From Microcystis elabens FACHB-917 (GTDB lineage Bacteria; Cyanobacteriota; Cyanobacteriia; PCC-6307; Cyanobiaceae): 64,000 nucleotides of DNA. The position numbers were made by a program, and so were the translations under genes. Where the stretch lies: contig NZ_JACJSZ010000005.1 of assembly GCF_014698445.1 (NCBI RefSeq), positions 62,001 to 126,000 on the forward strand, written 5' to 3'. Shown here piece after piece: positions 1 to 64,000 of this stretch; positions within the stretch are counted from its first letter, which is position 1, and each line of letters opens with the position of its first letter. The notes below the pieces were generated by a model. The model worked only from the letters and a program-made list of their open reading frames with translations, did not search any database and was not told where the DNA came from.

Positions 1-95
1 TCGGCGGCGACCGCCGGATCCGCCAACTGGCGCTCCAGCGTATGGAAGGTTCGGCAGGCGGTGTCCAGCCGGGATTGCAGCAACTCGGAATCCAT
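1..95 (-). CDS. prfA: Peptide chain release factor 1, N-terminal fragment (cut by window edge)
   Basis: RF1 ends translation at UAA and UAG. Only the first 31 codons lie in the window, starting MDSELLQSRLDTACRTFHTL, which resembles the N-terminal helix of bacterial RF1. It is the last visible gene of the leftward ribosomal superoperon, 93 nt after rpmE, a position prfA often takes in cyanobacteria. The identification rests on a short stretch plus this neighbourhood. The 96-188 gap holds a 7-bp GGCCGGG/CCCGGCC stem (118-142). Confidence 0.8.
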   Translation of the reverse strand, partial: MDSELLQSRLDTACRTFHTLERQLADPAVAA

Positions 96-188
96 GGGAG
101 GCCCCTGCGACACAAGAGGCCGGGCGCGTCATGCACCCGGCCGTGGCAGCCCCGGACCCTCCAGGGGGCCGGCGAGCCGGGCGAAACC

Positions 189-494
189 TCAGGCTTCGGC
201 GGCCGCTGGTGCTTCTTCGGCGGTGGCGGCAGGCTCAGGGGTTTTGACGGCCTTGGTGGCCTTTTTGGTACCCGAGGCGGAGTCGGCGCTGCCCATGCCG
301 TACTTGCGCATGAAGCGGTCGACCCGGCCCTCGGTATCGAGGATCTTCTGAGTCCCCGTGTAGAAGGGGTGGTTGCCGCTCCACACGTCGACCGTGATCT
401 CCGGCTGAGTGGAGCCGGTGGTCATCACCACCTCCCCGTTGCAGATCACCTTGGCGTCCGGATACCAGGTGGGATGGATGTCGGCTTTCGGCAT
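189..494 (-). CDS. rpmE: 50S ribosomal protein L31
   Basis: L31 binds the large subunit near the central protuberance. The 101-residue protein starts MPKADIHPTWYPDAKVICNG and keeps the conserved WSGNHPFYTG segment. It has only one Cys in the N-terminal half, so it is the zinc-free (C-minus) type. It is longer than a typical 70-80 residue L31 because of a Lys/Ala/Pro/Glu-rich tail (about residues 75-101). It follows rpsI by 8 nt, as expected in one operon. Confidence 0.95.
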   Translation of the reverse strand: MPKADIHPTWYPDAKVICNGEVVMTTGSTQPEITVDVWSGNHPFYTGTQKILDTEGRVDRFMRKYGMGSADSASGTKKATKAVKTPEPAATAEEAPAAAEA

Positions 495-502
495 GACGGG
501 AA

Positions 503-910
503 TCAGCGCTTGGAGAACTGGGGAGCCTTGCGGGCTTTCTTGAGGCCGTACTTGCGACGCTCCTTGGCCCGGGGATCGCGGCTCAGGTGGCCCTCGATCT
601 TGAGCGGCTTGCGGTTGTCGGGAGACAGATCGCAGAGGGCGCGGGCCGCACCCTGCTTGATGGCATCGGCCTGGCCGGTGAGGCCGCCGCCACGCACGTT
701 GACGAGGAGGTCGTACTGGGCCTCCAGACCCAGGGTCTGCAGGGGAGCCTTGACCGCCGAGAGATAGACGGGGTTGTAGTTGAGGTAGTTGTCACCGGGG
801 CGGCCGTTGATGGTGACGCTGCCGCTGCCGGGAACCACCCGCACACGGGCGACGGCGGTCTTGCGGCGGCCTGTGCCCCAGTAGACGACGCGGTTGGAGG
901 TGCTGGTCAT
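503..910 (-). CDS. rpsI: 30S ribosomal protein S9
   Basis: S9 reaches the P-site tRNA through its basic C-terminal tail. This 135-residue protein has the family signature [19 protein letters not shown] and ends [12 protein letters not shown], the Lys/Arg tail that contacts the anticodon stem. Its start codon overlaps the rplM stop by 4 nt (ATGA), so the L13-S9 pair is probably translationally coupled. Confidence 0.97.
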
Positions 911-1359
911 TGGGCGGCGGCGGCGGGATCGAGGGCGAGGGGCAGGGGCTGCTGGGCGGCGTGGGGATGCTCGGCCCCCTTGTAAACCTTCAGCTTGCGG
1001 AACAGCTGGCGTCCCAGGGCATTGTGGGGAAGCATGCCCTTGATGGCCTTCTCGATGATCCGCTCGGGCAGGCGTGCCTGCAGGTGCTCGAAGGTTTCGG
1101 TCTTCATGCCGCCGGGGCGGCCGGAGTGGCGGCGGTAGATCTTTTGGGTGGCCTTGTTGCCGCTGACGCGCACCTTGTCGGCGTTGATCACCACCACGAA
1201 GTCACCCGTGTCGAGGTGGGGGGTGAAGGTGGGCTTGTTCTTGCCCCGCAGCACCTGCGCCACTTCGCTGGCGAGTCGGCCGAGGGTCTGGTCCGCTGCG
1301 TCGACCAGGTACCACTGGCGCTCGAGCGAATCGATGGGGGGTGGGGTTGTCTTGTTCAT
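907..1359 (-). CDS. rplM: 50S ribosomal protein L13
   Basis: L13 is an early-assembling large-subunit protein. The frame is open far upstream, but the family match starts at the ATG at 1359 ([20 protein letters not shown]), giving 150 residues, the usual length. The conserved core includes [14 protein letters not shown] and the [10 protein letters not shown] segment. It is followed by rpsI with a 4-nt overlap and lies 146 nt downstream of truA. Confidence 0.97.
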
Positions 1360-1505
1360 CGCGCCGGCGGGCCGGTTTGGGGTGAGCCCATCGCAGCAGG
1401 ATGGGTCGGGACAGGGAGATTCGACCCTACCGTGTCGCCGGATCCGGAGAATTCGGAGAGGCATTTTCTGCCTGGTGCCGCCGGACGGGGCTCCCTGCAG
1501 GGTGC

Positions 1506-2414
1506 TCAACCGATCGGATCGCCGAGGAGAGGATCGTCGTAGGACGGATCGGCGGGAGGATCGTGCGATTCCAGTAGAAATCGCGGTTGACAATCATACC
1601 AGGCAGCCTCAGGGAAGATCCGCTGGGGGTAGCCCACCCGCAGCAGGCAGAGGCCCTGGGGCGGTGCGGCCTCCTTCACGGCGTGGCGGTCGCCGCTGCG
1701 CCAGCGGTGCAGAAACTCCTCGGCCGCCAGGCGCCCCTCCCCCACCGCCACCAGCTGGCCCATCAGCAGGCGCACCATGCCGTAGAGGAAGCCGCTGGCC
1801 TGCACCTCGGTGACCAGAAGATCGCCACGGCGCTCCACCAGGACCTCCTGGAGCGTGGTGCGGGCATGGGCGCGGCGGCTGCCCGCCCGCTGGAAGGCGG
1901 AGAAATCGTGCTCGCCCAGGAGGGCCTCCAGGCAACGGGCCATCCGCACCTCATTCAGGCGCCACTGGTAGCGGTGCCAGCTCCAGGGTTCCAGGAACAG
2001 GTTGGGGGCGCGGCCGTTGTGGATCGTGTAGCGATAGCGCCGGTAGGTGGCACTGAAGCAGGCGTGCCAGTCGCCGGGCACCTCGGTGGCCGCCCGCACG
2101 CGGACCGTGGACGGAAGGCGGCCGTTGAGGGCCTTGGCCCAGCGGGGCACAGGGATGGGGCCGACGGCATCGAAGTGCACCACCTGGGCGGCGGCATGGA
2201 CGCCGGTGTCGGTGCGCCCGGCGGCCACAGCCCGGGCCGGTCGGTGCGGGTCGAGGCCCGCGATGGCGGCCTCCAGCGTCTCCTGGACACTGCTGTGGTG
2301 GGCCTGCCGCTGCCAGCCGTGGAAGGCGGCGCCGTCGTACTGCAGCGCGAGGGCGATCCGTTTCAGACCAGTGCGTTCAGACCAGTTCGATGATGGCCAT
2401 CTCGGCGTTGTCAC
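1506..2414 (-). CDS. truA: tRNA pseudouridine(38-40) synthase TruA
   Basis: TruA isomerises uridines 38-40 in the tRNA anticodon arm. The catalytic motif [11 protein letters not shown], which contains the nucleophilic Asp, is present, as is the N-terminal [15 protein letters not shown] stretch typical of the family. No ATG lies near the conserved start. In-frame GTG codons occur at 2414 (302 residues, used here) and 2453 (315 residues). Both lie inside the end of rplQ, so the two genes overlap and are probably coupled. The exact start is uncertain. Confidence 0.93.
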
Positions 2415-2727
2415 CGCGGCGGCGCACCGTCCGGATGATGCGGGTGTAGCCACCCTGGCGGTCGCCGTAGCGGTCCTGGGCCTTGGCGAACAGGGAGTGC
2501 ACGAGCTGCTTGTCGTAGATGTAGCCGATGGCGCGGCGGCGGGCGGCGAGGGTGCCGTCCTTGGCCAGGGTGATCATGCGCTCGGCCTCGTCACGCAGCG
2601 CCTTGGCCCGGGCCTTGGTGGTGGTGACCCGGCCTTCACGGATGAGCTGGGTGGTGAGGCCACGCAGCATGGCCTTGCGTTGGTCGGCGGGGCGTCCCAG
2701 CAGGGGGACTCGGCACTGGTGTCGCAT
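2377..2727 (-). CDS. rplQ: 50S ribosomal protein L17
   Basis: L17 lies near the peptide exit tunnel. The 116-residue protein begins [20 protein letters not shown], the standard L17 N-terminus, and has the [19 protein letters not shown]-like central helix in the form [19 protein letters not shown]. It is 47 nt downstream of rpoA, the invariant bacterial arrangement, and its 3' end overlaps truA. Confidence 0.97.
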
Positions 2728-2774
2728 GGTGGGGACGGGGCGGGTGGCGAAACGGGGAAGGGGGAAACCGCCCT

Positions 2775-3713
2775 TCAGCCGCTGGTGCGGCTCTGGGGCA
2801 GGGAGATGCCGATCCTCTCGAGGGCCTCGATCACCTCATCGGCGGACTTGGAACCGAAGTTCTTGATCTCCAGCAGGTCTTCGTAGCTGAAGCCCATGAG
2901 GTCGGAGACGGAGTTGACCTGGGCGCGCTTGAGGCAGTTGTAGGCGCGCACGGAGAGGTTCAGCTCCTCCAGGGGGATCTGGGCCTCGGCCGAGGGCTCG
3001 GGCTCCAGGCCGGGCTCCTCGGTCATGGTGAGGGTGGCCAGGGGCTGGAACAGGGTGATGAGCTGGTTGGCCGCCTGGGCCATGGCGTCGTCAGGGGTGA
3101 CGCTGCCGTTGGTCTCGATCGTGATGCGCAGGCGCTCGTGGGCCGAACCGCCTTCACCGACCGCGGTCTCCTCGACGGTGTAGTTGACCCGCCGGACGGG
3201 CATGAACACCGCGTCGATCTGCAGCAGGTCGATGGCGGAGGTGTCTTCGTTGTGGCGATCCACCGGCCGGTAACCCACGCCCCGCTCGACATGCACCTCC
3301 ATCTCCAGGCTGTGGCCTTCGGCCACGGTGGCGATCTCGCGGTCGCCGTCGATGACCTGCACCTGGGGGGAGAACTGCAGATCGGAGGCGGTGACCCTGG
3401 CCGGACCGTTCACCTTCAGCCGGCCGATCTCCAGGTCGCGGCTGCGGCTGTTGACCGGCACCGACTTGCAGTTGAGCAGGATGTCGAGGACGTCCTCGCG
3501 CACCCCGGGCACCGTGGCGTACTCGTGGTTGACCCCGGAGAGACGCACCGCCGTGATGGCGCTTCCCTCGAGACCGCCGAGGAGCACCCGGCGCAGGGCG
3601 TTGCCGAGGGTGGTCGCCTGGCCCCGGTCCAGGGGGCCGATCTGGAAGACGCCCGTCTGGGAACGGTCGTCGGCGACCTGGTGCTCAACCCTATCGATCT
3701 GGTAGTGCAACAC
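2775..3713 (-). CDS. rpoA: DNA-directed RNA polymerase alpha subunit
   Basis: Alpha dimerises to nucleate RNA polymerase assembly and contacts UP elements and activators. The 312-residue protein has the N-terminal dimerisation domain ([15 protein letters not shown] at about residues 32-46) and a C-terminal domain with [19 protein letters not shown], which carries the DNA- and activator-contacting residues. Length and order are normal. It sits between rpsK and rplQ. Confidence 0.98.
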
Positions 3714-3795
3714 GGTCTGTGGAGGTGAAAAGGGAACGGTGGCCGCGATGGCGGCCCGGGGAAGGGTGGAGGCAGGCCGGCGGCGCTCCGGCGGC

Positions 3796-4188
3796 TCAGA
3801 CCCGGCGGCGCTTGGCCCGGCGGCAGCCGTTGTGGGGCAGGGGGGTGACGTCGCGGATCAGGGTGATCTCGAGACCGGCCACCTGGAGGGCGCGGATGGC
3901 GGTTTCACGGCCGGAACCTGGGCCTCGCACCAGCACTTCGATCTGACGCATGCCCTGCTCGAGGGCCCGACGGGCGGCGGCCTCGGCGGCGGTCTGGGCG
4001 GCGAAGGGGGTGCCCTTGCGGGCTCCCTTGAAGCCGCTGGCGCCGGCGGACGACCAGCTCACCACCTCACCGGCGGTGTCGGTGATCGAGACGATCGTGT
4101 TGTTGAAGGTGCTCTGGATGTGCGCGACCCCATTGGGCACGTTGCGCTTGGCCTTCTTGGGGCCGGTCTTCTTGGCTGGTTTGGCCAT
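3796..4188 (-). CDS. rpsK: 30S ribosomal protein S11
   Basis: S11 forms part of the platform of the small subunit. The 130-residue protein has a Lys-rich N-terminus ([16 protein letters not shown]), the [14 protein letters not shown] segment and the C-terminal [16 protein letters not shown], all diagnostic. A gap of 183 nt (4189-4371) separates it from rpsM. That gap is GC-rich and holds no convincing gene. Confidence 0.98.
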
Positions 4189-4371
4189 GGCGGTGGCTCC
4201 GCGGCTGCGGAGAGGTGATCGGAGGACTGGGGGGGAGCCCCGGTGACGACCTCCGGCAGGGGAGGGCGGCGGGGCTGGGGCCGGGAGCCCGGGAGCATGG
4301 AATTCCGCGAGGATCCCTGGGCCCTGGGGCAGTGCAGGCGGGGAGGGGGAACGGGCCCGGGGGCCCGGACC

Positions 4372-4737
4372 TCACTTCTTCTTGCCGGCGACGGTCTTGC
4401 GGGCGCCGCGGCGGGTGCGGGCGTTGGTGCGGGTGCGCTGGCCGCGCACGGGCAGGCCCATGCGGTGGCGGCGTCCCCGCAGGCAGCCGATGTCCTGGAG
4501 GCGCTTGAGGGCCATGCCCTCCTCGCGGCGCAGGTCACCCTCGAGGACGAAGGAATCGGCCGCGCCGCGCAGCTTCTGCACGTCACCGTCACTGAGGTCC
4601 TTCACCCTGATGTCGGGGTTGACCCCCGACTTGGCGAGGATCTTGCGGGCCCTGGTGAGCCCGATCCCGTACACGTAAGTGAGTGAGATCTCAACCCTCT
4701 TGTCACGAGGGATATCGACACCGGCGATCCGAGCCAC
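4372..4737 (-). CDS. rpsM: 30S ribosomal protein S13
   Basis: S13 in the small-subunit head forms bridges to L5/L31 and contacts P-site tRNA through its C-terminal tail. The 121-residue protein begins [20 protein letters not shown] and contains the [20 protein letters not shown] signature with a basic tail ending KKK. It lies between rpmJ and rpsK in the cyanobacterial order. Confidence 0.98.
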
Positions 4738-4803
4738 GTCAGGAAACGATCAGAGGGCAGAGGGGGAGGCGGCCGGAGGCGGCCGCTGTGAAGGCGTGAG
4801 GGG

Positions 4804-4917
4804 TCAACCCTGACGCTGCTTGTGCTTCGGGTTGGTGCAGATCACCATGACCCGGCCGTGGCGACGGATCACCCGGCACTTGTCGCACATCTTCTTGACT
4901 GAGGCACGCACCTTCAT
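4804..4917 (-). CDS. rpmJ: 50S ribosomal protein L36
   Basis: This 37-residue protein translates as [20 protein letters not shown] followed by a tail ending KHKQRQG. Cys11, Cys14, Cys27 and His32 form the zinc ribbon of the zinc-binding (C-plus) L36 type. It is placed between adk and rpsM. Some bacteria have infA between adk and rpmJ, but here only 43 nt separate them, so infA must lie elsewhere. Confidence 0.97.
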
Positions 4918-4960
4918 GGGCGTTGTGCTCTCCGAATTTGCAAACAGCTACCCTATCACA

Positions 4961-5512
4961 TCACTCCGTCAAGCTGGCTACGATCCTCGCCTCAATCTCC
5001 TCGACCGTGCCCGAGGCCTCCACGCTGCAGAGCAGGCCCAGCTGGCGGTAGTGGTCGATCAGGGGGGCGGTCTGCTCCTGGTACACCACCAGGCGGTTGC
5101 GGATCACCGCTTCGTTGTCGTCGGCGCGGCCGCGGGTGAGCAGGCGCTGGATCAGCACCCCGTCCTCCAGCTCCAGCAGCAGCACCCGTTCGATGCGCTG
5201 GTCGAGCTCCGCCAGCAGGCCGTCGAGGGCCTCGGCCTGGGCGAGGTTGCGCGGGAAGCCATCGAGCAGCCAGCCGCCCGTGTGGCCCTCCAGGCGGCGG
5301 CGCACGATCGCCAGCACGAGCGCATCGCTCACCAGCTCGCCGCGGGCCATCACCGCCTCCGCTTCCTGGCCCAGGGCGGAGCCCGCCGTGACTTCCGCCC
5401 GCAGCAGTTCTCCGGTGGAGAGATGCAGCAGCTGGTGGCGTTCGGCCAGCAGCTCGGCCTGGGTGCCCTTGCCGGCGCCGGGGGGACCGAGGAAGAGGAG
5501 TCGCTGTTTCAT
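4961..5512 (-). CDS. adk: Adenylate kinase
   Basis: Adk interconverts ATP plus AMP with two ADP. The 183-residue protein has the P-loop GPPGAGKGT (residues 9-17), the AMP-binding LSTGELLRAE stretch and WLLDGFPRN. The lid is short (LLTRGRADDN), without the zinc-binding insertion of long adenylate kinases. The start MKQRLLFLG is chosen because the frame upstream is only a shadow of secY. It follows secY by 26 nt. Confidence 0.97.
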   Translation of the reverse strand: MKQRLLFLGPPGAGKGTQAELLAERHQLLHLSTGELLRAEVTAGSALGQEAEAVMARGELVSDALVLAIVRRRLEGHTGGWLLDGFPRNLAQAEALDGLLAELDQRIERVLLLELEDGVLIQRLLTRGRADDNEAVIRNRLVVYQEQTAPLIDHYRQLGLLCSVEASGTVEEIEARIVASLTE

Positions 5513-5538
5513 GGGGAGAGTCGACAGGGGGAAGGGGC

Positions 5539-6858
5539 CTACTGGCGGACCAGTCCTTCGTAGCGCTGGGAGATCACGTAGGTCTGGACCTGCTTGGCGG
5601 TGTCGATGGCCACGCCCACCAGGATCAGCAGGGAGGTGGCCCCGAGCCCCTGGAAGGTGCGCACCTGGGTGGCCCCCTCCACCGCCGAGGGGATGATGGC
5701 GATGGCGCCGAGGAACACGCCCCCCAGCAGGGTGAGCCGGTTGGACACCCCCGAGAGGTGGTCGGCCGTGGCCGAGCCGGGCCGGACCCCGGGGATGGCG
5801 ACGCCGGAGCGCTTCAGGTTGGTGGCGATGTCCACCGGGTTGACGGTGAGTGAGGCGTAGAAGAAGGCGAAGCCGCAGATCAGGGCGAAGTACACCAGGG
5901 CGTAGAGCCAGGGGGTGCTGCTGGTGGGATTGAGGTAGCCCGCCACCCGGATCAGCCAGGGGCTCTTGGTGAGGTTCGCGATGGTGAGGGGCAGGAACAC
6001 CACCGCCGAGGCGAAGATGATCGGCATCACGCCGCCGGCGTTGAGCTTCAGGGGCAGGTAGCTCTGGCGGGAGGCCAGGGTGCTGGCACCCCCCACCTGT
6101 CGCTTGGCGCTGACGATCGGAATGCGGCGGCTGCCTTCCTGCAGGAAGATGATGCCCACGATCGTCACCAGGAAGACCAGCACCAGCACGACGATGCCGC
6201 CCACGGTGGCTCGGTCGCCGCTCTGGGCCAGCTGGATGGTGGAGCCGAGGGCCTTGGGCAGGGTGGCGACGATGTTGATGAAGATCACCAGCGAGGCCCC
6301 CTGGCCGATGCCCCGCTCGGTGATCACCTCGCTGATCCACATCACCACCATCGATCCGGTCACCAGGGCCAGGCTCGTCTGGACGACGAACAGCCAGTCC
6401 GGCAGGCCCGGCAGGGCGTACTGCCGCAGGATCAGGGCGAAGACGATGCTCTGGAGGATGCCCCAGCCCAGGGCCACGTAGCGGGTGATCTGGGCCAGCT
6501 TGCGGCGCCCGGCCTCCCCCTCGTTCTTCTGCAGCTCCTCGAGCTGGGGCAGGGCTGCCGTCATCAGCTGGATGATGATCGAGGCGTTGATGAAGGGCAG
6601 GATCCCCAGGGCGAAGACCCCCAGGGTGGAGAGGCCGCCGCCGGTGAAGATGTCGAGGAAGCCGATCAGCTGGCCCCCCTGGCGGATGAAGTCCTGGAAG
6701 GCGACCCGGTCGATGCCGGGCACCGGGATGTAGATGCCGAGTCGCACCAGCAGCAGCAGGCCCAGGGTGGTGAGCACCCGGTCCCGCAGGCCCTTCGACT
6801 GGACCAGCTGGACGAGGATTTCAGCGGCGCTCGGATTGCGCCCCCGGCTGAGGAGCAT
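5539..6858 (-). CDS. secY: Preprotein translocase subunit SecY
   Basis: SecY is the channel of the Sec translocon in the plasma and thylakoid membranes. The 439-residue protein has about ten hydrophobic segments, the first containing LLLLVRLGIYIPVPGID, and the conserved TERGIGQGASLVIFINI region and a C-terminal YEGLVRQ. It lies between rplO and adk as in other spc operons. Length is normal for cyanobacteria. Confidence 0.98.
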   Translation of the reverse strand: MLLSRGRNPSAAEILVQLVQSKGLRDRVLTTLGLLLLVRLGIYIPVPGIDRVAFQDFIRQGGQLIGFLDIFTGGGLSTLGVFALGILPFINASIIIQLMTAALPQLEELQKNEGEAGRRKLAQITRYVALGWGILQSIVFALILRQYALPGLPDWLFVVQTSLALVTGSMVVMWISEVITERGIGQGASLVIFINIVATLPKALGSTIQLAQSGDRATVGGIVVLVLVFLVTIVGIIFLQEGSRRIPIVSAKRQVGGASTLASRQSYLPLKLNAGGVMPIIFASAVVFLPLTIANLTKSPWLIRVAGYLNPTSSTPWLYALVYFALICGFAFFYASLTVNPVDIATNLKRSGVAIPGVRPGSATADHLSGVSNRLTLLGGVFLGAIAIIPSAVEGATQVRTFQGLGATSLLILVGVAIDTAKQVQTYVISQRYEGLVRQ

Positions 6859-6965
6859 GGCGATGTCGGGAGTGGGGGATACGGGTCACTACGACCGGAG
6901 CCGCCTGCCGCAGCACAAGGCTACGGGCAGGCGGCTCGCGGCTGGGGGCGGGGCGGGGCCCGGCC

Positions 6966-7421
6966 TCAGTCGATGATCTCGCACGTGCCGCCGGCGGCTT
7001 CGATCTTGGCGCGGGCCGAAGCGGTGAAGGCGGCGGCCTGGACCGTCAGTTTCACCGTCAGTTCGCCGTTGCCGAGCACCTTCAGCGGGTAGCGGGGGCT
7101 GGTGACCAGACCCGCCTGCTCGAGGGACTCCAGGTTCACCGTGCTGCCGGCCTTCAGCTCACCCAGCCGCGACACGTTGATGACGGTGTAGTGGGTGGGG
7201 TTGATGACCGGGAAGTGCTTGAGCTTGGGGATCCGGCGGTAGAGGGGCATCTGGCCGCCCTCGAAACCGGGGCGGGTGGGCCGGCCGGAGCGGGACTTCT
7301 GGCCGCGCATGCCGAAGCCGCAGCTGGCGCCCTGGCCGGCGGCGATGCCGCGCCCCTTGCGCAGCTTGCGCCGGCGCGAGCCCTTCTGGGGCTGGAGACT
7401 GTTGAGAGAGAAGGACGTCAT
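6966..7421 (-). CDS. rplO: 50S ribosomal protein L15
   Basis: L15 is a late-assembly protein that binds 23S rRNA with a long basic extension. The 151-residue protein starts [20 protein letters not shown] and contains [20 protein letters not shown], the Gly/Lys/Arg-rich L15 signature. The ATG at 7421 is chosen because the frame upstream overlaps rpsE. The gap to rpsE is 8 nt. Between rplO and secY there are 107 nt of non-coding sequence. Confidence 0.97.
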
Positions 7422-7429
7422 GGCGGGCC

Positions 7430-8086
7430 TCAGGAGTAGATCTGCTCGAGGGAGATGCCCCGCTCCTTGGCGGTCTCCTTGTGGGTGCGCAGGCCCTCGA
7501 GGGCCTGCATGGCGGCGCGGGCGTTGTTGAGCGGGGTCTTGGAGCCCAGCCGTTTCGCCAGCACGTTCTTGATGCCGGCCAGCTCGAGCACGGTGCGGAT
7601 CGAACCGCCCGCGATCACCCCGGTACCGGGGGCGGCCGGCCGGATCAGCACGCTGGCGGCGCCGTCGCGGCCGTTGCTGAGGGTGGGGATCGAACTGGTC
7701 CGGGTGAGGGGCACCTTGACCAGATGCTTCTTGCCGTCGGCCACTCCCTTGCGGACGGCGCCGATGACATCGCCGGCCTTGCCAACGCCCACGCCCACCT
7801 GGCCGCGTTCGTTGCCGACGACGACGATGGCCCGGAAGCTCATCTTCTTGCCGCCCTTGACGGTCTTGGAGACGCGGCGGATCTGAACCACCCGCTCCTG
7901 CCATTCGGAGTCGCGTTCCTGGCCGCGGCGGTTGTCGCGGCCGCGGCCGCCGCCGCGGCGGTCACCCTTGGCATCGCCCCGGCCACCGCCTCCCCGGCGC
8001 TGCTCCTGCTGGCCTTCGGCAGCGGCGGGGACGTCGGAGGCCGCAGGCACGGCGCCGGTCTGGATCTGGTCGTTGGTTTCGGTCAT
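7430..8086 (-). CDS. rpsE: 30S ribosomal protein S5
   Basis: S5 helps maintain decoding fidelity and mRNA helicase activity at the entry channel. The core starts near residue 65 ([20 protein letters not shown]) and contains [21 protein letters not shown]. The 218-residue protein carries a low-complexity N-terminal extension rich in Gly, Arg, Gln and Asp (about residues 20-60), longer than the E. coli form. rpmD, which follows rpsE in many bacteria, is absent. Confidence 0.97.
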
Positions 8087-8100
8087 GGTGAGAGCAGGGA

Positions 8101-8466
8101 TCAGAACTGAAGGCCCGCTTCCCGGGCGGCGTCAGCAAGGGCCTTGACCCTGCCGTGGTACAGGTTGCCGCCGCGATCGAAGACCACCTGCTGGATGCCC
8201 TTGGCGAGGGCGCGCTGGGCGACGAGCTGGCCCACCGCGATGGAGGCCTCGCAGTTGGCGCCCGCCGTGACGCTGGTGCGCAGGTCCTTGTCGAGGGTGG
8301 ACGCGGCACAGAGGGTGTTCTGGGCGTCGTCGTCGATGACCTGGGCGTAGATGTGGTTGTTGGAGCGGAACACGGCCAGCCTGGGACGCTCGGCGGTGCC
8401 GGAGAGCAGACGACGCAGGCGGCGGTGACGCTTCTGGGTCTGCTGTTTGCGGGAGAGGGTAGACAT
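8101..8466 (-). CDS. rplR: 50S ribosomal protein L18
   Basis: L18 binds 5S rRNA in the central protuberance. The 121-residue protein has the basic N-terminus [20 protein letters not shown], then [20 protein letters not shown] and a C-terminal [20 protein letters not shown], all diagnostic. It lies 32 nt after rplF and 14 nt before rpsE. Confidence 0.97.
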
Positions 8467-8498
8467 GGGGGATCAGACGGAAGACGCTCGAGCAGACC

Positions 8499-9038
8499 TC
8501 ATTTCTTGCCGGTCTTGCCGGCCTTGCGCAGAATCCGCTCACCTTCGTACTTGATGCCCTTGCCCTTGTAGGGCTCGGGCGGACGGATGCCGCGGATCTT
8601 GGCCGCCTCGTTGCCCACCAGCTCCTTGTCGGGGCCGGAGACGAAGACCGAGGTGTTGTTCTCGACCGAGAAGGTGACCCCCTCGGGAGGAACCATCTCC
8701 ACCGGGTGGCTGTAGCCGGCGCTGACCACCAGTTTGCGGCCCTGGACCTGGGCGCGGTAGCCCACGCCGACGATCTCGAGCTTGCGGGTGAAGCCCTGGC
8801 TGACCCCTTCGACCATGTTGGCGACGAGGGTGCGGCTGAGGCCGTGGCGCTCCCGGGAGCGGCGGTGGTTGCTGGTGGGACTGACCAGCAGGGTGCCGCC
8901 TTCCTGGCTGACGCTGACGCCCTCCGGGAGAACGCGGCTGAGTTCCCCCTTGGGACCCTTCACGGTGACCGAAAGGCCGTCGAGGCTGACGGTCACCTTG
9001 TCGGGGATGGGGATCGGGGCTTTACCGATACGAGACAT
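8499..9038 (-). CDS. rplF: 50S ribosomal protein L6
   Basis: L6 lies at the base of the L7/L12 stalk near the elongation-factor site. The 179-residue protein starts [20 protein letters not shown] and has the C-terminal [19 protein letters not shown]-like signature ([18 protein letters not shown]). The first 25 codons of the longer open frame lie upstream of this ATG and match no L6, so the start is set at 9038. Confidence 0.97.
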
Positions 9039-9054
9039 GGAACAACTCCTGGGA

Positions 9055-9456
9055 TCAGTAGACGTAGCAGAGCACTTCGCCGCCGACGCCCTGCTTGCGG
9101 GCATCACGGTCACTCATCACACCCTTGGAGGTGGAGATGATCGCCACGCCGAGGCCGCCGAGAACCTTGGGCAGCTGGCGGGTGTTCTTGTAGATGCGCA
9201 GGCCGGGCTTGCTCACCCGCTGCACGGAGCGGATGGTGGGCTGGCGGTGCTTGCCGCTGTACTTCAGCTCCAGCACCAGGTGGCGCTGCACGCCTTCGCC
9301 TTCCTCGGCGACGGCGCCGATGAAGCCTTCCTGCTGCAGGACGCTGGCGATGCTTCGGGAGAGCCGGGAGGCAGGAATCCTGGTGCGCTCGTGGCGCTTC
9401 TCACTCGCGTTGCGAAGGCGGGTGAGCATGTCTGAGATCGGGTCGTGGTTGGCCAT
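9055..9456 (-). CDS. rpsH: 30S ribosomal protein S8
   Basis: S8 is a primary 16S rRNA binder. The 133-residue protein begins [20 protein letters not shown] and contains the C-terminal [20 protein letters not shown] motif followed by EVLCYVY. rpsN (S14), which sits between rplE and rpsH in E. coli, is missing here, as is normal for cyanobacteria. Confidence 0.97.
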
Positions 9457-9476
9457 GGTCGTGTCCGGAAGGGGGC

Positions 9477-10016
9477 TCAGGTATTGCGGAACGGCATTCC
9501 CATTTCGCGGAGGAGGGCCCGGCCCTCTTCGTCGTTACGGGCGTTGGTCACGATCGTGACGTCCATCCCCCGGATGGCATCGATCTTGTCGAAGGAGATC
9601 TCGGGGAAGATGATCTGCTCCCGGATCCCCAGGGTGTAGTTGCCCCGGCCGTCGAAGCTCTTGGGGCTGACGCCGCGGAAGTCGCGGATGCGCGGCAGCG
9701 CCAGGTGGATGAGACGCTCCAGGAAGGCATACATCCGCTCACCCCGCAGGGTGACGGCCACGCCGATCGGCATGCCCTGGCGGATCTTGAAGCCGGCGAT
9801 GGCCTTCTTGGCGCGGGTCACCACCACCTTCTGACCGGTGATGGTGGCCAGCTCGGCGATCGAGGCCTCGAGGGCCTTGGCGTTCTGGGCGGCTTCACCG
9901 AGGCCCCGGTTGACGGTGACCTTGACCACCTTGGGGACCTCGTGGACGTTGGAGAGGTTGAGATCCTTCAGCAGCTTGGGCTGGATCGTCTCCCGGTAGC
10001 GCTGTTTGAGTGACAT
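9477..10016 (-). CDS. rplE: 50S ribosomal protein L5
   Basis: L5 binds 5S rRNA and contacts P-site tRNA. The 179-residue protein starts [20 protein letters not shown] and contains [20 protein letters not shown] and a C-terminal [20 protein letters not shown], both diagnostic. It is 92 nt downstream of rplX; that gap is G-rich with no gene. Confidence 0.97.
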
Positions 10017-10108
10017 GACGGGGGGATGGGGGGGCGCTTCTGGACGTGGTCAGAAGGCGGACGGGGGAGGGAGGCAGGAACGGGGAACGGGGCAGGTGTT
10101 CGGGGCGG

Positions 10109-10465
10109 TCAGTCGAGCAGTTCCCCGGTCTTCTTGAGGCGACGCTTCTTGCTGCCGTCCTCCTGCACGACGATCTCCACCCGGCTGGCCACCTTGCTGG
10201 CGGTGGAGTACAGCATCACGTTGGAGGCGTGCAGGGAGGCCTCCTCGGTGACGATGCGGCCGGTCTCGCCCTCCTGGGTGGGCTTGACGTGGCGGGTGCG
10301 CAGGTTGATGCCCTGCACCACGACACGGTTCTCATTGGGCAGGGTGCGCAGCACCTCGCCGGTCTTGCCCTTGTCCTTGCCGGCGATCACCTGGACGGTG
10401 TCGCCCTTGCGGATGCGCATCTTGATGCGCTGGACGGGCCGGGCCTTGGGGGTTGCGGTGGCCAT
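10109..10465 (-). CDS. rplX: 50S ribosomal protein L24
   Basis: L24 starts 50S assembly and has a KOW domain. In this 118-residue protein the KOW region is [20 protein letters not shown], followed by [20 protein letters not shown]. The start is 1 nt from the rplN stop, consistent with translational coupling. Confidence 0.97.
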
Positions 10466-10466
10466 C

Positions 10467-10832
10467 TCAGATCACCTCCGGGGCGAGGGACACGATCTTG
10501 GTGAAGTTGCGCTCACGCAGTTCACGGGCGACCGGCCCGAAGACCCGGGTGCCCTTGGGGTTGTTGTCGTTCCCCAGGATCACGGCGGCGTTGTCGTCGA
10601 AGCGGATCGCGTTGCCGGTGTCACGCCGCAGCGTGGCCCGGGTGCGCACCACCACGGCCTTGACCACATCCGATTTCTTGACGCCCATGTTGGGCATGGC
10701 GTCCTTGACGGCGGCCACGATCACATCGCCGACGTGGGCGTAGCGACGGTTGGTGCCGAGCACCCGGATGCACTGGATGCGCTTGGCGCCGCTGTTGTCA
10801 GCGACGTTGAGGAAGGTTTCCTGCTGAATCAT
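10467..10832 (-). CDS. rplN: 50S ribosomal protein L14
   Basis: L14 forms an intersubunit bridge. The 121-residue protein begins [20 protein letters not shown] and ends [12 protein letters not shown], with the internal [16 protein letters not shown] motif. The L14 fold and length are standard. It lies 9 nt after rpsQ. Confidence 0.98.
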
Positions 10833-10841
10833 GGGGGGTCC

Positions 10842-11093
10842 TCAGCCGGCGCTGGTGGTGGAGAGAACCTCGGCCACGGCCCAACGTTTGGTGCGGCTGA
10901 GGGGGCGGGTCTCGGTGATCCGGACCCGGTCACCCACGCGGCAGCTGTTGGCTTCGTCGTGGGCTTTGTAGCGGGTGGTGCGGCGGACGGTCTTCTGATA
11001 GATGGGATGGGGGAAGCGGTTTTCCACCGCCACCACCACCGTTTTGTCCATCTTGTCGCTGACGACGGTGCCGACCCTTTCCTTGAGTGCCAT
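10842..11093 (-). CDS. rpsQ: 30S ribosomal protein S17
   Basis: S17 is a primary binder of the 16S rRNA 5' domain. The 83-residue protein has the OB-fold segments [20 protein letters not shown] and the C-terminal [20 protein letters not shown] signature. It is positioned between rpmC and rplN as expected. Confidence 0.97.
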
Positions 11094-11109
11094 GGGGATC
11101 GAGGGGGAA

Positions 11110-11322
11110 TCAGGAGGCGACGGTGGAGCGCTGGCGCTCCTGCTGCACCGTCAGCAGGTGGGCCAGCTTGATGCGGGCCTCCTTGAAGCGGTGAGGGTGC
11201 TCCAGACGGCGGGTGGCCTGCTGGAAGCGGAGGTCGAACAGTTCGCGACGGACGCCGTCGATCTGTTCGCCGATCTGGGCGTCGCTGAGCGAACGCACGT
11301 CGGTGATGGTGGGACGGGCCAT
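11110..11322 (-). CDS. rpmC: 50S ribosomal protein L29
   Basis: L29 is a small helical protein at the tunnel exit that helps dock SRP and trigger factor. The 70-residue sequence contains [20 protein letters not shown], the family core. It lies 2 nt after rplP and 16 nt before rpsQ. Confidence 0.96.
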
Positions 11323-11324
11323 GG

Positions 11325-11804
11325 TCAGGACTCGACGGCGAGGGCGGGTTCGGGGGCGGTGGCCTCCGGTTCGATGCCGGCAGCCTCCTGATCGGCCAGG
11401 GCGAGGAACTTCGTCTTGACCGGCAGTTTGTACTGGGCCAGCCGCATGGCCTCCCGGGCGATCTGGGGGGTGATCTCGGGACCGCCCATCTCGAAGAGAA
11501 TGCGGCCGGGCTTGATCACGGCCACCCAGAATTCCGGGTTGCCCTTACCTGAACCCATGCGGGTCTCGGCCGGCCGCATGGTGACAGGCTTGTCGGGGAA
11601 GATCCGGATCCAGATCTTGCCCCCCCGCTTGACGTAGCGGGTCATGGCGCGGCGGCTGGCCTCGATCTGGCGGGAGGTGATCCACCCGCACTCCTGGGCC
11701 TGCAGGGCGAAATCGCCGAAGGCGATGGTGTTGCCGCGCGTGGCGATGCCGCGCATGCGGCCTCGCTGCTGCTTACGGAACTTGACGCGTTTTGGACTCA
11801 GCAT
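11325..11804 (-). CDS. rplP: 50S ribosomal protein L16
   Basis: L16 contacts A-site tRNA. The 159-residue protein starts [20 protein letters not shown] and contains [20 protein letters not shown] and [20 protein letters not shown]. The conserved part ends near residue 138; the remaining acidic Ala/Glu/Pro tail makes it slightly longer than the usual 136-140 residues. Confidence 0.97.
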
Positions 11805-11820
11805 GGTTCAGGCCTCCTGA

Positions 11821-12549
11821 TCACTCCTCGTTGGAGCGGTCTTCGAACTGTTGCGGCCGGCGGTTCGCCCGGCGTTTCGGTGCTCCACCCACGGGCAGCT
11901 GGTCCTGCTGACCGGGAAGCACCTCCCCTTTGAACACCCAGACCTTGATGCCCAGGACCCCGTAGGTGGTGGTGGCCACCTTGGTGGCGTAGTCGATGTC
12001 GGCGCGGAGCGTGTGCAGGGGCACCCGACCCTCGCGGGTCCACTCCGTCCGGGCGATCTCGGCACCGTTGAGGCGGCCGCTCACCTGGAGCTTGAGACCC
12101 AGCACCCCGGCCCGCTGGGCGCGCTGCACCGCCATGCGCATGACGCGCCGGAAGGCCACCCGCTTCTCCAGTTGCTGGGCGATGTACTCGGCCAGCAGGA
12201 AGGCGTCGGCGTCGACCCGCTCCACCTCGACCACGTTGATGCGCACCTGACGGTGGGCGTCGCCGACGGTCTTCTGGATGCCGGTGCGCAGCTCCTCGAT
12301 GCCGCTGCCCTGGCGGCCCACCAGAACGCCCGGACGGGCGGTCTTGAGTTCCACTTCGAGCTGATCGGCCTTGCGGGCGATCAGCACGTCGCTGATGCCG
12401 GCGGCGGCGTACTTCTTGTTGATGAACGACCGGATCCGGTCATCCTCCTGAAGGAGGACGGGGTAGGTCTTGCTTGGGGCGTACCAGCGGGAGCGGTGGT
12501 CCTGGGTGATCCCCAGGCGCAGGCCGGTTGGATGGATCTTGTGTCCCAT
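11821..12549 (-). CDS. rpsC: 30S ribosomal protein S3
   Basis: S3 lines the mRNA entry channel and has helicase activity with S4 and S5. The 242-residue protein starts [20 protein letters not shown] and contains the KH-domain motif [20 protein letters not shown] and [20 protein letters not shown]. It ends with a charged tail rich in Arg, Asn and Gln. Confidence 0.98.
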
Positions 12550-12568
12550 CGGGCGGTGTCCTCGGGGG

Positions 12569-12928
12569 TCAGTCGGTGAGCGCTGCCACAGCGATGCTGA
12601 TGTGGCAGGTTTGCTTTTTGATGGCGTAGGCGCGGCCCTGGGCCCGGGGCCGGAACCGCTTCAGGGAAGGTCCCATGTCGGCGCTGGCCTGGCTGATGAC
12701 CAGGGTGGCCGGATCGAGGCCGAGGTTGTGCTCGGCATTGGCGACCGCGGAACGGAGCACCTTGGTGATCGGGCCCGTGGAGCGGTAGGGCATGAACTCG
12801 AGCATGATCAGGGCGTCGCGGTAGGTGCGACCCCGGATCTGGTCGAGGACCCGGCGCACCTTGGACACGGAACCGCGGATGAAGCGGCCGTGGGCCAGGG
12901 CCTGGGTGTCGGGGCTGGTGGTTGCCAT
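12569..12928 (-). CDS. rplV: 50S ribosomal protein L22
   Basis: L22 extends a beta-hairpin into the exit tunnel, near the macrolide site. The 119-residue protein contains [20 protein letters not shown] and the tunnel-loop region [20 protein letters not shown]. It lies between rpsS and rpsC with short gaps. Confidence 0.97.
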
Positions 12929-12932
12929 CGGA

Positions 12933-13208
12933 TCAGCGGCCTCCCTTCTTGTCTTTGGTGTGACCGCGGAACGTGCGGGTGGGGGCGAATTCGCCCAGCT
13001 TGTGGCCCACCATCTGTTCCGTCACGTAGACGGGCACGTGGGCCTTGCCGTTGTGAACGGCAATGGTGTGGCCAATCATCATCGGCAGGATGGTGGAGGC
13101 GCGTGACCAGGTCTTGATCACGGTCTTGTCGTCGGCGGCGTTCTGCTTCTCGACCTTGCGGAGCAGGTGGTCGGCGACGAACGGGCCTTTCTTGAGTGAG
13201 CGTCCCAT
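12933..13208 (-). CDS. rpsS: 30S ribosomal protein S19
   Basis: S19 in the small-subunit head pairs with S13. The 91-residue protein begins [20 protein letters not shown] and contains [20 protein letters not shown] and the C-terminal [15 protein letters not shown]. It is 35 nt downstream of rplB. Confidence 0.98.
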
Positions 13209-13243
13209 GGCGGATCAGGCGAACGGCAGAGCGGTGTGGGTCA

Positions 13244-14107
13244 TCAGGAGTCGCGTCCGCCACGGCTCCGTTTGGAGGTGCGGCGTCGTTTCCGCAGCAC
13301 GAACCGGTTGCTCGGCTTGTTGCGCTTGCGGGTCTTGAGGCCCAGGGCGGGCTTGCCCCAGGGCGTGACCGGCCCGGAACGGCCGATCGGTGCCCGGCCC
13401 TCACCACCACCGTGGGGGTGGTCGCAGGGGTTCATCACGCTGCCGCGCACTTCCGGACGGCGGCCCAGCCAGCGCTTGCGGCCGGCCTTGCCGAGGCTGG
13501 TGTTGCGCTGCTCGGCGTTGCCCACCTCACCGAGGGTGGCGTAGCACTCGCGGCGCACCAGCCGCACCTCGGTGGAGGGCAGCTTGAGGGCGACGTAGTC
13601 GCCTTCCTTGGCCACCACCTGGGCGCTGGCCCCGGCGGTGCGCACCATCTGACCGCCGCGCCCGGCGTAGAGCTCCACGTTGTGGACGCTCGAGCCCAGG
13701 GGGATGGCCGAGAGGGGCAGGGCGTTACCGTTCTCGATCGGGGCGTCGGGGCCGGAGATGACGCTCTGGCCCACCACCACGTTGGCGGGAGCCAGGATGT
13801 AGCGCTTCTCGCCGTCGGTGTAGTAGAGCAGCGCCAGACGGGCGTTGCGGTGCGGGTCGTAGTGGATCGCGGCCACCTTGGCGCTCACCCCGTGCTTGTC
13901 GCGACGGAAGTCGACGATGCGGTAGAGGCGCTTGTGGCCCCCGCCGCGGTGGCGGCAGGTGATCACGCCGCGGTTGTTGCGGCCCTTGTGGCGGTGCTTG
14001 GACACCACCAGGCCCCGTTCCCGGTTCTTGCCCGTGATGTCACTGAAATCAGTGACGACCAGCGTGCGGGTGCCGGGGGTGTTGGGCCTGTAGTTGCGGA
14101 TTGCCAT
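13244..14107 (-). CDS. rplB: 50S ribosomal protein L2
   Basis: L2 is near the peptidyl transferase centre and is needed for subunit association. The 287-residue protein has [20 protein letters not shown] and the diagnostic [19 protein letters not shown] with the conserved His. The C-terminus is strongly basic ([14 protein letters not shown]). Length is normal. Confidence 0.98.
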
Positions 14108-14122
14108 GACGTTTCAGACCCC

Positions 14123-14425
14123 TCAGGACTCAGGGAACAACTGGATGGCGTTGCCTTCGGCAAGGCGCACCACCGCTTTCTTCACCTGGGCGCGTTTGCC
14201 GGCGAAGCGCCCCACCCGACGGGTGCGGCGGGGGGGATTCATGGTGCTGACGCCGACGACCTTGACATCGAACAGGTGTTCGACGGCCGCCTTGATGTCG
14301 GGCTTGGCGGCCCGATGGTCCACCTCGAAGGTGTACTGGTTGATCTCGATGGCGCGGGTGGCCTTCTCGGTGATCAGCGGGCGACGGATCACGTCCGCCA
14401 GCCGGCCTGCAAAACGCTCAGACAT
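14123..14425 (-). CDS. rplW: 50S ribosomal protein L23
   Basis: L23 is the docking site for trigger factor and SRP at the tunnel exit. The match starts at [20 protein letters not shown] (ATG at 14425), giving 100 residues, with [20 protein letters not shown] following. The first 8 nt overlap the 3' end of rplD, so the pair is probably coupled. The longer open frame upstream is an rplD shadow. Confidence 0.96.
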
Positions 14426-15053
14426 CGCCGTAGACCTCCTGAATCTTCGCCAGTGCCTCTTCGCTGAGCACCAGCTTGTTGGCATGGAGCAGATCGAACA
14501 CGTTGAGCTGATCGGCGGCGATCAGCTTCACCTTCTCGAGGTTGCGCACCGAGCGGGAGACCACGTCGGAAGCGTCGTCGAGGATCAGCAGCACCTTGGC
14601 GCCGGCGTCGATGCCGAAGCGGGCCAGGGCGGCGGTGATCTCCTTGGTCTTCGGGGTGTCGAGCCCCTCGGCGAAGCCCTTCACCACGGTGATGTCCGCG
14701 ACGCGGCTCATCAGGGCGGTGCGCAGGGCCAGGCGGCGCTCCTTGCGGTTCATGGACACCGCATAGCTGCGGGGCTTGGGTCCGAAGACCACGCCGCCAC
14801 CGGGCCGCAGCGGGGTGCGGATGGAACCCTGGCGGGCGCGGCCGGTGCCCTTCTGCTTGTAGGGCTTGCGGCCGCCACCGGCCACCTCGGCCCGGGTGAG
14901 GGTGCTGGCGGTGCCCTGACGGGTATGGGCCAGCTGGCGGACCACGGCGCGATGCAGCAGGCCGTTGGCGGATGTCTCCTTGGCGACCTTGAGGTCAAGG
15001 GGAGCCTTGCCGCTCTCCTTGCCCTGCCAGTCGCGGATCACACAGTCAGTCAT
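14418..15053 (-). CDS. rplD: 50S ribosomal protein L4
   Basis: L4 binds 23S rRNA and lines the exit tunnel. In E. coli it also represses the S10 operon, a role not shown here. The 211-residue protein has the tunnel-loop region [20 protein letters not shown] and the flanking [20 protein letters not shown]. It lies 11 nt downstream of rplC. Confidence 0.97.
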
Positions 15054-15064
15054 GGGTGTTCTCC

Positions 15065-15712
15065 TCAGTTCGCGGCGGGGACGCCCACCCGCCGGGCCGG
15101 GCGGATGTCGAGCAGGGCACCGGGCTTGCCGGGAACCGAGCCCTTCACCACAAGCAGGTTGCGTTCCGCATCCACCTTGAGGATGGTGAGGCCGCGGGTG
15201 GTGATCTGCTTGCCGCCGTAGCGGCCGGCCATCCGCTTGCCGGGGTAGACCCGACCGGGGGTGGTGCCGGCGCCGGTGGAACCCGGTTCGCGGTGGTTCT
15301 TGGAGCCGTGGCTCATCGGACCGCGGCTGAAGCCGTGGCGCTTCTGATAGCCCGAGAAACCGCGGCCGATCGTGTCGCCGCTGACGTCGACCTTCTGGCC
15401 GGGGGCGAAGTCACCGACGGTGACGGCGGCCCCGAGCTCGAGGCCGTCGATGGCCTCCAGCCGGTACTCCTTGAGGTGTCGCAGGGGCGCCTCGCCGGAT
15501 TTGGCCAGGTGGCCCCTGGCGGGCTTGTTGACGAGCTTCTCGCGCGTCTCGCCGAAGCCGAGCTGCACCGCGGTGTAGCCGTCGGTGGCTTCGCTTTTGA
15601 GTTGGGTGATGCGGCAGGGACCGGCTTCGATCAGGGTGACCGGGACGGATCTGCCTTCTTCGTCGAAGAACTGGGACATACCCAGCTTCTTCCCAAGAAT
15701 GCCGATGGACAT
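15065..15712 (-). CDS. rplC: 50S ribosomal protein L3
   Basis: L3 is an assembly initiator of the large subunit. The 215-residue protein starts [20 protein letters not shown] and has [20 protein letters not shown], the loop near the peptidyl transferase centre. It is the promoter-proximal gene of this superoperon. rpsJ and tuf are not upstream, as is usual in cyanobacteria, where rplC opens the cluster. Confidence 0.98.
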
Positions 15713-16122
15713 GGGAGGGAGAACAACACCAGCTGGACGGCCGCGGCATGCCGCCAGGGATCTGGGCCGAGGCCCGGTATCCGTGGGGGCCCGCTGGGCG
15801 GCGGGGGGCTGAATTCGAGGAATCGCAGATTGACCCGAGGGTCAGGAGCTAGCGAGGCGAATCAGCGGGCTGGGACTTGCCGGAAGCGGGAATGCCTCTG
15901 GCAGTATCCCGACGGTCACGGCAGCGGCTGGCGCTGCTGGAGTCGTACGGGCCGAGAAGGGCTCGTCACCACTGACAAACCCCGTACCGTTCACTGGAGG
16001 CCCGGCTAGCGGACGGGCACAGATCATCGGCACAAGAAACAATAATACCTCACGGTGTGCATCACCACCCGGCGGACCCTCTCCGGCTGTCAGACTCAGC
16101 TCTGACTCGCCTGCCGCTCCCG
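15713..16122. promoter_or_regulatory. Divergent intergenic region between rplC superoperon and ndhN
   Basis: These 410 nt separate divergent genes and must hold the promoter of the ribosomal superoperon (leftward) and of ndhN (rightward). A local AT-rich patch at about 16037-16049 reads TATTAT on the minus strand, a plausible -10 element for the ribosomal direction. If so, the rplC leader is about 320 nt. No convincing small gene was found. The promoter assignment is inference from composition and position only. Confidence 0.4.
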
Positions 16123-16584
16123 ATGCCCCTGCTGATGACCGGCCGCGGTTTCCGCATCGAGCTGGAGCGCTGCGGTGCCCTCGCCCTGTTCGTTCCGCTG
16201 GAGGGCGGCGCCGAGACACGGCTGCTGCGGCGGCTGCGGGCAGCCGGGTACCGGGCCCACCTCACCTCCGCCAGGGGGCTGGGGGATCCGGAGGCCTACC
16301 TGCTGCAGCTGCATGGGATCCGGCCCCCCCACCTGGGCCACCACAGCGTCGGCCGGGCCGCCGCCGTGGGCGAGGTGCACCGGGTGATGCCCCTGCTCGG
16401 CCCCCAGCTGGCCGGCGACGGCCCGGTGCTCCTCTGGCTGCTGGAGGGCCAGGTGCTGAGCAGCTCCGAGCTCGGCGCCCTCTGCGAGCTCTGCCGCCGC
16501 GAACCGCGCCTGAAGGTGGTGGTGGAGATGGGCGGAGCCCGCGCCCTGCGCTGGCAGCCCCTGGAGCAGCTCCTGCCCGCCTGA
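16123..16584 (+). CDS. ndhN: NAD(P)H-quinone oxidoreductase subunit N
   Basis: NdhN is a peripheral subunit of the cyanobacterial/plastid NDH-1 complex in the thylakoid membrane, used in cyclic electron flow, respiration and CO2 uptake. The 153-residue protein starts [20 protein letters not shown] and contains [34 protein letters not shown] and a C-terminal [18 protein letters not shown], all close to NdhN. A longer open frame with a GTG at 16057 adds 22 residues with no family match. A GGAGACC/GGTCTCC hairpin follows. Confidence 0.93.
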
Positions 16585-16586
16585 GC

Positions 16587-16604
16587 GGAGACCGAGCGGT
16601 CTCC
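16587..16604 (+). terminator. Possible terminator hairpin after ndhN
   Basis: Perfect 7-bp stem GGAGACC / GGTCTCC around a GAGC loop, 2 nt after the ndhN stop. There is no T-tract, so intrinsic termination is uncertain. The next gene starts 39 nt later on the same strand. Confidence 0.35.
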
Positions 16605-16642
16605 ACCCCATAGCCTGGACCCGTTCCGCGGACTCCAGCCCC

Positions 16643-17899
16643 TTGAGTGAGCGGCTCGGATTGATCTGGGGTTCGGCCTTCTTCGCCGGCTCCCTGGCCC
16701 AGGCCACCGCCTGGCTCACCGGCCAGCCGGCGGTGGTGCTGCTGCTGGCCGTCGGTCTGCTCACAGGCCATGCCGGTCTGGACCTGGTCCATCCCGAGAA
16801 CCTGGGCGCCGGACTGGAGCCCCTGGTCGGTCTGCTGGTGAGCCTGGTGCTCTTCGACGGTGGGCTCAACCTGCGCCTCGCCGGCCGCGATCTGCAGCGT
16901 TCGGTGCTGCAGCTGGTGCTGGTGCGCCTGGTGCTGGGGCTGCCCCTGGCGGCCCTGCTGGCCCACCTCCTGGCGGGCCTGCCCTGGTCCCTGGCGCTGG
17001 TCTACGGCGCCATCGCCCTGGCCACCGGCCCCACGGTGGTCACTCCGATGGTGCGCCAGCTGCGCCTGGCTCCGAAGCTCGGCCAGCTGCTGGAGGCCGA
17101 GGGGCTGATCCTCGAGCCAATCAGCGCCGTGCTCGGACTGCTGCTGATCCAGGTGACCCTGGGGGACCTGGGCAGCTGGCAGGAGGTGGCCTCCCGCCTG
17201 CTGCTGCGCCTGGGGGGCGGCGTGGTCCTCGGAGGTCTGGCCGGGCTGCTGCTCTCGGAGGCCCTACGGCGGCTGGGCGCCGTCGCCGTGTCCCGGGGGG
17301 CCGACGGGGCGCCAGCCGCCGGGGGGAACGGGCTGGAGCTGCAGCTGACCCTCGGGGTGCTGTTCCTGATGTTCAGCGGCTGTGAGGCCCTGCTGCCGGA
17401 GTCGGGCCTGCCGGCGGCGGTGGGCGCCGGGGTGGTGGTGGGGCTGCGCCTCGACGCGGCCGCCACCCAGCTCGACGAGCTGATCCGCCAGCTGGCGATG
17501 CTGGCCATCACGGTGCTGTTTCCCCTGCTGGCGGCCGATGTCTCCTGGGCGGAGCTGAGTCCTCTCGGCCTCGGCGGTCTGGCCTGCGTGCTGGGCCTGA
17601 TGCTGGTGCGCTGGCCGCTGATCCAGCTCGCCGGCATCGGGCTCCCCAGCCTCGACTGGAAGGAGAAGGCCCTGCTCAGCTGGATCGCGCCGCGGGGCAT
17701 CGTCACCGCGGCGGTGGTGAGCCTGTTCGCCCTCGAGCTCGACCGGGCCGAGGTCCCCGGCGGCGCCACCCTCAAGGGGCTGGTGTTCCTGACCATCCTT
17801 CTGACCGTGGGCCTGCAGGGGTTCACCGCTCCCTGGCTGGTGCAGCGCCTTGCGCTGGCCCAGCCCGATCCGGCTCCGGAGCCACCCGGAAACGGCTGA
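16643..17899 (+). CDS. Cation:proton antiporter, CPA family
   Basis: A probable Na+/H+ (or K+/H+) exchanger of the plasma or thylakoid membrane. The 418-residue protein is almost entirely hydrophobic, with about 11-12 membrane segments. It has the unwound-helix motif ATGPTV (residues 127-132). The following ion-site segment reads EGLILEPISAVLG, where relatives commonly have LIDPIGA or LNDP, so an Asp appears replaced by Glu. The start is TTG at 16643; no ATG lies nearby. Substrate is not predictable. Confidence 0.85.
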   Translation: MSERLGLIWGSAFFAGSLAQATAWLTGQPAVVLLLAVGLLTGHAGLDLVHPENLGAGLEPLVGLLVSLVLFDGGLNLRLAGRDLQRSVLQLVLVRLVLGLPLAALLAHLLAGLPWSLALVYGAIALATGPTVVTPMVRQLRLAPKLGQLLEAEGLILEPISAVLGLLLIQVTLGDLGSWQEVASRLLLRLGGGVVLGGLAGLLLSEALRRLGAVAVSRGADGAPAAGGNGLELQLTLGVLFLMFSGCEALLPESGLPAAVGAGVVVGLRLDAAATQLDELIRQLAMLAITVLFPLLAADVSWAELSPLGLGGLACVLGLMLVRWPLIQLAGIGLPSLDWKEKALLSWIAPRGIVTAAVVSLFALELDRAEVPGGATLKGLVFLTILLTVGLQGFTAPWLVQRLALAQPDPAPEPPGNG

Positions 17900-17942
17900 G
17901 TGCCCCCGGTGGCAGGATCGATACGCTCCCCGCACGCCATCC

Positions 17943-18995
17943 ATGGCTGCCTCGCTCCGGGGCCGCGCCCCGAAGCTCCGGCACGACCCCGAGCGGGCTC
18001 TGGCCGCCGGCGCCTGGGTGAAGCTGATCGGCGGGGCCAGCAACCAGGATCTGGCTGCCATCGAGGATCTGGCCGGCATCCATGCCCTGGCCGGGGTGCA
18101 CTGCATCGATGTGGCCGCCGATCCGGCGGTGGTGGCTGCGGCCCGGCGGGGCATGGCCTGGGCCGAGGCCCGGGGCGCGGCCCGTCCCTGGCTGATGGTC
18201 AGCCTCAGTGATGGTCTCGATCCCCACTTCCGCAAGGCCTGGTTCGATCCGGGCCGCTGCCCGCCCGCCTGCCCCCGGCCCTGTGAGCGGGTCTGCCCGG
18301 CCCTGGCCATCGGCGGGAGGGGGGTGGCGGAGGAGCGCTGCTATGGCTGCGGCCGCTGCCTGCCGGTCTGTCCCCTGGGGCTGATCGAGGAGCGCAGCCA
18401 GGTGCTGGACGCGGCCGGCGTGGGCCCGCTGCTGGCACTCCTGGCCCCCGACGCCGTCGAGCTCCACACCAGGCCGGGGCGGCTGGGGGCCTTCGCCGAG
18501 CGGGTGGCCCAGCTGGCCGCCAGCGGGGTGCCGCTGCACCGGGTGGCGGTGAGCGCCGGGCTGGAGGCTGGCGCCACGGTGGATGGGTTGGCGGCGGAGC
18601 TGTGGCAGCGGTTCCGCCTGCTGCGCGGGGCCGGCTTCCGGCCCCTCTGGCAGCTGGACGGGCGCCCCATGAGCGGTGATGTGGGGGCCGGCACGGCCCA
18701 CGCGGCGGTGGGGCTGCTGGAGCGGCTGGGGCCGCTGGCGCCGCCGGGCCCCCTGCAGCTGGCCGGCGGCACCAATGCCTCCACCCTCCCTCTGCTGCGG
18801 CGCTTCCCACGCCGGCGCGGTGGCGCCGCCGGCGTGGGGTTCGGCAGTGTGGCCCGTGTGCTGCTCCAACCCTGGCTGGTGGAGGCCCAGGGGCGTGGCC
18901 GTCGGCTGCTGGATTGCCCCGATCTCTGGCCCGGCGCCCACGCTCAGGCCCAGGGCCTCATCCAGCCATGGCTGGCAGCCGATTCCGACGCCTGA
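17943..18995 (+). CDS. ldpA: Light-dependent period protein LdpA, iron-sulfur protein
   Basis: In Synechococcus, LdpA helps set circadian period according to light by sensing redox state, and it carries Fe-S clusters. This 350-residue protein has two Cys clusters: CPPACPRPCERVCP (about residues 103-116) and CYGCGRCLPVCP (about 134-145), matching a ferredoxin-like 2[4Fe-4S] arrangement. The C-terminal half contains GDVGAGTAHAAVGLLERLG and GGTNASTL. The ATG at 17943 is preferred because the family match begins at RAPKLRHDPERAL. Confidence 0.85.
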   Translation: MAASLRGRAPKLRHDPERALAAGAWVKLIGGASNQDLAAIEDLAGIHALAGVHCIDVAADPAVVAAARRGMAWAEARGAARPWLMVSLSDGLDPHFRKAWFDPGRCPPACPRPCERVCPALAIGGRGVAEERCYGCGRCLPVCPLGLIEERSQVLDAAGVGPLLALLAPDAVELHTRPGRLGAFAERVAQLAASGVPLHRVAVSAGLEAGATVDGLAAELWQRFRLLRGAGFRPLWQLDGRPMSGDVGAGTAHAAVGLLERLGPLAPPGPLQLAGGTNASTLPLLRRFPRRRGGAAGVGFGSVARVLLQPWLVEAQGRGRRLLDCPDLWPGAHAQAQGLIQPWLAADSDA

Positions 18996-19014
18996 GCCGT
19001 CGACTGTCGCCGCT

Positions 19015-19632
19015 TCAGCCCGTTGGCAGCAGTCGCTGTGCCGCAGCCCGCAGCGCATCCTCGGGCCATGGCGCCACGGTGGCCAGGATCCACAGGTCGA
19101 ACGCTCTCGGGCGCCGCCGGCTGGCGCATTGGGCGAAGCCTGCTGCCCGCATCGTCGCCTGCAGCACCTTGAGGGTGAACCCGCAGCGGTGAGCCATGTA
19201 CAGATTGCCGGCCTCCAGCGAGGCGCGGTGGCCGTAGATCATGTCGAGGGGGGTGATCGGTCCCATGCCGCTCCTGTAGGCCGGATCCACCAGCCGGTCC
19301 TCCGCTACCAGGGCCGCGATCGTCTGCAGATCGGGGCAGGTGATCACCGCGATGCCGCCTGGACGCAGGACGCGCCGGAACTCCGCCAGGGCCCTGGGGA
19401 CCTCATGGGCATACAGGTGCTCCAGGTTGTGGGAGGAGAAGACGGCGTCCATCGAGCCGTCCGCCACCGCTCCCAGGTCCGTGAGGCTTCCCACCAGGTC
19501 GGGTGTCACGTCAGGGTTGATGTCGAAACGCACCTCCTGCCATTGGCTGCCGGCAAACGGGGTGCGGTCGATGTGTTTCGATCCGCAGCCGACGTGCAGC
19601 AGGGTGCCGTGCTCGGGAAGGGCATGGGCCAT
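19015..19632 (-). CDS. Class I SAM-dependent methyltransferase
   Basis: The 205-residue protein has the SAM-binding motif LLHVGCGSKHIDRTP (about residues 11-25), an acidic strand-2 end, MDAVFSSHNLEHLYAHEVPR (motif for the post-II region with the HNLEH signature) and LRPGGIAVITCPDL (motif III). This places it with small-molecule or cell-surface methyltransferases of the Methyltransf_11 type. The substrate cannot be told. It is convergent with ldpA (19 nt apart). Confidence 0.8.
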   Translation of the reverse strand: MAHALPEHGTLLHVGCGSKHIDRTPFAGSQWQEVRFDINPDVTPDLVGSLTDLGAVADGSMDAVFSSHNLEHLYAHEVPRALAEFRRVLRPGGIAVITCPDLQTIAALVAEDRLVDPAYRSGMGPITPLDMIYGHRASLEAGNLYMAHRCGFTLKVLQATMRAAGFAQCASRRRPRAFDLWILATVAPWPEDALRAAAQRLLPTG

Positions 19633-19762
19633 GGGGCGCGGTGCGGATCGGTGGTGGGCGCGCCTAATCTGACGCCACCGAACGATCGCGAGCCGCCCGG
19701 GGCGCTCGCTCGATCAGGCCCATCGACAGGAGCTTGCTGCCCTGCCATCCCCACCCTCCTCC

Positions 19763-21433
19763 TTGCCTCCGGCCGGGGTCACGTTGCTGCCCCAGCGGGT
19801 CGCTGACGACCTCGACCGCCTGCTTGCCGTGCTGCCTGAGTCCGTGAAGCGCGGGCTCGCCGCCGGTGGGGGGTCCGAGCAGCTGTTGGAGGTGGTGCTC
19901 GATCTGGGCCGGCCGCCGGAGGCCCGCTTCCCCGGTCGCACCGTTGACCTGGACCCACGGCCCATCGGTCGCGACGACCTGGCAGCCGTCATCAGCCGCC
20001 TCGGTCCGTTCGGCGGTGACAACCGGGCCGGTATCGAGCGCACCCTGCACCGCATCAGCGCCATCCGCAACCGTACCGGCGACGTGGTGGGCCTCACCTG
20101 CCGGGTGGGCCGGGCCGTGTTCGGCACGGTGGCCATGGTGCGCGACCTGCTGGACACCGGCGAGTCGCTGCTGCTGATGGGCCGCCCCGGGGTGGGCAAG
20201 ACCACGGCCCTGCGGGAGATCGCCCGGGTGCTCGCCGACGACCTGCTGCGCCGGGTCGTGGTGATCGACACCAGCAACGAGATCGCCGGCGACGGCGACA
20301 TCCCCCATCCCGCCATCGGCCGGGCCCGGCGCATGCAGGTGGCCCGCCCGGAGCTGCAGCACCAGGTGATGATCGAGGCGGTGGAGAACCACATGCCCGA
20401 GGTCATCGTCATCGATGAGATCGGCACCGAGCTCGAGGCCCAGGCGGCCCGCACCATCGCCGAACGGGGCGTGATGCTGGTGGCCACCGCCCACGGCAAC
20501 GAGCTGGCCAACCTGATCCGCAACCCCACCCTCAGCGATCTGGTGGGCGGGATCCAGTCGGTGACCTTGGGGGACGAGGAGGCCCGCCGGCGCCGCACCC
20601 AGAAGACGGTGCTGGAACGGGCCGCCGAGCCCACCTTCCCCCTGGCGGTGGAGATGCACAGCCGCCACCGCTGGCTCGTCCACCGTGACGTGGCCGGCAC
20701 CGTGGACCTGCTGCTGCGCGGCCAGCCCACCCACCCCCAGGTGCGGGAGCTGGGGGGCGATGGACGGCTGCTGCTGCGCGACGACGGCCCTGTCCGCCCC
20801 GCCCCGCCTCCCGCCACGGCCACCGCCGCGGCCGCGGCCGCGCCCCGGCGGCCTGGCCCCGCCTCCCTGGCGGTGGTGCCCCTGCCCGATCCGACGGCTC
20901 CCCGGACGGAGGCCGTCCCTGCCCCGGCGGTGCCAGCCCTGCGGGTCTACGGGGTGGGGCTGGAGGTCCGGCAGTTGGAGGAGGCCGTGCGCCTCCACCA
21001 GCTGCCGGTGCAGGTGGTGGAGGGCCCGGAGCAGGCGGATGCGGTGCTGAGCGTGCGTGGCGAGCTGGGACGCGACCCGGAGCTGCGTCGCCAGGCCCGC
21101 GATCTGGGTCTGCCGATCCTGGTGATCAAATCGGACACCCCCCACCAGTTGCAGCGGGCCATGGAGCGCCTGCTGGAGCGGCGCCGGGGCGACGGCGGGG
21201 CAGAGGGGGAGGCGGCGGCCGCACCGGCCCGCCTCGATGACGCCCATGCGGCCCTGGAGGAATGCCGGCTGGCGGTGGAGCGGGTGGTGCTGCCCGAGGG
21301 CCGGCCGGTGGAGCTGCTGCCCCGCAGCGCGGCGGTGCGGGCCCTGCAGGCCGAGCTCGTGCACCATTACCGGCTGCGCAGTGCCGTCTTCGGGCGCGGC
21401 CTGCAGCAGCGGCTGCGGGTCTTCCCTGCCTGA
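19763..21433 (+). CDS. Ycf45-like AAA ATPase with C-terminal R3H domain
   Basis: A cyanobacterial and algal-plastid protein family of unknown role, related to the SpoIIIAA ATPase. The 556-residue product has a P-loop GRPGVGKTT (residues 140-148), a Walker B VIVIDEIG (about 214-221) and a C-terminal R3H-type single-strand nucleic acid-binding region ending HHYRLRSAVFGRGLQQRLRV. A Pro/Ala-rich linker lies near residues 350-385. The longest start is a TTG at 19763; a later start is possible because no ATG is near. Confidence 0.85.
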   Translation: MPPAGVTLLPQRVADDLDRLLAVLPESVKRGLAAGGGSEQLLEVVLDLGRPPEARFPGRTVDLDPRPIGRDDLAAVISRLGPFGGDNRAGIERTLHRISAIRNRTGDVVGLTCRVGRAVFGTVAMVRDLLDTGESLLLMGRPGVGKTTALREIARVLADDLLRRVVVIDTSNEIAGDGDIPHPAIGRARRMQVARPELQHQVMIEAVENHMPEVIVIDEIGTELEAQAARTIAERGVMLVATAHGNELANLIRNPTLSDLVGGIQSVTLGDEEARRRRTQKTVLERAAEPTFPLAVEMHSRHRWLVHRDVAGTVDLLLRGQPTHPQVRELGGDGRLLLRDDGPVRPAPPPATATAAAAAAPRRPGPASLAVVPLPDPTAPRTEAVPAPAVPALRVYGVGLEVRQLEEAVRLHQLPVQVVEGPEQADAVLSVRGELGRDPELRRQARDLGLPILVIKSDTPHQLQRAMERLLERRRGDGGAEGEAAAAPARLDDAHAALEECRLAVERVVLPEGRPVELLPRSAAVRALQAELVHHYRLRSAVFGRGLQQRLRVFPA

Positions 21434-21497
21434 AGGGGCCTGACCGCCCGGGGGGGCGGCGAGTTGACGAAGGACCAGCCGCTGTGGGTAACTAGCA

Positions 21498-21522
21498 AGG
21501 CGTCGGTCGTGGACCGACGCCT
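21498..21522 (+). terminator. Perfect 11-bp hairpin between the Ycf45-like gene and tRNA-Gln
   Basis: AGGCGTCGGTC / GACCGACGCCT pair perfectly around a 3-nt GTG loop. It lies 64 nt after the ATPase stop and 21 nt before the tRNA. There is no T-tract, so it may be a terminator of another type, a processing site or a barrier to read-through into the tRNA. Position and strength are seen; function is inference. Confidence 0.5.
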
Positions 21523-21543
21523 GCCCCATTCCATGGGCTTGAT

Positions 21544-21615
21544 TGGGCCGTCGCCAAGCGGTAAGGCATCGGGTTTTGGTCCCGACATTCCTAGGTTCGA
21601 ATCCTAGCGGCCCAG
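21544..21615 (+). tRNA. tRNA-Gln (anticodon TTG)
   Basis: A 72-nt cloverleaf. The acceptor stem TGGGCCG pairs with CGGCCCA, followed by discriminator G. The anticodon loop TTTTGGT shows TTG, reading CAA and CAG. The T-arm CTAGG-TTCGAAT-CCTAG is perfect. CCA is not encoded. Confidence 0.97.
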
Positions 21616-21636
21616 TTTTCTTCCCCCCTCTCGCCC

Positions 21637-22443
21637 GTGCCTGAACGCCCGTTGCTGGTGTTCGATTTCGACGGCGTGCTGGTGGACGGCATGGCCGAGT
21701 ACTGGTGGTCGGCCCGGCGGGCGGCCCTGGCCCTGGTCGCCGGCCGGGCTCCGTCGGCGGACGCCGGACGCGCCGTCCCCTCTGATTGGCACCTGCCGGA
21801 GCAGGCGCCACCGGGGTTCGCCCTCCTGCGCCCCCTGATCCACAAGGGCTGGGAAATGGTGCTGATGGCCGCCGAGCTGGGCCGGGCCGACCTCGACATC
21901 GAGGCCGCCCTGGCCGATTACGACACCTTCCTCGGGGCGGCGCTGGGGCGCTGGGGCTGGTCGAGCGACCAGCTGCAGCAGGCGCTCGAGGATCTGCGGG
22001 CCGAGGCCATCGCCGCCGACCCCGACGCCTGGCTGGCCCTGCACCGCTTCTACCCCGGCGTCGAGGCGCGCCTGGGGCGCCTGGCGGCGGAGGGGGCCGA
22101 CTGGGCGGTGCTCACCACCAAGGGCGGGGCCTTCGCCGCCCGACTGCTGGCCGCCGCCGACCTCACGCCCCTGGCTCTGTACGGCCACGAACAGGGCAGC
22201 AAGCCCTCGGTGCTGGCGCAGCTGCTGGCCGGGCGCGACCCCGTGGAGCGCCCCCTGTGGTTCGTCGAGGACCGACGCCCCACCCTGGAGCTGGTGCGGC
22301 GGACGCCCGGGCTGGAGGAGGTGCGCTGTTATCTGGTGTCGTGGGGGTACCTGGGCCCGGGGGACGGGGACGGCCTGGCCCCCCTGGGGATCCGCTGGCT
22401 GGAGCCCGCCGGCTTCGAGGCCCCCCTGGCGCTCTGGCCATGA
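21637..22443 (+). CDS. HAD-superfamily hydrolase
   Basis: A probable phosphatase. The 268-residue protein has HAD motif I as VFDFDGVLVDG (residues 8-18) with both catalytic Asp residues, a motif II-like WAVLTTKG, a Lys in KPSVLAQLL and motif IV-like FVEDRRPTLE, which has ED in place of the usual DD/GD. The substrate is unknown. The start is a GTG at 21637, 21 nt after tRNA-Gln. Its helical cap (residues 20-140) is Ala/Leu-rich. Confidence 0.8.
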   Translation: MPERPLLVFDFDGVLVDGMAEYWWSARRAALALVAGRAPSADAGRAVPSDWHLPEQAPPGFALLRPLIHKGWEMVLMAAELGRADLDIEAALADYDTFLGAALGRWGWSSDQLQQALEDLRAEAIAADPDAWLALHRFYPGVEARLGRLAAEGADWAVLTTKGGAFAARLLAAADLTPLALYGHEQGSKPSVLAQLLAGRDPVERPLWFVEDRRPTLELVRRTPGLEEVRCYLVSWGYLGPGDGDGLAPLGIRWLEPAGFEAPLALWP

Positions 22444-22451
22444 ACCGCTAG

Positions 22452-22465
22452 AGTACGCCCGTACT
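22452..22465. promoter_or_regulatory. LexA-box-like palindrome upstream of recA
   Basis: AGTAC-GCCC-GTACT, perfectly palindromic in its 5-bp arms, 143 nt before the recA ATG and just after the preceding gene. Cyanobacterial LexA sites are reported with AGTAC...GTACT arms and a 4-nt spacer. The same arms occur before dprA at 49806-49819. This supports SOS-type control of recA; LexA binding is inference. Confidence 0.6.
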
Positions 22466-22607
22466 ACACGGGATTGATACGCCGGCCTCTCCGGGTGGCA
22501 CTGGTTGTCCAGAGGTCGCAGGATGGCTCCCGGTTCCGGCCCCCTCTCCCCCTTCCCGCCGGCATGGCTCCAGCCTGCTGCGGCCCGTTCCATCACCCAC
22601 CCCCACC

Positions 22608-23810
22608 ATGCCTGCCGATTCCAGGGCCACGGCTGCCGCCGCCGCCGCTTCTTCCTCCTCCGGTTCCAGCTCCTACGTTTCCGCCGCCGCCCCCGGCGGC
22701 GATCCCCGGGCCGCCGCGGAGCGCGACAAGGCCCTGGGCCTGGTGCTCACCCAGATCGAGCGTAACTTCGGCAAGGGTTCGATCATGCGGCTGGGGGATG
22801 CCTCCCGCATGCGGGTGGAAACGGTCCCCACCGGCGCGCTCACCCTCGACCTGGCCCTCGGGGGCGGCTATCCCAAGGGCCGGGTGGTGGAGGTCTACGG
22901 GCCCGAGAGCTCCGGCAAGACCACGCTCACCCTGCATGCCATCGCCGAGGTGCAGAAGCGCGGCGGCGTGGCGGCCTTCGTGGATGCGGAGCACGCCCTC
23001 GATCCGGTCTATGCCGCCGCCCTCGGGGTCGACATCGAGAACCTGCTGGTCTCCCAGCCGGACACCGGTGAGATGGCCCTGGAGATTGTCGACCAGCTGG
23101 TGCGCTCCGCCGCCGTCGACATCGTCGTTGTCGACTCGGTGGCCGCCCTGACGCCCCGGGCCGAGATCGAGGGGGAGATGGGCGATCTGGCGGTGGGCAG
23201 CCAGGCCCGGCTGATGAGCCAGGCGATGCGCAAGATCACCGGCAACATCGGCAAGTCCGGCTGCACCGTGATCTTCCTCAACCAGCTGCGTCAGAAGATC
23301 GGGGTCACCTACGGCAACCCGGAAACCACCACCGGAGGCAACGCCCTCAAGTTCTATGCCTCGGTGCGGCTCGACATCCGCCGCATCCAGACGCTCAAGC
23401 GCGGCACCGAGGAGTACGGCATCCGGGCCAAGGTGAAGGTGGCCAAGAACAAGGTGGCGCCCCCCTTCCGCATCGCCGAGTTCGACATCCTCTTCGGCCG
23501 CGGTATCAGCACCCTGGGCTGCCTGCTCGACCTGGCCGAGGAAACGGGCGTGGTCACCCGCAAGGGCGCGTGGTACAGCTACGAGGGCGACAACATCGGC
23601 CAGGGCCGCGACAACACGATCGCCTGGCTCGAGCAGAATCCCGGTCCGAAGGACGTGATCGAGACGCTCACCCGCCAGAAGCTCACTGAGGGTTCCGAGG
23701 TCACCGCCAACTCCATGAAGCCCCTGGCGGCGGCGGCCAAGCTGGCGGCGACCAAGCCCGCAGCCGATGCCGAGGCCGCCGCGATGGAGGAACTCCCCGC
23801 CGCCGGCTGA
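22608..23810 (+). CDS. recA: Recombinase RecA
   Basis: RecA forms filaments on single-stranded DNA for homologous recombination and stimulates LexA self-cleavage. The 400-residue protein has the P-loop GPESSGKTT (about residues 98-106), [11 protein letters not shown] (multifunctional site), [18 protein letters not shown] and the L2 loop around [20 protein letters not shown]. It carries an N-terminal Ala/Ser extension of about 37 residues compared with E. coli. A LexA-like palindrome lies upstream. Confidence 0.98.
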
Positions 23811-23879
23811 TCCCGGCGTGGACCCGGCCCAGGCCCCCGGGACCTCCAGGGCGCCTGGTGCAGACGGGGGCCGCTGGGT

Positions 23880-24245
23880 TCAGGGCTGGGCCGACAGCGC
23901 CGATCCGGGGGCCCTGAGGGTCGCGGCGGTCGCGGCGGTCGCGGGCTGCAGCACCAGCACCACCCGCTGCAGTTCCTGGATGGCGTCGGCGCCCTCAAGT
24001 TTCACCAGCTCCTGCCCGTGGCGGGACTCCACCCAGCTGATGCCGAAATCGGATACCAGCAGCCGCACCATGTGGTTGTCGCCCAGGTCGGCGACGAAGG
24101 AGGCGCCATGGCCGTCACGGCCATCGCCGCAGGTGTAGCAGGTGGCCACATGGCCCTGTTTCCGCAGGGACACGGCCAGGGCCTGGAGGCTCAGGATCAG
24201 ATCCTCAACGGCCGAGCGGTACTGCTCGGCCAGCCGGAGAAACAT
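23880..24245 (-). CDS. DUF1815 family protein
   Basis: A small conserved cyanobacterial protein with no established function. The 121-residue sequence starts MFLRLAEQYRSAVEDLILSL and contains HVATCYTCGDGRDGHGASFV and LLVSDFGISWVESRHGQELV. The CYTCGDG stretch is a CxxC but no metal site is proven. It is convergent with recA, 69 nt apart. Confidence 0.8.
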   Translation of the reverse strand: MFLRLAEQYRSAVEDLILSLQALAVSLRKQGHVATCYTCGDGRDGHGASFVADLGDNHMVRLLVSDFGISWVESRHGQELVKLEGADAIQELQRVVLVLQPATAATAATLRAPGSALSAQP

Positions 24246-24353
24246 GGGTCGTTCCCATCACGATCCGCAGATCATAAGGATTTCTTCCGATTCTTGCCAG
24301 GCGCCCGGGCGCCGCAGGGGGGCTTGGTGGGGAGACCCGGACGAGTGGCCCGC

Positions 24354-24605
24354 TCAGCCGTCGGCCAGGGTCCACCAGCCGGCCGCCGGGCCGATGAAGC
24401 GCACGGTCACCCAGAACAGGGCCAGGGCACCGATGCCGATCCAGGCCCCCTTGGTGGTGATGGCCACGAACCGGGAGGCCTGGTTGCGGGTCAGGGGCAG
24501 CCAGGGGGTGATGCGGGGCGAGGTGTCGACGGCCTTGGCCTTGCTGGCGCGGGGTTTGTCGCGGGGCGGCAGACCCTGCTCGGCCCGGCGTTTGGCTTCC
24601 CCCAT
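24354..24605 (-). CDS. DUF2839 family small membrane protein
   Basis: The 83-residue protein begins MGEAKRRAEQGLPPRDKPRA, the charged N-terminus typical of the cyanobacterial DUF2839 family, and has one or two hydrophobic segments in its C-terminal half (ITTKGAWIGIGALALFWVTV). It is probably membrane-anchored. Function is unknown. Confidence 0.8.
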   Translation of the reverse strand: MGEAKRRAEQGLPPRDKPRASKAKAVDTSPRITPWLPLTRNQASRFVAITTKGAWIGIGALALFWVTVRFIGPAAGWWTLADG

Positions 24606-24633
24606 CGGAGGTTCGGTGGCAACTGGCAGCAGG

Positions 24634-26091
24634 CTAGGAGCCGGGCCGCAACCGGGTCAGGACCACCCAGGGCTCCAGGGCGGTGAACACCAGCCGCCCC
24701 CAGCTGCGGCCCCGCAGTCGCCCATCCAGCACCGCCAGCCGGCCGCCGCTGCGGCGCAGGCCGGCCACGCCGCGCTGCAGCCGGTTGAGGGCCTCAGGCA
24801 GCAGCAGTTCTCGGAACCAGTCACGCCCCTGCAGGCGCAGCACCCCCACCCGGGCCGCCGTCAGCGGATCCTCCAGGCTGGCGATCGGCAGCAGGCCCAC
24901 CACCACCTGACAGGGCAGGGGCAGGCGCGGCTGGTGCTCGAGCCACCAGCTCCAGCTGCAGCACACCACCCCGTTACTCTCCGGGGCCAGGTTCTGGTGG
25001 CCGACCCGGCTGCCGAACTCGGCGGCCAGGCCGCTGGCCAGGCCCAGGCACAGGGCCGGATCGTCGATCAGCACCACCGAGAGGCCGCTCTGGCCGAGCA
25101 CCAGCCGCCGGCTCTGCTCGAGCAGGTGCTCGGCGTACTGGGGACTGTTGGGCAGCGGCTGGCGAAGGGGGGCGTAGAGGGGCAGGGGGTCGGACAGCGG
25201 TGGATCGGCCAGATCCAGCACCACCGCCGGCTTCAGGCCGAGAGCGGCGCCGGAGGCGGGCTGGCCCTCCGCCGCCCGCCCGGTGGCCAGCTCCCCGATC
25301 AGCACCGCCCCCCGTCCCACCAGCAGGCCGGCCAGCTCGCCCAGCGGCTCCAGGGGCTGGCGCAGCAGGGTCCACTGCAGCAGGGACGGATCCACCCGGG
25401 CCCAGCTGCTCCAGCCCGCCCCGGCGCGCAGCCAGCGGGGCCAGGGCTCCGGCAGAGGCTCCAGCAGCCGCAGCAGGTGGCGCAGGGGGGCCTCGTCGTC
25501 GTCGGCCAGGGCCACCAGTCGCTGGGGCGAGCGGGGATGGGCGAGCACCCGGCGACTGAGCCGTTCGTGCAGGCCCAGCAGGCAGGCTTCGGCGCTGGGC
25601 TGGACACGCCGCAGCTGGTCCCAGTGGCGGGGCTCCAGCTCCACCTGCAGGGCTTCGCGCAGGGCCGCCTCCAGCGTCTCGGCCTCGGGGATCACCAGTT
25701 GCCGGTCCCCCAGCTCGCCGCTGGTCCAGGCCGCCACCAGTTCGCGGTGGTCGAGCAGCCAGAGCGGGGTGCCGGCGGGGGCCCCGGGACCTTCCCAGCA
25801 GGCCAGCTCCAGCCCCACGCGGCGCAGCCGGGGCCACTCCACCCGCAGCAGCCGCTGGCGCAGGGCCGGGGTCACCACCAGGGCCAGGGGAACGTCGCTG
25901 AGGGCCAGGGGCACCAGCAGGCTGATCCACCAGCTGGGGGCCGTGCCGGGGGCCAGGCGCACCAGGGTGTGGTCGGCCCGGCGCAGGCTGCGGGCCACCA
26001 GCCGGCTGAGGGTGAGGTGATGGGGCCAGCGTTCTCCCCCCTCCCGCTGCAGGAGGGCCTTGAGGTGCTGGTGGGCGCGGACTTCCAACAT
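24634..26091 (-). CDS. Probable ATP-dependent DNA helicase (divergent)
   Basis: The 485-residue protein starts MLEVRAHQHLKALLQREGGE and is divergent from tyrA with 43 nt between starts. In picocyanobacteria a DinG/Rad3-like helicase often stands next to the arogenate dehydrogenase gene. Here WWISLLVPLALSDVPLALVV, LDLADPPLSDPLPLYAPLRQ and a VVLIDDPALCLGLASGL segment fit degenerate helicase motifs. However, I see no canonical GxGKT P-loop and no DEAH box, so ATPase activity is doubtful. Start chosen at the only well-placed ATG. Confidence 0.5.
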   Translation of the reverse strand: MLEVRAHQHLKALLQREGGERWPHHLTLSRLVARSLRRADHTLVRLAPGTAPSWWISLLVPLALSDVPLALVVTPALRQRLLRVEWPRLRRVGLELACWEGPGAPAGTPLWLLDHRELVAAWTSGELGDRQLVIPEAETLEAALREALQVELEPRHWDQLRRVQPSAEACLLGLHERLSRRVLAHPRSPQRLVALADDDEAPLRHLLRLLEPLPEPWPRWLRAGAGWSSWARVDPSLLQWTLLRQPLEPLGELAGLLVGRGAVLIGELATGRAAEGQPASGAALGLKPAVVLDLADPPLSDPLPLYAPLRQPLPNSPQYAEHLLEQSRRLVLGQSGLSVVLIDDPALCLGLASGLAAEFGSRVGHQNLAPESNGVVCCSWSWWLEHQPRLPLPCQVVVGLLPIASLEDPLTAARVGVLRLQGRDWFRELLLPEALNRLQRGVAGLRRSGGRLAVLDGRLRGRSWGRLVFTALEPWVVLTRLRPGS

Positions 26092-26134
26092 CGCCGGATC
26101 GTAGGAAGCTGGCCCCAGCCGATCCGCAGCGACG

Positions 26135-27037
26135 ATGACACCCCTCTGGCAGCGTGAACCGGTGGGGGTGGTGGGCCTGGGGCTGATCGGCGGCTCCCTG
26201 GGACTCGATCTGCTGGCGGCGGGTGCCCATGTGCGGGCCCTGGTGCACCGGCCGGACACCGCCGAACGGGCCAGGCAGCGGGGGCTGGCCAGCGTGGTGA
26301 GCACCGATCCGGCCGTGCTGGCGGGCTGCGGACTGGTGCTGCTGGCCCTGCCCCTTGACCGGCTGCTGGAGCCGGACCCCGCCCTGCTGGCGGCCTTGCC
26401 GGCCGCAGCGGTGATCACCGATGTGGGCTCGGTGAAGGGTCCGGTGCTGCGCCGCTGGCGGCAGCTGCTGCCGGCGGCCGGCGCCGGCCCGGCTGCGTCC
26501 CGCTTCGTGGCCTCCCATCCGATGGCGGGCACGGCCCGGGCCGGGGTGGAGGCGGGAGAGAGCGGGCTGTTCCGTGGACGCCCCTGGGTGGCGACCCCGG
26601 CGCCCGACACGGATCCGGCGGCGCTGGAGGCGGTGCGGGAGCTGGCGGAGACCCTCGGGGCGCGCTGGCTGTGCTGCGATGCCGAGGCCCACGACCGGGC
26701 CGTCGCCCTGATCTCCCATCTGCCGGTGCTCGTCGGGGCGGCCCTGCTGCAGGCGGCCGAGGCCGGGGCCGGGGAGGCCGGCGGGGCGCCCGAGGATGGG
26801 GCCGGCCTTGTGCGGGCCCTGGCCTCCAGCGGCTTCGCCGACACGACCCGGGTCGGCGGCGGCAACCCGGAGCTGGGGCGGTTGATGGCCCAGGCCAACC
26901 GGCCGGCGCTGCTGGAGGCCCTGGGGCACTACCGGCACGCCCTGGCCGGCCTCGAGGCCATGGTGCGGGAGGAGGACTGGCGTGGGCTGGAAGAGTCGCT
27001 GTCCCTCAGCCAGCAGTTGCGACCCGGCTTTCTCTGA
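26135..27037 (+). CDS. tyrA: Prephenate/arogenate dehydrogenase
   Basis: Catalyses the oxidative decarboxylation leading to tyrosine; in cyanobacteria it usually acts on arogenate with NADP. The 300-residue protein has the dinucleotide motif GVVGLGLIGGSLG (about residues 11-23), TDVGSVKGPVL, the catalytic-His segment SHPMAGTARAGVEAG and ISHLPVLVGAALL. The N-terminal Rossmann and C-terminal helical domains are complete. Confidence 0.93.
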   Translation: MTPLWQREPVGVVGLGLIGGSLGLDLLAAGAHVRALVHRPDTAERARQRGLASVVSTDPAVLAGCGLVLLALPLDRLLEPDPALLAALPAAAVITDVGSVKGPVLRRWRQLLPAAGAGPAASRFVASHPMAGTARAGVEAGESGLFRGRPWVATPAPDTDPAALEAVRELAETLGARWLCCDAEAHDRAVALISHLPVLVGAALLQAAEAGAGEAGGAPEDGAGLVRALASSGFADTTRVGGGNPELGRLMAQANRPALLEALGHYRHALAGLEAMVREEDWRGLEESLSLSQQLRPGFL

Positions 27038-27202
27038 CCGGCGGATGCCGATAGGCTCCGAGCCACATCGATCCCTCCGGACCCGGCGATGAAGACCAGG
27101 CCTTCGTGACCGTTCACGCGCATCCGCGGCACCCGTGGGGCCGGTGGCGGCGGTGGCATCCGCAGCCGTCGGATCCGGCCCGGCTCCTCCCCGGGCACTG
27201 CA

Positions 27203-28210
27203 GTGTTCGTGGGCGAGCAGCGGCTGGCGAAGGTCCAGATCGATGTCATTCACTACGACGCCCAGGGCAGGTCGGAGCATCGGGATGTCTCGGTGGACGG
27301 CTGCGCCGAGGCGGTGGCGGAGGGCAGCATCACCTGGATGAACGTCAGCGGTGTCCATGACGTCGCCCTGGTGGAACGTCTCGGCGCCTGCTTCGGCCTG
27401 CATCCGATGACCCTCGAGGACATCGCCAACACCACCCAGCGCCCCAAGGTGGAGGAGTTTCCGGAGTACGTCTTCATGGTGTTGAAGATGATCGCCTTCA
27501 ACGAAGACACCCAGACCATTGATGTCGAACATGTCAGTGTGATCCTCGGCGATCACTTCGTGATGTCCTTTCTCGAGGATGACGGCGACGTCTTCGATGG
27601 GGTGCGGGAGCGGATCCGTGCCTCCGCTGGTCGGATCCGCTGGATGAAGGCCGACTATCTCGAGTATTCCCTTTTGGATGCCGTCGTCGACCATTACTTC
27701 CTGGCGGTGGAGCGCATGGGAGACATCCTCGAGGAGGTGGATGATCGGCTCCTGGAGGATCCCCGCCCCGGCGACATCAAGGAGATCCACAGCCTCAAGC
27801 GATCCATCCTCAGCCTGCGCAAGGCGGTCTGGCCGATCCGGGAGGAGGTGGCGATGATCGTCAAGAGCGAGTCGTCCCTGGTGACGGCGGAGAGCCGTGT
27901 GTTCTGGCGCGATCTCTACGACCACTGCATCCAGATCATCGATCTGGTCGAGACCCACCGGGACATCCTCGGGGGCATGCACGACACCTACCTCTCGATC
28001 CTGAGCCATCGGATGAATGAGGTGATGAAGGTGCTGACGATCATCTCCACGATCTTCATCCCCCTGACCTTCATCGCCGGTGTCTACGGGATGAATTTCA
28101 AGGAGATGCCCGAGCTGGAGTGGCGTGGAGGCTATTACTCGGTGTGGGGTGTGCTGATCGTGATCAGCATCTCCCTCTATCTCTACTCTCGCCGCAAGCA
28201 GTGGCTCTGA
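27203..28210 (+). CDS. corA: CorA-family magnesium/cobalt transporter, start anomalous
   Basis: CorA is a pentameric Mg2+ channel. The 335-residue product has HPMTLEDIANTTQRPKVEEF, a long alpha-helical cytoplasmic region and two C-terminal membrane helices, with the signature YGMNFKEMPE (GMN at about 296-298). The only usable start in this frame is GTG 27203. However, the frame stays open upstream to 27110 and encodes RPGSSPGTAVFVGE, which resembles the conserved CorA N-terminus. An in-frame ATG at 27089 is cut off by a TGA at 27107-27109. Confidence 0.88.
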   Translation: MFVGEQRLAKVQIDVIHYDAQGRSEHRDVSVDGCAEAVAEGSITWMNVSGVHDVALVERLGACFGLHPMTLEDIANTTQRPKVEEFPEYVFMVLKMIAFNEDTQTIDVEHVSVILGDHFVMSFLEDDGDVFDGVRERIRASAGRIRWMKADYLEYSLLDAVVDHYFLAVERMGDILEEVDDRLLEDPRPGDIKEIHSLKRSILSLRKAVWPIREEVAMIVKSESSLVTAESRVFWRDLYDHCIQIIDLVETHRDILGGMHDTYLSILSHRMNEVMKVLTIISTIFIPLTFIAGVYGMNFKEMPELEWRGGYYSVWGVLIVISISLYLYSRRKQWL

Positions 28211-28222
28211 GGACCGTCACTC

Positions 28223-28278
28223 TGGCGATGGTTGCTCTGGAGACGCCGCTCGTCCCAGTGTTGCTGTAGCCATCGCCA
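28223..28278 (+). terminator. Possible long-loop hairpin after corA
   Basis: TGGCGATGG (28223-28231) pairs perfectly with CCATCGCCA (28270-28278), with a 38-nt loop that can fold further. It is followed by a T-rich run (GATTTAGGTTTTTCTTCC). It could end corA transcription. The rest of the 28211-28386 gap shows no gene. Confidence 0.4.
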
Positions 28279-28386
28279 CTGATTTAGGTTTTTCTTCCTT
28301 CCCGCTACGGATCGTTGCCGTCCCTGATGCTGTGTGGGCGGTGGCCGGCACCGTTTCTAGCCTGGCTCAGGATGCGGTGAAAGCGT

Positions 28387-28785
28387 GTGAGCTTCCTGAG
28401 TGATGCGATGCAGCTCCTGAGGGACGCCGGCACGGCGGCGGGCCTTTCCGAAGGGGCCATCCAGTGCCATGCCGGTTGCTACCGGGAGAACCTCTCCCGC
28501 TGCAGCGATGCCATGCTCCAGTACGAGCGGGTTTGGTTGCAGCAGCAGCTGCGGGTCCTGCGGGACTGCCAGGGCCACCCAGTGCTGATGGCGCGCGTGG
28601 GTGGCGAGGAGCGGCTGCACGCTCTGGTGTCCCAGAGCGTGCTGTTCCAGCTGCTGCTGCAGAACGAGTTCGCCCGGCGCGGCCTGACGCCCGAGGAGCC
28701 CCGCGGACCGGTGGTGGCGGCCGAGGAGGCCTGGGAGATCACCAGCGTGCAGGTCAAGCGCGAGTGGGGGATCCTGCCCACCTGA
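28387..28785 (+). CDS. Conserved-looking hypothetical protein before ATP-grasp gene
   Basis: I do not recognise this 132-residue protein. It starts with GTG (MSFLSDAMQLLRDAGTAAGL), is mainly alpha-helical by composition, and contains Cys at GAIQCHAGCYRENLSRCSDA and near LRDCQGHP. There is no signal peptide or membrane segment. Its end overlaps the next gene by 22 nt, so the two are probably cotranscribed and may work together. Confidence 0.55.
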   Translation: MSFLSDAMQLLRDAGTAAGLSEGAIQCHAGCYRENLSRCSDAMLQYERVWLQQQLRVLRDCQGHPVLMARVGGEERLHALVSQSVLFQLLLQNEFARRGLTPEEPRGPVVAAEEAWEITSVQVKREWGILPT

Positions 28786-29753
28786 AGCGGATCGCCCTGC
28801 TGCATCTGGGGCGGATCCACGACGAGACGCCGGCGCTGCAGGCCTGTCTGGCCCGGCGCGGTATCGCCAGCGAGCTGGTGCCCCTGCCCCCCCTGGCGGC
28901 GGACAAGCGGGCTGGGGCCAATGACGCCGGTGATCCCGACTGGGGCCGCTTTGATCTGGTCACGGTGCGCGACTGCCGCGACAGCCATCGCCATGGCGAT
29001 TTCCTGCCCCGCGTCAGGGCCCTGGCAGAACATCTCGAGCGCCTTGGGGTGCCCCTGGCCAACCCCCTGCCGGTGATCGAGGCCGGCCATGCCAAGAGCG
29101 ACTACCTGCCCCGGCTCGCCCAGGACGGGGTGGATCTGATCCCGAGCCGCTGGCTGCCGCGGGGCTGGTGCGGTTCCCTGGCGGAGCTCCTGAACGCCGC
29201 CGGCTGGGAGGAGGCGGTGCTGAAGCCGGCGATCGGCTCGAAGAGCTGGCACACCTACCGGGTGCGTCGCGAGGGCGCCCACCTGGCGATCACCGCGGCC
29301 GACGGCAGCCGGCCCGTGGCGGCAGGGGCGGTCGATGGCTGGCTGGCCCGCCTGACTTTGGAGGGGGAGGTGTGTCTGCAGCGGTTTCTGCCCGCGGTCT
29401 GCCGGGAGGGGGAGTTCAGTGCCGTGGTGCTCGGCGGGCGTTTCTCCCACGCCGTCGCCAAGACCGTGGCGGCTGGCGGCTGGATCGCCCACGAGCGCTT
29501 CGGCGGCACCAACACCCTGCGGCAGGAGAGTGCGGCGGAGCGGCGGTGGGCCGCGGCGATCGAGGGGCACCTGCGCCGCCGCTTCGGGGTGCTGCCCTAC
29601 GCCCGCATCGACGGCATCCGCGATGGGGCGGGTGAGCTGCTGCTGCTGGAGTGCGAACTGGTGATCCCGCGCCTGTTCCTGACCGAGGGCGAGGCCTTCG
29701 ACCGCTATGCCGAGGTTCTGCTCGGTTCCGCCGGCACCTGCATGGCCTGGTAG
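28764..29753 (+). CDS. ATP-grasp domain protein (RimK/DcsG-like)
   Basis: ATP-grasp enzymes join a carboxylate to an amine or thiol through an acyl-phosphate. The 329-residue protein has an N-terminal pre-ATP-grasp region (RIALLHLGRIHDE), the nucleotide-binding VLKPAIGSKSWHTYRV, then EGEFSAVVLGGRFSHAVAKT and a metal-binding end YARIDGIRD...LLECELVIPRLFL. This pattern resembles DcsG-type and COG0189 ligases; the substrate is unknown. The start is GTG 28764, inside the preceding gene. Its last 49 nt overlap the convergent gene at 29705. Confidence 0.75.
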   Translation: MGDPAHLKRIALLHLGRIHDETPALQACLARRGIASELVPLPPLAADKRAGANDAGDPDWGRFDLVTVRDCRDSHRHGDFLPRVRALAEHLERLGVPLANPLPVIEAGHAKSDYLPRLAQDGVDLIPSRWLPRGWCGSLAELLNAAGWEEAVLKPAIGSKSWHTYRVRREGAHLAITAADGSRPVAAGAVDGWLARLTLEGEVCLQRFLPAVCREGEFSAVVLGGRFSHAVAKTVAAGGWIAHERFGGTNTLRQESAAERRWAAAIEGHLRRRFGVLPYARIDGIRDGAGELLLLECELVIPRLFLTEGEAFDRYAEVLLGSAGTCMAW

Positions 29754-30415
29754 CCGTCGAGGGTGGGGGGGGCGTTCTCGGGCAGGTCCTCGGAGCGCAG
29801 GGCGACCGCCACGCTGGCCACCCAGGGGCGGGTCCCGGGATCGGTGGGGAACACCAGCACCACGGTGCCGGCCGAGGGGGTGGTGGCGGGATCCTCCGCC
29901 ACGATCTCCAGGGCCATCCGGGTGCGGCGGCACTGCAGGGCCCGGGCCTCCAGCAGGGCCACGAATTCGTCGGTGCTCCAGCGGGCCTCGTTGCCCTGGC
30001 AGGGGAAGCGCTCGCTGAGGCCGGCGGCGCCCAGCTCCTCGATGGGGCTGCCGCGGCGGCCATCCCAGACCAGCAGCAGGTTGGCGTCGTGGCCGAGGGC
30101 GTTGTGCTCGACCCGCTCGCGATCGAGCACCAGCCGGCGCTCAAGGCCCTGCTTCTCGGCGGGCATCGACAGACACACCTTGAGGGCCTGGGCCACCTCG
30201 CAGCTGCGCCCCTCGCAGAAGCCCCGGTGGGCGGTGAGGATGTCGTCGGCGGCGGCCACGATCTCCAGGGCCGGGAGGCTTCGGGTCAGCTCCTGCATCA
30301 TCGCGTTGAACAGAACACCCCCATCTCCGAAGGGGCCGCGGTCCGGATCGGTCGCCTCCAGCATCTGATCGATGGCGGAGCGCACCAGCTCCCGCCTCCA
30401 GGTCAGATACGTCAT
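29705..30415 (-). CDS. Hypothetical protein, unknown family
   Basis: A 236-residue soluble protein I cannot assign. It begins MTYLTWRRELVRSAIDQMLE, has FGDGGVLFNAMMQELTRSLP, HRGFCEGRSCEVAQALKVCL (paired Cys) and LVWDGRRGSPIEELGAAGLS, and ends with a Pro/Glu-rich tail. There is no membrane segment. Its 3' end overlaps the ATP-grasp gene by 49 nt tail-to-tail. Upstream (30425-30545) is a patch clearly richer in A/T than the surroundings, which probably contains its promoter. Confidence 0.6.
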   Translation of the reverse strand: MTYLTWRRELVRSAIDQMLEATDPDRGPFGDGGVLFNAMMQELTRSLPALEIVAAADDILTAHRGFCEGRSCEVAQALKVCLSMPAEKQGLERRLVLDRERVEHNALGHDANLLLVWDGRRGSPIEELGAAGLSERFPCQGNEARWSTDEFVALLEARALQCRRTRMALEIVAEDPATTPSAGTVVLVFPTDPGTRPWVASVAVALRSEDLPENAPPTLDGYQAMQVPAEPSRTSA

Positions 30416-30574
30416 GGGGGTGGTCTCCGGGTGAATTTTTTTCAGTGTGTCCCCAGCGGTGGAATGCAGCCACGCGCTGTTACATTCTCCGGTTTTTGTA
30501 TCAACAGTTACGGTCCAAAGTGTTGGATCCGTGATTTTTAGTGCGCCCAGCCAGGGCCCCTCAGCGGGTTCCCC

Positions 30575-31060
30575 TCAGCCGGTGACCTGGCGTCGCAGCA
30601 CCAGCAGGGGGGTCTCGCCTTCGAAGCCCTCGTCGTAGGCGGTGTCCTCCAGCTGCCCCTGCCAGCCGGGGGGCAACGAGGCCAGCAGGGGCTCCACCCA
30701 GGGGTGGACCCGGGGGCGCCGCTCGATCGTGTGGGCGGGGTAGATCCGCACCTCCCGCCGGCTCACCCGCAGCAGTTCGGCCAGGGCGAGGCGATGCCAG
30801 TCGAGATCGAAGTCGGGCTGTTCGCTGAGTCCGCCGTCGGCGATCGAGGCGTAACTGAAGAGCAGATGGCCGCAGAGCACCAGATCGAAGCTGGCCGCCT
30901 CGAAGGGAAGGCGGGGCAGGGACGCCGCCCGGTAGGCCTCCAGCTCCGCTGGCGGAACCGGGACAGGTCGAAGTCCAGCGGCAGCGAGGCACTGCGGGCC
31001 AGGCGCTCCATGGTGAAGGCGACGTCGTCAGAACACCACCCGCGGCAGATCCATGGCCGG
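30575..31060 (-). pseudogene. Methyltransferase-like gene, frameshifted and truncated
   Basis: The 3' part reads, in one frame, YRAASLPRLPFEAASFDLVL then CGHLLFSYASIADGG...LDWHRLALAELLRVSRREVR and IYPAH, a pattern of cyanobacterial SAM-methyltransferase-like proteins (the FDxVLCGHLL and LARREVRIYP elements). Upstream of about 30960 the sense continues only in another frame (FTMERLARSASLPLDFDL), and before that another break occurs at a TGA after MDLPRVVF. The N-terminal SAM motif is missing. At least one frameshift plus 5' loss makes a functional product unlikely. Confidence 0.6.
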
Positions 31061-31091
31061 AGCCCATTGCGGTTCAGGCGCTACCCCCCGG

Positions 31092-31926
31092 CTAGGGGGC
31101 CGGGGCGCGGCGCAGGCTCAGGGCGATGGCGCCGTCGGCGCGGCGCAGCTCTAGGGCGTCACCCTCCAGCCGCAGGCTGACGGCCGTGGGCAGGGCGGCC
31201 AGGAACTGCCGTTCCTGCTCCATCACCCCGGCGCCCGGACAGCTCCGCCGGGTGGCCACAGGGGCGCCGATGCGCACGCGGCTGCTCCAGCTGCACCGGG
31301 GCGGTGAAGCGGTTGCAGCCCGCCGAACCGGCCAGCCAGCCGCCCTCGAGGAGACGCAGCGACAGGGAGGTGCCCAGGATCGGACTCACCAGGGCCTGGC
31401 GGCCGTTGTTGAAGCCCGCCACCCGCCAGCTGCTGCCCACCAGCAGCTGCGACTGGGCCCGCAGCACCAGCAGGGGCCGGCCGTCGGGCCCGACCAGGCG
31501 CAGGCGCTCCCCGACGAGACGGAAGCCCCGGCTGGCCCTCAGGGCCGTCTGGAATGCCTCCGCCTGCTGCATCACCGCCGGCGGGCAGGCCATCTTCGTG
31601 CTCATGCCCCGGGGCGACACCTGCAGGGCCGTGCCCCGCACCGTCACCTGGGCGCCATAGCGGTTGCAGCCGTCGCTGCCCGCCACCCGGCCGCCCTCAA
31701 ACCGCAGGGTGAGGCTGGTGCCGGCCAGGGGCGGGCGTTCCCCCAGCCGCTCCACCACCCAGGCGGTGTTCTCCAGCCGGGCGGCCGGCTGGCCCGGGGC
31801 GGGCGGCGGGCTGGAGGCGAGCGCCGCACCCCAGGGAGCGGCGGGCAGGAGCACCAGCGCCGAGACGGCGGCTGGAACGGCCAGGGGATGGCGCTGTCGG
31901 TTCGCCTGCATCGTGATCCACGGCAT
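31092..31926 (-). pseudogene. META-domain (HslJ-like) secreted protein, frameshifted
   Basis: The 5' frame encodes a signal peptide (LAVPAAVSALVLLPAAPWGA) and a first META domain (ENTAWVVERLGERPPLAGTS, SDGCNRYGAQ, KMACPPAVMQQAEAF). A second repeat begins VGSSWRVAGFNNGRQALV and AGSAGCNRFTAPVQLEQ. At about 31275 the sense moves by one nucleotide to a second frame that continues ATRRSCPGAGVMEQERQFLA to the stop at 31092. META proteins are periplasmic or surface proteins of unknown role. One indel breaks the second domain. Confidence 0.7.
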
Positions 31927-31942
31927 CGTGATCGACGGGGCC

Positions 31943-32092
31943 TCAGGAACCCAGCCGGGCGGCGATCCAGGCGCCCATGCCGCCGGTGACGGGATGGGGC
32001 GCCACGTCGCGATCGAGCCACCAGAACGAGAGAGCCAGCACGTTCAGGGCGAGGACCAGGGCATAGACCCGCCAGCCTTCCGGCAGCTTCAT
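31943..32092 (-). CDS. Small single-span membrane protein
   Basis: A 49-residue frame starting MKLPEGWRVYALVLALNVLA, with one hydrophobic helix (about residues 9-25) followed by a Trp-Trp pair, a charged stretch and a GGMGAWIAARLG end. It stands alone between the META pseudogene and the phosphoesterase gene. It resembles the many small cyanobacterial membrane proteins but I know no family. Confidence 0.5.
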   Translation of the reverse strand: MKLPEGWRVYALVLALNVLALSFWWLDRDVAPHPVTGGMGAWIAARLGS

Positions 32093-32145
32093 GACGCGGC
32101 TTGCGACCGCGTCGACGATAGATCCGCCGGCGCTGGCCCGGCCCC

Positions 32146-33201
32146 TCAGGCCTCGGGCCGCCGCGGCAGCCGCCGGCCGGCGGCGTCGCTGAGCCAGCGC
32201 GGCAGCCGTTGCCGGTCGATGGGCCGCAGGGTGCGCAGGTCGACGCTGGTGTCCACCAACCGGGGGGGGCTGCCGATCAGATCCAGCACGGTGAGCGTCT
32301 GGAAGGGGGCGGCGCTCTGGCCCAGCAGCCGGCGGGGGCCGCTGCCCATGGCTCCGAGGTGGAACAGGTCCAGCTGGCCCAGCCGGGCCGGGAAGTAGGC
32401 GTGCTGATGGCCGCTCACGTAGGCCTCCACGCCGTGGCGCTCCAGCAGCAGCTGCAGGGCCGCCGGCTGGGCCAGCACTTCCCCCGGCCGGTCGCGGCCC
32501 TGGCTCACCGCCCGCAGCGGCAGGTGGCCCACCACCAGGCGCCGGCCGGCGCTGCGGGCGGCGGGGCTCTCCAGGACCCGCTCCGTCCAGCGCAGTTGCT
32601 CCGCCGGCACCTGTGCGGTGGAGGCGTCCCACACCAGCAGGAAGGCCTCCTTCCGGCGGATGGCGTAGTGGAAGGGGAAATCGCCGCTGTCGACGAACGT
32701 CAGGCCGAGGGCGTCGCGGCGCGAGCGCCAGAAGCGGGCCGCCTCGCGGCGGTCGTCGTCGAAGAGGAGGCGGCCGCCGGAGCGGGCGCCGGAGGCGTCG
32801 TGGTTTCCCATCGCCGGGGCGAACGGCAGGCCGGCCTGCCGGAGCGGACCCAGGACGCTGCGATCGAAGCCCGCCCACATGGCGGCCAGCCGCTGCCGAC
32901 CCAGCCCCGCCTTCTGGCCCGCCACCATGTCGCCGGCGCAGATCACCAGATCGGGGCGCAGCGTGGGGATCAGGGCCACGCCCCGGTGCACTTCGGCGAT
33001 GTAGGTGGTGGAGCCGTAGGAAGCGTTGAGGTCGCTGATCAGCACCAGGCGGGTGTCGCCCCGCGGCGGGCCCACCGGGCCTGGGGTGGCGGCCAGACCT
33101 TCGGCCAGGGCCCGGGCCGGCCGGCTCGCCTGCCAGAGGCCCGCCCCCAGGGCCAGGCCGGAGAGGGTGAGCAGCTGGCGGCGGCCCAGGGTCGGCGGCA
33201 T
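32146..33201 (-). CDS. Metallophosphoesterase with Tat-type signal
   Basis: A calcineurin-like phosphoesterase, probably exported folded. The 351-residue protein begins with GRRQLLTLSGLALGAGLW, a twin-arginine signal-like region. Metal-site motifs occur in order: LISDLNASYGS (Asp with Asn instead of DxH), VICAGDMVAG, PAMGNHDASG, VVGHLPLRA and VSGHQHAYFP. DxN in place of the usual DxH in motif I is a variant. All frames are intact although the gene lies among pseudogenes. Substrate unknown. Confidence 0.8.
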   Translation of the reverse strand: MPPTLGRRQLLTLSGLALGAGLWQASRPARALAEGLAATPGPVGPPRGDTRLVLISDLNASYGSTTYIAEVHRGVALIPTLRPDLVICAGDMVAGQKAGLGRQRLAAMWAGFDRSVLGPLRQAGLPFAPAMGNHDASGARSGGRLLFDDDRREAARFWRSRRDALGLTFVDSGDFPFHYAIRRKEAFLLVWDASTAQVPAEQLRWTERVLESPAARSAGRRLVVGHLPLRAVSQGRDRPGEVLAQPAALQLLLERHGVEAYVSGHQHAYFPARLGQLDLFHLGAMGSGPRRLLGQSAAPFQTLTVLDLIGSPPRLVDTSVDLRTLRPIDRQRLPRWLSDAAGRRLPRRPEA

Positions 33202-33262
33202 GGCGGCACGGCGGCAGGTGGGCAGGGCGGCGGGGCGGCGATCCCCGGCCCAGGTTGGACCC

Positions 33263-34763
33263 TCAGGGGCCCTGACGCCGGAACCCGTAGCCGGGATACG
33301 TGAAGCCCCTCACCCGGCCGGTGCGGTCGCTGCGGAAGGGCACCGCCACCGGGGAGGAGATCACCCCCGGCCAGAGCAGCTGGAACGTCTCGCCGTTCCA
33401 GGGGGTCAGCGGGGCCCGGTAGCGGGCCGGTCCGGCCAGCACCTCCAGGGCGCCGTCGCGTTCGGCCACGGTCCAGGTGCCCCACAGGTCGCTGACGTAG
33501 GTGCCGGTGTAGGCCGCCAGGGGACAGGAGGGTGGTTTCGGATCGGCGGGCCGGGGCTCCACCGCCAGCAGCAGGCCCTCCAGGTCCCTGGCCTTGGCGC
33601 GGATCTGCGGCTGCAGGTCGGCCTCCGGCAGGGCCGTGAGGTTGCGGTTGGCCAGGATCGCCACCGCGAAGCGCTTCTGGGGCACCACCATCAGCAGGGT
33701 GCGCACGCCATCGAGGGCGCCGCCCTTCTCCAGCACCTTGAGGCCGTTGTAGTGGTACATCCCCAGCCGGGGCTGTAGTCGAAGCCGGAGTCGGCATCGA
33801 TCGGGGGAAACTCGGCGAAGCCGGGCTCCTCGGCGATCACCGGCTCGAACTGCGCCGCCATGGCCGCCTCCGAGAGCACCCGCCGGCCGTCGAGCTCGCC
33901 GCCGCGGGTCAGCATCGTCAGGTAGCGGCCCAGGTCGCCGGCGCTGCTGGCGAAGCCGCCGGCGGCGATGAACAGGGCGCTGAGGTTGGGGGGCACCAAC
34001 TGCAGGCGCCCGTTCACCACGGCGTGGGAGCGGCTGACGTCGGTGAGCGCCCCTGGGCCGGTGCCGTCGCCGATCAGGGTGCTGGCCACGCCGGTGCGGC
34101 CCATGGCCAGGGGTTCGAAGATCAGGCGGCGGGCCAGGGCCGGGAAGGGCTGGCCGCCGGCCTTCGCCGCCAGCTCGCCGGCCAGGAAGAAGCCGATGTT
34201 GGAGTAGGCGGGGCGGTGGCGGAAGGAGGTGGCGGGCTCCACGTAGCGGATCCGGCGCAGCACGCCGGCGTCGCCGTAGCCGAGGTGATCGAAGAGGTCG
34301 CCGAAGAAGGGGGGAAAGCCGGCCCGGTGCACGAGCAGGTCGCGGGCGTTCACCCAGCGGCCGGCGTAGGCGCCGTGCAGCTGGAAGTCAGGCAGCAGCG
34401 ACACCATCGGCTGCTCCCAGGTGAGCCGCCGGCGATCCACCAAAGCGGCCATGGTGGCGGCGGTGAAGGTCTTGGAGACGCTGGCCAGCTGGAACACCGT
34501 GTCGGCGGTGGTGGGGGCGCCGGTGGCCAGGTCGCGCACCCCGAAGCCCTCCGCCAGCGTCAGCCGCCGGTCCTGCACCAGGGCGATCGCGGCTCCGGGG
34601 ACGGCTTGGCCAGGGCCCAGCGGCCGATGCGGCGGGCCTCGGCGGCGTCCACGCCGCTGCCGGGGGCGTAGCCGGGCAGCCCGCCGGCGGCCACGGCCCG
34701 GCACATGGGCACCGCCAGGGCCAGGGCCAGCAGGACCACCCGCACGCCAGGGAGACGCTTCAT
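33263..34763 (-). pseudogene. Serine hydrolase (beta-lactamase/class C type), two frameshifts
   Basis: Beta-lactamase-fold serine hydrolase with a signal peptide (MKRLPGVRVVLLALALAVPM). The SxxK motif is in QLASVSKTFTAATM and the YxN in PAYSNIGFFLAGEL. The sense changes frame near 34607, where a CAA codon appears to have lost a C after GCC, and again near 33762 at SPGWG/MYHYNGLKVLEKGG. The C-terminal part ends TYPGYGFRRQGP. Its ATG overlaps the stop of the upstream RND gene (ATGA), so the two formed an operon. Confidence 0.75.
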
Positions 34764-36992
34764 GCCGCAGGACTCGGACGGTGACGCCCCAAAGTCTGGC
34801 CAGCGGCGGGCCAGCTGGCCCGCGCCAGCAGGCCGTGGGCCGCCGGCATGTAGTAAGGCGCCAGGCCCGTGGCCCCCAGCAGACCGCCGGCCACGGCGAT
34901 CGCCAGCGGCGGCCAGAAGCCGGTGGGATCGAGCATCAAGGGCAGGAAGCCCACCACGGTGGTGAGCGTGGTGGCGACCACGTGGCGGGTGGCGTGCTCC
35001 ACCACCACCGCGGCGGTGGCGGCGGGGTCACCGCGGCGGGCCACCGGATCGCTGCGGATGGCGGTGAGCACCACGATCGCGTCGTTCACCGCCAGCCCGA
35101 TCAGCCCGAGGGTGCCGAGGATGGCGGTGAAGCCGAACGGCGATCCGCTGAGCTTCAGAGCCAGGGCCGCCAACCCCACCGACACCAGCGCCACCGTGGA
35201 GAGCAGGTTGGCGACCGCATCGCCGCGGGCATCGGCCTCGCCGCCGTAGGCCAGGCTCACCCCGGCCGGCAACTGCCAGCCCTGCCGCTCCAGCTGGCGG
35301 CGGAAGTCCCGCAGCACGGTCGCCGGCAACGCGCCCGCCTGCAGGAAGGCCTGCACCGTGTTGACCCGCTGTCCGTCGCGGCGCTCGATCGCCGCCAGCT
35401 CCGGCTCCAGCCGCAGCCCGGCCAGGGCCCCGAGGGGAATCGGTGTTGCGCTGCCGGGGGCCACCAGGATCCAGCGAGGCCACCTGCGCCAGATCGCTGC
35501 GCCGGGCCTCGGCCACCTGCACCCGCACCGGCAGGGTGGTGACCCGCTCCAGGATCGAGCCGCCGACGCTGCCCTCGAGGCCGGCCTGGAGCTGGCGGGC
35601 GATGGCGCGGTTGTCGAGGCCGCTGCGGCGGGCCTGCTCCTCATCCACCGCCAGGGCCAGACGGGGCAGAGCCTCGCTCAGGCTGGCGGCGGTGTGGGTC
35701 ACGGGTTCCAGCTGGGCCAGGTGGCCATGCAGTTCGTCGCCGTTGCGGCGCAGCAGTTCCAGATCGGCCCCTTCCAGCCGCAGCTCGATCGGCGCCTCGA
35801 AGGGGGGGCCTGTTCCAGCTGCTTCACCAGGATCTGGGCCTCCGGGAACGCCCGATCCAGCTCCTTCTGCAGGGAGCGGATCGTCCGTCGCACCCCCTCG
35901 GCCCTCCGCAGCTGCACCAGGCCCTGGGCGTGGTGGGGGGCGTTCTCCTCGGAGGCGATCACGTTGTAGAAGAACGGTGGGGCGCTCTCGCCGAGAAACC
36001 AGTGCACGTCGTCGACGTGGGGGTCCCGGCTGATCCGCTGCCGCACCGCCATGGCCAGGGCCTCGGTGCGCTCCAGGGCGCTCTGCCGGAGCAGCCGCAG
36101 CTCGATCTGGAACTGGTCCCGGTTGGTGGGTGGAAAGAACTGCTGCTCGAGGCTGCCGAAGGCCAGAAACCCCAGCAGCGGCACCAGCAGGCACCGCACC
36201 GAACGGCGCACCGCCGCGCCGGGGCCGTCGCCGGAGCGCAGCCGCTGCTGCACCTCGTCGACCACGACGATGGCGTTGTCGATCAGCAGCCCCAGGGCGA
36301 TCATCAGGCCGGTGGTCGACATCTGGTGCAGGGGCACCTCCAGGACCCGCATCCAGCCGAACACCATCAGGGCCGACAGGGGCAGGGCCACCCCGACCAC
36401 CAGGGCCGCCCGGCCGCCGAGCATCAGCACCGACACGGCCACCACCAGCAGCGAGCCGGTGGCCAGGTTGCCGATTCCCCCATCGAGGCGTTCCTGCACG
36501 TAGCGGCTCTGGTCGAGCACGGTGTGCAGCCCCAGTCCCCCGGGCAGGATGGCCCCCACCGCAGCCAGCTCGGTGCGGGCCTGGCGGGCCCAGAGGTCGA
36601 CCCGGGCGTCGGCGGCCACCGTGGCCGACACCACCACGGCCGGACGGCCGCCCACCAGGGCCAGGCGCGAGGCGGGCCGGCGCACCCCGCGGCTGACGGC
36701 GGCCACCTGGCCGAGGTGCGCCCCGGCGCCGTCGGTGCCGGACTGCAGGGGGATGGCGCGAATGCGCTTCAGGGAATCGAGGGCGCCGTCCACCTCCAGC
36801 AGCAGCGCGCTGCTGCGGCCCCGCACCTGGCCGGCGGCCTCCTTGGCGTCGCTGGCGGCGATCCGCCCGGATCTCCTCGTCGGGTTCGCCGCTGAGCTCC
36901 ACGCGGTCGGTGCCGGGCAGGGCGCGGAGGCGGCTGGCCAGGTCGTCGGCCAGCCGGGTGAGCAGGCCCAGGTTGGGGGGAGTGTCGAGCTC
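34760..36992 (-). pseudogene. RND (HAE1/AcrB-type) efflux transporter, 5'-truncated and multiply frameshifted
   Basis: An inner-membrane multidrug or solute exporter remnant. Recognisable parts are PPNLGLLTRLADDLASRLRA (porter domain), DAKEAAGQV, TM2 region LATGSLLVVAVSVLMLGG, MIALGLLIDNAIVVVDEVQQ (the RND signature in TM4), the second porter half and LGLIGLAVNDAIVVLTAIRS. Frame changes occur near 36875, 35815 and 35450. At 36875 the sequence passes from EPDEEIR straight to RIAASDAKEA, losing roughly 20 residues relative to the family. About the first 120 residues are absent. Confidence 0.75.
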
Positions 36993-37601
36993 CCAGGCGA
37001 GGCCACCGCCGTGCTGCAGCGCTACCTGCCCCAGGCTCGCTTCGCCGACGTGGAGAACCCCAGCCGCTTCCACTGCCACAGCCGGGTGGCCCGCGCCTTC
37101 CGCGCCGGGCCCGTGTTCCTGGCCGGCGATGCCGCCCACGTGTGCTCCCCCGCCGAGGGGCACGGCATGAACGCCGGGCTGCAGGATGCCGCCAACCTGG
37201 CCTGGAAGCTGGCCCTGGTGCACCACGGCGTCGCGTCCCCGGCTCTGCTGGACAGCTACGGGCAGGAGCGGCGGCCGGTGGCGCAGCAGATCTGCCGTTC
37301 CGGCGACGCCACCGAGGCGGCCCACGGGCTGCGGGAGCCCGCCGAGCGCGCCGTCCGCGACCGGGCGATCGCCGCCCTGCAGGCCGACCCGGCGGCCCGC
37401 CGGCAGGAGGTGGTGGCCATGCGGCTGGAGGCGGCGCCCAGCCTGGGGCTGGGCCCCCTCACCCTGCTGGCGGTGCGGCAGGACGGTTTCATCGGCCTGC
37501 GGGCGGACGCCGATCACCTCAGGGCGGTGCGGCGGTATGGGGCGCTGGTGCTGGACGGTGAGCCGGGCCTTGGAGCAGCTGGCCGCCTGAACCCTGCCTA
37601 G
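36993..37601 (+). pseudogene. FAD-dependent monooxygenase (PHBH-like), N-terminal part deleted
   Basis: An aromatic-ring hydroxylase remnant. The C-terminal part is present: RAFRAGPVFLAGDAAHVCSP, EGHGMNAGLQDAANLAWKLA and HGVASPALLDSYGQERRPVA, which form the second FAD-binding motif (GD) and the following helix. The N-terminal FAD motif GxGxxG and about 250 residues are missing. The homology begins abruptly at about 36993, exactly where the divergent RND gene begins to be truncated. There is no start codon of its own with regulatory context. Confidence 0.75.
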
Positions 37602-37634
37602 GATCTGAGGAGTCGTTTGCGCCTCCGCAGGGCC

Positions 37635-38216
37635 ATGCTCACCCTGCCCCGCCAGCTGAGCGAAGCGCTGCGGCTCACGCCGGCCCAATTTGCCGAACTC
37701 TGTGCGGCGAATCCAGAGGCGGTGCTGGAGCTGGCGGCGGACGGGCGGTTGATCGAGATGGCCCCTGCAGGCGGAGAAACCGGACGGCGCAACAACCAGC
37801 TGGCGGTGCAGCTGGGTCTGTGGGCCCGCCTGGAGCACGGCTGGTGCGTGTTCGACAGCTCCACCGGTTTCCTGCTGCCCGATGGCTCCGTGTTGAGTCC
37901 GGATGCCAGCGCCGTGCGGCTGGAGCGCTGGCAGGCCCTCTCCAGTGCTGAGCGCGAGGGTTTTCCGCCCCTGTGCCCCGATCTGGTGGTGGAGCTCGCC
38001 AGTCCATCGGATCGGCTGCCGGATCTGCGCCGCAAGATGGCCGCCTACCAGGCGAATGGGGCCCGGGTGGGCTGGCTGCTGCTGCCCGAAATCCGCGGTG
38101 TGGAGGTGTGGCGCGCCAGCGGCGAACCGCAGCGGCTGAAGGGGCTTGCCGTGCTCGACGGGGAGCCGGAACTGCCGGGCCTGCGGTTGGAGCTGGAGGA
38201 GATCTGGAACGCCTGA
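37635..38216 (+). CDS. Uma2-family protein (DUF820, restriction-endonuclease-like fold)
   Basis: Uma2 proteins are abundant in cyanobacteria and carry a PD-(D/E)xK nuclease-like fold; biological role is unknown. The 193-residue product starts [20 protein letters not shown] and has [35 protein letters not shown] (catalytic-like Asp), [13 protein letters not shown] with Glu, and [20 protein letters not shown]. An upstream TTG at 37617 would add 6 residues. The frame is intact. Confidence 0.85.
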
Positions 38217-38334
38217 GCCCGGATCAGGCGCCGGACGGGTGCCGCTCTCCAGGATGGGGACCTCAGCGTCAGGGCCCTGCCCAGGCCGCGCCACACCCGA
38301 GAGACCCGTGCCGACAGACGTGCCCAGCACCGTG

Positions 38335-40005
38335 ATGAGCAGAACCTTCGCGGACTTCGCCCAGCGGGCCGACTATTCGCTGCTGGATACTCTGCGGGCG
38401 GATCCCCAGGCCAGCGTCGACGGCCAGGATCACCGGCCCCGCCAGGTGTTCTCCGGCCACTACGTGCCGGTGACCCCTACGCCGCTGCCGGAGCCGCGGC
38501 TGGTGGCCCTCGGCGCCAGCCTGTTCCGGGAGCTGGGCCTGGGCGAGGAGCTGGCCCACGACGAAGGCTTCCTGCGCCTGTTCTCCGGCGACATCGGCGC
38601 GGCCACCGGTCCGATGCGCCCGTTCGGCTGGGCCACCGGCTATGCCCTGTCGATCTACGGCACCGAGTACACCCAGCAGTGCCCGTTCGGCACCGGCAAC
38701 GGCTACGGCGATGGCCGGGCGATCTCGGTGTTCGAGGGTGTGTTCGAGGGCCGGCGCTGGGAGATGCAGCTCAAGGGCGGCGGGCCGACGCCCTACGGCC
38801 GCGGCGCCGATGGCCGCGCCGTGCTGCGCTCGAGTGTGCGTGAGTTCCTGGCGCAGGAGTTCATGCACGCCCTGGGGGTGCCCACCTCCCGCTCCCTGTC
38901 GCTGATCGTGTCCCGCTCCGAAACGGTGCGCCGGCCCTGGTACTCCCCGGACTCCCGTTCCTTCGATCCCGACATCCTGGTGGACAATCCGGCGGCGATC
39001 ACCACCCGGGTGGCGCCGTCGTTCCTGCGGGTGGGCCAGCTGGAGCTGTTCGCCCGCCGTGTCCGCAGCGGGGCCCATCCGGAGGCGCTGCAGGAGCTGC
39101 GGATGATCGTGGCGCACCTGATCGAACGCCACTACCGGAGCGAGATCGATCCGGCGCTGGATTTCAGTGAGCAGGTGCTCGAGCTGGCGCGCCTGTTCCG
39201 CGGCAGGCTCACCGCCCTGGTGGCCGACTGGATCCGGGTCGGCTACTGCCAGGGCAACTTCAACAGCGACAACTGCGCCGCCGGCGGCTACACCCTCGAC
39301 TACGGCCCCTTCGGCTTCTGCGAACGGTTCGACCCCCGCTTCCAGCCCTGGACCGGCGGCGGCCAGCACTTCTGCTTCTTCAACCAGCCGGCGGCGGCCG
39401 AAGCCAATTACACGATGTTCTGGAGTGCCCTGCGGCCGCTGCTGGAGGACGCCGCCGAGGCCTTGGCGCGGCTGGATGGGATCCACGGGGGCTTCGCGGC
39501 GGCGATGCAGGAGGCGCTCGAGTCGATGTGGGCCCGCAAGCTCGGCCTGGCGACCTACGACGCCGCCCTGATGAACGAGCTGCTGGAGCTGATGCTGCGC
39601 TCCCGGGTGGATTACGGGATCTTCTTCCGCCGGCTGTCGGAGATTCCCGCGGATGTATCCGCCCTCAGGGAGAGCTTCTACCAGCCCAGCTCCGAGGAAC
39701 TCGATGGCCAATGGGGCGGCTGGCTGCAGCGCTGGCGGGAGCGGGTCGCGGCCGGCGGCGACCTCCAGGCCACGGCGGCGGCGATGCAGCGGGTGAACCC
39801 GGCCGTCAACTGGCGCGAATGGCTGGTGGTGCCCGCCTACGAGCGGGCGGCGCTGGGTGATTTCAGCCTGATCCAGGAACTGCAGGCCGTGTTCAGCCGT
39901 CCCTACGAGGCGCTCCCCCCCGAGCTGGAGGCGACCTACGACCGGCTCAGGCCCCGGGAGTTCTTCAACGCCGGCGGGGTGTCCCACTACAGCTGTTCGT
40001 CGTGA
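38335..40005 (+). CDS. selO: SelO/YdiU-family protein adenylyltransferase (pseudokinase)
   Basis: SelO transfers AMP to Ser, Thr or Tyr of proteins involved in redox control. The 556-residue protein has the glycine-rich stretch [60 protein letters not shown] (metal-binding region) and the C-terminal HYSCSS, where some relatives have Sec. Start is the ATG at 38335, directly after a GTG codon. The frame is intact although the flanks are pseudogenes. Confidence 0.88.
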
Positions 40006-40071
40006 CAGGACCATGGGCCCATGACCGTGGCCCGTAACGCGTCCACTAACCTCTCTTTCTGCTTCAGCTCC

Positions 40072-41182
40072 ATGGCTGCCTATCTGGATCTCGACCGCCC
40101 CTGGCTGTCGGAGAAGCTGCTGGCCTGGCCCCTCCTGCCGAGCGTGGATCTGCGGCCGGAGTCCGCCCTCTCCCTGGGGCGTTCGAACTGCCCCTGCTGC
40201 TGGTGCGCGGCGCCGACGGCAGGAGGTCGGCCCACATCGATGTCTGCCCCCACCGGCCGGTGTCGTTCTCGTGCGGGGGCCAGCCGCCGCTGGTGAAGGG
40301 CTCGGTGGTGCGCTGCCCCTACCACTTCCAGGAGTTCGACAGTCGGGCCGCTGCGTGGCCACCCTCCACGGCGAAACCGGCCAGGCCGAGCACCTGGTGA
40401 CGCTGCCGGTGCGCGAGTGGGGCGGTTTCCTCTGGCCGCCGGCGGGCCGGGCGCTGTTCTCGGGCGATCCGCGGGCCTGGCATGCGCCGGAGGTGGCCGA
40501 GGCCCTGGCGGCGGCACGGCTGCCGCAGGAGTTCGCGCGGGAGCTCAACGATGCCGGCCGCACCGACTGCCTGCCCCTGTTCCACTACCGCTATCCGGTC
40601 GGGCCCTGGGGGCTGGTGCTCACCAGCGGCATCGACCACACCCACGGCTTCCATGTGCACAGCATCGCCCGCACGGTGCATCGTCTGCGGCGCTGGATGG
40701 GCCAGGAGACCCTCAGCGGCCTGCACATGGTGTGCGACGACGACGAGCAGTCGGTGCTGGTCACTTACGCGCAATACCGAGAGAATATGCGGGCCGACTG
40801 GAAGGTGGGCGGCGCCCCCAATCTCTGGCTCAACAAGCTCGATGACGGCCTGCACCCGGCGGTGCTGTTCGTTCCCGACAGCCGCGGCAGCACCGTGCTG
40901 CGGGGGTGCCTCTACGCCGGGGGCGCCTGGCGGGGACTGCTCGAGAACGGACCGATGCGCAAGGCCCTGCACGATCTCTCCAACCACAACAACGAGGAGG
41001 ACCGCCTCTTCATCGAGAGCCAGGCGCAGACGCTGCGAGATGGGGTGATCCCGGTGGGCAATGCCAGCGTCAACGCCGCCCCGGTGTACCGCTTCTTCCG
41101 CTACCTGGAGGCGATGACGGGCACGGCGATCCAGTTCGGCCACAAGCCCCGCCCCGGGGATCTGCTGGCTCAGGTGAGCTGA
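40072..41182 (+). pseudogene. Rieske [2Fe-2S] domain protein, two frameshifts
   Basis: The start (MAAYLDLDRPWLSEKLLAWP) is in one frame to about 40180. The Rieske domain, with DVCPHRPVSFSC and VRCPYHFQEFD (Cys-x-His and Cys-x-x-His ligands), is in a second frame to about 40335. The remainder (VATLHGETGQAEHLVTLPVR to RPGDLLAQVS) is in a third. Restoring one nucleotide at each break gives a continuous protein of about 370 residues resembling Rieske oxygenases. The 3' end overlaps the convergent gene by 13 nt. Confidence 0.7.
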
Positions 41183-42184
41183 AGCAGCTCCTGGGCGATG
41201 GGCCGGTCGGCCTCGATCAGGTGCTCCCCCGGCGGCCAGGGCGCCAGTCCGGCGGGCATGGCCGTGAGGATGGCGCGGTCCTGATCGATCAACCCCTGCT
41301 CGAAACGCACCATCGCCTCGTCCGGAACGTCCTGCTCGCGGTCGTTGCGGAAGTAGAAGCGGGTCACCTGGGTGGAGGTCTCGTTGCGGGGCACGGCGTA
41401 GAGCACGATCCGCTGGCGCAGGCCGTTGGGCCAGGCCAGCTCGAGGCTCAGCCCCAGGGGCGCGATCCAGCGCACGGTGCGCTCCACCGTGAGCGTGCCG
41501 GCCTCTTCGCCGAGGGTGCTGGTGAGCACGGCGTTGTTGTGCACCTGCAGCGGGATGGAGAAGCGGAAGCCATCCGGCAGTTCCTCCAGGCCGCCGGATC
41601 GGATCGGGAATCGGGCTGGTGGCCTCCAGCAGGCCGCGGTGAACGAAGAAGTGGTGGAAGTTGTCGAGGCCGTTCTCGATCAGGCGGAAGGGGGAGCACT
41701 CCCATCGTTCCCAGAACCCCGGAATGAGGCGATGGGCGCTGTCGTGCTCCTCGGGAAAGCAGGGGGGCGGCAGCAGGGCCTCCCCGCCCGGGCAGACCCA
41801 GGCGTAGCCGCAGCTCTCGCGCACGGGGAGCAGCGGCAGGGCGCAGGCGGCGGGGATGGGACGCTCCGGCTGCTGGGGGATGGAGCGGCAGAGGCCGTCG
41901 CCATCGAAGCTCCAGCCGTGATACGGGCAGACGAGCTGCCCCTGCGGGCTGCGGCGGCCGCCCGAGAGGCGGGGGCAGCGATCCGGGGCGGCCCGCACCC
42001 GCTCGTCGCCGACGCGCCAGAGCACCAGGGTGTCGCCCAGCAGTTCGATGGACACGGGCTCGTGGCCCAGCTGGCCCAGCGGCAGCACCGGGTACCAGAA
42101 GGGACGCAGGCAGGCTGGATCGAGGCCGTCGTGAATGGGCCCATTCTCCGTCCGTTTCCCTGGCGCTGCGCCGTCCCGTTTCAA
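41170..42184 (-). pseudogene. Second Rieske oxygenase-like protein, frameshifted and lacking a Rieske ligand
   Basis: Likely start is TTG 42184, overlapping the stop of the MFS gene as TTGA. The protein reads GLDPACLRPFWYPVLPLGQL, DRCPRLSGGRRSPQGQLVCP, YHGWSFDGDGLCRS and FRLIENGLDNFHHFFVHRGL (mononuclear iron His region). A frame change at about 41595 (PIPDPI to GGLEELPDGFRFSI) leads to the C-terminal part ending IAQELLQLT. The first Rieske pair should be Cys-x-His, but here it is CPRLSG with no His. Confidence 0.7.
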
Positions 42185-43210
42185 CCCAGCCGTTCCTGGA
42201 GCCTCACCAGGATGGCCAGCAGCAGGGCCAGCGCCACCAGGGTTAGGGCCAGGGGCACCTGGCTGCCGCCGGGCAGCGTCACCACCAGGGCCACCAGCAG
42301 GGCCGTGCCCTCCTGCTGCAGAAAACCGGTGAGGGCCGAGGCCTGGCCGGCCCGCTCCGGAAAGGCCTGCATGGGCATCCCCAGGCCGAGCGGCACCAGC
42401 AGGCCCACCCCCGGCACCGCCAGGAGCATCGGCAGCAGCAGGCTGGCCGGATCGAACCGGCCCGCCACGCCCAGCGGCAGCATCGTGGCGCTGCCGGCCA
42501 GGACGGCCGCCACGCCGACCCTGAGCAGGACCTGCTGACCCAGCCGTTCCACGCTGCGGGAGAGCGCCAGGGAGCCCAGGAGATAGGCGGCGCTGAGGGA
42601 GAGGCTCAGGCTGCCGAAGGCGGCGGAGCTGAACCCGAAGCGGCGCTCGAACGCCAGGGGGCTGGCGGCGTCGAAGGCGGCCACCAGGCCGGTGCCGAGG
42701 GTGGCGATCAGCGCCGGCACCAGGAAGCGCGGGCCCCTCAGCAGTCGGCCGTAGCCGACGAGGCAGGCCCGGACGCTGGGGTGCGCTCCGGCGCCGGGCG
42801 GGAGGGCGCGTGTTTCCTCGAGGTGGCGGGCCAGATAGGCCAGGGAGAGGGCGCCAAGGAGCGCCAGCAGCAGATCGTCGCCGCGCCAGGACCCCAGCTG
42901 GCCGATCCAGCCGCCCAGGAACGGCCCCAGCCCGAGGGCCAGGGCGAAGCTGATCCCCACCACCCCCATCGCCCGTGCCAGCGGCCGGCCGCTGACCACA
43001 TCCCGCAGGCAGGCCCGCGACACGCTGGTGCCGCAGCCGGCCCCCACCCCCCACCCCCTGCAGCAGCCGCAGCGCCAGCAGCACCCCGAAGTCCGCCGCC
43101 ATCGCCGGCAGCGAGGGCAACGCCATGAACAGGCCCGCCTGGCCCAGGGTGATCCCCAGGCAGGCGTAGACGGTCTGTGGCCGGCCAGCCGTGGCGGCGC
43201 CCGTCGCCAT
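42181..43210 (-). pseudogene. MFS transporter (Bcr/CflA-like), internal deletion and 7-bp duplication
   Basis: The N-terminus (LGITLGQAGLFMALPSLPAM then AADFGV) is TM1 of a DHA1-type exporter, but it runs directly into LLALRLLQG, the TM4-associated motif, so about 60 residues (TM2-3) are missing. Just after, GTGGGGG occurs twice in tandem and shifts the frame. The rest (VGAGCGTSVSRACLRD to RLQERLG, 42181-43047) is open with about nine hydrophobic segments. Both lesions are inactivating. Confidence 0.7.
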
Positions 43211-43498
43211 CAGCGCACCCGCGAAGTGGAACGACTCTGCCGGGCCTGGCGCCGCCCGTGAGGTGCGGCCGGTGTGGCTGGGTTCGTGCCGGAGGACGCC
43301 TTCGCGGTGGATCCAGGGGGCGTCATCGCGCAGGATGCCGTAGCCGCCAGGCTTCTGCGCAGCAGTGGGCGGCTTCGATTTCGGCGCGGCTGTGGCGGCC
43401 TTGAACGCGCACCGGGATCGGCAGGGCCCAGGGCGGCGGGTGGAGGCGGCGATCGGGATCGTCGAGGAGGAGCAGGCGCGTTTGCCCGCCCCATTCCC
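43211..43498. other. Non-coding remnant stretch
   Basis: 288 nt between the MFS pseudogene and the hicB remnant. Several open frames exist on both strands but none is longer than about 80 usable codons or similar to a family I know. It is best treated as decayed sequence. Confidence 0.4.
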
Positions 43499-43710
43499 GA
43501 CCTACACGGCAATACACGCAACGAAGAAAGCCAGACATGCCATCGCAATGCTTCCAATCGGTGGTGGGGCAGGGCGACAGATACGAAGCAGCCCTTGAGC
43601 ATGTGCGCTCCGCTCTTGCCTTTCACATCGAGACTTTTGGGATGGAATCCCTGATCTAGGAGGATCCTGTCGAGGAGGTTTTCCTGGCCGAAACCGTACT
43701 GGTTGGCTGA
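43499..43710 (+). pseudogene. HicB-like antitoxin remnant with in-frame stop
   Basis: The frame from ATG 43537 reads CFQSVVGQGDRYEAALEHVR then SALAFHIETFGMESLI and TAG (43657-43659), continuing in the same frame as EDPVEEVFLAETVLVG to TGA 43708-43710. The G(Q)GDxYEAALEHVxxAL pattern is the HicB core. A possible shifted 5' piece, PTYTAIH, lies just upstream at 43499. The TGA overlaps the ATG of a hicA-like start (TGATG), the usual hicBA-type coupling. Assignment is by pattern only. Confidence 0.5.
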
Positions 43711-43737
43711 TGTCGAAGTTTCCGGTGGATGTCTTCA
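43710..43737 (+). pseudogene. HicA-like toxin start, truncated after 8-9 codons
   Basis: ATG at 43710 encodes MSKFPVDV, which matches the N-terminus of cyanobacterial HicA mRNA interferases (typically MxKFPVDAP). The similarity ends at about 43734, where hepT-like sequence on the opposite strand begins within about 12 nt. It is too short for firm identification, but its position after a hicB-like frame with TGATG supports it. Confidence 0.4.
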
Positions 43738-43746
43738 CAACACCAG

Positions 43747-43881
43747 CTAGGGCACCGGGGGATTGGTTCTCAGCACATCCAGCAAAGAGGTTTTCAAGCC
43801 AGGGAGGTCGTTCTGGATCGCATCCCAGAGAATCTGCTGATCCACGGTTTGGTAAACATGGATGATTCTGTTGCGTGTACT
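43747..43881 (-). pseudogene. HepT-like (DUF86) toxin C-terminal fragment
   Basis: The minus strand encodes STRNRIIHVYQTVDQQILWD followed by AIQNDLPGLKTSLLDVLRTN and a stop. RNRIIH is the Rx4H HEPN motif of HepT RNases (here R-N-x-x-x-H form), and the WDxIQNDLPxL segment is typical of the C-terminus. The N-terminal two-thirds are absent, and no MntA nucleotidyltransferase partner is present. Confidence 0.6.
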
Positions 43882-43936
43882 CAGGGAACCGGATCCACCG
43901 CCCCTACCATCTCCTCAGCACAGCGAGCGGGAAGCT

Positions 43937-44293
43937 ATGTCGTGCCACGCCTGGCTGGTGGGGGGGCTGATCGCCCTCACCGGGGACCTGGCCCAGGCCC
44001 CACCGCCCCCGCCGCCGCCGGTCTCGCCTCAGCAGCCGCCTCAGGCGGCAGCCCGCTTCGGTGCCGAGATCCTGGGCAGCCCCGGCAACCGCACCCGCTA
44101 CGGGCATCCCGGCGGGACAGCACCAGCGGCCGGGGCCGGAACCCTGCCGGCCGTCGGCCCCCCGGAGCGCCCCCTGACGGTGCCCGTCAACGAACGGGTG
44201 GAGTTCACTCCGACGATGGAGGAGGGGCCGTTCCAGCAGCCCACCCTGCGGGGCCTGTTCCGCTGGGATCTGCAGCAGCCCGCTTCCCGCTGA
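43937..44293 (+). CDS. Hypothetical Pro-rich exported protein
   Basis: 118 residues starting MSCHAWLVGGLIALTGDLAQ, a short hydrophobic signal-like segment, then a run of eight prolines (APPPPPPPPVSP region) and a Gly/Pro-rich body with VPVNERVEFTPTMEEGPFQQ near the end. No known domain. It is convergent with the GDT1-family gene, 6 nt apart. Confidence 0.5.
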   Translation: MSCHAWLVGGLIALTGDLAQAPPPPPPPVSPQQPPQAAARFGAEILGSPGNRTRYGHPGGTAPAAGAGTLPAVGPPERPLTVPVNERVEFTPTMEEGPFQQPTLRGLFRWDLQQPASR

Positions 44294-44299
44294 GGCGCC

Positions 44300-44989
44300 T
44301 CAGCCGATCGCCTTCCATATCGACAGGAGTCCGAAGGCCAGAAACAGGCCCCCACTGAGGCGGTAAAGCACCCTCTCGCTGATCCGGCCGCCGATCCACT
44401 GGCCCGCCCCCACCGCCAGCCAGGTGACCAGCGCATGGCCGAGGAGCGTGCCGGCCAGCAGGCCGGCGAAGCTGAACGCCGGGGCCGCCGCCAGGAAGAT
44501 GGTGGCGAACTGGGTGCGGTCCCCGAGTTCGGCCAGGAACACCAGCACGAAGGCCTCCCAGATCACGGCGCCGGGACCCCGGACACGGCCATCGCTCTCG
44601 GCCGCAGCGATGGCCGCCTCCGCCTCGTGGGCCTCTTCCGCGGCCGCATCGGCCGGAAGGCGGGATGCATCGAGCAGAAGCTTCAAGCCGAACCCCAGGA
44701 ACAGGACCGCCGCCAGCCAGGGAACCACGGCCTGGGGCAGCCACTCCCGGAGGCCGTATCCCATGCCCAGGGACAGCAGGGTGACCAGGGTGAGGGCGGC
44801 GAAGGCCCCCAGAAACACCCAGCGGGGGCGATGGCGGGCCGCCAGGATCAGCGCCATGAAGAAGGTCTTGTCGCCCAGCTCGGCCAGGGTGATGGCCGTG
44901 AGGCTGGAGCCGAAGGCGGCCAGGCCGGGATCACCGGCGGAAGGGAGGGTCATGGGGGCGTCGGGCACGCCGCCATCGGCGCTGGACAT
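44300..44989 (-). CDS. TMEM165/GDT1 (UPF0016) family cation transporter
   Basis: This family transports Mn2+ (and Ca2+) with proton exchange; cyanobacterial members protect photosystem manganese balance. The 229-residue protein contains both family motifs, AITLAELGDKTFFMALILA and VLVFLAELGDRTQFATIFLA (ExGDKT and ExGDRT), in one chain, with six to seven hydrophobic segments and an acidic loop between the halves (about residues 113-135). Many cyanobacteria split the halves into two genes. It lies 52 nt from the IS element. Confidence 0.87.
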   Translation of the reverse strand: MSSADGGVPDAPMTLPSAGDPGLAAFGSSLTAITLAELGDKTFFMALILAARHRPRWVFLGAFAALTLVTLLSLGMGYGLREWLPQAVVPWLAAVLFLGFGLKLLLDASRLPADAAAEEAHEAEAAIAAAESDGRVRGPGAVIWEAFVLVFLAELGDRTQFATIFLAAAPAFSFAGLLAGTLLGHALVTWLAVGAGQWIGGRISERVLYRLSGGLFLAFGLLSIWKAIG

Positions 44990-45041
44990 CGGGACCGGCC
45001 GCAGACGAGGGCGATGCCGGGAGAGTCGCTGGGGAGGCTAG

Positions 45042-46814
45042 GAGCGTGTCGCGCATAGATCCAGCAGGCACTCTCCACGGGCGAACCTGAATCTGACCAG
45101 ATCTCAGTGACTGCAATGGATCTGGGCAATTAACTGAGGCATGCAGAAGCGCAAGACCTTTCGCCCCTGGCAGCCGGAGCAGACCACCCTGCTGCCGCCG
45201 TCGCCCCGCGAGTGGCTCTCCGAGGACCATTAGGGTGTATCTCCTGCTGGACCTGATCGACGAGCTGGATCTCTCGGCCATCCTGATTCCAGCTCAGGCC
45301 AAGGATCCCCGCGGCGAGAAGGGGTTTGACCCGCGGATGATGACGATGCTCCTGCTCTACGCCTACTGCGAGGGCATCGTCTCCTCCCGCAAGATCGAGC
45401 GTGCCTGCTACGAGGATCTGGCCTTCCGGGTGTTGACCGGTAATCAGCAGCCGGACCACAGCCGGATCAGTGATTTTCGCCGCCGCAACCTCGATGCGCT
45501 CAAGGGTCTGTTTGTTCAGATCCTGCGGCTCTGCCAGATCACCGGCATGGTGAGTCTGGGCCATGTGGCCCTCGATGGCACCAAGGTTCAGTCCAATGCC
45601 TTCAAGCACAAGGCCATGAGCCACGAGCGGATGCTCAGGGCGGAGAAGGAGCTGGAAAAGGAGATCAACGCTTTGATCCGCAAGGCCGAGATCCTGGATG
45701 CCCAGGAAGACCGCAAGTACGGCAAGGGCAACCTGGGCAGCGACCTGCCGGATGAACTGAGACACAAGCAGAGCCACCTCGAGAAAATCCGTCAGGCCCG
45801 AAAGGAGATGGAGGCGGAGACCGCTGCCGCTGCTGCGCGGCAGCGGCAGGAGGAAGCGGAGAAGGCCAGAGCGAAAGTGGCCTCAGCCGAGGAATCGAAT
45901 GCAGCAGCTGCCGAGCAGGCCAAGCTGAACAGGAGAGCGGAGGCGACAGCCAGCAAGGTCAAGGCCGCCAAGGAGAAGGCGATCGAGGCTGCCGAGAACG
46001 CTGGGCTGGAGCCACCGGATCTGGAACGCCTGGAGGCTGACGCGATGCCCAGGCGTGGCCTGCCCGGAAAGCTGACGGCATACCCATGCACAAGACCCAG
46101 CGCCACTTCACCGATTCCGACAGCCATCTCATGCAGTCCGGCGGGTCCTATCTGCAGGGCTACAACTGCCAGCTGGCCGTCGACAGCGACCATCAGGTGA
46201 TCGTGGCAGTGGGCGTGAGCAATCAGCCGCCGGATGCAGAGCACCTGGATCCCAGGCTCAAGCGGATTTCTGCCAGCGCCGGAGCATTGCCGGATGTGAT
46301 GACGATGGATGCGGGCTACTGGAGTGAGGACAACGCCAACGCCTGCAGCGATCAGGGCATTGATGCGTACATCGCCACCGGTCGCCTGCCGCACGGCCAA
46401 CCCCCTCCGCCGCTGCGGGGGCCTTTGTCCAGAGGTGCCGATGCCAAAGCTCGCATGGCCCGCAAGCTCAGAAGCAAGAAGGGATCGGCGATCTACGCCC
46501 AGCGCAAGGCGATCGTGGAGCCGGTGAACGGACAGATCAAGGAGGGCCGGGGCCTGCGCAGATTTCTGCTGCGAGGCCTGGAGAAAGTGAATGGCGAGTG
46601 GCACCTGATCGCGGCCACGCATAACTTGCTCAAGCTGTTCCGTTTCAGGCGAGCCCAGCAGCAGGTGCTGATGGCAGCGACGGGATAATGGGAAGAGGTA
46701 ACTGCCTCATCCGCCGGACGACATCGCCGCCGCTCAACCAGGAACCCACCGGTACTGCCGAACAGAACCCGTGTTGTGCTTCCAGTGCTGCTGGTCGCTA
46801 CGGACGACAAACTC
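45042..46814 (+). mobile_element. Degenerate IS1182-type insertion sequence with CTAG target duplication
   Basis: The ends form imperfect inverted repeats: GAGCGTGTCGCGCATAG (left) and, in reverse complement, GAGTTTGTCGTCCGTAG (right), with similarity continuing for about 30 bp. CTAG flanks both sides (45038-45041 and 46815-46818), consistent with a 4-bp target duplication. The element is 1773 bp and carries one broken transposase gene. The boundaries are inferred from repeats and were not compared with a database. Confidence 0.75.
45141..46688 (+). pseudogene. IS1182-family transposase, stop codon plus frameshift
   Basis: The DDE transposase starts MQKRKTFRPWQPEQTTLLPP. A TAG stops it after 30 codons (45231-45233), although the same frame continues YLLLDLIDELDLSAILIPAQ, RKIERACYEDLAFRVLTGNQ and SDFRRRNLDALKGLF (the DUF772 region), then a coiled Ala/Glu/Lys-rich insert. 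Near 46060 the sense shifts by one nucleotide to QSGGSYLQGYNCQLAVDSDH, DAGYWSEDNANAC and RKAIVEPVNGQIKEGRGLRR, which carry the remaining acidic residues. No full-length product can be made. Confidence 0.85.
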
Positions 46815-46872
46815 CTAGGTGCCGGCTGGCCCAGGGCGGGCGGCGGCCGGCGGGCGCGTCAGCGGGGGGCCA

Positions 46873-47025
46873 TCAGGCGCCGGCGAACAGCCAGAGGCCG
46901 AGGGCCAGCAGCAGCCAGCCCAGCCAGCCCAGTTCGAACAGGGGGGTGGCCAGATGCACCAGGGGCACCAGCACCCAGTGACTCAGGGACACCCCCAGCA
47001 GCACCACCAGCAGGAGTGGCAGCAT
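46873..47025 (-). CDS. Small hydrophobic protein downstream of tsaC
   Basis: A 50-residue frame: MLPLLLVVLLGVSLSHWVLV followed by PLVHLATPLFELGWLGWLLL and a short end. It is nearly all hydrophobic with two potential membrane spans. Its ATG shares one base with the tsaC stop (TGATG), so translation is probably coupled. Function unknown. Confidence 0.6.
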   Translation of the reverse strand: MLPLLLVVLLGVSLSHWVLVPLVHLATPLFELGWLGWLLLALGLWLFAGA

Positions 47026-47618
47026 CAGGCCCCTCCCGCGCCCGGCGCCGGGGTGGCCCCGGAGCGGAGCACAGCCCAGGGGTCGTCGCCGTGCTCCTCC
47101 CCCCGCCAGGCCAGAACGGTGCTGGCCTGTCCGGAACCGGAGGGCCAGGGCAGGGGCTCCAGCAGAGCCAGCCCGGGGAACTGCCGGGCGGCCTCCGCCG
47201 CGGTGGTGGCCGGGGGCTGGCCGGAACGGTTGGCGCTGGTGGTGGCGAGCGGGCCGCTGAGGCGCAGCAGCTCCCGGGCCCGCTGGCAGGCCGGCACCCG
47301 CAGGCCGAGGCTGGTGCCACCGGGATGGAGATGGTCGGTTAGGGCTCCGGTGATCGGCAGCACCAGGGTGACGGCCCCGGGCCAGCTGAGCCGGGCCTGC
47401 TCCAGCCAGGCCTCCTGCCAGGGCACCCCGAGGGCCTCGATCAGCTGGGGCAGGTCAGCCCCCATCAGGATCAGCGGCTTGTCGGCTGGCCGCTGCTTGA
47501 GGCGCCAGAGCAGGGCGGCCGCCTCCGGCCGGCAGGCCAGGGCCGGCAGGGTGTCCGTGGGGAACAGGACGGCCTCACCGGCCGCCAGGCGCCTGACCAG
47601 GTCGGAAGGACCGGTCAT
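47025..47618 (-). CDS. tsaC: L-threonylcarbamoyladenylate synthase (YrdC/Sua5 family)
   Basis: Makes threonylcarbamoyl-AMP for the t6A37 modification of ANN-decoding tRNAs. The 197-residue protein has the nucleotide-site segments AGEAVLFPTDTLPALACRPE, LKQRPADKPLILMG and the SANRSGQPPA motif, typical of YrdC-type domains without the Sua5 C-terminal domain. It overlaps the end of prmC by 4 nt. Confidence 0.9.
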   Translation of the reverse strand: MTGPSDLVRRLAAGEAVLFPTDTLPALACRPEAAALLWRLKQRPADKPLILMGADLPQLIEALGVPWQEAWLEQARLSWPGAVTLVLPITGALTDHLHPGGTSLGLRVPACQRARELLRLSGPLATTSANRSGQPPATTAAEAARQFPGLALLEPLPWPSGSGQASTVLAWRGEEHGDDPWAVLRSGATPAPGAGGA

Positions 47619-48550
47619 CGGGCGCCCGGTCTCCAGGCACTTGCGAAGCGGGCCCGACCCTCCAGGTCGGCATGGGCCGCGAACCGTTCCAGACCGGCGG
47701 CGCGCAGCAGCGCACCGACCGCCTCGCTCTGGTCGTGGTGGTGCTCCAGCAGCAGCAGCCCCCCGGGGGCCAGCCCCTGCCGGGCCCCGGCCACGATCGA
47801 ACGGAGGGCCCTCAGCCCATCGGGACCGCCATCAAGCGCCAGCAGGGGTTCGTGATCGCGCACCACCGGCTCCAGCCCGGCCAGGGTGGCGCTGGGGATG
47901 TAAGGGGGGTTGCTCACGACCAGATCCAGCCTGCCCCACCAGGGCTCCAGCGGCTGCCACCAGTCGCCCGCCAGCAGGGTCACCTGGCGCTGCAGGTCCC
48001 AGCGGCCGAGGTTGGCGCCGGCCTGGGCCCGGGCCTCGGCGCTGGCCTCGACCGCGAAGCCCAGGCTGGCGGGAAGGCTGCGGGCCAGGGCGATGGCCAG
48101 ACAGCCGGAGCCGGTGCCCAGGTCGGCCCAATGGCTGATGGGGGGGCCCGGCCGCTGCAGCTCCAGGGCCAGGTCCACCAGCAGCTCCGTTTCCTGCCGG
48201 GGGATGAGCACCCCGGGGGCCACCGGCAGTTCCAGGTCGCGCCAGGGGCAGCGGCCCACCAGGTACTGCAGGGGCTCATGGCTGCGGCGGTGGCGGCGCC
48301 AGAGGGCTTCGAGCGCCTCCAGGGGACAATCGAGCCGGATGGCGGCCTGAGGGTGGCACCAGAGCGACTGCAGCTGACTCCAGCGAAGCCCACCGCCCAG
48401 ATCCAGCAACCAGTCGAGGTCGGCGGCGGCGCCGCCCCGGGCCAGCAGGCCGCTGCGCCACTCCAGCAGTTCGGCCCCCGTGACCGTCAGGGCCTCGGAC
48501 CCGGGCGGCGAAGCGGCGGAGATCGGGGCGGGACCGGCCGGGGAAACCAT
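47615..48550 (-). CDS. prmC: Release factor glutamine methyltransferase PrmC
   Basis: Methylates the Gln of the GGQ motif in RF1 and RF2. The 311-residue protein has an N-terminal helical domain, VLIPRQETELLVDLALEL, the SAM motif WADLGTGSGCLAIALARSLP and the diagnostic catalytic NPPYIPS (in LVVSNPPYIPSATLAGLEP). It overlaps tsaC by 4 nt, so the two are coupled. Confidence 0.94.
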   Translation of the reverse strand: MVSPAGPAPISAASPPGSEALTVTGAELLEWRSGLLARGGAAADLDWLLDLGGGLRWSQLQSLWCHPQAAIRLDCPLEALEALWRRHRRSHEPLQYLVGRCPWRDLELPVAPGVLIPRQETELLVDLALELQRPGPPISHWADLGTGSGCLAIALARSLPASLGFAVEASAEARAQAGANLGRWDLQRQVTLLAGDWWQPLEPWWGRLDLVVSNPPYIPSATLAGLEPVVRDHEPLLALDGGPDGLRALRSIVAGARQGLAPGGLLLLEHHHDQSEAVGALLRAAGLERFAAHADLEGRARFASAWRPGAR

Positions 48551-48578
48551 GGGGGGAGCCTAATCAGGGGCGACGGCC

Positions 48579-49781
48579 TCAGCAGGGACGCCAGCAGAGG
48601 CCCGCTTCGGCCCGCAGCCGCCCGGACAGCTCCAGCTCCAGCAGCCGGGGCATCAGCTCGGCCATGGGGCGATCGAGGACCAGGCTGAGCTGCTCGAGGC
48701 TGGCGCCACCCCCCACCGCCGCCAGCAGCCCCTCGGCCGCCATCGCCTCGGCATCGGCCGGCCGGGTGGGCGCGGCCGGGTTGCGGGCGGCCGCCCCATC
48801 CCCTGCCGGGCCCGGCCCGGGGCCTCGGCCGGCCAGGGGACCGGGACCCAGCTGGCCGATCAGATCGGCGGGGAGGAGCAGGGGTGTGGCCCCCCTGGCC
48901 AGCAGCTGGTTGCTGCCCCTGGCCGAGGCCCGGCCGGCATCGGCCGGCACCACCCAGAGGGGCAGCTCCAGCTGCCAGGCCAGCTCGGCCGAATGCAGCG
49001 CCCCGCTGACCACCGGGCACTCCACCACCACCACCGCGGCCGCCATGGCCACCAGCAGGCGGTTGCGGGCGGCGAAGCTGCCGGGGCGCACGGCGGCCCC
49101 CTCGGCCAGCTCGCTCACCAGCAGGCCCTGCCTGGCCACCTGGCTCTGCAGCAGCGCGTGATGAAGGGGATAGGCACGACCCAGCGGTGTGCCCAGCACC
49201 CCCACCGGGGCCCCTCCTGCCGCCAGACACCCCTGATGGGCGGCCCCATCGATCCCCTCCGCCAGACCGCTCAGGACGGGCCAGCCGGCCTCGGCGAGGG
49301 CGGCACCGATGGCCTGGGCCATCGACAGGCCATGGAGGGACGGACGCCGGGTGCCCACCACCGCCACCGAGCGGCGACGGCCCAGGTGGGGCCAGAGGCT
49401 GCCCCGGCCCTGCCAGCACAGTTGCAGGGGAGGCCGCTGCAGCCGCCGCACACCCGCCGGCCAGCCCCGGTCGCCAGGCACGAGCACGCCGCGTCCATAG
49501 CGACAGCGGGGCGCGAAGGCCTCCAGTGGCCGGGGCCCCCAGCGGCGGCGGAAGCGCTCCACCACCGCCACCAGCCCCTCACCGAGGCCCGGCACCGCCG
49601 CCAGCTCGGCGGCGGAGGCCTCCCAGGCGGCGGCGAGCCCACCACAGCGGGACTCCAGGGCCCGCAGGCGCTGCCAACCGAGGCCGGGACAGCGACTCCA
49701 GAGCAGCCACCACAGCCGTTGCTGCCGGTCCCAGGTGGGAGCCTCCCCGTGGGGGAAGGCTCCCAGCACCAGATCTCCCAT
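48579..49781 (-). CDS. dprA: DNA-processing protein DprA
   Basis: DprA loads RecA on incoming single-stranded DNA in natural transformation. The 400-residue protein has an N-terminal helix-hairpin-helix-like region (CPGLGWQRLRALESRCGG) and the Rossmann domain with VAVVGTRRPSLHGLSMAQAI, VLSGLAEGIDGAAHQGCLAA and NRLLVAMAAAVVVVECPVVSG, then a C-terminal winged-helix-like part. A LexA-box-like palindrome lies 25 nt upstream of its ATG. comF at 59.5 kb is also a competence-type gene. Confidence 0.93.
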   Translation of the reverse strand: MGDLVLGAFPHGEAPTWDRQQRLWWLLWSRCPGLGWQRLRALESRCGGLAAAWEASAAELAAVPGLGEGLVAVVERFRRRWGPRPLEAFAPRCRYGRGVLVPGDRGWPAGVRRLQRPPLQLCWQGRGSLWPHLGRRRSVAVVGTRRPSLHGLSMAQAIGAALAEAGWPVLSGLAEGIDGAAHQGCLAAGGAPVGVLGTPLGRAYPLHHALLQSQVARQGLLVSELAEGAAVRPGSFAARNRLLVAMAAAVVVVECPVVSGALHSAELAWQLELPLWVVPADAGRASARGSNQLLARGATPLLLPADLIGQLGPGPLAGRGPGPGPAGDGAAARNPAAPTRPADAEAMAAEGLLAAVGGGASLEQLSLVLDRPMAELMPRLLELELSGRLRAEAGLCWRPC

Positions 49782-49805
49782 GGCCCGCGCCGACAGCCGA
49801 ACAGC

Positions 49806-49819
49806 AGTACAAGTGTACT
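49806..49819. promoter_or_regulatory. LexA-box-like palindrome upstream of dprA
   Basis: AGTAC-AAGT-GTACT, the same arms and spacing as the site before recA (22452-22465). It lies between the thioesterase stop (49821) and the dprA ATG (49781), well placed for a repressor. It agrees with the reported cyanobacterial LexA consensus arms. Binding and regulation are inference. Confidence 0.55.
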
Positions 49820-49820
49820 A

Positions 49821-50297
49821 TCAATGAGGGTCGCCGTCGGCGGGTCCCGCCCGCAGGACGGCCAGGGCCTTTTCCAGGTCAGGCGGGAGCCGCCGCTGCA
49901 GCCGGCGCCGCGAAGTCCCCCCGGAGAGATCCACCAGCACCAGATCCACGCGGGCCTCGGCCGCCAGGGCCCCATCCGGGCCCAGCAGACGGCTCTGCCA
50001 GGGCAGCTTGACGCCCTCCCGCGGCAGCACCCGGCTGAGGATCTCCACTGCGTCGCCGTGGAACAGGGCCTGCCGGTAGTCGATGCGAAGGCCCACCACC
50101 GGCAGTTCCAGCCCCCGGGCCGAAAGGGCGCTGTAGTGGAGGCCGGCCCGGGCCAGGGCCTCGACGCGGGCCTCCTCCAGCCAGGCCAGGTAGGCCCCGT
50201 GCCACATCACGCCGGCGTGATCGGTGTGCTGGGGCAGCACCCGCCGGTTCAGGCACCACCAGGCCCCTTCCGAACACTGCATCACGGTCTTCACCAC
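49821..50297 (-). CDS. Hotdog-fold acyl-CoA thioesterase
   Basis: A 4-hydroxybenzoyl-CoA-type thioesterase. In cyanobacteria the relative hydrolyses 1,4-dihydroxy-2-naphthoyl-CoA for phylloquinone synthesis. The 158-residue protein has the signature PQHTDHAGVMWHGAYLAWLE with the catalytic Asp, then EEARVEALARAG. The C-terminal region is basic. An internal ATG (at MQCSEGAWW) is an alternative start. Exact substrate is not shown by the sequence. Confidence 0.8.
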   Translation of the reverse strand: MVKTVMQCSEGAWWCLNRRVLPQHTDHAGVMWHGAYLAWLEEARVEALARAGLHYSALSARGLELPVVGLRIDYRQALFHGDAVEILSRVLPREGVKLPWQSRLLGPDGALAAEARVDLVLVDLSGGTSRRRLQRRLPPDLEKALAVLRAGPADGDPH

Positions 50298-50344
50298 AGG
50301 GGAGTGCGGAAACAGGATCAGCCATAGGCTGAACCGGAGCCTCT

Positions 50345-51205
50345 TTGACGTCCGTGTTCCGCAACCTGCTGATCGCCGATTCCGGCAAGGGTCATGTGGA
50401 GGAGATGGTCCGCATCCTGCGGGACATCCCTCCCTGCCGCCAGGCCCGGATCAACCTGCTGCACGTGATTCCCGAGCAGGGGGGCCTGGATCTGGAGACC
50501 CATCGCCAGCAGGCCGAGGTGTTGATCAGGGAGGCCATCGAACGGCTCGGTCTCAGCCCCGGCGAGGTCAACACCCTGGTGCGGGAAGGTGACACCAAGC
50601 TGACCGTGCTGAAGGTGGCCGATGAGCTGGAGGCCGACCTGATCGTGATGGGCTCGCGGGGCCTGGGCAGGCTGCAGTCGATCCTGGGCAACAGCACCAG
50701 CCAGTACGTCTTCCAGCTCTCCACCCGGCCCATGCTGCTGGTGCGGGACGACCTGTACGTGAAGGCCATCAACCGGGTGCTGGTGGCCATCGACGGCACC
50801 GGGGTGGGCGATGACGCCCTGCGGCTGGCCTGCGAGCTGGTGCAGGGCATCCCCGGCGGCAGCCTCACCGGCATCCACGTCTCGCGCCAGGACATCACCC
50901 CCTCCCGCGGTGGCCGCACTCCCGGGGACGACGTGCTGCAGAAGGCGATCCAGCGGGCCCGCAGCTTCGGGGTGGAGATGAAGGGTCTGCACCGCACCGG
51001 CGACATCGCCCGCGGTGTGTGCGCCGCCGCCGAGGAGGCGAAGGCGGACCTGGTGGTGATCGCCTCCCAGGACCGCAGGCCGCTGGTGGCCCGGGCCCTG
51101 GTGGATCTCGACAAGCTGCTGGGCAGCTCCGTGAGTGACTACATCCGGGTGCACGCCCCGGCTCCGGTGCTGCTGGTGCGGGAGCCAGAGGGGCGGGCGC
51201 GCTGA
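50345..51205 (+). CDS. Universal stress protein, two UspA domains
   Basis: The 286-residue protein carries two UspA-type nucleotide-binding domains. The first has VLKVADELEADLIVMGSRGL then GRLQSILGNSTSQYVFQLST (GxGx9GS-type ATP motif). The second starts INRVLVAIDGTGVGDDALRL and ends with LLGSSVSDYIRVHAPAPVLL. Start is TTG 50345 or GTG 50354 (FRNLLIADSGKGHVEEMVRI); both lack an ATG. It is divergent from the thioesterase gene. Confidence 0.85.
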   Translation: MTSVFRNLLIADSGKGHVEEMVRILRDIPPCRQARINLLHVIPEQGGLDLETHRQQAEVLIREAIERLGLSPGEVNTLVREGDTKLTVLKVADELEADLIVMGSRGLGRLQSILGNSTSQYVFQLSTRPMLLVRDDLYVKAINRVLVAIDGTGVGDDALRLACELVQGIPGGSLTGIHVSRQDITPSRGGRTPGDDVLQKAIQRARSFGVEMKGLHRTGDIARGVCAAAEEAKADLVVIASQDRRPLVARALVDLDKLLGSSVSDYIRVHAPAPVLLVREPEGRAR

Positions 51206-51212
51206 GGCGGCC

Positions 51213-51320
51213 TCAGCCGCCCTGGCGGCTGTTGGTCTGGATGTAGAGAATGATCAGAAAGACGGCGGGAACCAGAACGAACAGGAGGCTGGCAACGAAG
51301 CCGAGGTCGTTGGTTTCCAT
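51213..51320 (-). CDS. psbM: Photosystem II reaction centre protein M
   Basis: PsbM is a single-helix subunit at the photosystem II dimer interface. The 35-residue product starts [20 protein letters not shown] and ends [10 protein letters not shown], almost the family consensus. It follows the ferredoxin gene by 27 nt on the same strand and is convergent with the universal stress gene (7 nt apart). Confidence 0.95.
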
Positions 51321-51347
51321 GACTGCTGGAGAGGTTCTGAGAAGGTA

Positions 51348-51818
51348 TCACCGCCCATCGGCGGGAAGGTCGCCCCCTTCATCGCTCGTTGCGGATGGAA
51401 CGGCCTCCTCCTCCGGCTCCTCGGGGGCAGGGGGGACGGGCCAGGCGGTGGGCCCTTCCGGCAGGGGCTGGGTGCGGGCCCGCGCCAGGTCGCCCTCCCG
51501 GTCGGCGAGTCCCACCTGGGGCCTGGTGAGCACCATCACCGATTTCTGCACCAGGGCCTGACAGGCCAGCCGCCAGGTCTGGGGGCGCCGTCTCAGCTTG
51601 AGCTGCTCCACCGCCGTCGGCTCGGTCAGGGGGTTGGTCGCACCGCCCTCCACCACCTCCACGAAGCAGGTGATGCACTGGCCGCAGCCCCCGCAGTTGC
51701 CCAGCCGGCCCTTCAGGCCGTACAGCTCGATGCCCTCGCGCAGGGCGACCTCCCGGAGGTTCTCCCCCGGGTAGCACTCCACGTCGCGCTGCTCGCGCAC
51801 GAACCGGATCACGGGCAT
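51348..51818 (-). CDS. [2Fe-2S] ferredoxin-like protein with Pro/Glu-rich tail
   Basis: A small plant/adrenodoxin-type electron carrier. The 156-residue protein begins MPVIRFVREQRDVECYPGEN and has the cluster motif GNCGGCGQCITC (four closely spaced Cys) with a further Cys in TWRLACQALV. The fold ends near residue 115; the last 40 residues (PPAPEEPEEEAVPSATSDEG) are low-complexity and acidic. It is paired with psbM and divergent from psbB, which suggests a photosynthetic role. The redox partner is unknown. Confidence 0.85.
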   Translation of the reverse strand: MPVIRFVREQRDVECYPGENLREVALREGIELYGLKGRLGNCGGCGQCITCFVEVVEGGATNPLTEPTAVEQLKLRRRPQTWRLACQALVQKSVMVLTRPQVGLADREGDLARARTQPLPEGPTAWPVPPAPEEPEEEAVPSATSDEGGDLPADGR

Positions 51819-52010
51819 GGCGGAAACCTCTCGGGAAACACGACGGCTCCCATTCTGAGACGCGCCGTTGCGGTCCGTTACCTGGGCCCCGTGGCGCTGC
51901 CCGCAACCCTTACCATCGCCAGCACGGATCGGTAATCACCGAGCGTCTCCTTAGCCGCCATCGCCCCGGCGACCGGCTTCGGCAACTGTCAACCCAGACC
52001 TGACCCCCCA

Positions 52011-53570
52011 ATGGGATTGCCCTGGTACCGGGTGCACACGGTCGTGATCAACGACCCGGGCCGACTGCTGGCCGTGCACCTCATGCACACCGCCCTGGTA
52101 GCCGGCTGGGCCGGCTCCATGGCGCTCTACGAGCTCGCGATCTTCGACCCCTCCGACCCGGTCCTCAACCCCATGTGGCGCCAGGGCATGTTCGTCATGC
52201 CCTTCATGGCCCGCCTGGGCGTGACAGGCAGCTGGGGCGGCTGGAGCGTCACCGGTGAAACCGGCGTCGACCCCGGCTTCTGGAGCTTCGAGGGCGTGGC
52301 CGCCGCCCACATCATCTTCAGCGGCCTCCTGTTCCTGGCCGCCATCTGGCACTGGACCTACTGGGATCTCGAGATCTGGCAGGACCCCCGCTCCGGGGAG
52401 CCGGCTCTCGACCTTCCCAAGATCTTCGGCATCCACCTGCTCCTGGCAGGGCTCGGCTGCTTCGGCTTCGGCGCCTTCCATCTCACCGGTGTGTTCGGGC
52501 CGGGGATGTGGATCTCCGATCCCTACAGCCTCACAGGCCACCTCGAACCGGTTCAGCCCGCCTGGGGACCGGAGGGTTTCAACCCCTTCAACCCGGGCGG
52601 GATCGTGGCTCACCACATCGCCGCCGGCATCGTCGGCATCATCGCCGGCATCTTCCACATCACCACCCGTCCCCCGGAGCGCCTCTACAAGGCCCTCCGC
52701 ATGGGCAACATCGAGACGGTGCTGGCCAGCGCCATCGCCGCGGTGTTCTTTGCGGCCTTCATCGTGGCCGGAACCATGTGGTACGGCTCGGCAGCCACCC
52801 CGGTCGAGCTGTTCGGCCCCACCCGCTACCAGTGGGATCAGGGCTACTTCAAGACGGAGATCAACCGTCGTGTCCAGACCGCCCTCGACAACGGCGCCAC
52901 CAAGGAGGAAGCCTACGCCGCCATCCCTGAGAAGCTGGCCTTCTACGACTACGTCGGTAACAGCCCCGCCAAGGGGGGTCTGTTCCGGGTAGGCCCGATG
53001 ATCAACGGTGACGGCCTGCCCACCTCCTGGATCGGCCACATCGCCTTCACCGACAAGGAGGGCCATGATCTCGAGGTCCGCCGACTGCCCAACTTCTTCG
53101 AGAACTTCCCCGTGGTGCTCGAGGACGAGCAGGGCATCGTCCGCGCCGACATCCCCTTCCGGCGGGCCGAGGCGAAATACTCCTTCGAACAGCAGGGAGT
53201 GACGGCCACCGTCTATGGCGGTGCCCTCAACGGCCAGACCTTCACCGATCCGGCCGACGTCAAGCGGCTGGCCCGCAAGGCCCAGCTCGGCGAGGCCTTC
53301 GAGTTCGACCGCGAGACTTACCACTCCGACGGCACCTTCCGCAGCTCCCCCCGCGGCTGGTTCACCTTCGGTCACGCCTGCTTCGCCCTGCTCTTCTTCT
53401 TCGGCCACATCTGGCACGGTGCCCGCACCCTCTACCGTGATGTCTTCGCCGGCATCGACCCCGATCTCGGCGAGCAGGTGGAGTTCGGTCTGTTCGCCAA
53501 ACTGGGTGACCGTTCCACCCGGCGCCTGCCCGAGGGCTACGTGCCCCCGGCCGGCTCCACCCTCAGCTGA
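52011..53570 (+). CDS. psbB: Photosystem II CP47 chlorophyll apoprotein
   Basis: CP47 is the core antenna of photosystem II in the thylakoid. The 519-residue protein has six membrane helices with paired His ligands (for example [20 protein letters not shown] and [20 protein letters not shown]), the large lumenal loop between helices 5 and 6 and the final helix [20 protein letters not shown]. Length and sequence are standard. psbT follows by 24 nt. Confidence 0.98.
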
Positions 53571-53594
53571 CCGCCAGTCCCCCCGAGGATTCCC

Positions 53595-53690
53595 ATGGAG
53601 AGCTTCGCCTACATCCTGATCCTGGCCCTGGCCATCTCGACGCTGTTTTTCGCGATTGCCTTCCGCGACCCTCCGAAAATCGGCAAGTGA
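53595..53690 (+). CDS. psbT: Photosystem II reaction centre protein T
   Basis: A 31-residue single-helix subunit: [20 protein letters not shown] then [11 protein letters not shown], a clear PsbT match. It is in the usual psbBT operon and is followed by an intrinsic terminator 22 nt later. Confidence 0.97.
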
Positions 53691-53712
53691 CCACCCTCAC
53701 GGATTGATGCCA

Positions 53713-53737
53713 CCCCCCGGGAAACCGGGGGTTTTTT
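53713..53737 (+). terminator. Intrinsic terminator of psbBT
   Basis: CCCCCGG / CCGGGGG stem (53714-53720, 53725-53731) with a GAAA tetraloop and six T residues (53732-53737). It lies 22 nt after psbT. This is the clearest intrinsic terminator in the window. Confidence 0.92.
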
Positions 53738-53824
53738 CATGCCCGGGGTTGCCCCGGGGGGGAGCCCCCTTCTCTTTGTGCGCGTAGCTGTTTACACTCC
53801 GAGCACTTGGACGCGTGCCCGGGG

Positions 53825-54310
53825 ATGCAATGTCCCTCCTGCCAACACACCGACAGCCGCGTTCTGGAATCAAGGGCCGCCGATTCCGGGCGCAGTGTGC
53901 GGCGGCGCAGGGAGTGCCTCAACTGTGATTTTCGCTTCACCACCTACGAACGGGTCGAGACCGTTCCGATCACCGTGGTCAAGCGCAACGGCAGCCGGGA
54001 AACCTTCAACCGCAGCAAACTGCTGCACGGTCTGCTGCGGGCCTGCGAAAAGACCGGTCTGGAGCCGGCCCGTCTCGAGGCGGTCGTCGACGACATCGAA
54101 CTGGCCCTGCAGCAGCGGGTCGGCCGGGAGGTGAGCAGCAACGAGATCGGGGAGCTGGTGCTCCAGCGCCTGCGGGAGATGAGCGAAGTGGCCTATGTGC
54201 GCTTCGCCTCGGTGTATCGCCAGTTCCAGAGCGTCAGCGATTTCGTGGCCACCCTTGAAGGGCTGGGAAGCCGCGGCAAGGCCAAGAACCGTCTGGCGGT
54301 GGTGGGCTGA
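53825..54310 (+). CDS. nrdR: Transcriptional repressor NrdR
   Basis: NrdR represses ribonucleotide reductase genes in response to dATP/ATP. The 161-residue protein has a zinc ribbon with Cys3, Cys6, Cys31 and Cys34 ([10 protein letters not shown]...ECLNC) and an ATP-cone domain ([20 protein letters not shown] to [11 protein letters not shown]). The ATG at 53825 fits the conserved MxCPxC start; a TTG upstream would add 6 residues. Short in-frame [10 protein letters not shown] is typical of the family. Confidence 0.95.
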
Positions 54311-54354
54311 GCGCGGCACCACTCCCCCAGGCATTCGGCCAGCCGGCCCATTGA

Positions 54355-54524
54355 TAGAGTGTCCTGATCAGCAACAAAGCTCCGCATCATGTTAATGCTT
54401 TTTAACGCATAAAAGCAGATGTCCTGCGGAAACTGTCTTTTGTGGCCTTATGCGGCACAGGTCGGCATCCCTGAACGACGGCAAATTGGCACTGCGGAGC
54501 TTCGTTGCTGATCAGGTAGAGTGT
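54355..54524. mobile_element. MITE-like element with 24-bp inverted repeats and 8-bp target duplication
   Basis: The target duplication TAGAGTGT stands at 54355-54362 and 54517-54524. Between them is a 154-bp element (54363-54516) whose ends pair as CCTGATCAGCAACAAAGCTC plus CGCA (left) and TGCGGAGCTTCGTTGCTGAT plus CAGG (right), 23 of 24 bp complementary. Inside are smaller inverted repeats CGCATAA/TTATGCG (54406-54412, 54448-54454) and GTTAA/TTAAC. There is no coding capacity. It is visibly richer in A/T than the flanks, which supports recent insertion. Confidence 0.85.
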
Positions 54525-54598
54525 TAGATCGGGTGTGCGCTGCAGGCGGGCAGCGACCCCGTTCCTTCGCACTGCCACCGGCAGACCGCCCCAGCTCC

Positions 54599-55675
54599 AT
54601 GACCCTCACTCCTTCTTCCGAAGCCGACACTCTCGAAGCCCTCACGCCGATCAGCAGCGAGGAGGCGGGCGACATCGAGGCCGGCAGCGATCTCGATCTG
54701 GCGATCCCGGAAGAGGTGCCCAGCGCCGACGACTCCAGCAGCCGTGTGAGCACACGGGACGGCGACGGTGTGGGTTTCACGCTGGACGAGTTCGCGGCCC
54801 TGCTCAGCAAGTACGACTACAACTTCAAGCCGGGCGACATCGTCAACGGCACCGTCTTCGCCCTGGAATCCAAGGGCGCCATGATCGACATCGGCGCCAA
54901 GACGGCCGCCTTCATGCCCCTGCAGGAGGTGTCGATCAACCGTGTCGAGCACCTCTCCGATGTGCTCGAGCCCGGTGAGGTGCGCGAGTTCTTCATCCTC
55001 AGCGAGGAGAACGAGGACGGCCAGCTCACCCTCTCGGTGCGTCGCATCGAGTATCAGCGCGCCTGGGAGCGGGTACGCCAGCTGCAGAAGGAGGACGCCA
55101 CGATCTACAGCGAGGTGTTCGCCACCAACCGCGGCGGCGCCCTGGTGCGGGTGGAGGGCCTGCGGGGCTTCATCCCCGGCAGCCACATCAGCACCCGCAA
55201 GGCCAAGGAGGAACTGGTCGCCGACTTCCTGCCGCTCAAGTTCCTGGAGGTGGACGAGGAGCGCAACCGCCTGGTGCTCAGCCATCGCCGGGCCCTGGTG
55301 GAACGCAAGATGAACCGCCTCGAGGTGGGCGAAGTGGTGCTGGGCACCGTCCGGGGCATCAAGCCCTACGGCGCCTTCATCGACATCGGTGGTGTCAGCG
55401 GTCTGCTGCACATCTCCGAGATCAGCCACGAGCACATCGAGACCCCCCACACCGTGCTCAACGTCAACGATCAAATGAAGGTGATGATCATCGATCTCGA
55501 CGCCGAGCGGGGCCGGATCTCCCTCTCCACCAAGGCCCTCGAGCCGGAACCGGGCGACATGCTCAGCGATCCCCAGAAGGTGTTCGACAAGGCCGAGGAG
55601 ATGGCGGCCCGTTACAAGCAGATGCTCCTCGAACAGGCCGAGGACAACGAACCGATGGGTGTCTCCCTGGAATGA
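54599..55675 (+). CDS. rpsA: 30S ribosomal protein S1
   Basis: S1 recruits mRNA to the 30S subunit. The 358-residue cyanobacterial form has an acidic N-terminus and three S1 domains: about residues 83-150 (KPGDIVNGTVFALESKGAMI), 170-230 (GGALVRVEGLRGFIPGSHIS) and 245-315 (VGEVVLGTVRGIKPYGAFID). The ATG at 54599 is used; the longer open frame would run into the MITE flank. A 154-bp element lies 75 nt upstream of the start, so the promoter may sit inside or next to it. Confidence 0.95.
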   Translation: MTLTPSSEADTLEALTPISSEEAGDIEAGSDLDLAIPEEVPSADDSSSRVSTRDGDGVGFTLDEFAALLSKYDYNFKPGDIVNGTVFALESKGAMIDIGAKTAAFMPLQEVSINRVEHLSDVLEPGEVREFFILSEENEDGQLTLSVRRIEYQRAWERVRQLQKEDATIYSEVFATNRGGALVRVEGLRGFIPGSHISTRKAKEELVADFLPLKFLEVDEERNRLVLSHRRALVERKMNRLEVGEVVLGTVRGIKPYGAFIDIGGVSGLLHISEISHEHIETPHTVLNVNDQMKVMIIDLDAERGRISLSTKALEPEPGDMLSDPQKVFDKAEEMAARYKQMLLEQAEDNEPMGVSLE

Positions 55676-55697
55676 GATCTCACCGGATCCGCTGACG

Positions 55698-56540
55698 ATG
55701 GCTCACCTTTCCCTGCGGGGTACCCCGCTGTTCTGCGGGGATCGCCCCCTGGAGGCGGTGCTGTTCGACAAGGACGGCACCATGAGCCACAGCGAACCCA
55801 TGCTCGTGGCCCTGGCCCAGGCCAGGGTCTTTCACTGTCTGGCGCTGGCCGGGATGGCGGAGGCCGACCCGGTGCGCCACCGCGACCTGGCCGCCCTGCT
55901 GCGGCGCGCCTACGGCCTTTCCGATGACGGCGTCCACCCGGCCGGAACGATGGCGGTGGCCAGCCGCGACCAGAACCTGGTGGCCACCGCCACCGCCCTG
56001 GCCCAGGTGGGCCTCGGCTGGCCCGAAGCGCTGGCCACGGCCGAGGTGGTGTTCGCCCGCACCGATGGCCTGCACGGCCAGGGGAGTGCCCAGCGACCGA
56101 CCCCCACCCCGGGCCTGCGGCCCCTGCTGGAAACCCTGCGGCAGGCGGGCGTGCGCTGCGCCGTGATCAGCAACGACCACGTGGAAGGCATCGAGGCCTT
56201 CCTGGCGGCCCACGATCTGGCGTCCCATGTCCAGGCTATCTGGAGCGCCGAGCATCACCCCCGCAAACCCGACCCCGCCGCCGTCCACGGCCTCTGCGGA
56301 GAGCTGGGCGTGGCGGTGGAGGGCTGCGCCCTGATCGGCGACGCCAACAGCGACCTGCGCATGGCGCGGGCCGCCGGCGTGCCGGTGGTGCTGGGCTACC
56401 GGGCGGGCTGGCGACGGCCGGCGGCGCTGGATGATTCCTTCCCCCAGCTCGACCACTGGCGGGAGCTCAGCGTGGTCGCGGGGGCCGGCGAAGCGGTGGG
56501 AATAAGCTCTCAGCCACCGACCGATCCCCTCCCCCTATGA
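55698..56540 (+). CDS. HAD-superfamily hydrolase
   Basis: A phosphatase-like protein. The 280-residue product has motif I as [14 protein letters not shown] (DxDGT-type with KDG), motif [15 protein letters not shown], Lys in [10 protein letters not shown] and motif [16 protein letters not shown], the phosphoglycolate phosphatase-like pattern. Its stop overlaps the metK start by 4 nt (ATGA), so it belongs to the rpsA-metK cluster. Substrate is unknown. Confidence 0.82.
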
Positions 56541-57796
56541 GCCGTTTCGTCTTCACCTCGGAATCGGTGACGGAAGGCCACCCCGACAAGATCTGCGATC
56601 AGGTGAGCGACGCCGTGCTCGACGCGCTCCTGGCCCAGGACCCCTCCAGCCGGGTGGCCTGCGAGACCGTGGTGAACACCGGGCTCTGCCTGATCACGGG
56701 GGAAGTCACCACCAACGCCCGCGTCGACTTCAACACCCTGGTGCGGGGGGTGATCGAGAAGATCGGCTACACCGGTGCCCGTGCCGGCGGCTTCGACGCC
56801 CGCAGCTGCGCCGTTCTGATCGCCCTCGACCAGCAGTCGCCGGACATCGCCCAGGGTGTGGATGAGGCCGACGACCATGACGGTGACCCCCTCGACAAGG
56901 TGGGCGCCGGTGACCAGGGCATCATGTTCGGCTACGCCTGCGACGAAACGCCAGAGCTGATGCCCCTGCCCATCAGCCTGGCCCACCGGCTGGCGCTGCG
57001 GTTGGCCCAGGTGCGTCATGACGGCAGTCTCGGCTACCTGCTCCCCGACGGCAAGACCCAGGTGAGCGTGGTGTACGAGAACGACCTCCCCGTGGCGATC
57101 GACACGATCCTCATCTCCACCCAGCACACCGCCGAAGTGGAGGGCATCAGCGACGAGAAGGCGGTGCAGCAGCGGATCCGGGAGGACCTCTGGACCCATG
57201 TGGTAATGCCCGCCACCGCCGATCTGCCCCTCAAACCCTCCGAGGAGGGCACCCGCTTCTACGTCAACCCCACCGGCAAGTTCGTGGTGGGGGGCCCCCA
57301 GGGTGACGCCGGCCTTACGGGCCGCAAGATCATCGTCGACACCTACGGCGGCTATGCCCGCCACGGCGGCGGCGCCTTCTCGGGCAAGGACCCCACCAAG
57401 GTGGACCGCTCCGCGGCCTACGCGGCCCGTCATGTGGCCAAGGCCCTGGTGGCCGCCGGCCTGGCCCACAAGGCCGAGGTGCAGCTCAGCTATGCCATCG
57501 GCGTGGCCCGGCCCGTGAGCATCCTGGTGGAGAGCTTCGGCACCGGTGCCCTCAGCAACGCCGACCTCACCGCCCTGGTGCAGGAGCACTTCGACCTGCG
57601 CCCCGGCGCCATCATCGAAACCTTCGGCCTGCGGGAACTGCCCGGCCAGCGTGGCGGCCGCTTTTACCAGGACGTGGCCGCCTACGGCCACTTCGGCCGC
57701 AAGGATCTCGACCTCCCCTGGGAGGACGTGACCGCCATCGCCGCCACCCTGAAGCAGGCCACGGCGAGCCGTGTCAGCGCTGTATCTGGGAGTTGA
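56537..57796 (+). CDS. metK: S-adenosylmethionine synthetase
   Basis: Makes SAM from methionine and ATP. The 419-residue protein has the substrate segment TEGHPDK (residues 12-18, His15 and Asp17), [16 protein letters not shown] (the GAGDQG signature) and [20 protein letters not shown] (the second signature). Length is normal for cyanobacteria. Its end overlaps the next gene by 26 nt. Confidence 0.97.
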
Positions 57797-59099
57797 CCTC
57801 GGCAGCAGCGGCCTGCGCCTGGCCGTTCTTGCCGATGCCGGCGAGCCAGGCGGGGACCCCGCCAGCCCCGTCCTGGGCCTGCAGGCCCCCTACCCGGGCC
57901 GCTTCGAGGACCCCTCGGCCTGGCGCCAGGGCCTGATCGATCTGCTGGCCGCCGTGCCCGGCGAGATCCGGCGGCGGGTGGTGGCCCTGGCCATCGATGG
58001 CACCTCCGGGACCCTGCTGGCCTGCGGACCCGGAGGCCGCCTGCTGCCGGCACCTCTGGCGGACGCCCTCCCCTACCACCAGGCCTGTCCGGAGCAGGCC
58101 GGGGCCATCGCCTTGCTGCTGGCCGCGGACACCATGGCCTGGGCCGACCATCCGGCCTCCAGCAGCAGCGGCAGCCTGGCCCGGGCCCTGCGTCTGCTGG
58201 ACCGGGCCAGGGAGATGGGCCTGGGAACGGGCCTGCTGCTGCGCCACCAGGCCGACTGGCTCATGGGCTGGCTGCTGGACGACTGGCGCTGGGGCGAGGA
58301 GGGCAACAACGTGCGGCTGGGCTGGGACCTGCAGCACAGCCGCTGGCTCGCGGGGGTGGCCGAGGGCCTGGGTGACGCTGTGCTGCCTCAGATCCGCAGC
58401 GGCGGCAGCCGCCTCGGCCGGCTCGCTCCGGCGGTGGCGACCTGCCTGGGCCTGCCCGCCGACTGCCAGGTGGTGGCCGGCAGCACCGATGCCAATGCGG
58501 CGGTGCTGGCCGCCGATCCCCAGGAGGGCGATGGCATCACGGTGCTGGGCACCACCCTGGTGCTGAAGCAGTTCGTGGCCGCCCCCCTGGCCGGAGCCGG
58601 CCTCAGCAACCACCGGGTGGGTGGCCGCTGGCTGGCCGGGGGTGCCTCCAACGCGGGCGCCGGCATCCTGCGCCGCTTCTTCGACGACGCCCAGATCGCC
58701 GAACTGAGCCGCCAGATCACGCCGGACCGCCCCACGGGACTGGCCCTGCGGCCCCTGAGCCGCCGGGGCGAGCGCTTTCCGGTGGACGACCCCGAGCTGG
58801 AGCCGATCCTGGAGCCGAGGCCAGCCAGCGATGCCCGCTATCTCCAGGCCCTGCTGGAGGGGCTCACCGCCATTGAGGTGGCGGGCTGGCGGCGGCTGCG
58901 GGAGCTGGGGGCGCCGGCCCTGCGGCGGGTGATCAGCGTCGGCGGTGGTGCCCGCAACAGCCTGTGGCGGGCCCTGCGGGCACGTGCCCTGGGGATCCCG
59001 GTGCTGAACCGCCCGAAACGCACGGCGGCCCTGGGCATGGCCCTGATGGCACGGGCCAGCTCCAGGATGGGGGCCGACTCCCCCTCGCTTCGGCCATGA
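57771..59099 (+). CDS. FGGY-family carbohydrate kinase
   Basis: A sugar or polyol kinase of the xylulokinase/glycerol-kinase superfamily. The 442-residue protein starts with GTG ([20 protein letters not shown], phosphate 1 motif), then [33 protein letters not shown] and the C-terminal [20 protein letters not shown] with the FGGY adenosine motif. Cyanobacterial members near metK are known but the substrate is not fixed by sequence. Confidence 0.85.
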
Positions 59100-59215
59100 A
59101 CGAACGCCTCCGATCGATCCTCGCCATGGCCCTGTTCGTCGTGCTGGCGGGCTATGTCGGCTTCAGCGCCGTGCGGCTGGGTCTGCTGCTCTGGCAGCGG
59201 TTTGCCGGCGCCTGA
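59096..59215 (+). CDS. Small single-span membrane protein
   Basis: A 39-residue frame starting [20 protein letters not shown] and ending LGLLLWQRFAGA, one hydrophobic helix with a charged N-terminus. Its ATG overlaps the kinase stop (ATGA). This tight coupling suggests it is real. No family recognised. Confidence 0.6.
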   Translation: MNERLRSILAMALFVVLAGYVGFSAVRLGLLLWQRFAGA

Positions 59216-59245
59216 GCCCAGAATTCCCCTAACCGACCGGAACCC

Positions 59246-59518
59246 ATGGCCGCCGATCCCCTCACCGCCGCGGTGAGCGACCGCATCTGCAAGCACATGA
59301 ACGACGACCACGCCGAGGCCGTTCTGGCCTACGCGCGCCATTACGGCGGCTGCACCGGGGCCCGCCAGGCCCGGATGGTGGCCGTGGAGCCCCAGGCGAT
59401 GCGCCTGGAGGTGGACGGCACCAGGGTGGAGGTGCCCTTCGACCACGCGCTCACCGACAGCGAGGACGCCCACCGCACCCTGGTGGCCATGCTGCGGTCG
59501 CTCCCCGGGAAGGCTTGA
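59246..59518 (+). CDS. DUF2470 family protein
   Basis: The 90-residue protein contains RICKHMNDDHAEAVLAYARH (the His-rich motif of DUF2470) and VEPQAMRLEVDGTRVEVPFD. The domain is related to the C-terminal part of HugZ-like heme-binding/pyridoxamine oxidase-type proteins. Its role is unknown; heme-linked function is inference. The stop is in the same frame as the following comF coding region. Confidence 0.8.
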   Translation: MAADPLTAAVSDRICKHMNDDHAEAVLAYARHYGGCTGARQARMVAVEPQAMRLEVDGTRVEVPFDHALTDSEDAHRTLVAMLRSLPGKA

Positions 59519-59554
59519 AGCAGCGACTGCGCCGCCACCGGCGACGCCGGACCC

Positions 59555-60244
59555 CTGACCCTTCTCGCACGCCTGAGCCGGCTTCCGCTCGACTGGATCG
59601 CCGCCACCCCCTGCCCCCTGTGTCGTGGCCTGCAACCGCCGCAGCACGGGGCCGGAGCGGCCTGCCCGGACTGCCGCCGCAGCCTGCCGCTGCCAGCTGG
59701 GGCCATGAAGGGCAACGAGCCCCTGCTCTGGTGGGCGGCCGGGTCCTACGACGGCGAGCTGCGGCGGTTGCTGCTCGGGCTGCGGCAGCGGCCTGAGCCC
59801 GCCAGGGTGGGCGCCCTGGTGCAGGTGCTGGCGGAGGGGCTGCCCCAATGGCGGCAGCGGCCGCTGGTGGTGCCGGTGCCGAGCTGGAAACGGCAGGGCA
59901 ATCCCCTGCCCACGCTGGTGTGCCGCCAGCTCGTCCACCAGCTCGGGTATCGCCGGGCCGACCTGCTGGAGCGGTCCCGGCCCGTGCTCGGCCAGCACCA
60001 CCTCGGCAGGGCCCTGCGCCTGGCCAACCAGGAGGGAGCCTTCCGCTGTCGCCGCGGGCCCCGCCTCGGCGAGGCCCTGGGCCGGCCGGTCCTGATCGTC
60101 GACGACATCCTCACCAGTGGGGCCACCGCCTGCAGCGCCGCCACGGCCCTGGAGTCCCTCGGCTGGCAGGTGGTGGGACTCCTCTGCCTGGCCCGCACGC
60201 CCCGGGGGCGCTCCCGGATGGGCCGGTCCCCCAGCGGTCCGTGA
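59555..60244 (+). CDS. comF: ComF-family amidophosphoribosyltransferase-like protein, start uncertain
   Basis: ComF proteins take part in DNA uptake. The region encodes an N-terminal zinc ribbon CPLC...ACPDC (about 59615-59680) and a phosphoribosyltransferase domain with PVPSWKRQGNPLPTLVCRQL and VLIVDDILTSGATACSAATA (PRPP loop). The zinc ribbon lies upstream of the first ATG (59705), and the open stretch from 59519 contains no ATG, GTG or TTG. The best candidate is CTG 59555. Domain content is clear; the start is not. Confidence 0.8.
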   Translation: MTLLARLSRLPLDWIAATPCPLCRGLQPPQHGAGAACPDCRRSLPLPAGAMKGNEPLLWWAAGSYDGELRRLLLGLRQRPEPARVGALVQVLAEGLPQWRQRPLVVPVPSWKRQGNPLPTLVCRQLVHQLGYRRADLLERSRPVLGQHHLGRALRLANQEGAFRCRRGPRLGEALGRPVLIVDDILTSGATACSAATALESLGWQVVGLLCLARTPRGRSRMGRSPSGP

Positions 60245-60273
60245 TCTAAGATCACTGCGTCGCTTCGGCGACG
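60241..60273 (+). other. Two hairpins between comF and tRNA-Phe
   Basis: GTGATC-TAA-GATCAC (60241-60255) overlaps the comF stop. CGTCGC-TTCG-GCGACG (60258-60273) is a stable C(TTCG)G tetraloop hairpin ending 1 nt before the tRNA. Either may block read-through or guide 5' processing of the tRNA. Role is inference. Confidence 0.5.
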
Positions 60274-60274
60274 A

Positions 60275-60347
60275 GCCGGGATAGCTCAGTTGGTAGAGCA
60301 GGCGACTGAAAATCGCCGTGTCCCCAGTTCAAATCTGGGTCCTGGCA
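60275..60347 (+). tRNA. tRNA-Phe (anticodon GAA)
   Basis: A 73-nt cloverleaf. The acceptor GCCGGGA pairs with TCCTGGC (one wobble pair) followed by discriminator A. The anticodon loop CTGAAAA gives GAA, reading UUC and UUU. The T-arm CCCAG-TTCAAAT-CTGGG is perfect. CCA is not encoded. Confidence 0.97.
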
Positions 60348-60378
60348 TTGCGTGCGGACTGCTCTGCAGCCCATCACC

Positions 60379-60612
60379 ATGCCCCATCAGCCCCCGACCT
60401 CCAGCCAGATCTTCAACAACGCCGACAGCTTCGCCCAGGCGTTCGATGAGGCCTGGCAGGAGCACAGTCGACAGGATCCCTCCCACGGGCTCTCGAGCGC
60501 CGAGAAGCTTGAGGCGATCCTCGGCCGGGTGGCGAGCCACCCCTTCGCCGAAGCCGATCCGGCCATGGCCCGCCAGGTGGGGGCCTTCCGGATTCGCCTG
60601 CTCGCCCTTTAG
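60379..60612 (+). CDS. Small conserved-looking hypothetical protein
   Basis: 77 residues starting MPHQPPTSSQIFNNADSFAQ, helical and hydrophilic, containing AFDEAWQEHSRQDPSHGLSS and LEAILGRVASHPFAEADPAM. No membrane segment or known domain. It lies between tRNA-Phe and the lyase gene. A GTG upstream at 60352 would put the start against the tRNA. Confidence 0.6.
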   Translation: MPHQPPTSSQIFNNADSFAQAFDEAWQEHSRQDPSHGLSSAEKLEAILGRVASHPFAEADPAMARQVGAFRIRLLAL

Positions 60613-60621
60613 GTGGCGCCC

Positions 60622-61215
60622 ATGAGCAGCTCCCTCGCCCGCCTTCTGCAGCTCCTGAGCGGTGGCTTCAGCAACCAGAGCCAGGCCTTCGACAATCCGC
60701 CCCTCTACGCCCACATCCTGGTCAAGTTCCGGCCGCTGCCCCAGCTGGCGCCAGGCTCGCTGCTGCTGGAGCAGTCCTACGCCATCTCGCCTGGCACGCC
60801 GTACAGGATCCGGGTGCTGCGCGCCGAGTGCCGCGACGGCGAGCTGATCATCCACAACCAGGCCCTGCAGGAAGAACAGCGTTTCTGGGGCGCCATCGAG
60901 GATGAGGGGCGACGCCGCAGCATCGCGGCGGCCGACCTCCTGCCCCTCGAGGGCTGCACTTATGTGGTGCGGGAGGTGGGCGACGGCTTCACCGGTGAGG
61001 TGGAACCTGGTTGCCGCTGCCTCGTGGAGCGCAAGGGCAGCCTCGCCTACCTGGTCAGCAGCTTCGAGATCGATTCCCGCGGCATGCGCACGATCGACCG
61101 GGGCCACGATCCGGCCACCCATGAACAGCTCTGGGGATCCCTGGCCGGCCCCTTCGAGTTCGAGCGCACCGACGACTACCGCGGCGAACTGCCCGCCTCC
61201 TGGCTGGAGATCTGA
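60622..61215 (+). CDS. CpeT/CpcT-family chromophore lyase
   Basis: These lyases attach phycocyanobilin (CpcT) or phycoerythrobilin (CpeT) to the beta-subunit Cys153/155-type site. The 197-residue protein starts MSSSLARLLQLLSGGFSNQS and contains QAFDNPPLYAHILVKFRPLP, EQSYAISPGTPYRIRVLRAE and RFWGAIEDEG, typical of the family. It lies about 2.2 kb before cpcB, whose Cys153 is the expected target if it acts as CpcT. A position in the cpc neighbourhood supports that. Confidence 0.85.
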   Translation: MSSSLARLLQLLSGGFSNQSQAFDNPPLYAHILVKFRPLPQLAPGSLLLEQSYAISPGTPYRIRVLRAECRDGELIIHNQALQEEQRFWGAIEDEGRRRSIAAADLLPLEGCTYVVREVGDGFTGEVEPGCRCLVERKGSLAYLVSSFEIDSRGMRTIDRGHDPATHEQLWGSLAGPFEFERTDDYRGELPASWLEI

Positions 61216-61231
61216 TCGGGCAGGGGCCCAT

Positions 61232-61660
61232 TCAGCCGGCGATCAGCTCGTCCATGAAGGGCTGCTCCCCCTCCTCCAGGAAGGGGTCGACCTCCTCCTG
61301 TCCCAGATCGAAGGGATCCGCCACCGGCAGGGAAGCCGGCGGCTCCTGCTGCAGCGCCGGCGGCTGCACCGCCTGCAGATGGCGGGTCGTGCCAGTGCGA
61401 TCCAGACCCCGCAGGGCCGCCTCGATCCTGGCCAGGCGCTCTTCGGTGTCCCCGAGGCGCTCGTCCATGGCGGCCCCATGGGCGGCCTCGAGGTCGGCGA
61501 CCTCCTCGAGCCGCGCCCCGATGCGATCCTCGTGGCCCCCGAGCCGTTCTTCAAGCTCCAGCAGGCGGTAGGTGAGCGCTTCGGCGACCTGGGACAACAC
61601 CTGAAGCTGATCGGCCAATCGGAGGGAGGAGTCCTCGGGCGTGGACACAACAGAAGCCAT
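61232..61660 (-). CDS. Hypothetical coiled-coil protein
   Basis: 142 residues (MASVVSTPEDSSLRLADQLQ), rich in Leu, Glu, Arg and Ala with heptad-like spacing over about residues 15-90 (ALTYRLLELEERLGGHEDRI), and an acidic Pro/Glu C-terminal tail. No known domain. It is transcribed against the linker genes and lies between the lyase and rod linker genes. Role unknown. Confidence 0.5.
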   Translation of the reverse strand: MASVVSTPEDSSLRLADQLQVLSQVAEALTYRLLELEERLGGHEDRIGARLEEVADLEAAHGAAMDERLGDTEERLARIEAALRGLDRTGTTRHLQAVQPPALQQEPPASLPVADPFDLGQEEVDPFLEEGEQPFMDELIAG

Positions 61661-61925
61661 GACGGCACCGGGATGATGGCCGGATGGTATCGGCGTGGGG
61701 CCGACCCGCCAGGGGTGACCCTGGCCGGGGGGTTTGTAACGATTCTGAAAACCCTGTCGTGGCGAGCGGACAGGCCCATAGGATCCGCCTTGCAGCCCAT
61801 GATCGGGACGTTTCCTGCAGCCGTCCTTGAAGGCGTCCACGGATTGGCAGCGGCCATGCGCCCTGCCCACGTCCCCTGCCCACCGACCTTCTCTCCAACC
61901 GCCTCACCCCCCGGCACCCACGCTC

Positions 61926-62771
61926 ATGACACTTGCCAACGCTGCCTATCTGGGCATCGAGCGTTTCTCCAGCGACCGCAACAAGGAAAACTGGACGAAC
62001 GCAACGGAAAACGACAAGGCCGCCCTGATCCGCGCCGTCTACAAGCAGGTGCTCGGCAATCAGTACGTCATGGCCAGCGAGCGGCTCAGCGGTCCGGAGT
62101 CCCTCTTCAAGCGTGGTTACCTGAGCGTGCGGGAGTTCGTGCGCCAGGTGGCCAAGAGCGGGCTCTACAAGGCCAAGTTCTTCGAGAACTGCAACCCCTA
62201 CCGGTTCATCGAGCTGAACTTCAAGCATCTCCTCGGCCGGGCTCCCCAGAACAAGGCCGAGATGCTGCAGCACTTCACGATCCTGCAGGAGCAGGGCTAC
62301 GACGCCGAGATCGACTCCTACCTCGACAGCGCCGAGTACCAGAACCGTTTCGGCGAGGAAGTGGTTCCCTACCTGCACGGCTGGGACTACTCCTCCGGTC
62401 AGCAGGGCCTGCAGTTCTCCTACATGCTGCAGCTCACCCGGGGGGTGGGCGCCTCGGTGCGGGGCGATCTGCTCAAGAACCAGTCGCGCCTCAACCCCTC
62501 GGTGCATGCGGAAGCCCCCATGCCGGTGGTGAGCCCCAACGCCCGCGGCAGCGTCTTCCGCAAGGTCACCACCGACGGCATCACCCGCCAGGGGGTGGGT
62601 GCCGGCGAGGAGGGACGCACCTTCCGGGTCGAGATCTCCGGCTTCAACAACTACCGCCTGCACAAGCGCAGCAACCGGGTCCGCTTCATCCCCTTCAACA
62701 AACTGCTTCAGACCCAGCAGCAGATCCTGCGCGAAGGCGGCCGCATCGCCAGCATCACCCCGGTCAACTGA
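61926..62771 (+). CDS. cpcC: Phycobilisome rod linker polypeptide with CpcD domain
   Basis: Rod linkers stack phycocyanin hexamers in phycobilisome rods. The 281-residue protein has the PBS linker domain (about residues 20-150) with AVYKQVLGNQYVMASERLSG, FIELNFKHLLGRAPQNKAEM and GYDAEIDSYLDSAEYQNRFG, then a CpcD-type C-terminal domain (FRVEISGFNNYRLHKRSNRV to REGGRIASITPV). Adjacent cpcB supports CpcC rather than the phycoerythrin linker CpeC. The ATG at 61926 is used. Confidence 0.87.
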   Translation: MTLANAAYLGIERFSSDRNKENWTNATENDKAALIRAVYKQVLGNQYVMASERLSGPESLFKRGYLSVREFVRQVAKSGLYKAKFFENCNPYRFIELNFKHLLGRAPQNKAEMLQHFTILQEQGYDAEIDSYLDSAEYQNRFGEEVVPYLHGWDYSSGQQGLQFSYMLQLTRGVGASVRGDLLKNQSRLNPSVHAEAPMPVVSPNARGSVFRKVTTDGITRQGVGAGEEGRTFRVEISGFNNYRLHKRSNRVRFIPFNKLLQTQQQILREGGRIASITPVN

Positions 62772-62814
62772 GCAGGTTCCACGTTCAGACCTTCCCCCCT
62801 ACCCCTCCGAATCC

Positions 62815-63075
62815 ATGAAGGTTTCCGCAGGTACCCGAGGCACCGGCCTCAACAGCTCCCGTCAGGTGGCCTTCACCGTCACCGGCGTCAGCAACAATGA
62901 CTACTCCCGCACTGCGGACATGGTCATGAACGTGCCGTTCACCCGCATGAACGAGACCATGCGTCTGGTCCACGCCATGGGCGGCAAGATCGTCAGTGTC
63001 TCCGTGACCGGCGGCGGCACCGGTGGCGCCGAGGCACCGGCCCCCCGCAAGGGCAAGGCGAAGACCGAGGGCTGA
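62815..63075 (+). CDS. cpcD: Small rod-capping linker, CpcD-type
   Basis: CpcD caps the distal end of phycobilisome rods. The 86-residue protein begins MKVSAGTRGTGLNSSRQVAF and has the CpcD fold elements FTVTGVSNNDYSRTADMVMN and MRLVHAMGGKIVSVSV, with a basic Gly/Ala/Lys-rich tail. It lies 43 nt after the rod linker gene and just before an intrinsic terminator. Confidence 0.85.
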   Translation: MKVSAGTRGTGLNSSRQVAFTVTGVSNNDYSRTADMVMNVPFTRMNETMRLVHAMGGKIVSVSVTGGGTGGAEAPAPRKGKAKTEG

Positions 63076-63101
63076 GGCCCTCCTTCTCTCCACCGTTTCG
63101 C

Positions 63102-63128
63102 TGGGTCCCCTTTGAGGGGACCCATTTT
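63102..63128 (+). terminator. Intrinsic terminator after cpcD
   Basis: TGGGTCCCC / GGGGACCCA, a perfect 9-bp stem around TTTGA, followed by TTTTC. It begins 27 nt after the cpcD stop and separates the linker transcript from the cpcB leader. Confidence 0.85.
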
Positions 63129-63464
63129 CATGGGCCCGGTTCCCGGGTCGGGTCGCCGGTCCTTACTCCCATCCGCCGAAAGGGGCGTCCAGGCTGAACT
63201 CCGGAGGCCCCTCTGGCGGCCAGAACCATTGTGGTGGCTTGGATCCTGGCGGTAGTGACCATTTATGAAGGCACGCCCATCCATCGGACGCCGTCACCAA
63301 CAATAGGTAGGTCTTTCGGAGCGATGCCCGGCCCTGGCCAGGCGATCATCGAAAGCAACGATGCAGTCGACGTCAGCCAGGCCTCCCCCCGGACTGACGC
63401 TCCAGACTCGACCCCCTTACCCACCCCATCCCGACGTTCGACGTCGAGAACAGGAGCTAACTCA
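63129..63464 (+). promoter_or_regulatory. Leader and promoter region of the cpcB operon
   Basis: 336 nt without a gene, probably holding the strong cpcBA promoter and a long 5' leader. TAGTGACCATTTATGAAGG near 63253 is a locally A/T-rich patch that might hold a -10 element. A hairpin CGACGT-TCG-ACGTCG (63432-63446) stands directly before the AGGAG ribosome site (63452-63456), well placed to affect translation. Assignments are inference from position. Confidence 0.5.
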
Positions 63465-63983
63465 ATGTTCGACGCCTTCACCAAGGTCGTTGCTCAGGCT
63501 GATGCCCGCGGCGAATTCCTCAACGCTGGTCAGATCGACGCCCTGGCGTCGATGGTTGCCGAGAGCAACAAGCGCATGGATGCCGTGAACCGCATCACCT
63601 CCAACGCTTCCAAGATCGTCACCAACGCGGCCCGCGATCTGTTCGACCAACAGCCCGCCCTGATCGCTCCCGGCGGCAACGCCTACACCCATCGCCGCAT
63701 GGCTGCCTGCCTGCGCGACATGGAGATCGTTCTCCGCTACGTCACCTACGCCATCTTCACCGGTGACGCTTCCGTCCTGGAAGATCGCTGCCTCAACGGC
63801 CTCCGCGAGACCTACCTCGCCCTCGGCGTTCCCGGCGCTTCCGTCGCTGAAGGCATCCGCAAGATGAAGGACGCGGCCATCGGCATCGCCAACGACCGCA
63901 ACGGCATCACCCAGGGCGACTGCTCCTCCCTGATGTCCGAAATCGGCACCTACTTCGATCGCGCAGCTGCCGCTGTCGCCTGA
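63465..63983 (+). CDS. cpcB: Phycocyanin beta subunit
   Basis: C-phycocyanin beta carries light-harvesting bilins in phycobilisome rods. The 172-residue protein starts [20 protein letters not shown] and has Cys82 (in [20 protein letters not shown]) and Cys153 (in [20 protein letters not shown]), the two bilin attachment sites, and Asn72, the usual methylation site. A strong AGGAG lies 8 nt before the ATG. cpcA should follow just beyond the window. Confidence 0.98.
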
Positions 63984-64000
63984 TCATCGGCTGATCCCCG

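Follow-up and report, generated by a model that had tools for sequence, protein, structure and literature searches.

The 64-kb stretch of DNA that we analysed (hereafter the window) carries, between nrdR and rpsA, a recently active MITE of 154 bp (54363-54516, unstranded), and this element has landed at the 5′ edge of the cyano-S1 leader that precedes rpsA. We are highly confident that it is a transposase-less passenger with an IS1595-family partner IS in the same genome, the transposase of which most likely moves it. MITEs with an IS1595-family partner have already been published, and the kind of element is ordinary; it is the landing site that makes this insertion interesting. The 8-bp target contains the hexamer TAGAGT, part of a block that, by its conservation among relatives, looks like a putative −10 element of rpsA, and the insertion has left one copy of this hexamer on either side of the MITE.

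The architecture of the element is confirmed. Its terminal inverted repeats of 24 nt, at 54363-54386 (forward strand) and 54493-54516 (reverse strand), are complementary at 23 of 24 positions (96%), and they are flanked by identical 8-mers, TAGAGTGT at 54355-54362 and an exact match at 54517-54524 (both unstranded); the first-pass annotation had described both features correctly. A scan for the same architecture (an exact 8-bp direct repeat flanking 20-bp inverted arms with at most 2 mismatches, over a span of at most 400 bp) recovered this structure once in the 64-kb window and not at all in 50 random windows drawn from a first-order Markov model. The report of smaller inverted repeats nested within the ends stands only in part: a palindromic CTGATCAG lies within each arm, but a repeat finder returned no second inverted pair inside the element, and further internal pairing is seen in the predicted RNA fold only. 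The MITE encloses no complete open frame of 60 aa or more, consistent with the earlier view that it lacks coding capacity. Its upstream neighbour is the transcriptional regulator nrdR (53825-54310, forward strand; TIGR00244, 208.9 bits), and downstream lies rpsA, which encodes the 358-aa 30S ribosomal protein S1 (54599-55675, forward strand; NF005639, 638 bits). The distance to rpsA given in the first-pass annotation also holds when counted from the right duplication, the end of which is separated by 74 nt from the rpsA ATG (54599).

The genome from which the window comes (3.68 Mb in 121 contigs, with the window on contig C67) contains at least 14 copies of the MITE, each 154 bp long and 95 to 100% identical to the window copy; this count is a lower bound from 40 scored candidates among 50 found at first look. 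The search for copies elsewhere, which had been proposed as a check, therefore favours a MITE. Both flanks can be read for 13 copies, of which 11 have exact 8-bp target duplications, the duplication of copy L015 matching at 7 of 8 positions and copy L010 having none; copy L017, at a contig end, was left out of this count. The 14 copies represent 8 distinct sequences that differ at 15 of the 154 columns, and five copies are mutually identical. The single mismatch between the two ends (columns 14 and 141, invariant across the 14 copies) is common to all of them, and the founder must therefore already have had it; copies L015 and L021 bear two further changes each in an end. Six of the 14 insertion sites lie within long open frames that we followed up, 10 of the 12 side pieces of these frames being searched against Pfam. 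Matching domains were recovered on both sides of the element in a zinc alcohol dehydrogenase (L013) and an IS66 transposase (L016), while a type I restriction specificity domain (L019) and a ferritin-like domain (L012) were each recovered on the one side searched; the L011 and L014 sites had no Pfam match on either side.

Where might the transposase come from? The first-pass annotation had argued that the element would need one in trans and had proposed a search for a full IS with the same ends, and both points are borne out by a candidate: an IS1595-family IS whose ends, nearly the same as those of the MITE, are present in the window's own genome and which occurs whole in congeners. In the own genome, 23 other places (13 left ends and 10 right ends) share the end sequence and have a different interior. 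All but one of the 23 are found no more than 560 bp from the end of a contig, a clustering to be expected if a repeated IS interrupts an assembly. Compared with the MITE left end, each of the two IS ends, left and right, shows one difference in 24 positions. Eight left-right pairs of IS ends have the same 8-mer across the contig gap, which indicates that those IS copies carry 8-bp duplications, and paired plus unpaired ends imply 13 to 15 IS insertions in the genome. The left piece reads MEDPRVAQNKVQYQEGF, and the right piece matches PF12762. No whole IS was found on any one fetched contig of the own genome. The transposase frame is open in the left and right pieces, its middle being absent from the assembled contigs; because about 120 bp of the IS middle is missing there, the intact transposase is seen in a relative only.

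Three congeners hold the whole IS or a diverged relative of it, 1050 to 1051 bp in length. That of L064 has DNA 97 to 98% identical to the own-genome pieces compared; that of L065 is 85 to 86% identical to these pieces, and that of L066 is 68% identical over the right part. The left-piece query in these comparisons began at IS position 101. The 8-bp duplications that can be read are TCGCTAGA in L065 and TAGCGTTA in L066, and the right flank of L064 is too short for such a reading. By its profile matches, the 327-aa transposase frame of L064 (PF12762, 112.5 bits; PF12760, 49.8 bits; NF033547, 193.3 bits) is an IS1595-family protein with a zinc ribbon and a DDE domain; a search of this transposase type against solved structures gave no match. 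The excerpt of PMC8101967 describes IS1595-family elements as having one transposase, with an N-terminal zinc ribbon and a DDE_Tnp_IS1595 domain, and usually 8-bp duplications, and it divides the family into the groups ISPna2, ISH4, IS1016, IS1595, ISSod11, ISNwi, and ISNha5. The partner IS resembles this description in its zinc ribbon, its DDE_Tnp_IS1595 domain, and its 8-bp duplications, whereas the window MITE departs from it in having no transposase.

The MITE and the IS also choose the same target, a palindromic site of the form YCA-W-N6-W-TGR (11 MITE sites and 8 IS sites). Counted by half-sites, position −1 is A in 17 of 22 for the MITE and 15 of 16 for the IS, position −2 is C in 15 of 22 and 13 of 16, and position +1 is A or T in 21 of 22 and 16 of 16. 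Since MITE and IS agree in their ends, in duplication length, and in the choice of target, mobilization in trans by the IS1595-family IS of the same genome is the most economical reading of these sequences and most likely the correct one. An origin of the MITE by internal deletion of the present IS is not supported, as only the ends match: the 106-bp MITE interior matched neither the assembled IS pieces nor, at an E value of 0.01, the congeners with a whole IS. Such an interior does not exclude MITE status, since MITE interiors are often, not always, IS derived, and published MITEs can have the borders alone in common with their partner (excerpt of PMC3852290).

Several other IS sequences were seen in this genome and its congeners. 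An IS1595-type copy at L039:1-559 (contig C52) runs into DNA common to other IS loci from IS position 460, and another at L041:1885-2030 (contig C34) does so after a 46-bp end; the 501-aa frame that adjoins the latter resembles, by eye, an IS66 transposase. A second, different IS1595-family transposase frame of 311 aa (NF033547, 162 bits) lies at L043:1396-2331 on contig C74, which is not among the contigs with MITE or IS ends. In two genomes of the same genus, G292 and G243, several contig ends have an IS end that is 92 to 96% like the own right end, and a related IS seems to have expanded in these genomes too.

Within the genus, the MITE is confined to the window's genome, 1 of 42 searched. 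None of the 41 others carries it, all candidates having been scored in 40 of them and 20 of 35 in G292; nine gave short matches, all to the ends with the exception of one 23-nt interior match in G187. The 399 other genomes of a 400-genome family sample likewise yielded no MITE, with two candidates scored per genome. We used the nrdR-rpsA region as a query to read the insertion site itself, and it matched 39 of the 42 genus genomes, the own genome included. For 29 of the other 38, the DNA was retrieved, and it gave 16 close alignments and 2 distant ones (L109 and L110); the junctions left unread belong to 11 genomes without an rpsA-side anchor and 9 that were not loaded. No insert is present at the nrdR-rpsA junction in any of the 18 aligned congeners, and the 16 close ones read, with few exceptions, CCATTGATAGAGTGnnnGATCGGG uninterrupted, the 8-mer duplicated in the window being a single site in them. 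The comparison of this gap among relatives that had been suggested thus reveals an empty site. With the intact duplication, the 95 to 100% identity of the other copies to the window copy, and the absence of copies from 41 congeners, the earlier proposal of a young insertion is supported.

Broader searches with the 24-nt MITE core found nothing in genome_contigs, from which own-genome records may be left out, and one match in viral_contigs, an IMG/VR record (L113) that carries one MITE copy. Since this record is identical over 2154 bp to the own contig C35 (L020), the match is not independent; L113 could represent a stretch of prophage or have been called viral in error. The MITE matched no phage or plasmid record. 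The IS end sequence without the MITE core is present in Cyanobium sp. FGCU6, in FGCU52, and in three metagenome-assembled genomes.

The host element whose 5′ edge was hit, and which is no part of the transposon, is the cyano-S1 leader of Rfam (RF03151), matched at 54512-54592 (forward strand) with 34.5 bits, below the gathering score of 39.9. The first 5 positions of the match lie in the MITE end, the two model helices are located 3′ of the insertion, and the match ends 6 nt before the rpsA ATG. Of sixteen congener sequences (L084 to L099), 13 match at an E value of 0.01 or better and one exceeds 39.9; the congener scores run from 32.3 to 40.1 bits, which places the window score within the congener range. 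Because these scores fall mostly below the Rfam gathering cutoff despite good conservation, annotation pipelines would miss the leader in this genus. Under stricter filters, RF03151 was found in 14 of 145 genomes of the class, all of them from the window's own family. Rfam matches to IRES_Bip in rpsA, also below the gathering score, were taken as chance. Limited literature searches turned up no report of the cyano-S1 leader and no experimental data on the start of its RNA, and the excerpts of a paper on ribosomal leaders (PMC7247131) have no passage with "cyano," "rpsA," or an S1 leader.

What did the MITE hit at the 5′ edge of this leader? The first-pass annotation had supposed a possible effect on the promoter or the leader of rpsA, and the target can now be named more closely. 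The target is a block conserved in all 16 close congeners, with TAGAGT invariant in every one. Mean column identity across these congeners is 0.95 for the 8 bases before the hexamer, 0.62 from −45 to −9, and 0.96 for the 54 bases after it; the hexamer is preceded by TTGA in 15 of 16 (the exception, L097, has TTGG), and behind it come a G, three variable positions, GATC, and the conserved leader. A −10 element separated by a short spacer from a conserved leader would give such a pattern. It is conservation that carries the −10 reading, given that a consensus scan returned no sigma-70-like promoter and that neither TAGAGT copy has a recognizable −35. In 8 of 12 family genomes outside the genus, the block reads TAGAGT, TAAAAT, TAAAGT, or TATAGT. 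In the other 4 (L157 to L160, reported as one genus), it reads TAACAC or TATCAC, with TAGAAT 9 nt upstream (by eye), and such sequences do not fit a −10 element unless the promoter there has shifted. In the window, the duplication has parted the two contexts of the hexamer: the upstream copy (CCCATTGA-TAGAGT, 54347-54360, forward strand), our putative rpsA −10 region, keeps the native upstream context with TG-A before the hexamer, and the downstream copy (54517-54522, forward strand) keeps the leader and is preceded by the MITE end, in which CAGG replaces TTGA.

We tentatively prefer a scenario in which the upstream copy serves rpsA. The MITE would have inserted at a YCA-W-N6-W-TGR site, with 8-bp duplication, in the putative rpsA promoter, and the upstream TAGAGT, in its native TG-A context, would now drive the gene. 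Transcription would start at about 54366, in a GATC just inside the MITE left end, much as at the native site. The rpsA messenger would then be about 160 nt longer, with the MITE hairpin followed by an intact cyano-S1 leader, and its 5′ untranslated region would grow from about 72 to about 233 nt. This promoter step and the long leader that results from it strike us as plausible, at somewhat less than even confidence.

A rather less probable course, though still a serious one, is that the same MITE left rpsA to start from the downstream TAGAGT, or from a promoter made by the MITE right end, in which case the messenger would be of about native length and the insertion would have swapped the upstream promoter half only. 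Hexamer, spacer, and GATCGGG start region are all in their native arrangement at the downstream copy, and beyond the 8 bases that precede the hexamer the congeners show little conservation, so that much of the upstream sequence lost may not matter. The TTGA found in 15 of 16 congeners, however, is the very stretch that CAGG has replaced, and the consensus scan found no sigma-70-like promoter for a downstream start.

We consider it unlikely that the TAGAGTG block belongs to the cyano-S1 RNA instead of being a −10 element, in which case the MITE would cut short or shift the 5′ tail of a regulatory RNA. RF03151 does model the block positions as the start of the RNA, and TAACAC or TATCAC in 4 of the 12 other family genomes (L157 to L160) is not −10-like; yet the model leaves these positions unpaired, the hexamers of the remaining 8 genomes vary as in a −10 box, and in the congeners the block is separated from the conserved leader by G and three variable positions.

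If the upstream copy is used, as we tentatively prefer, the MITE would be transcribed ahead of the leader. The fold predicted for a 258-nt stretch gives the MITE a domain of its own, apart from that of the leader, although the P1 pairs of the Rfam model that lie innermost reach a probability of just about 0.15. In transcripts that end at 54600, the six innermost P1 pairs reach about 0.97 with the MITE and 0.75 without it; for those ending at 54620, the values are 0.15 and 0.02, and these probabilities also swing with the 5′ end of the transcript. By these predictions, the MITE hairpin is not obviously a trap for the leader. The predicted RNA fold of the MITE (−68.7 kcal/mol, z −7.1) might suggest a conserved structured leader, or an interspersed repeat with a host function, in place of a transposon, but any element with long inverted ends would fold strongly, and such a host RNA is ruled out by the empty sites in 18 aligned congeners and by the spread through the genome of at least 14 copies, which show target duplications and in some cases lie within genes. 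The first-pass annotation had named conservation at this locus in all relatives, with no copies elsewhere, as the pattern that would speak against a transposon; we see the opposite.

The closest published parallel by description is the ISHwa6 MITE of Haloquadratum walsbyi, which also has an IS1595-family partner and is present in 7 copies of 165 bp with 25-bp inverted repeats and 8-bp direct repeats (PMC3852290). It is like the window MITE in size, in its 8-bp duplications, and in its partner, and differs in its archaeal host; the excerpt of that paper does not mention insertion into a ribosomal-protein promoter. The MITE and IS ends described here begin CCTGATCAGC, whereas those of ISApl4 begin GGGG (excerpt of PMC12561309). 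The ISSoc2-derived MITEs of Synechococcus and other cyanobacterial MITEs are likewise IS derived but come from different IS (excerpt of PMC10969869), and the MITE treated in an excerpt of PMC11578231 belongs to IS1182. IS1595-family elements have been reported from the picocyanobacterium Synechococcus CS-601 (excerpt of PMC6337551), and a limited literature search found no report of a MITE in Cyanobium. The Correia elements of Neisseria are also MITEs that lie beside genes and alter their transcription, but they bring their own promoters (excerpt of PMC10969869), whereas here a −10-like hexamer of the host was duplicated.

The MITE and its partner IS are themselves of use chiefly for telling strains apart; what deserves an experiment is the promoter-like hexamer of rpsA in its duplicated state. 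The gene rpsA is expected to be essential. It is possible, though we hold the view with distinct reserve, that the −10 element of this essential gene was duplicated and the host survived an insertion into its core promoter, and that a mobile-element hairpin now precedes the S1 autoregulatory leader, changing or insulating the feedback by S1. The locus offers a natural experiment, with one strain that has a 154-bp hairpin between two apparent copies of the −10 element and near relatives in which the site is uninterrupted. The insertion would be of help in testing at which point the RNA of the cyano-S1 leader starts, and it illustrates that the target duplication of a transposon can preserve the very promoter element that it hits.
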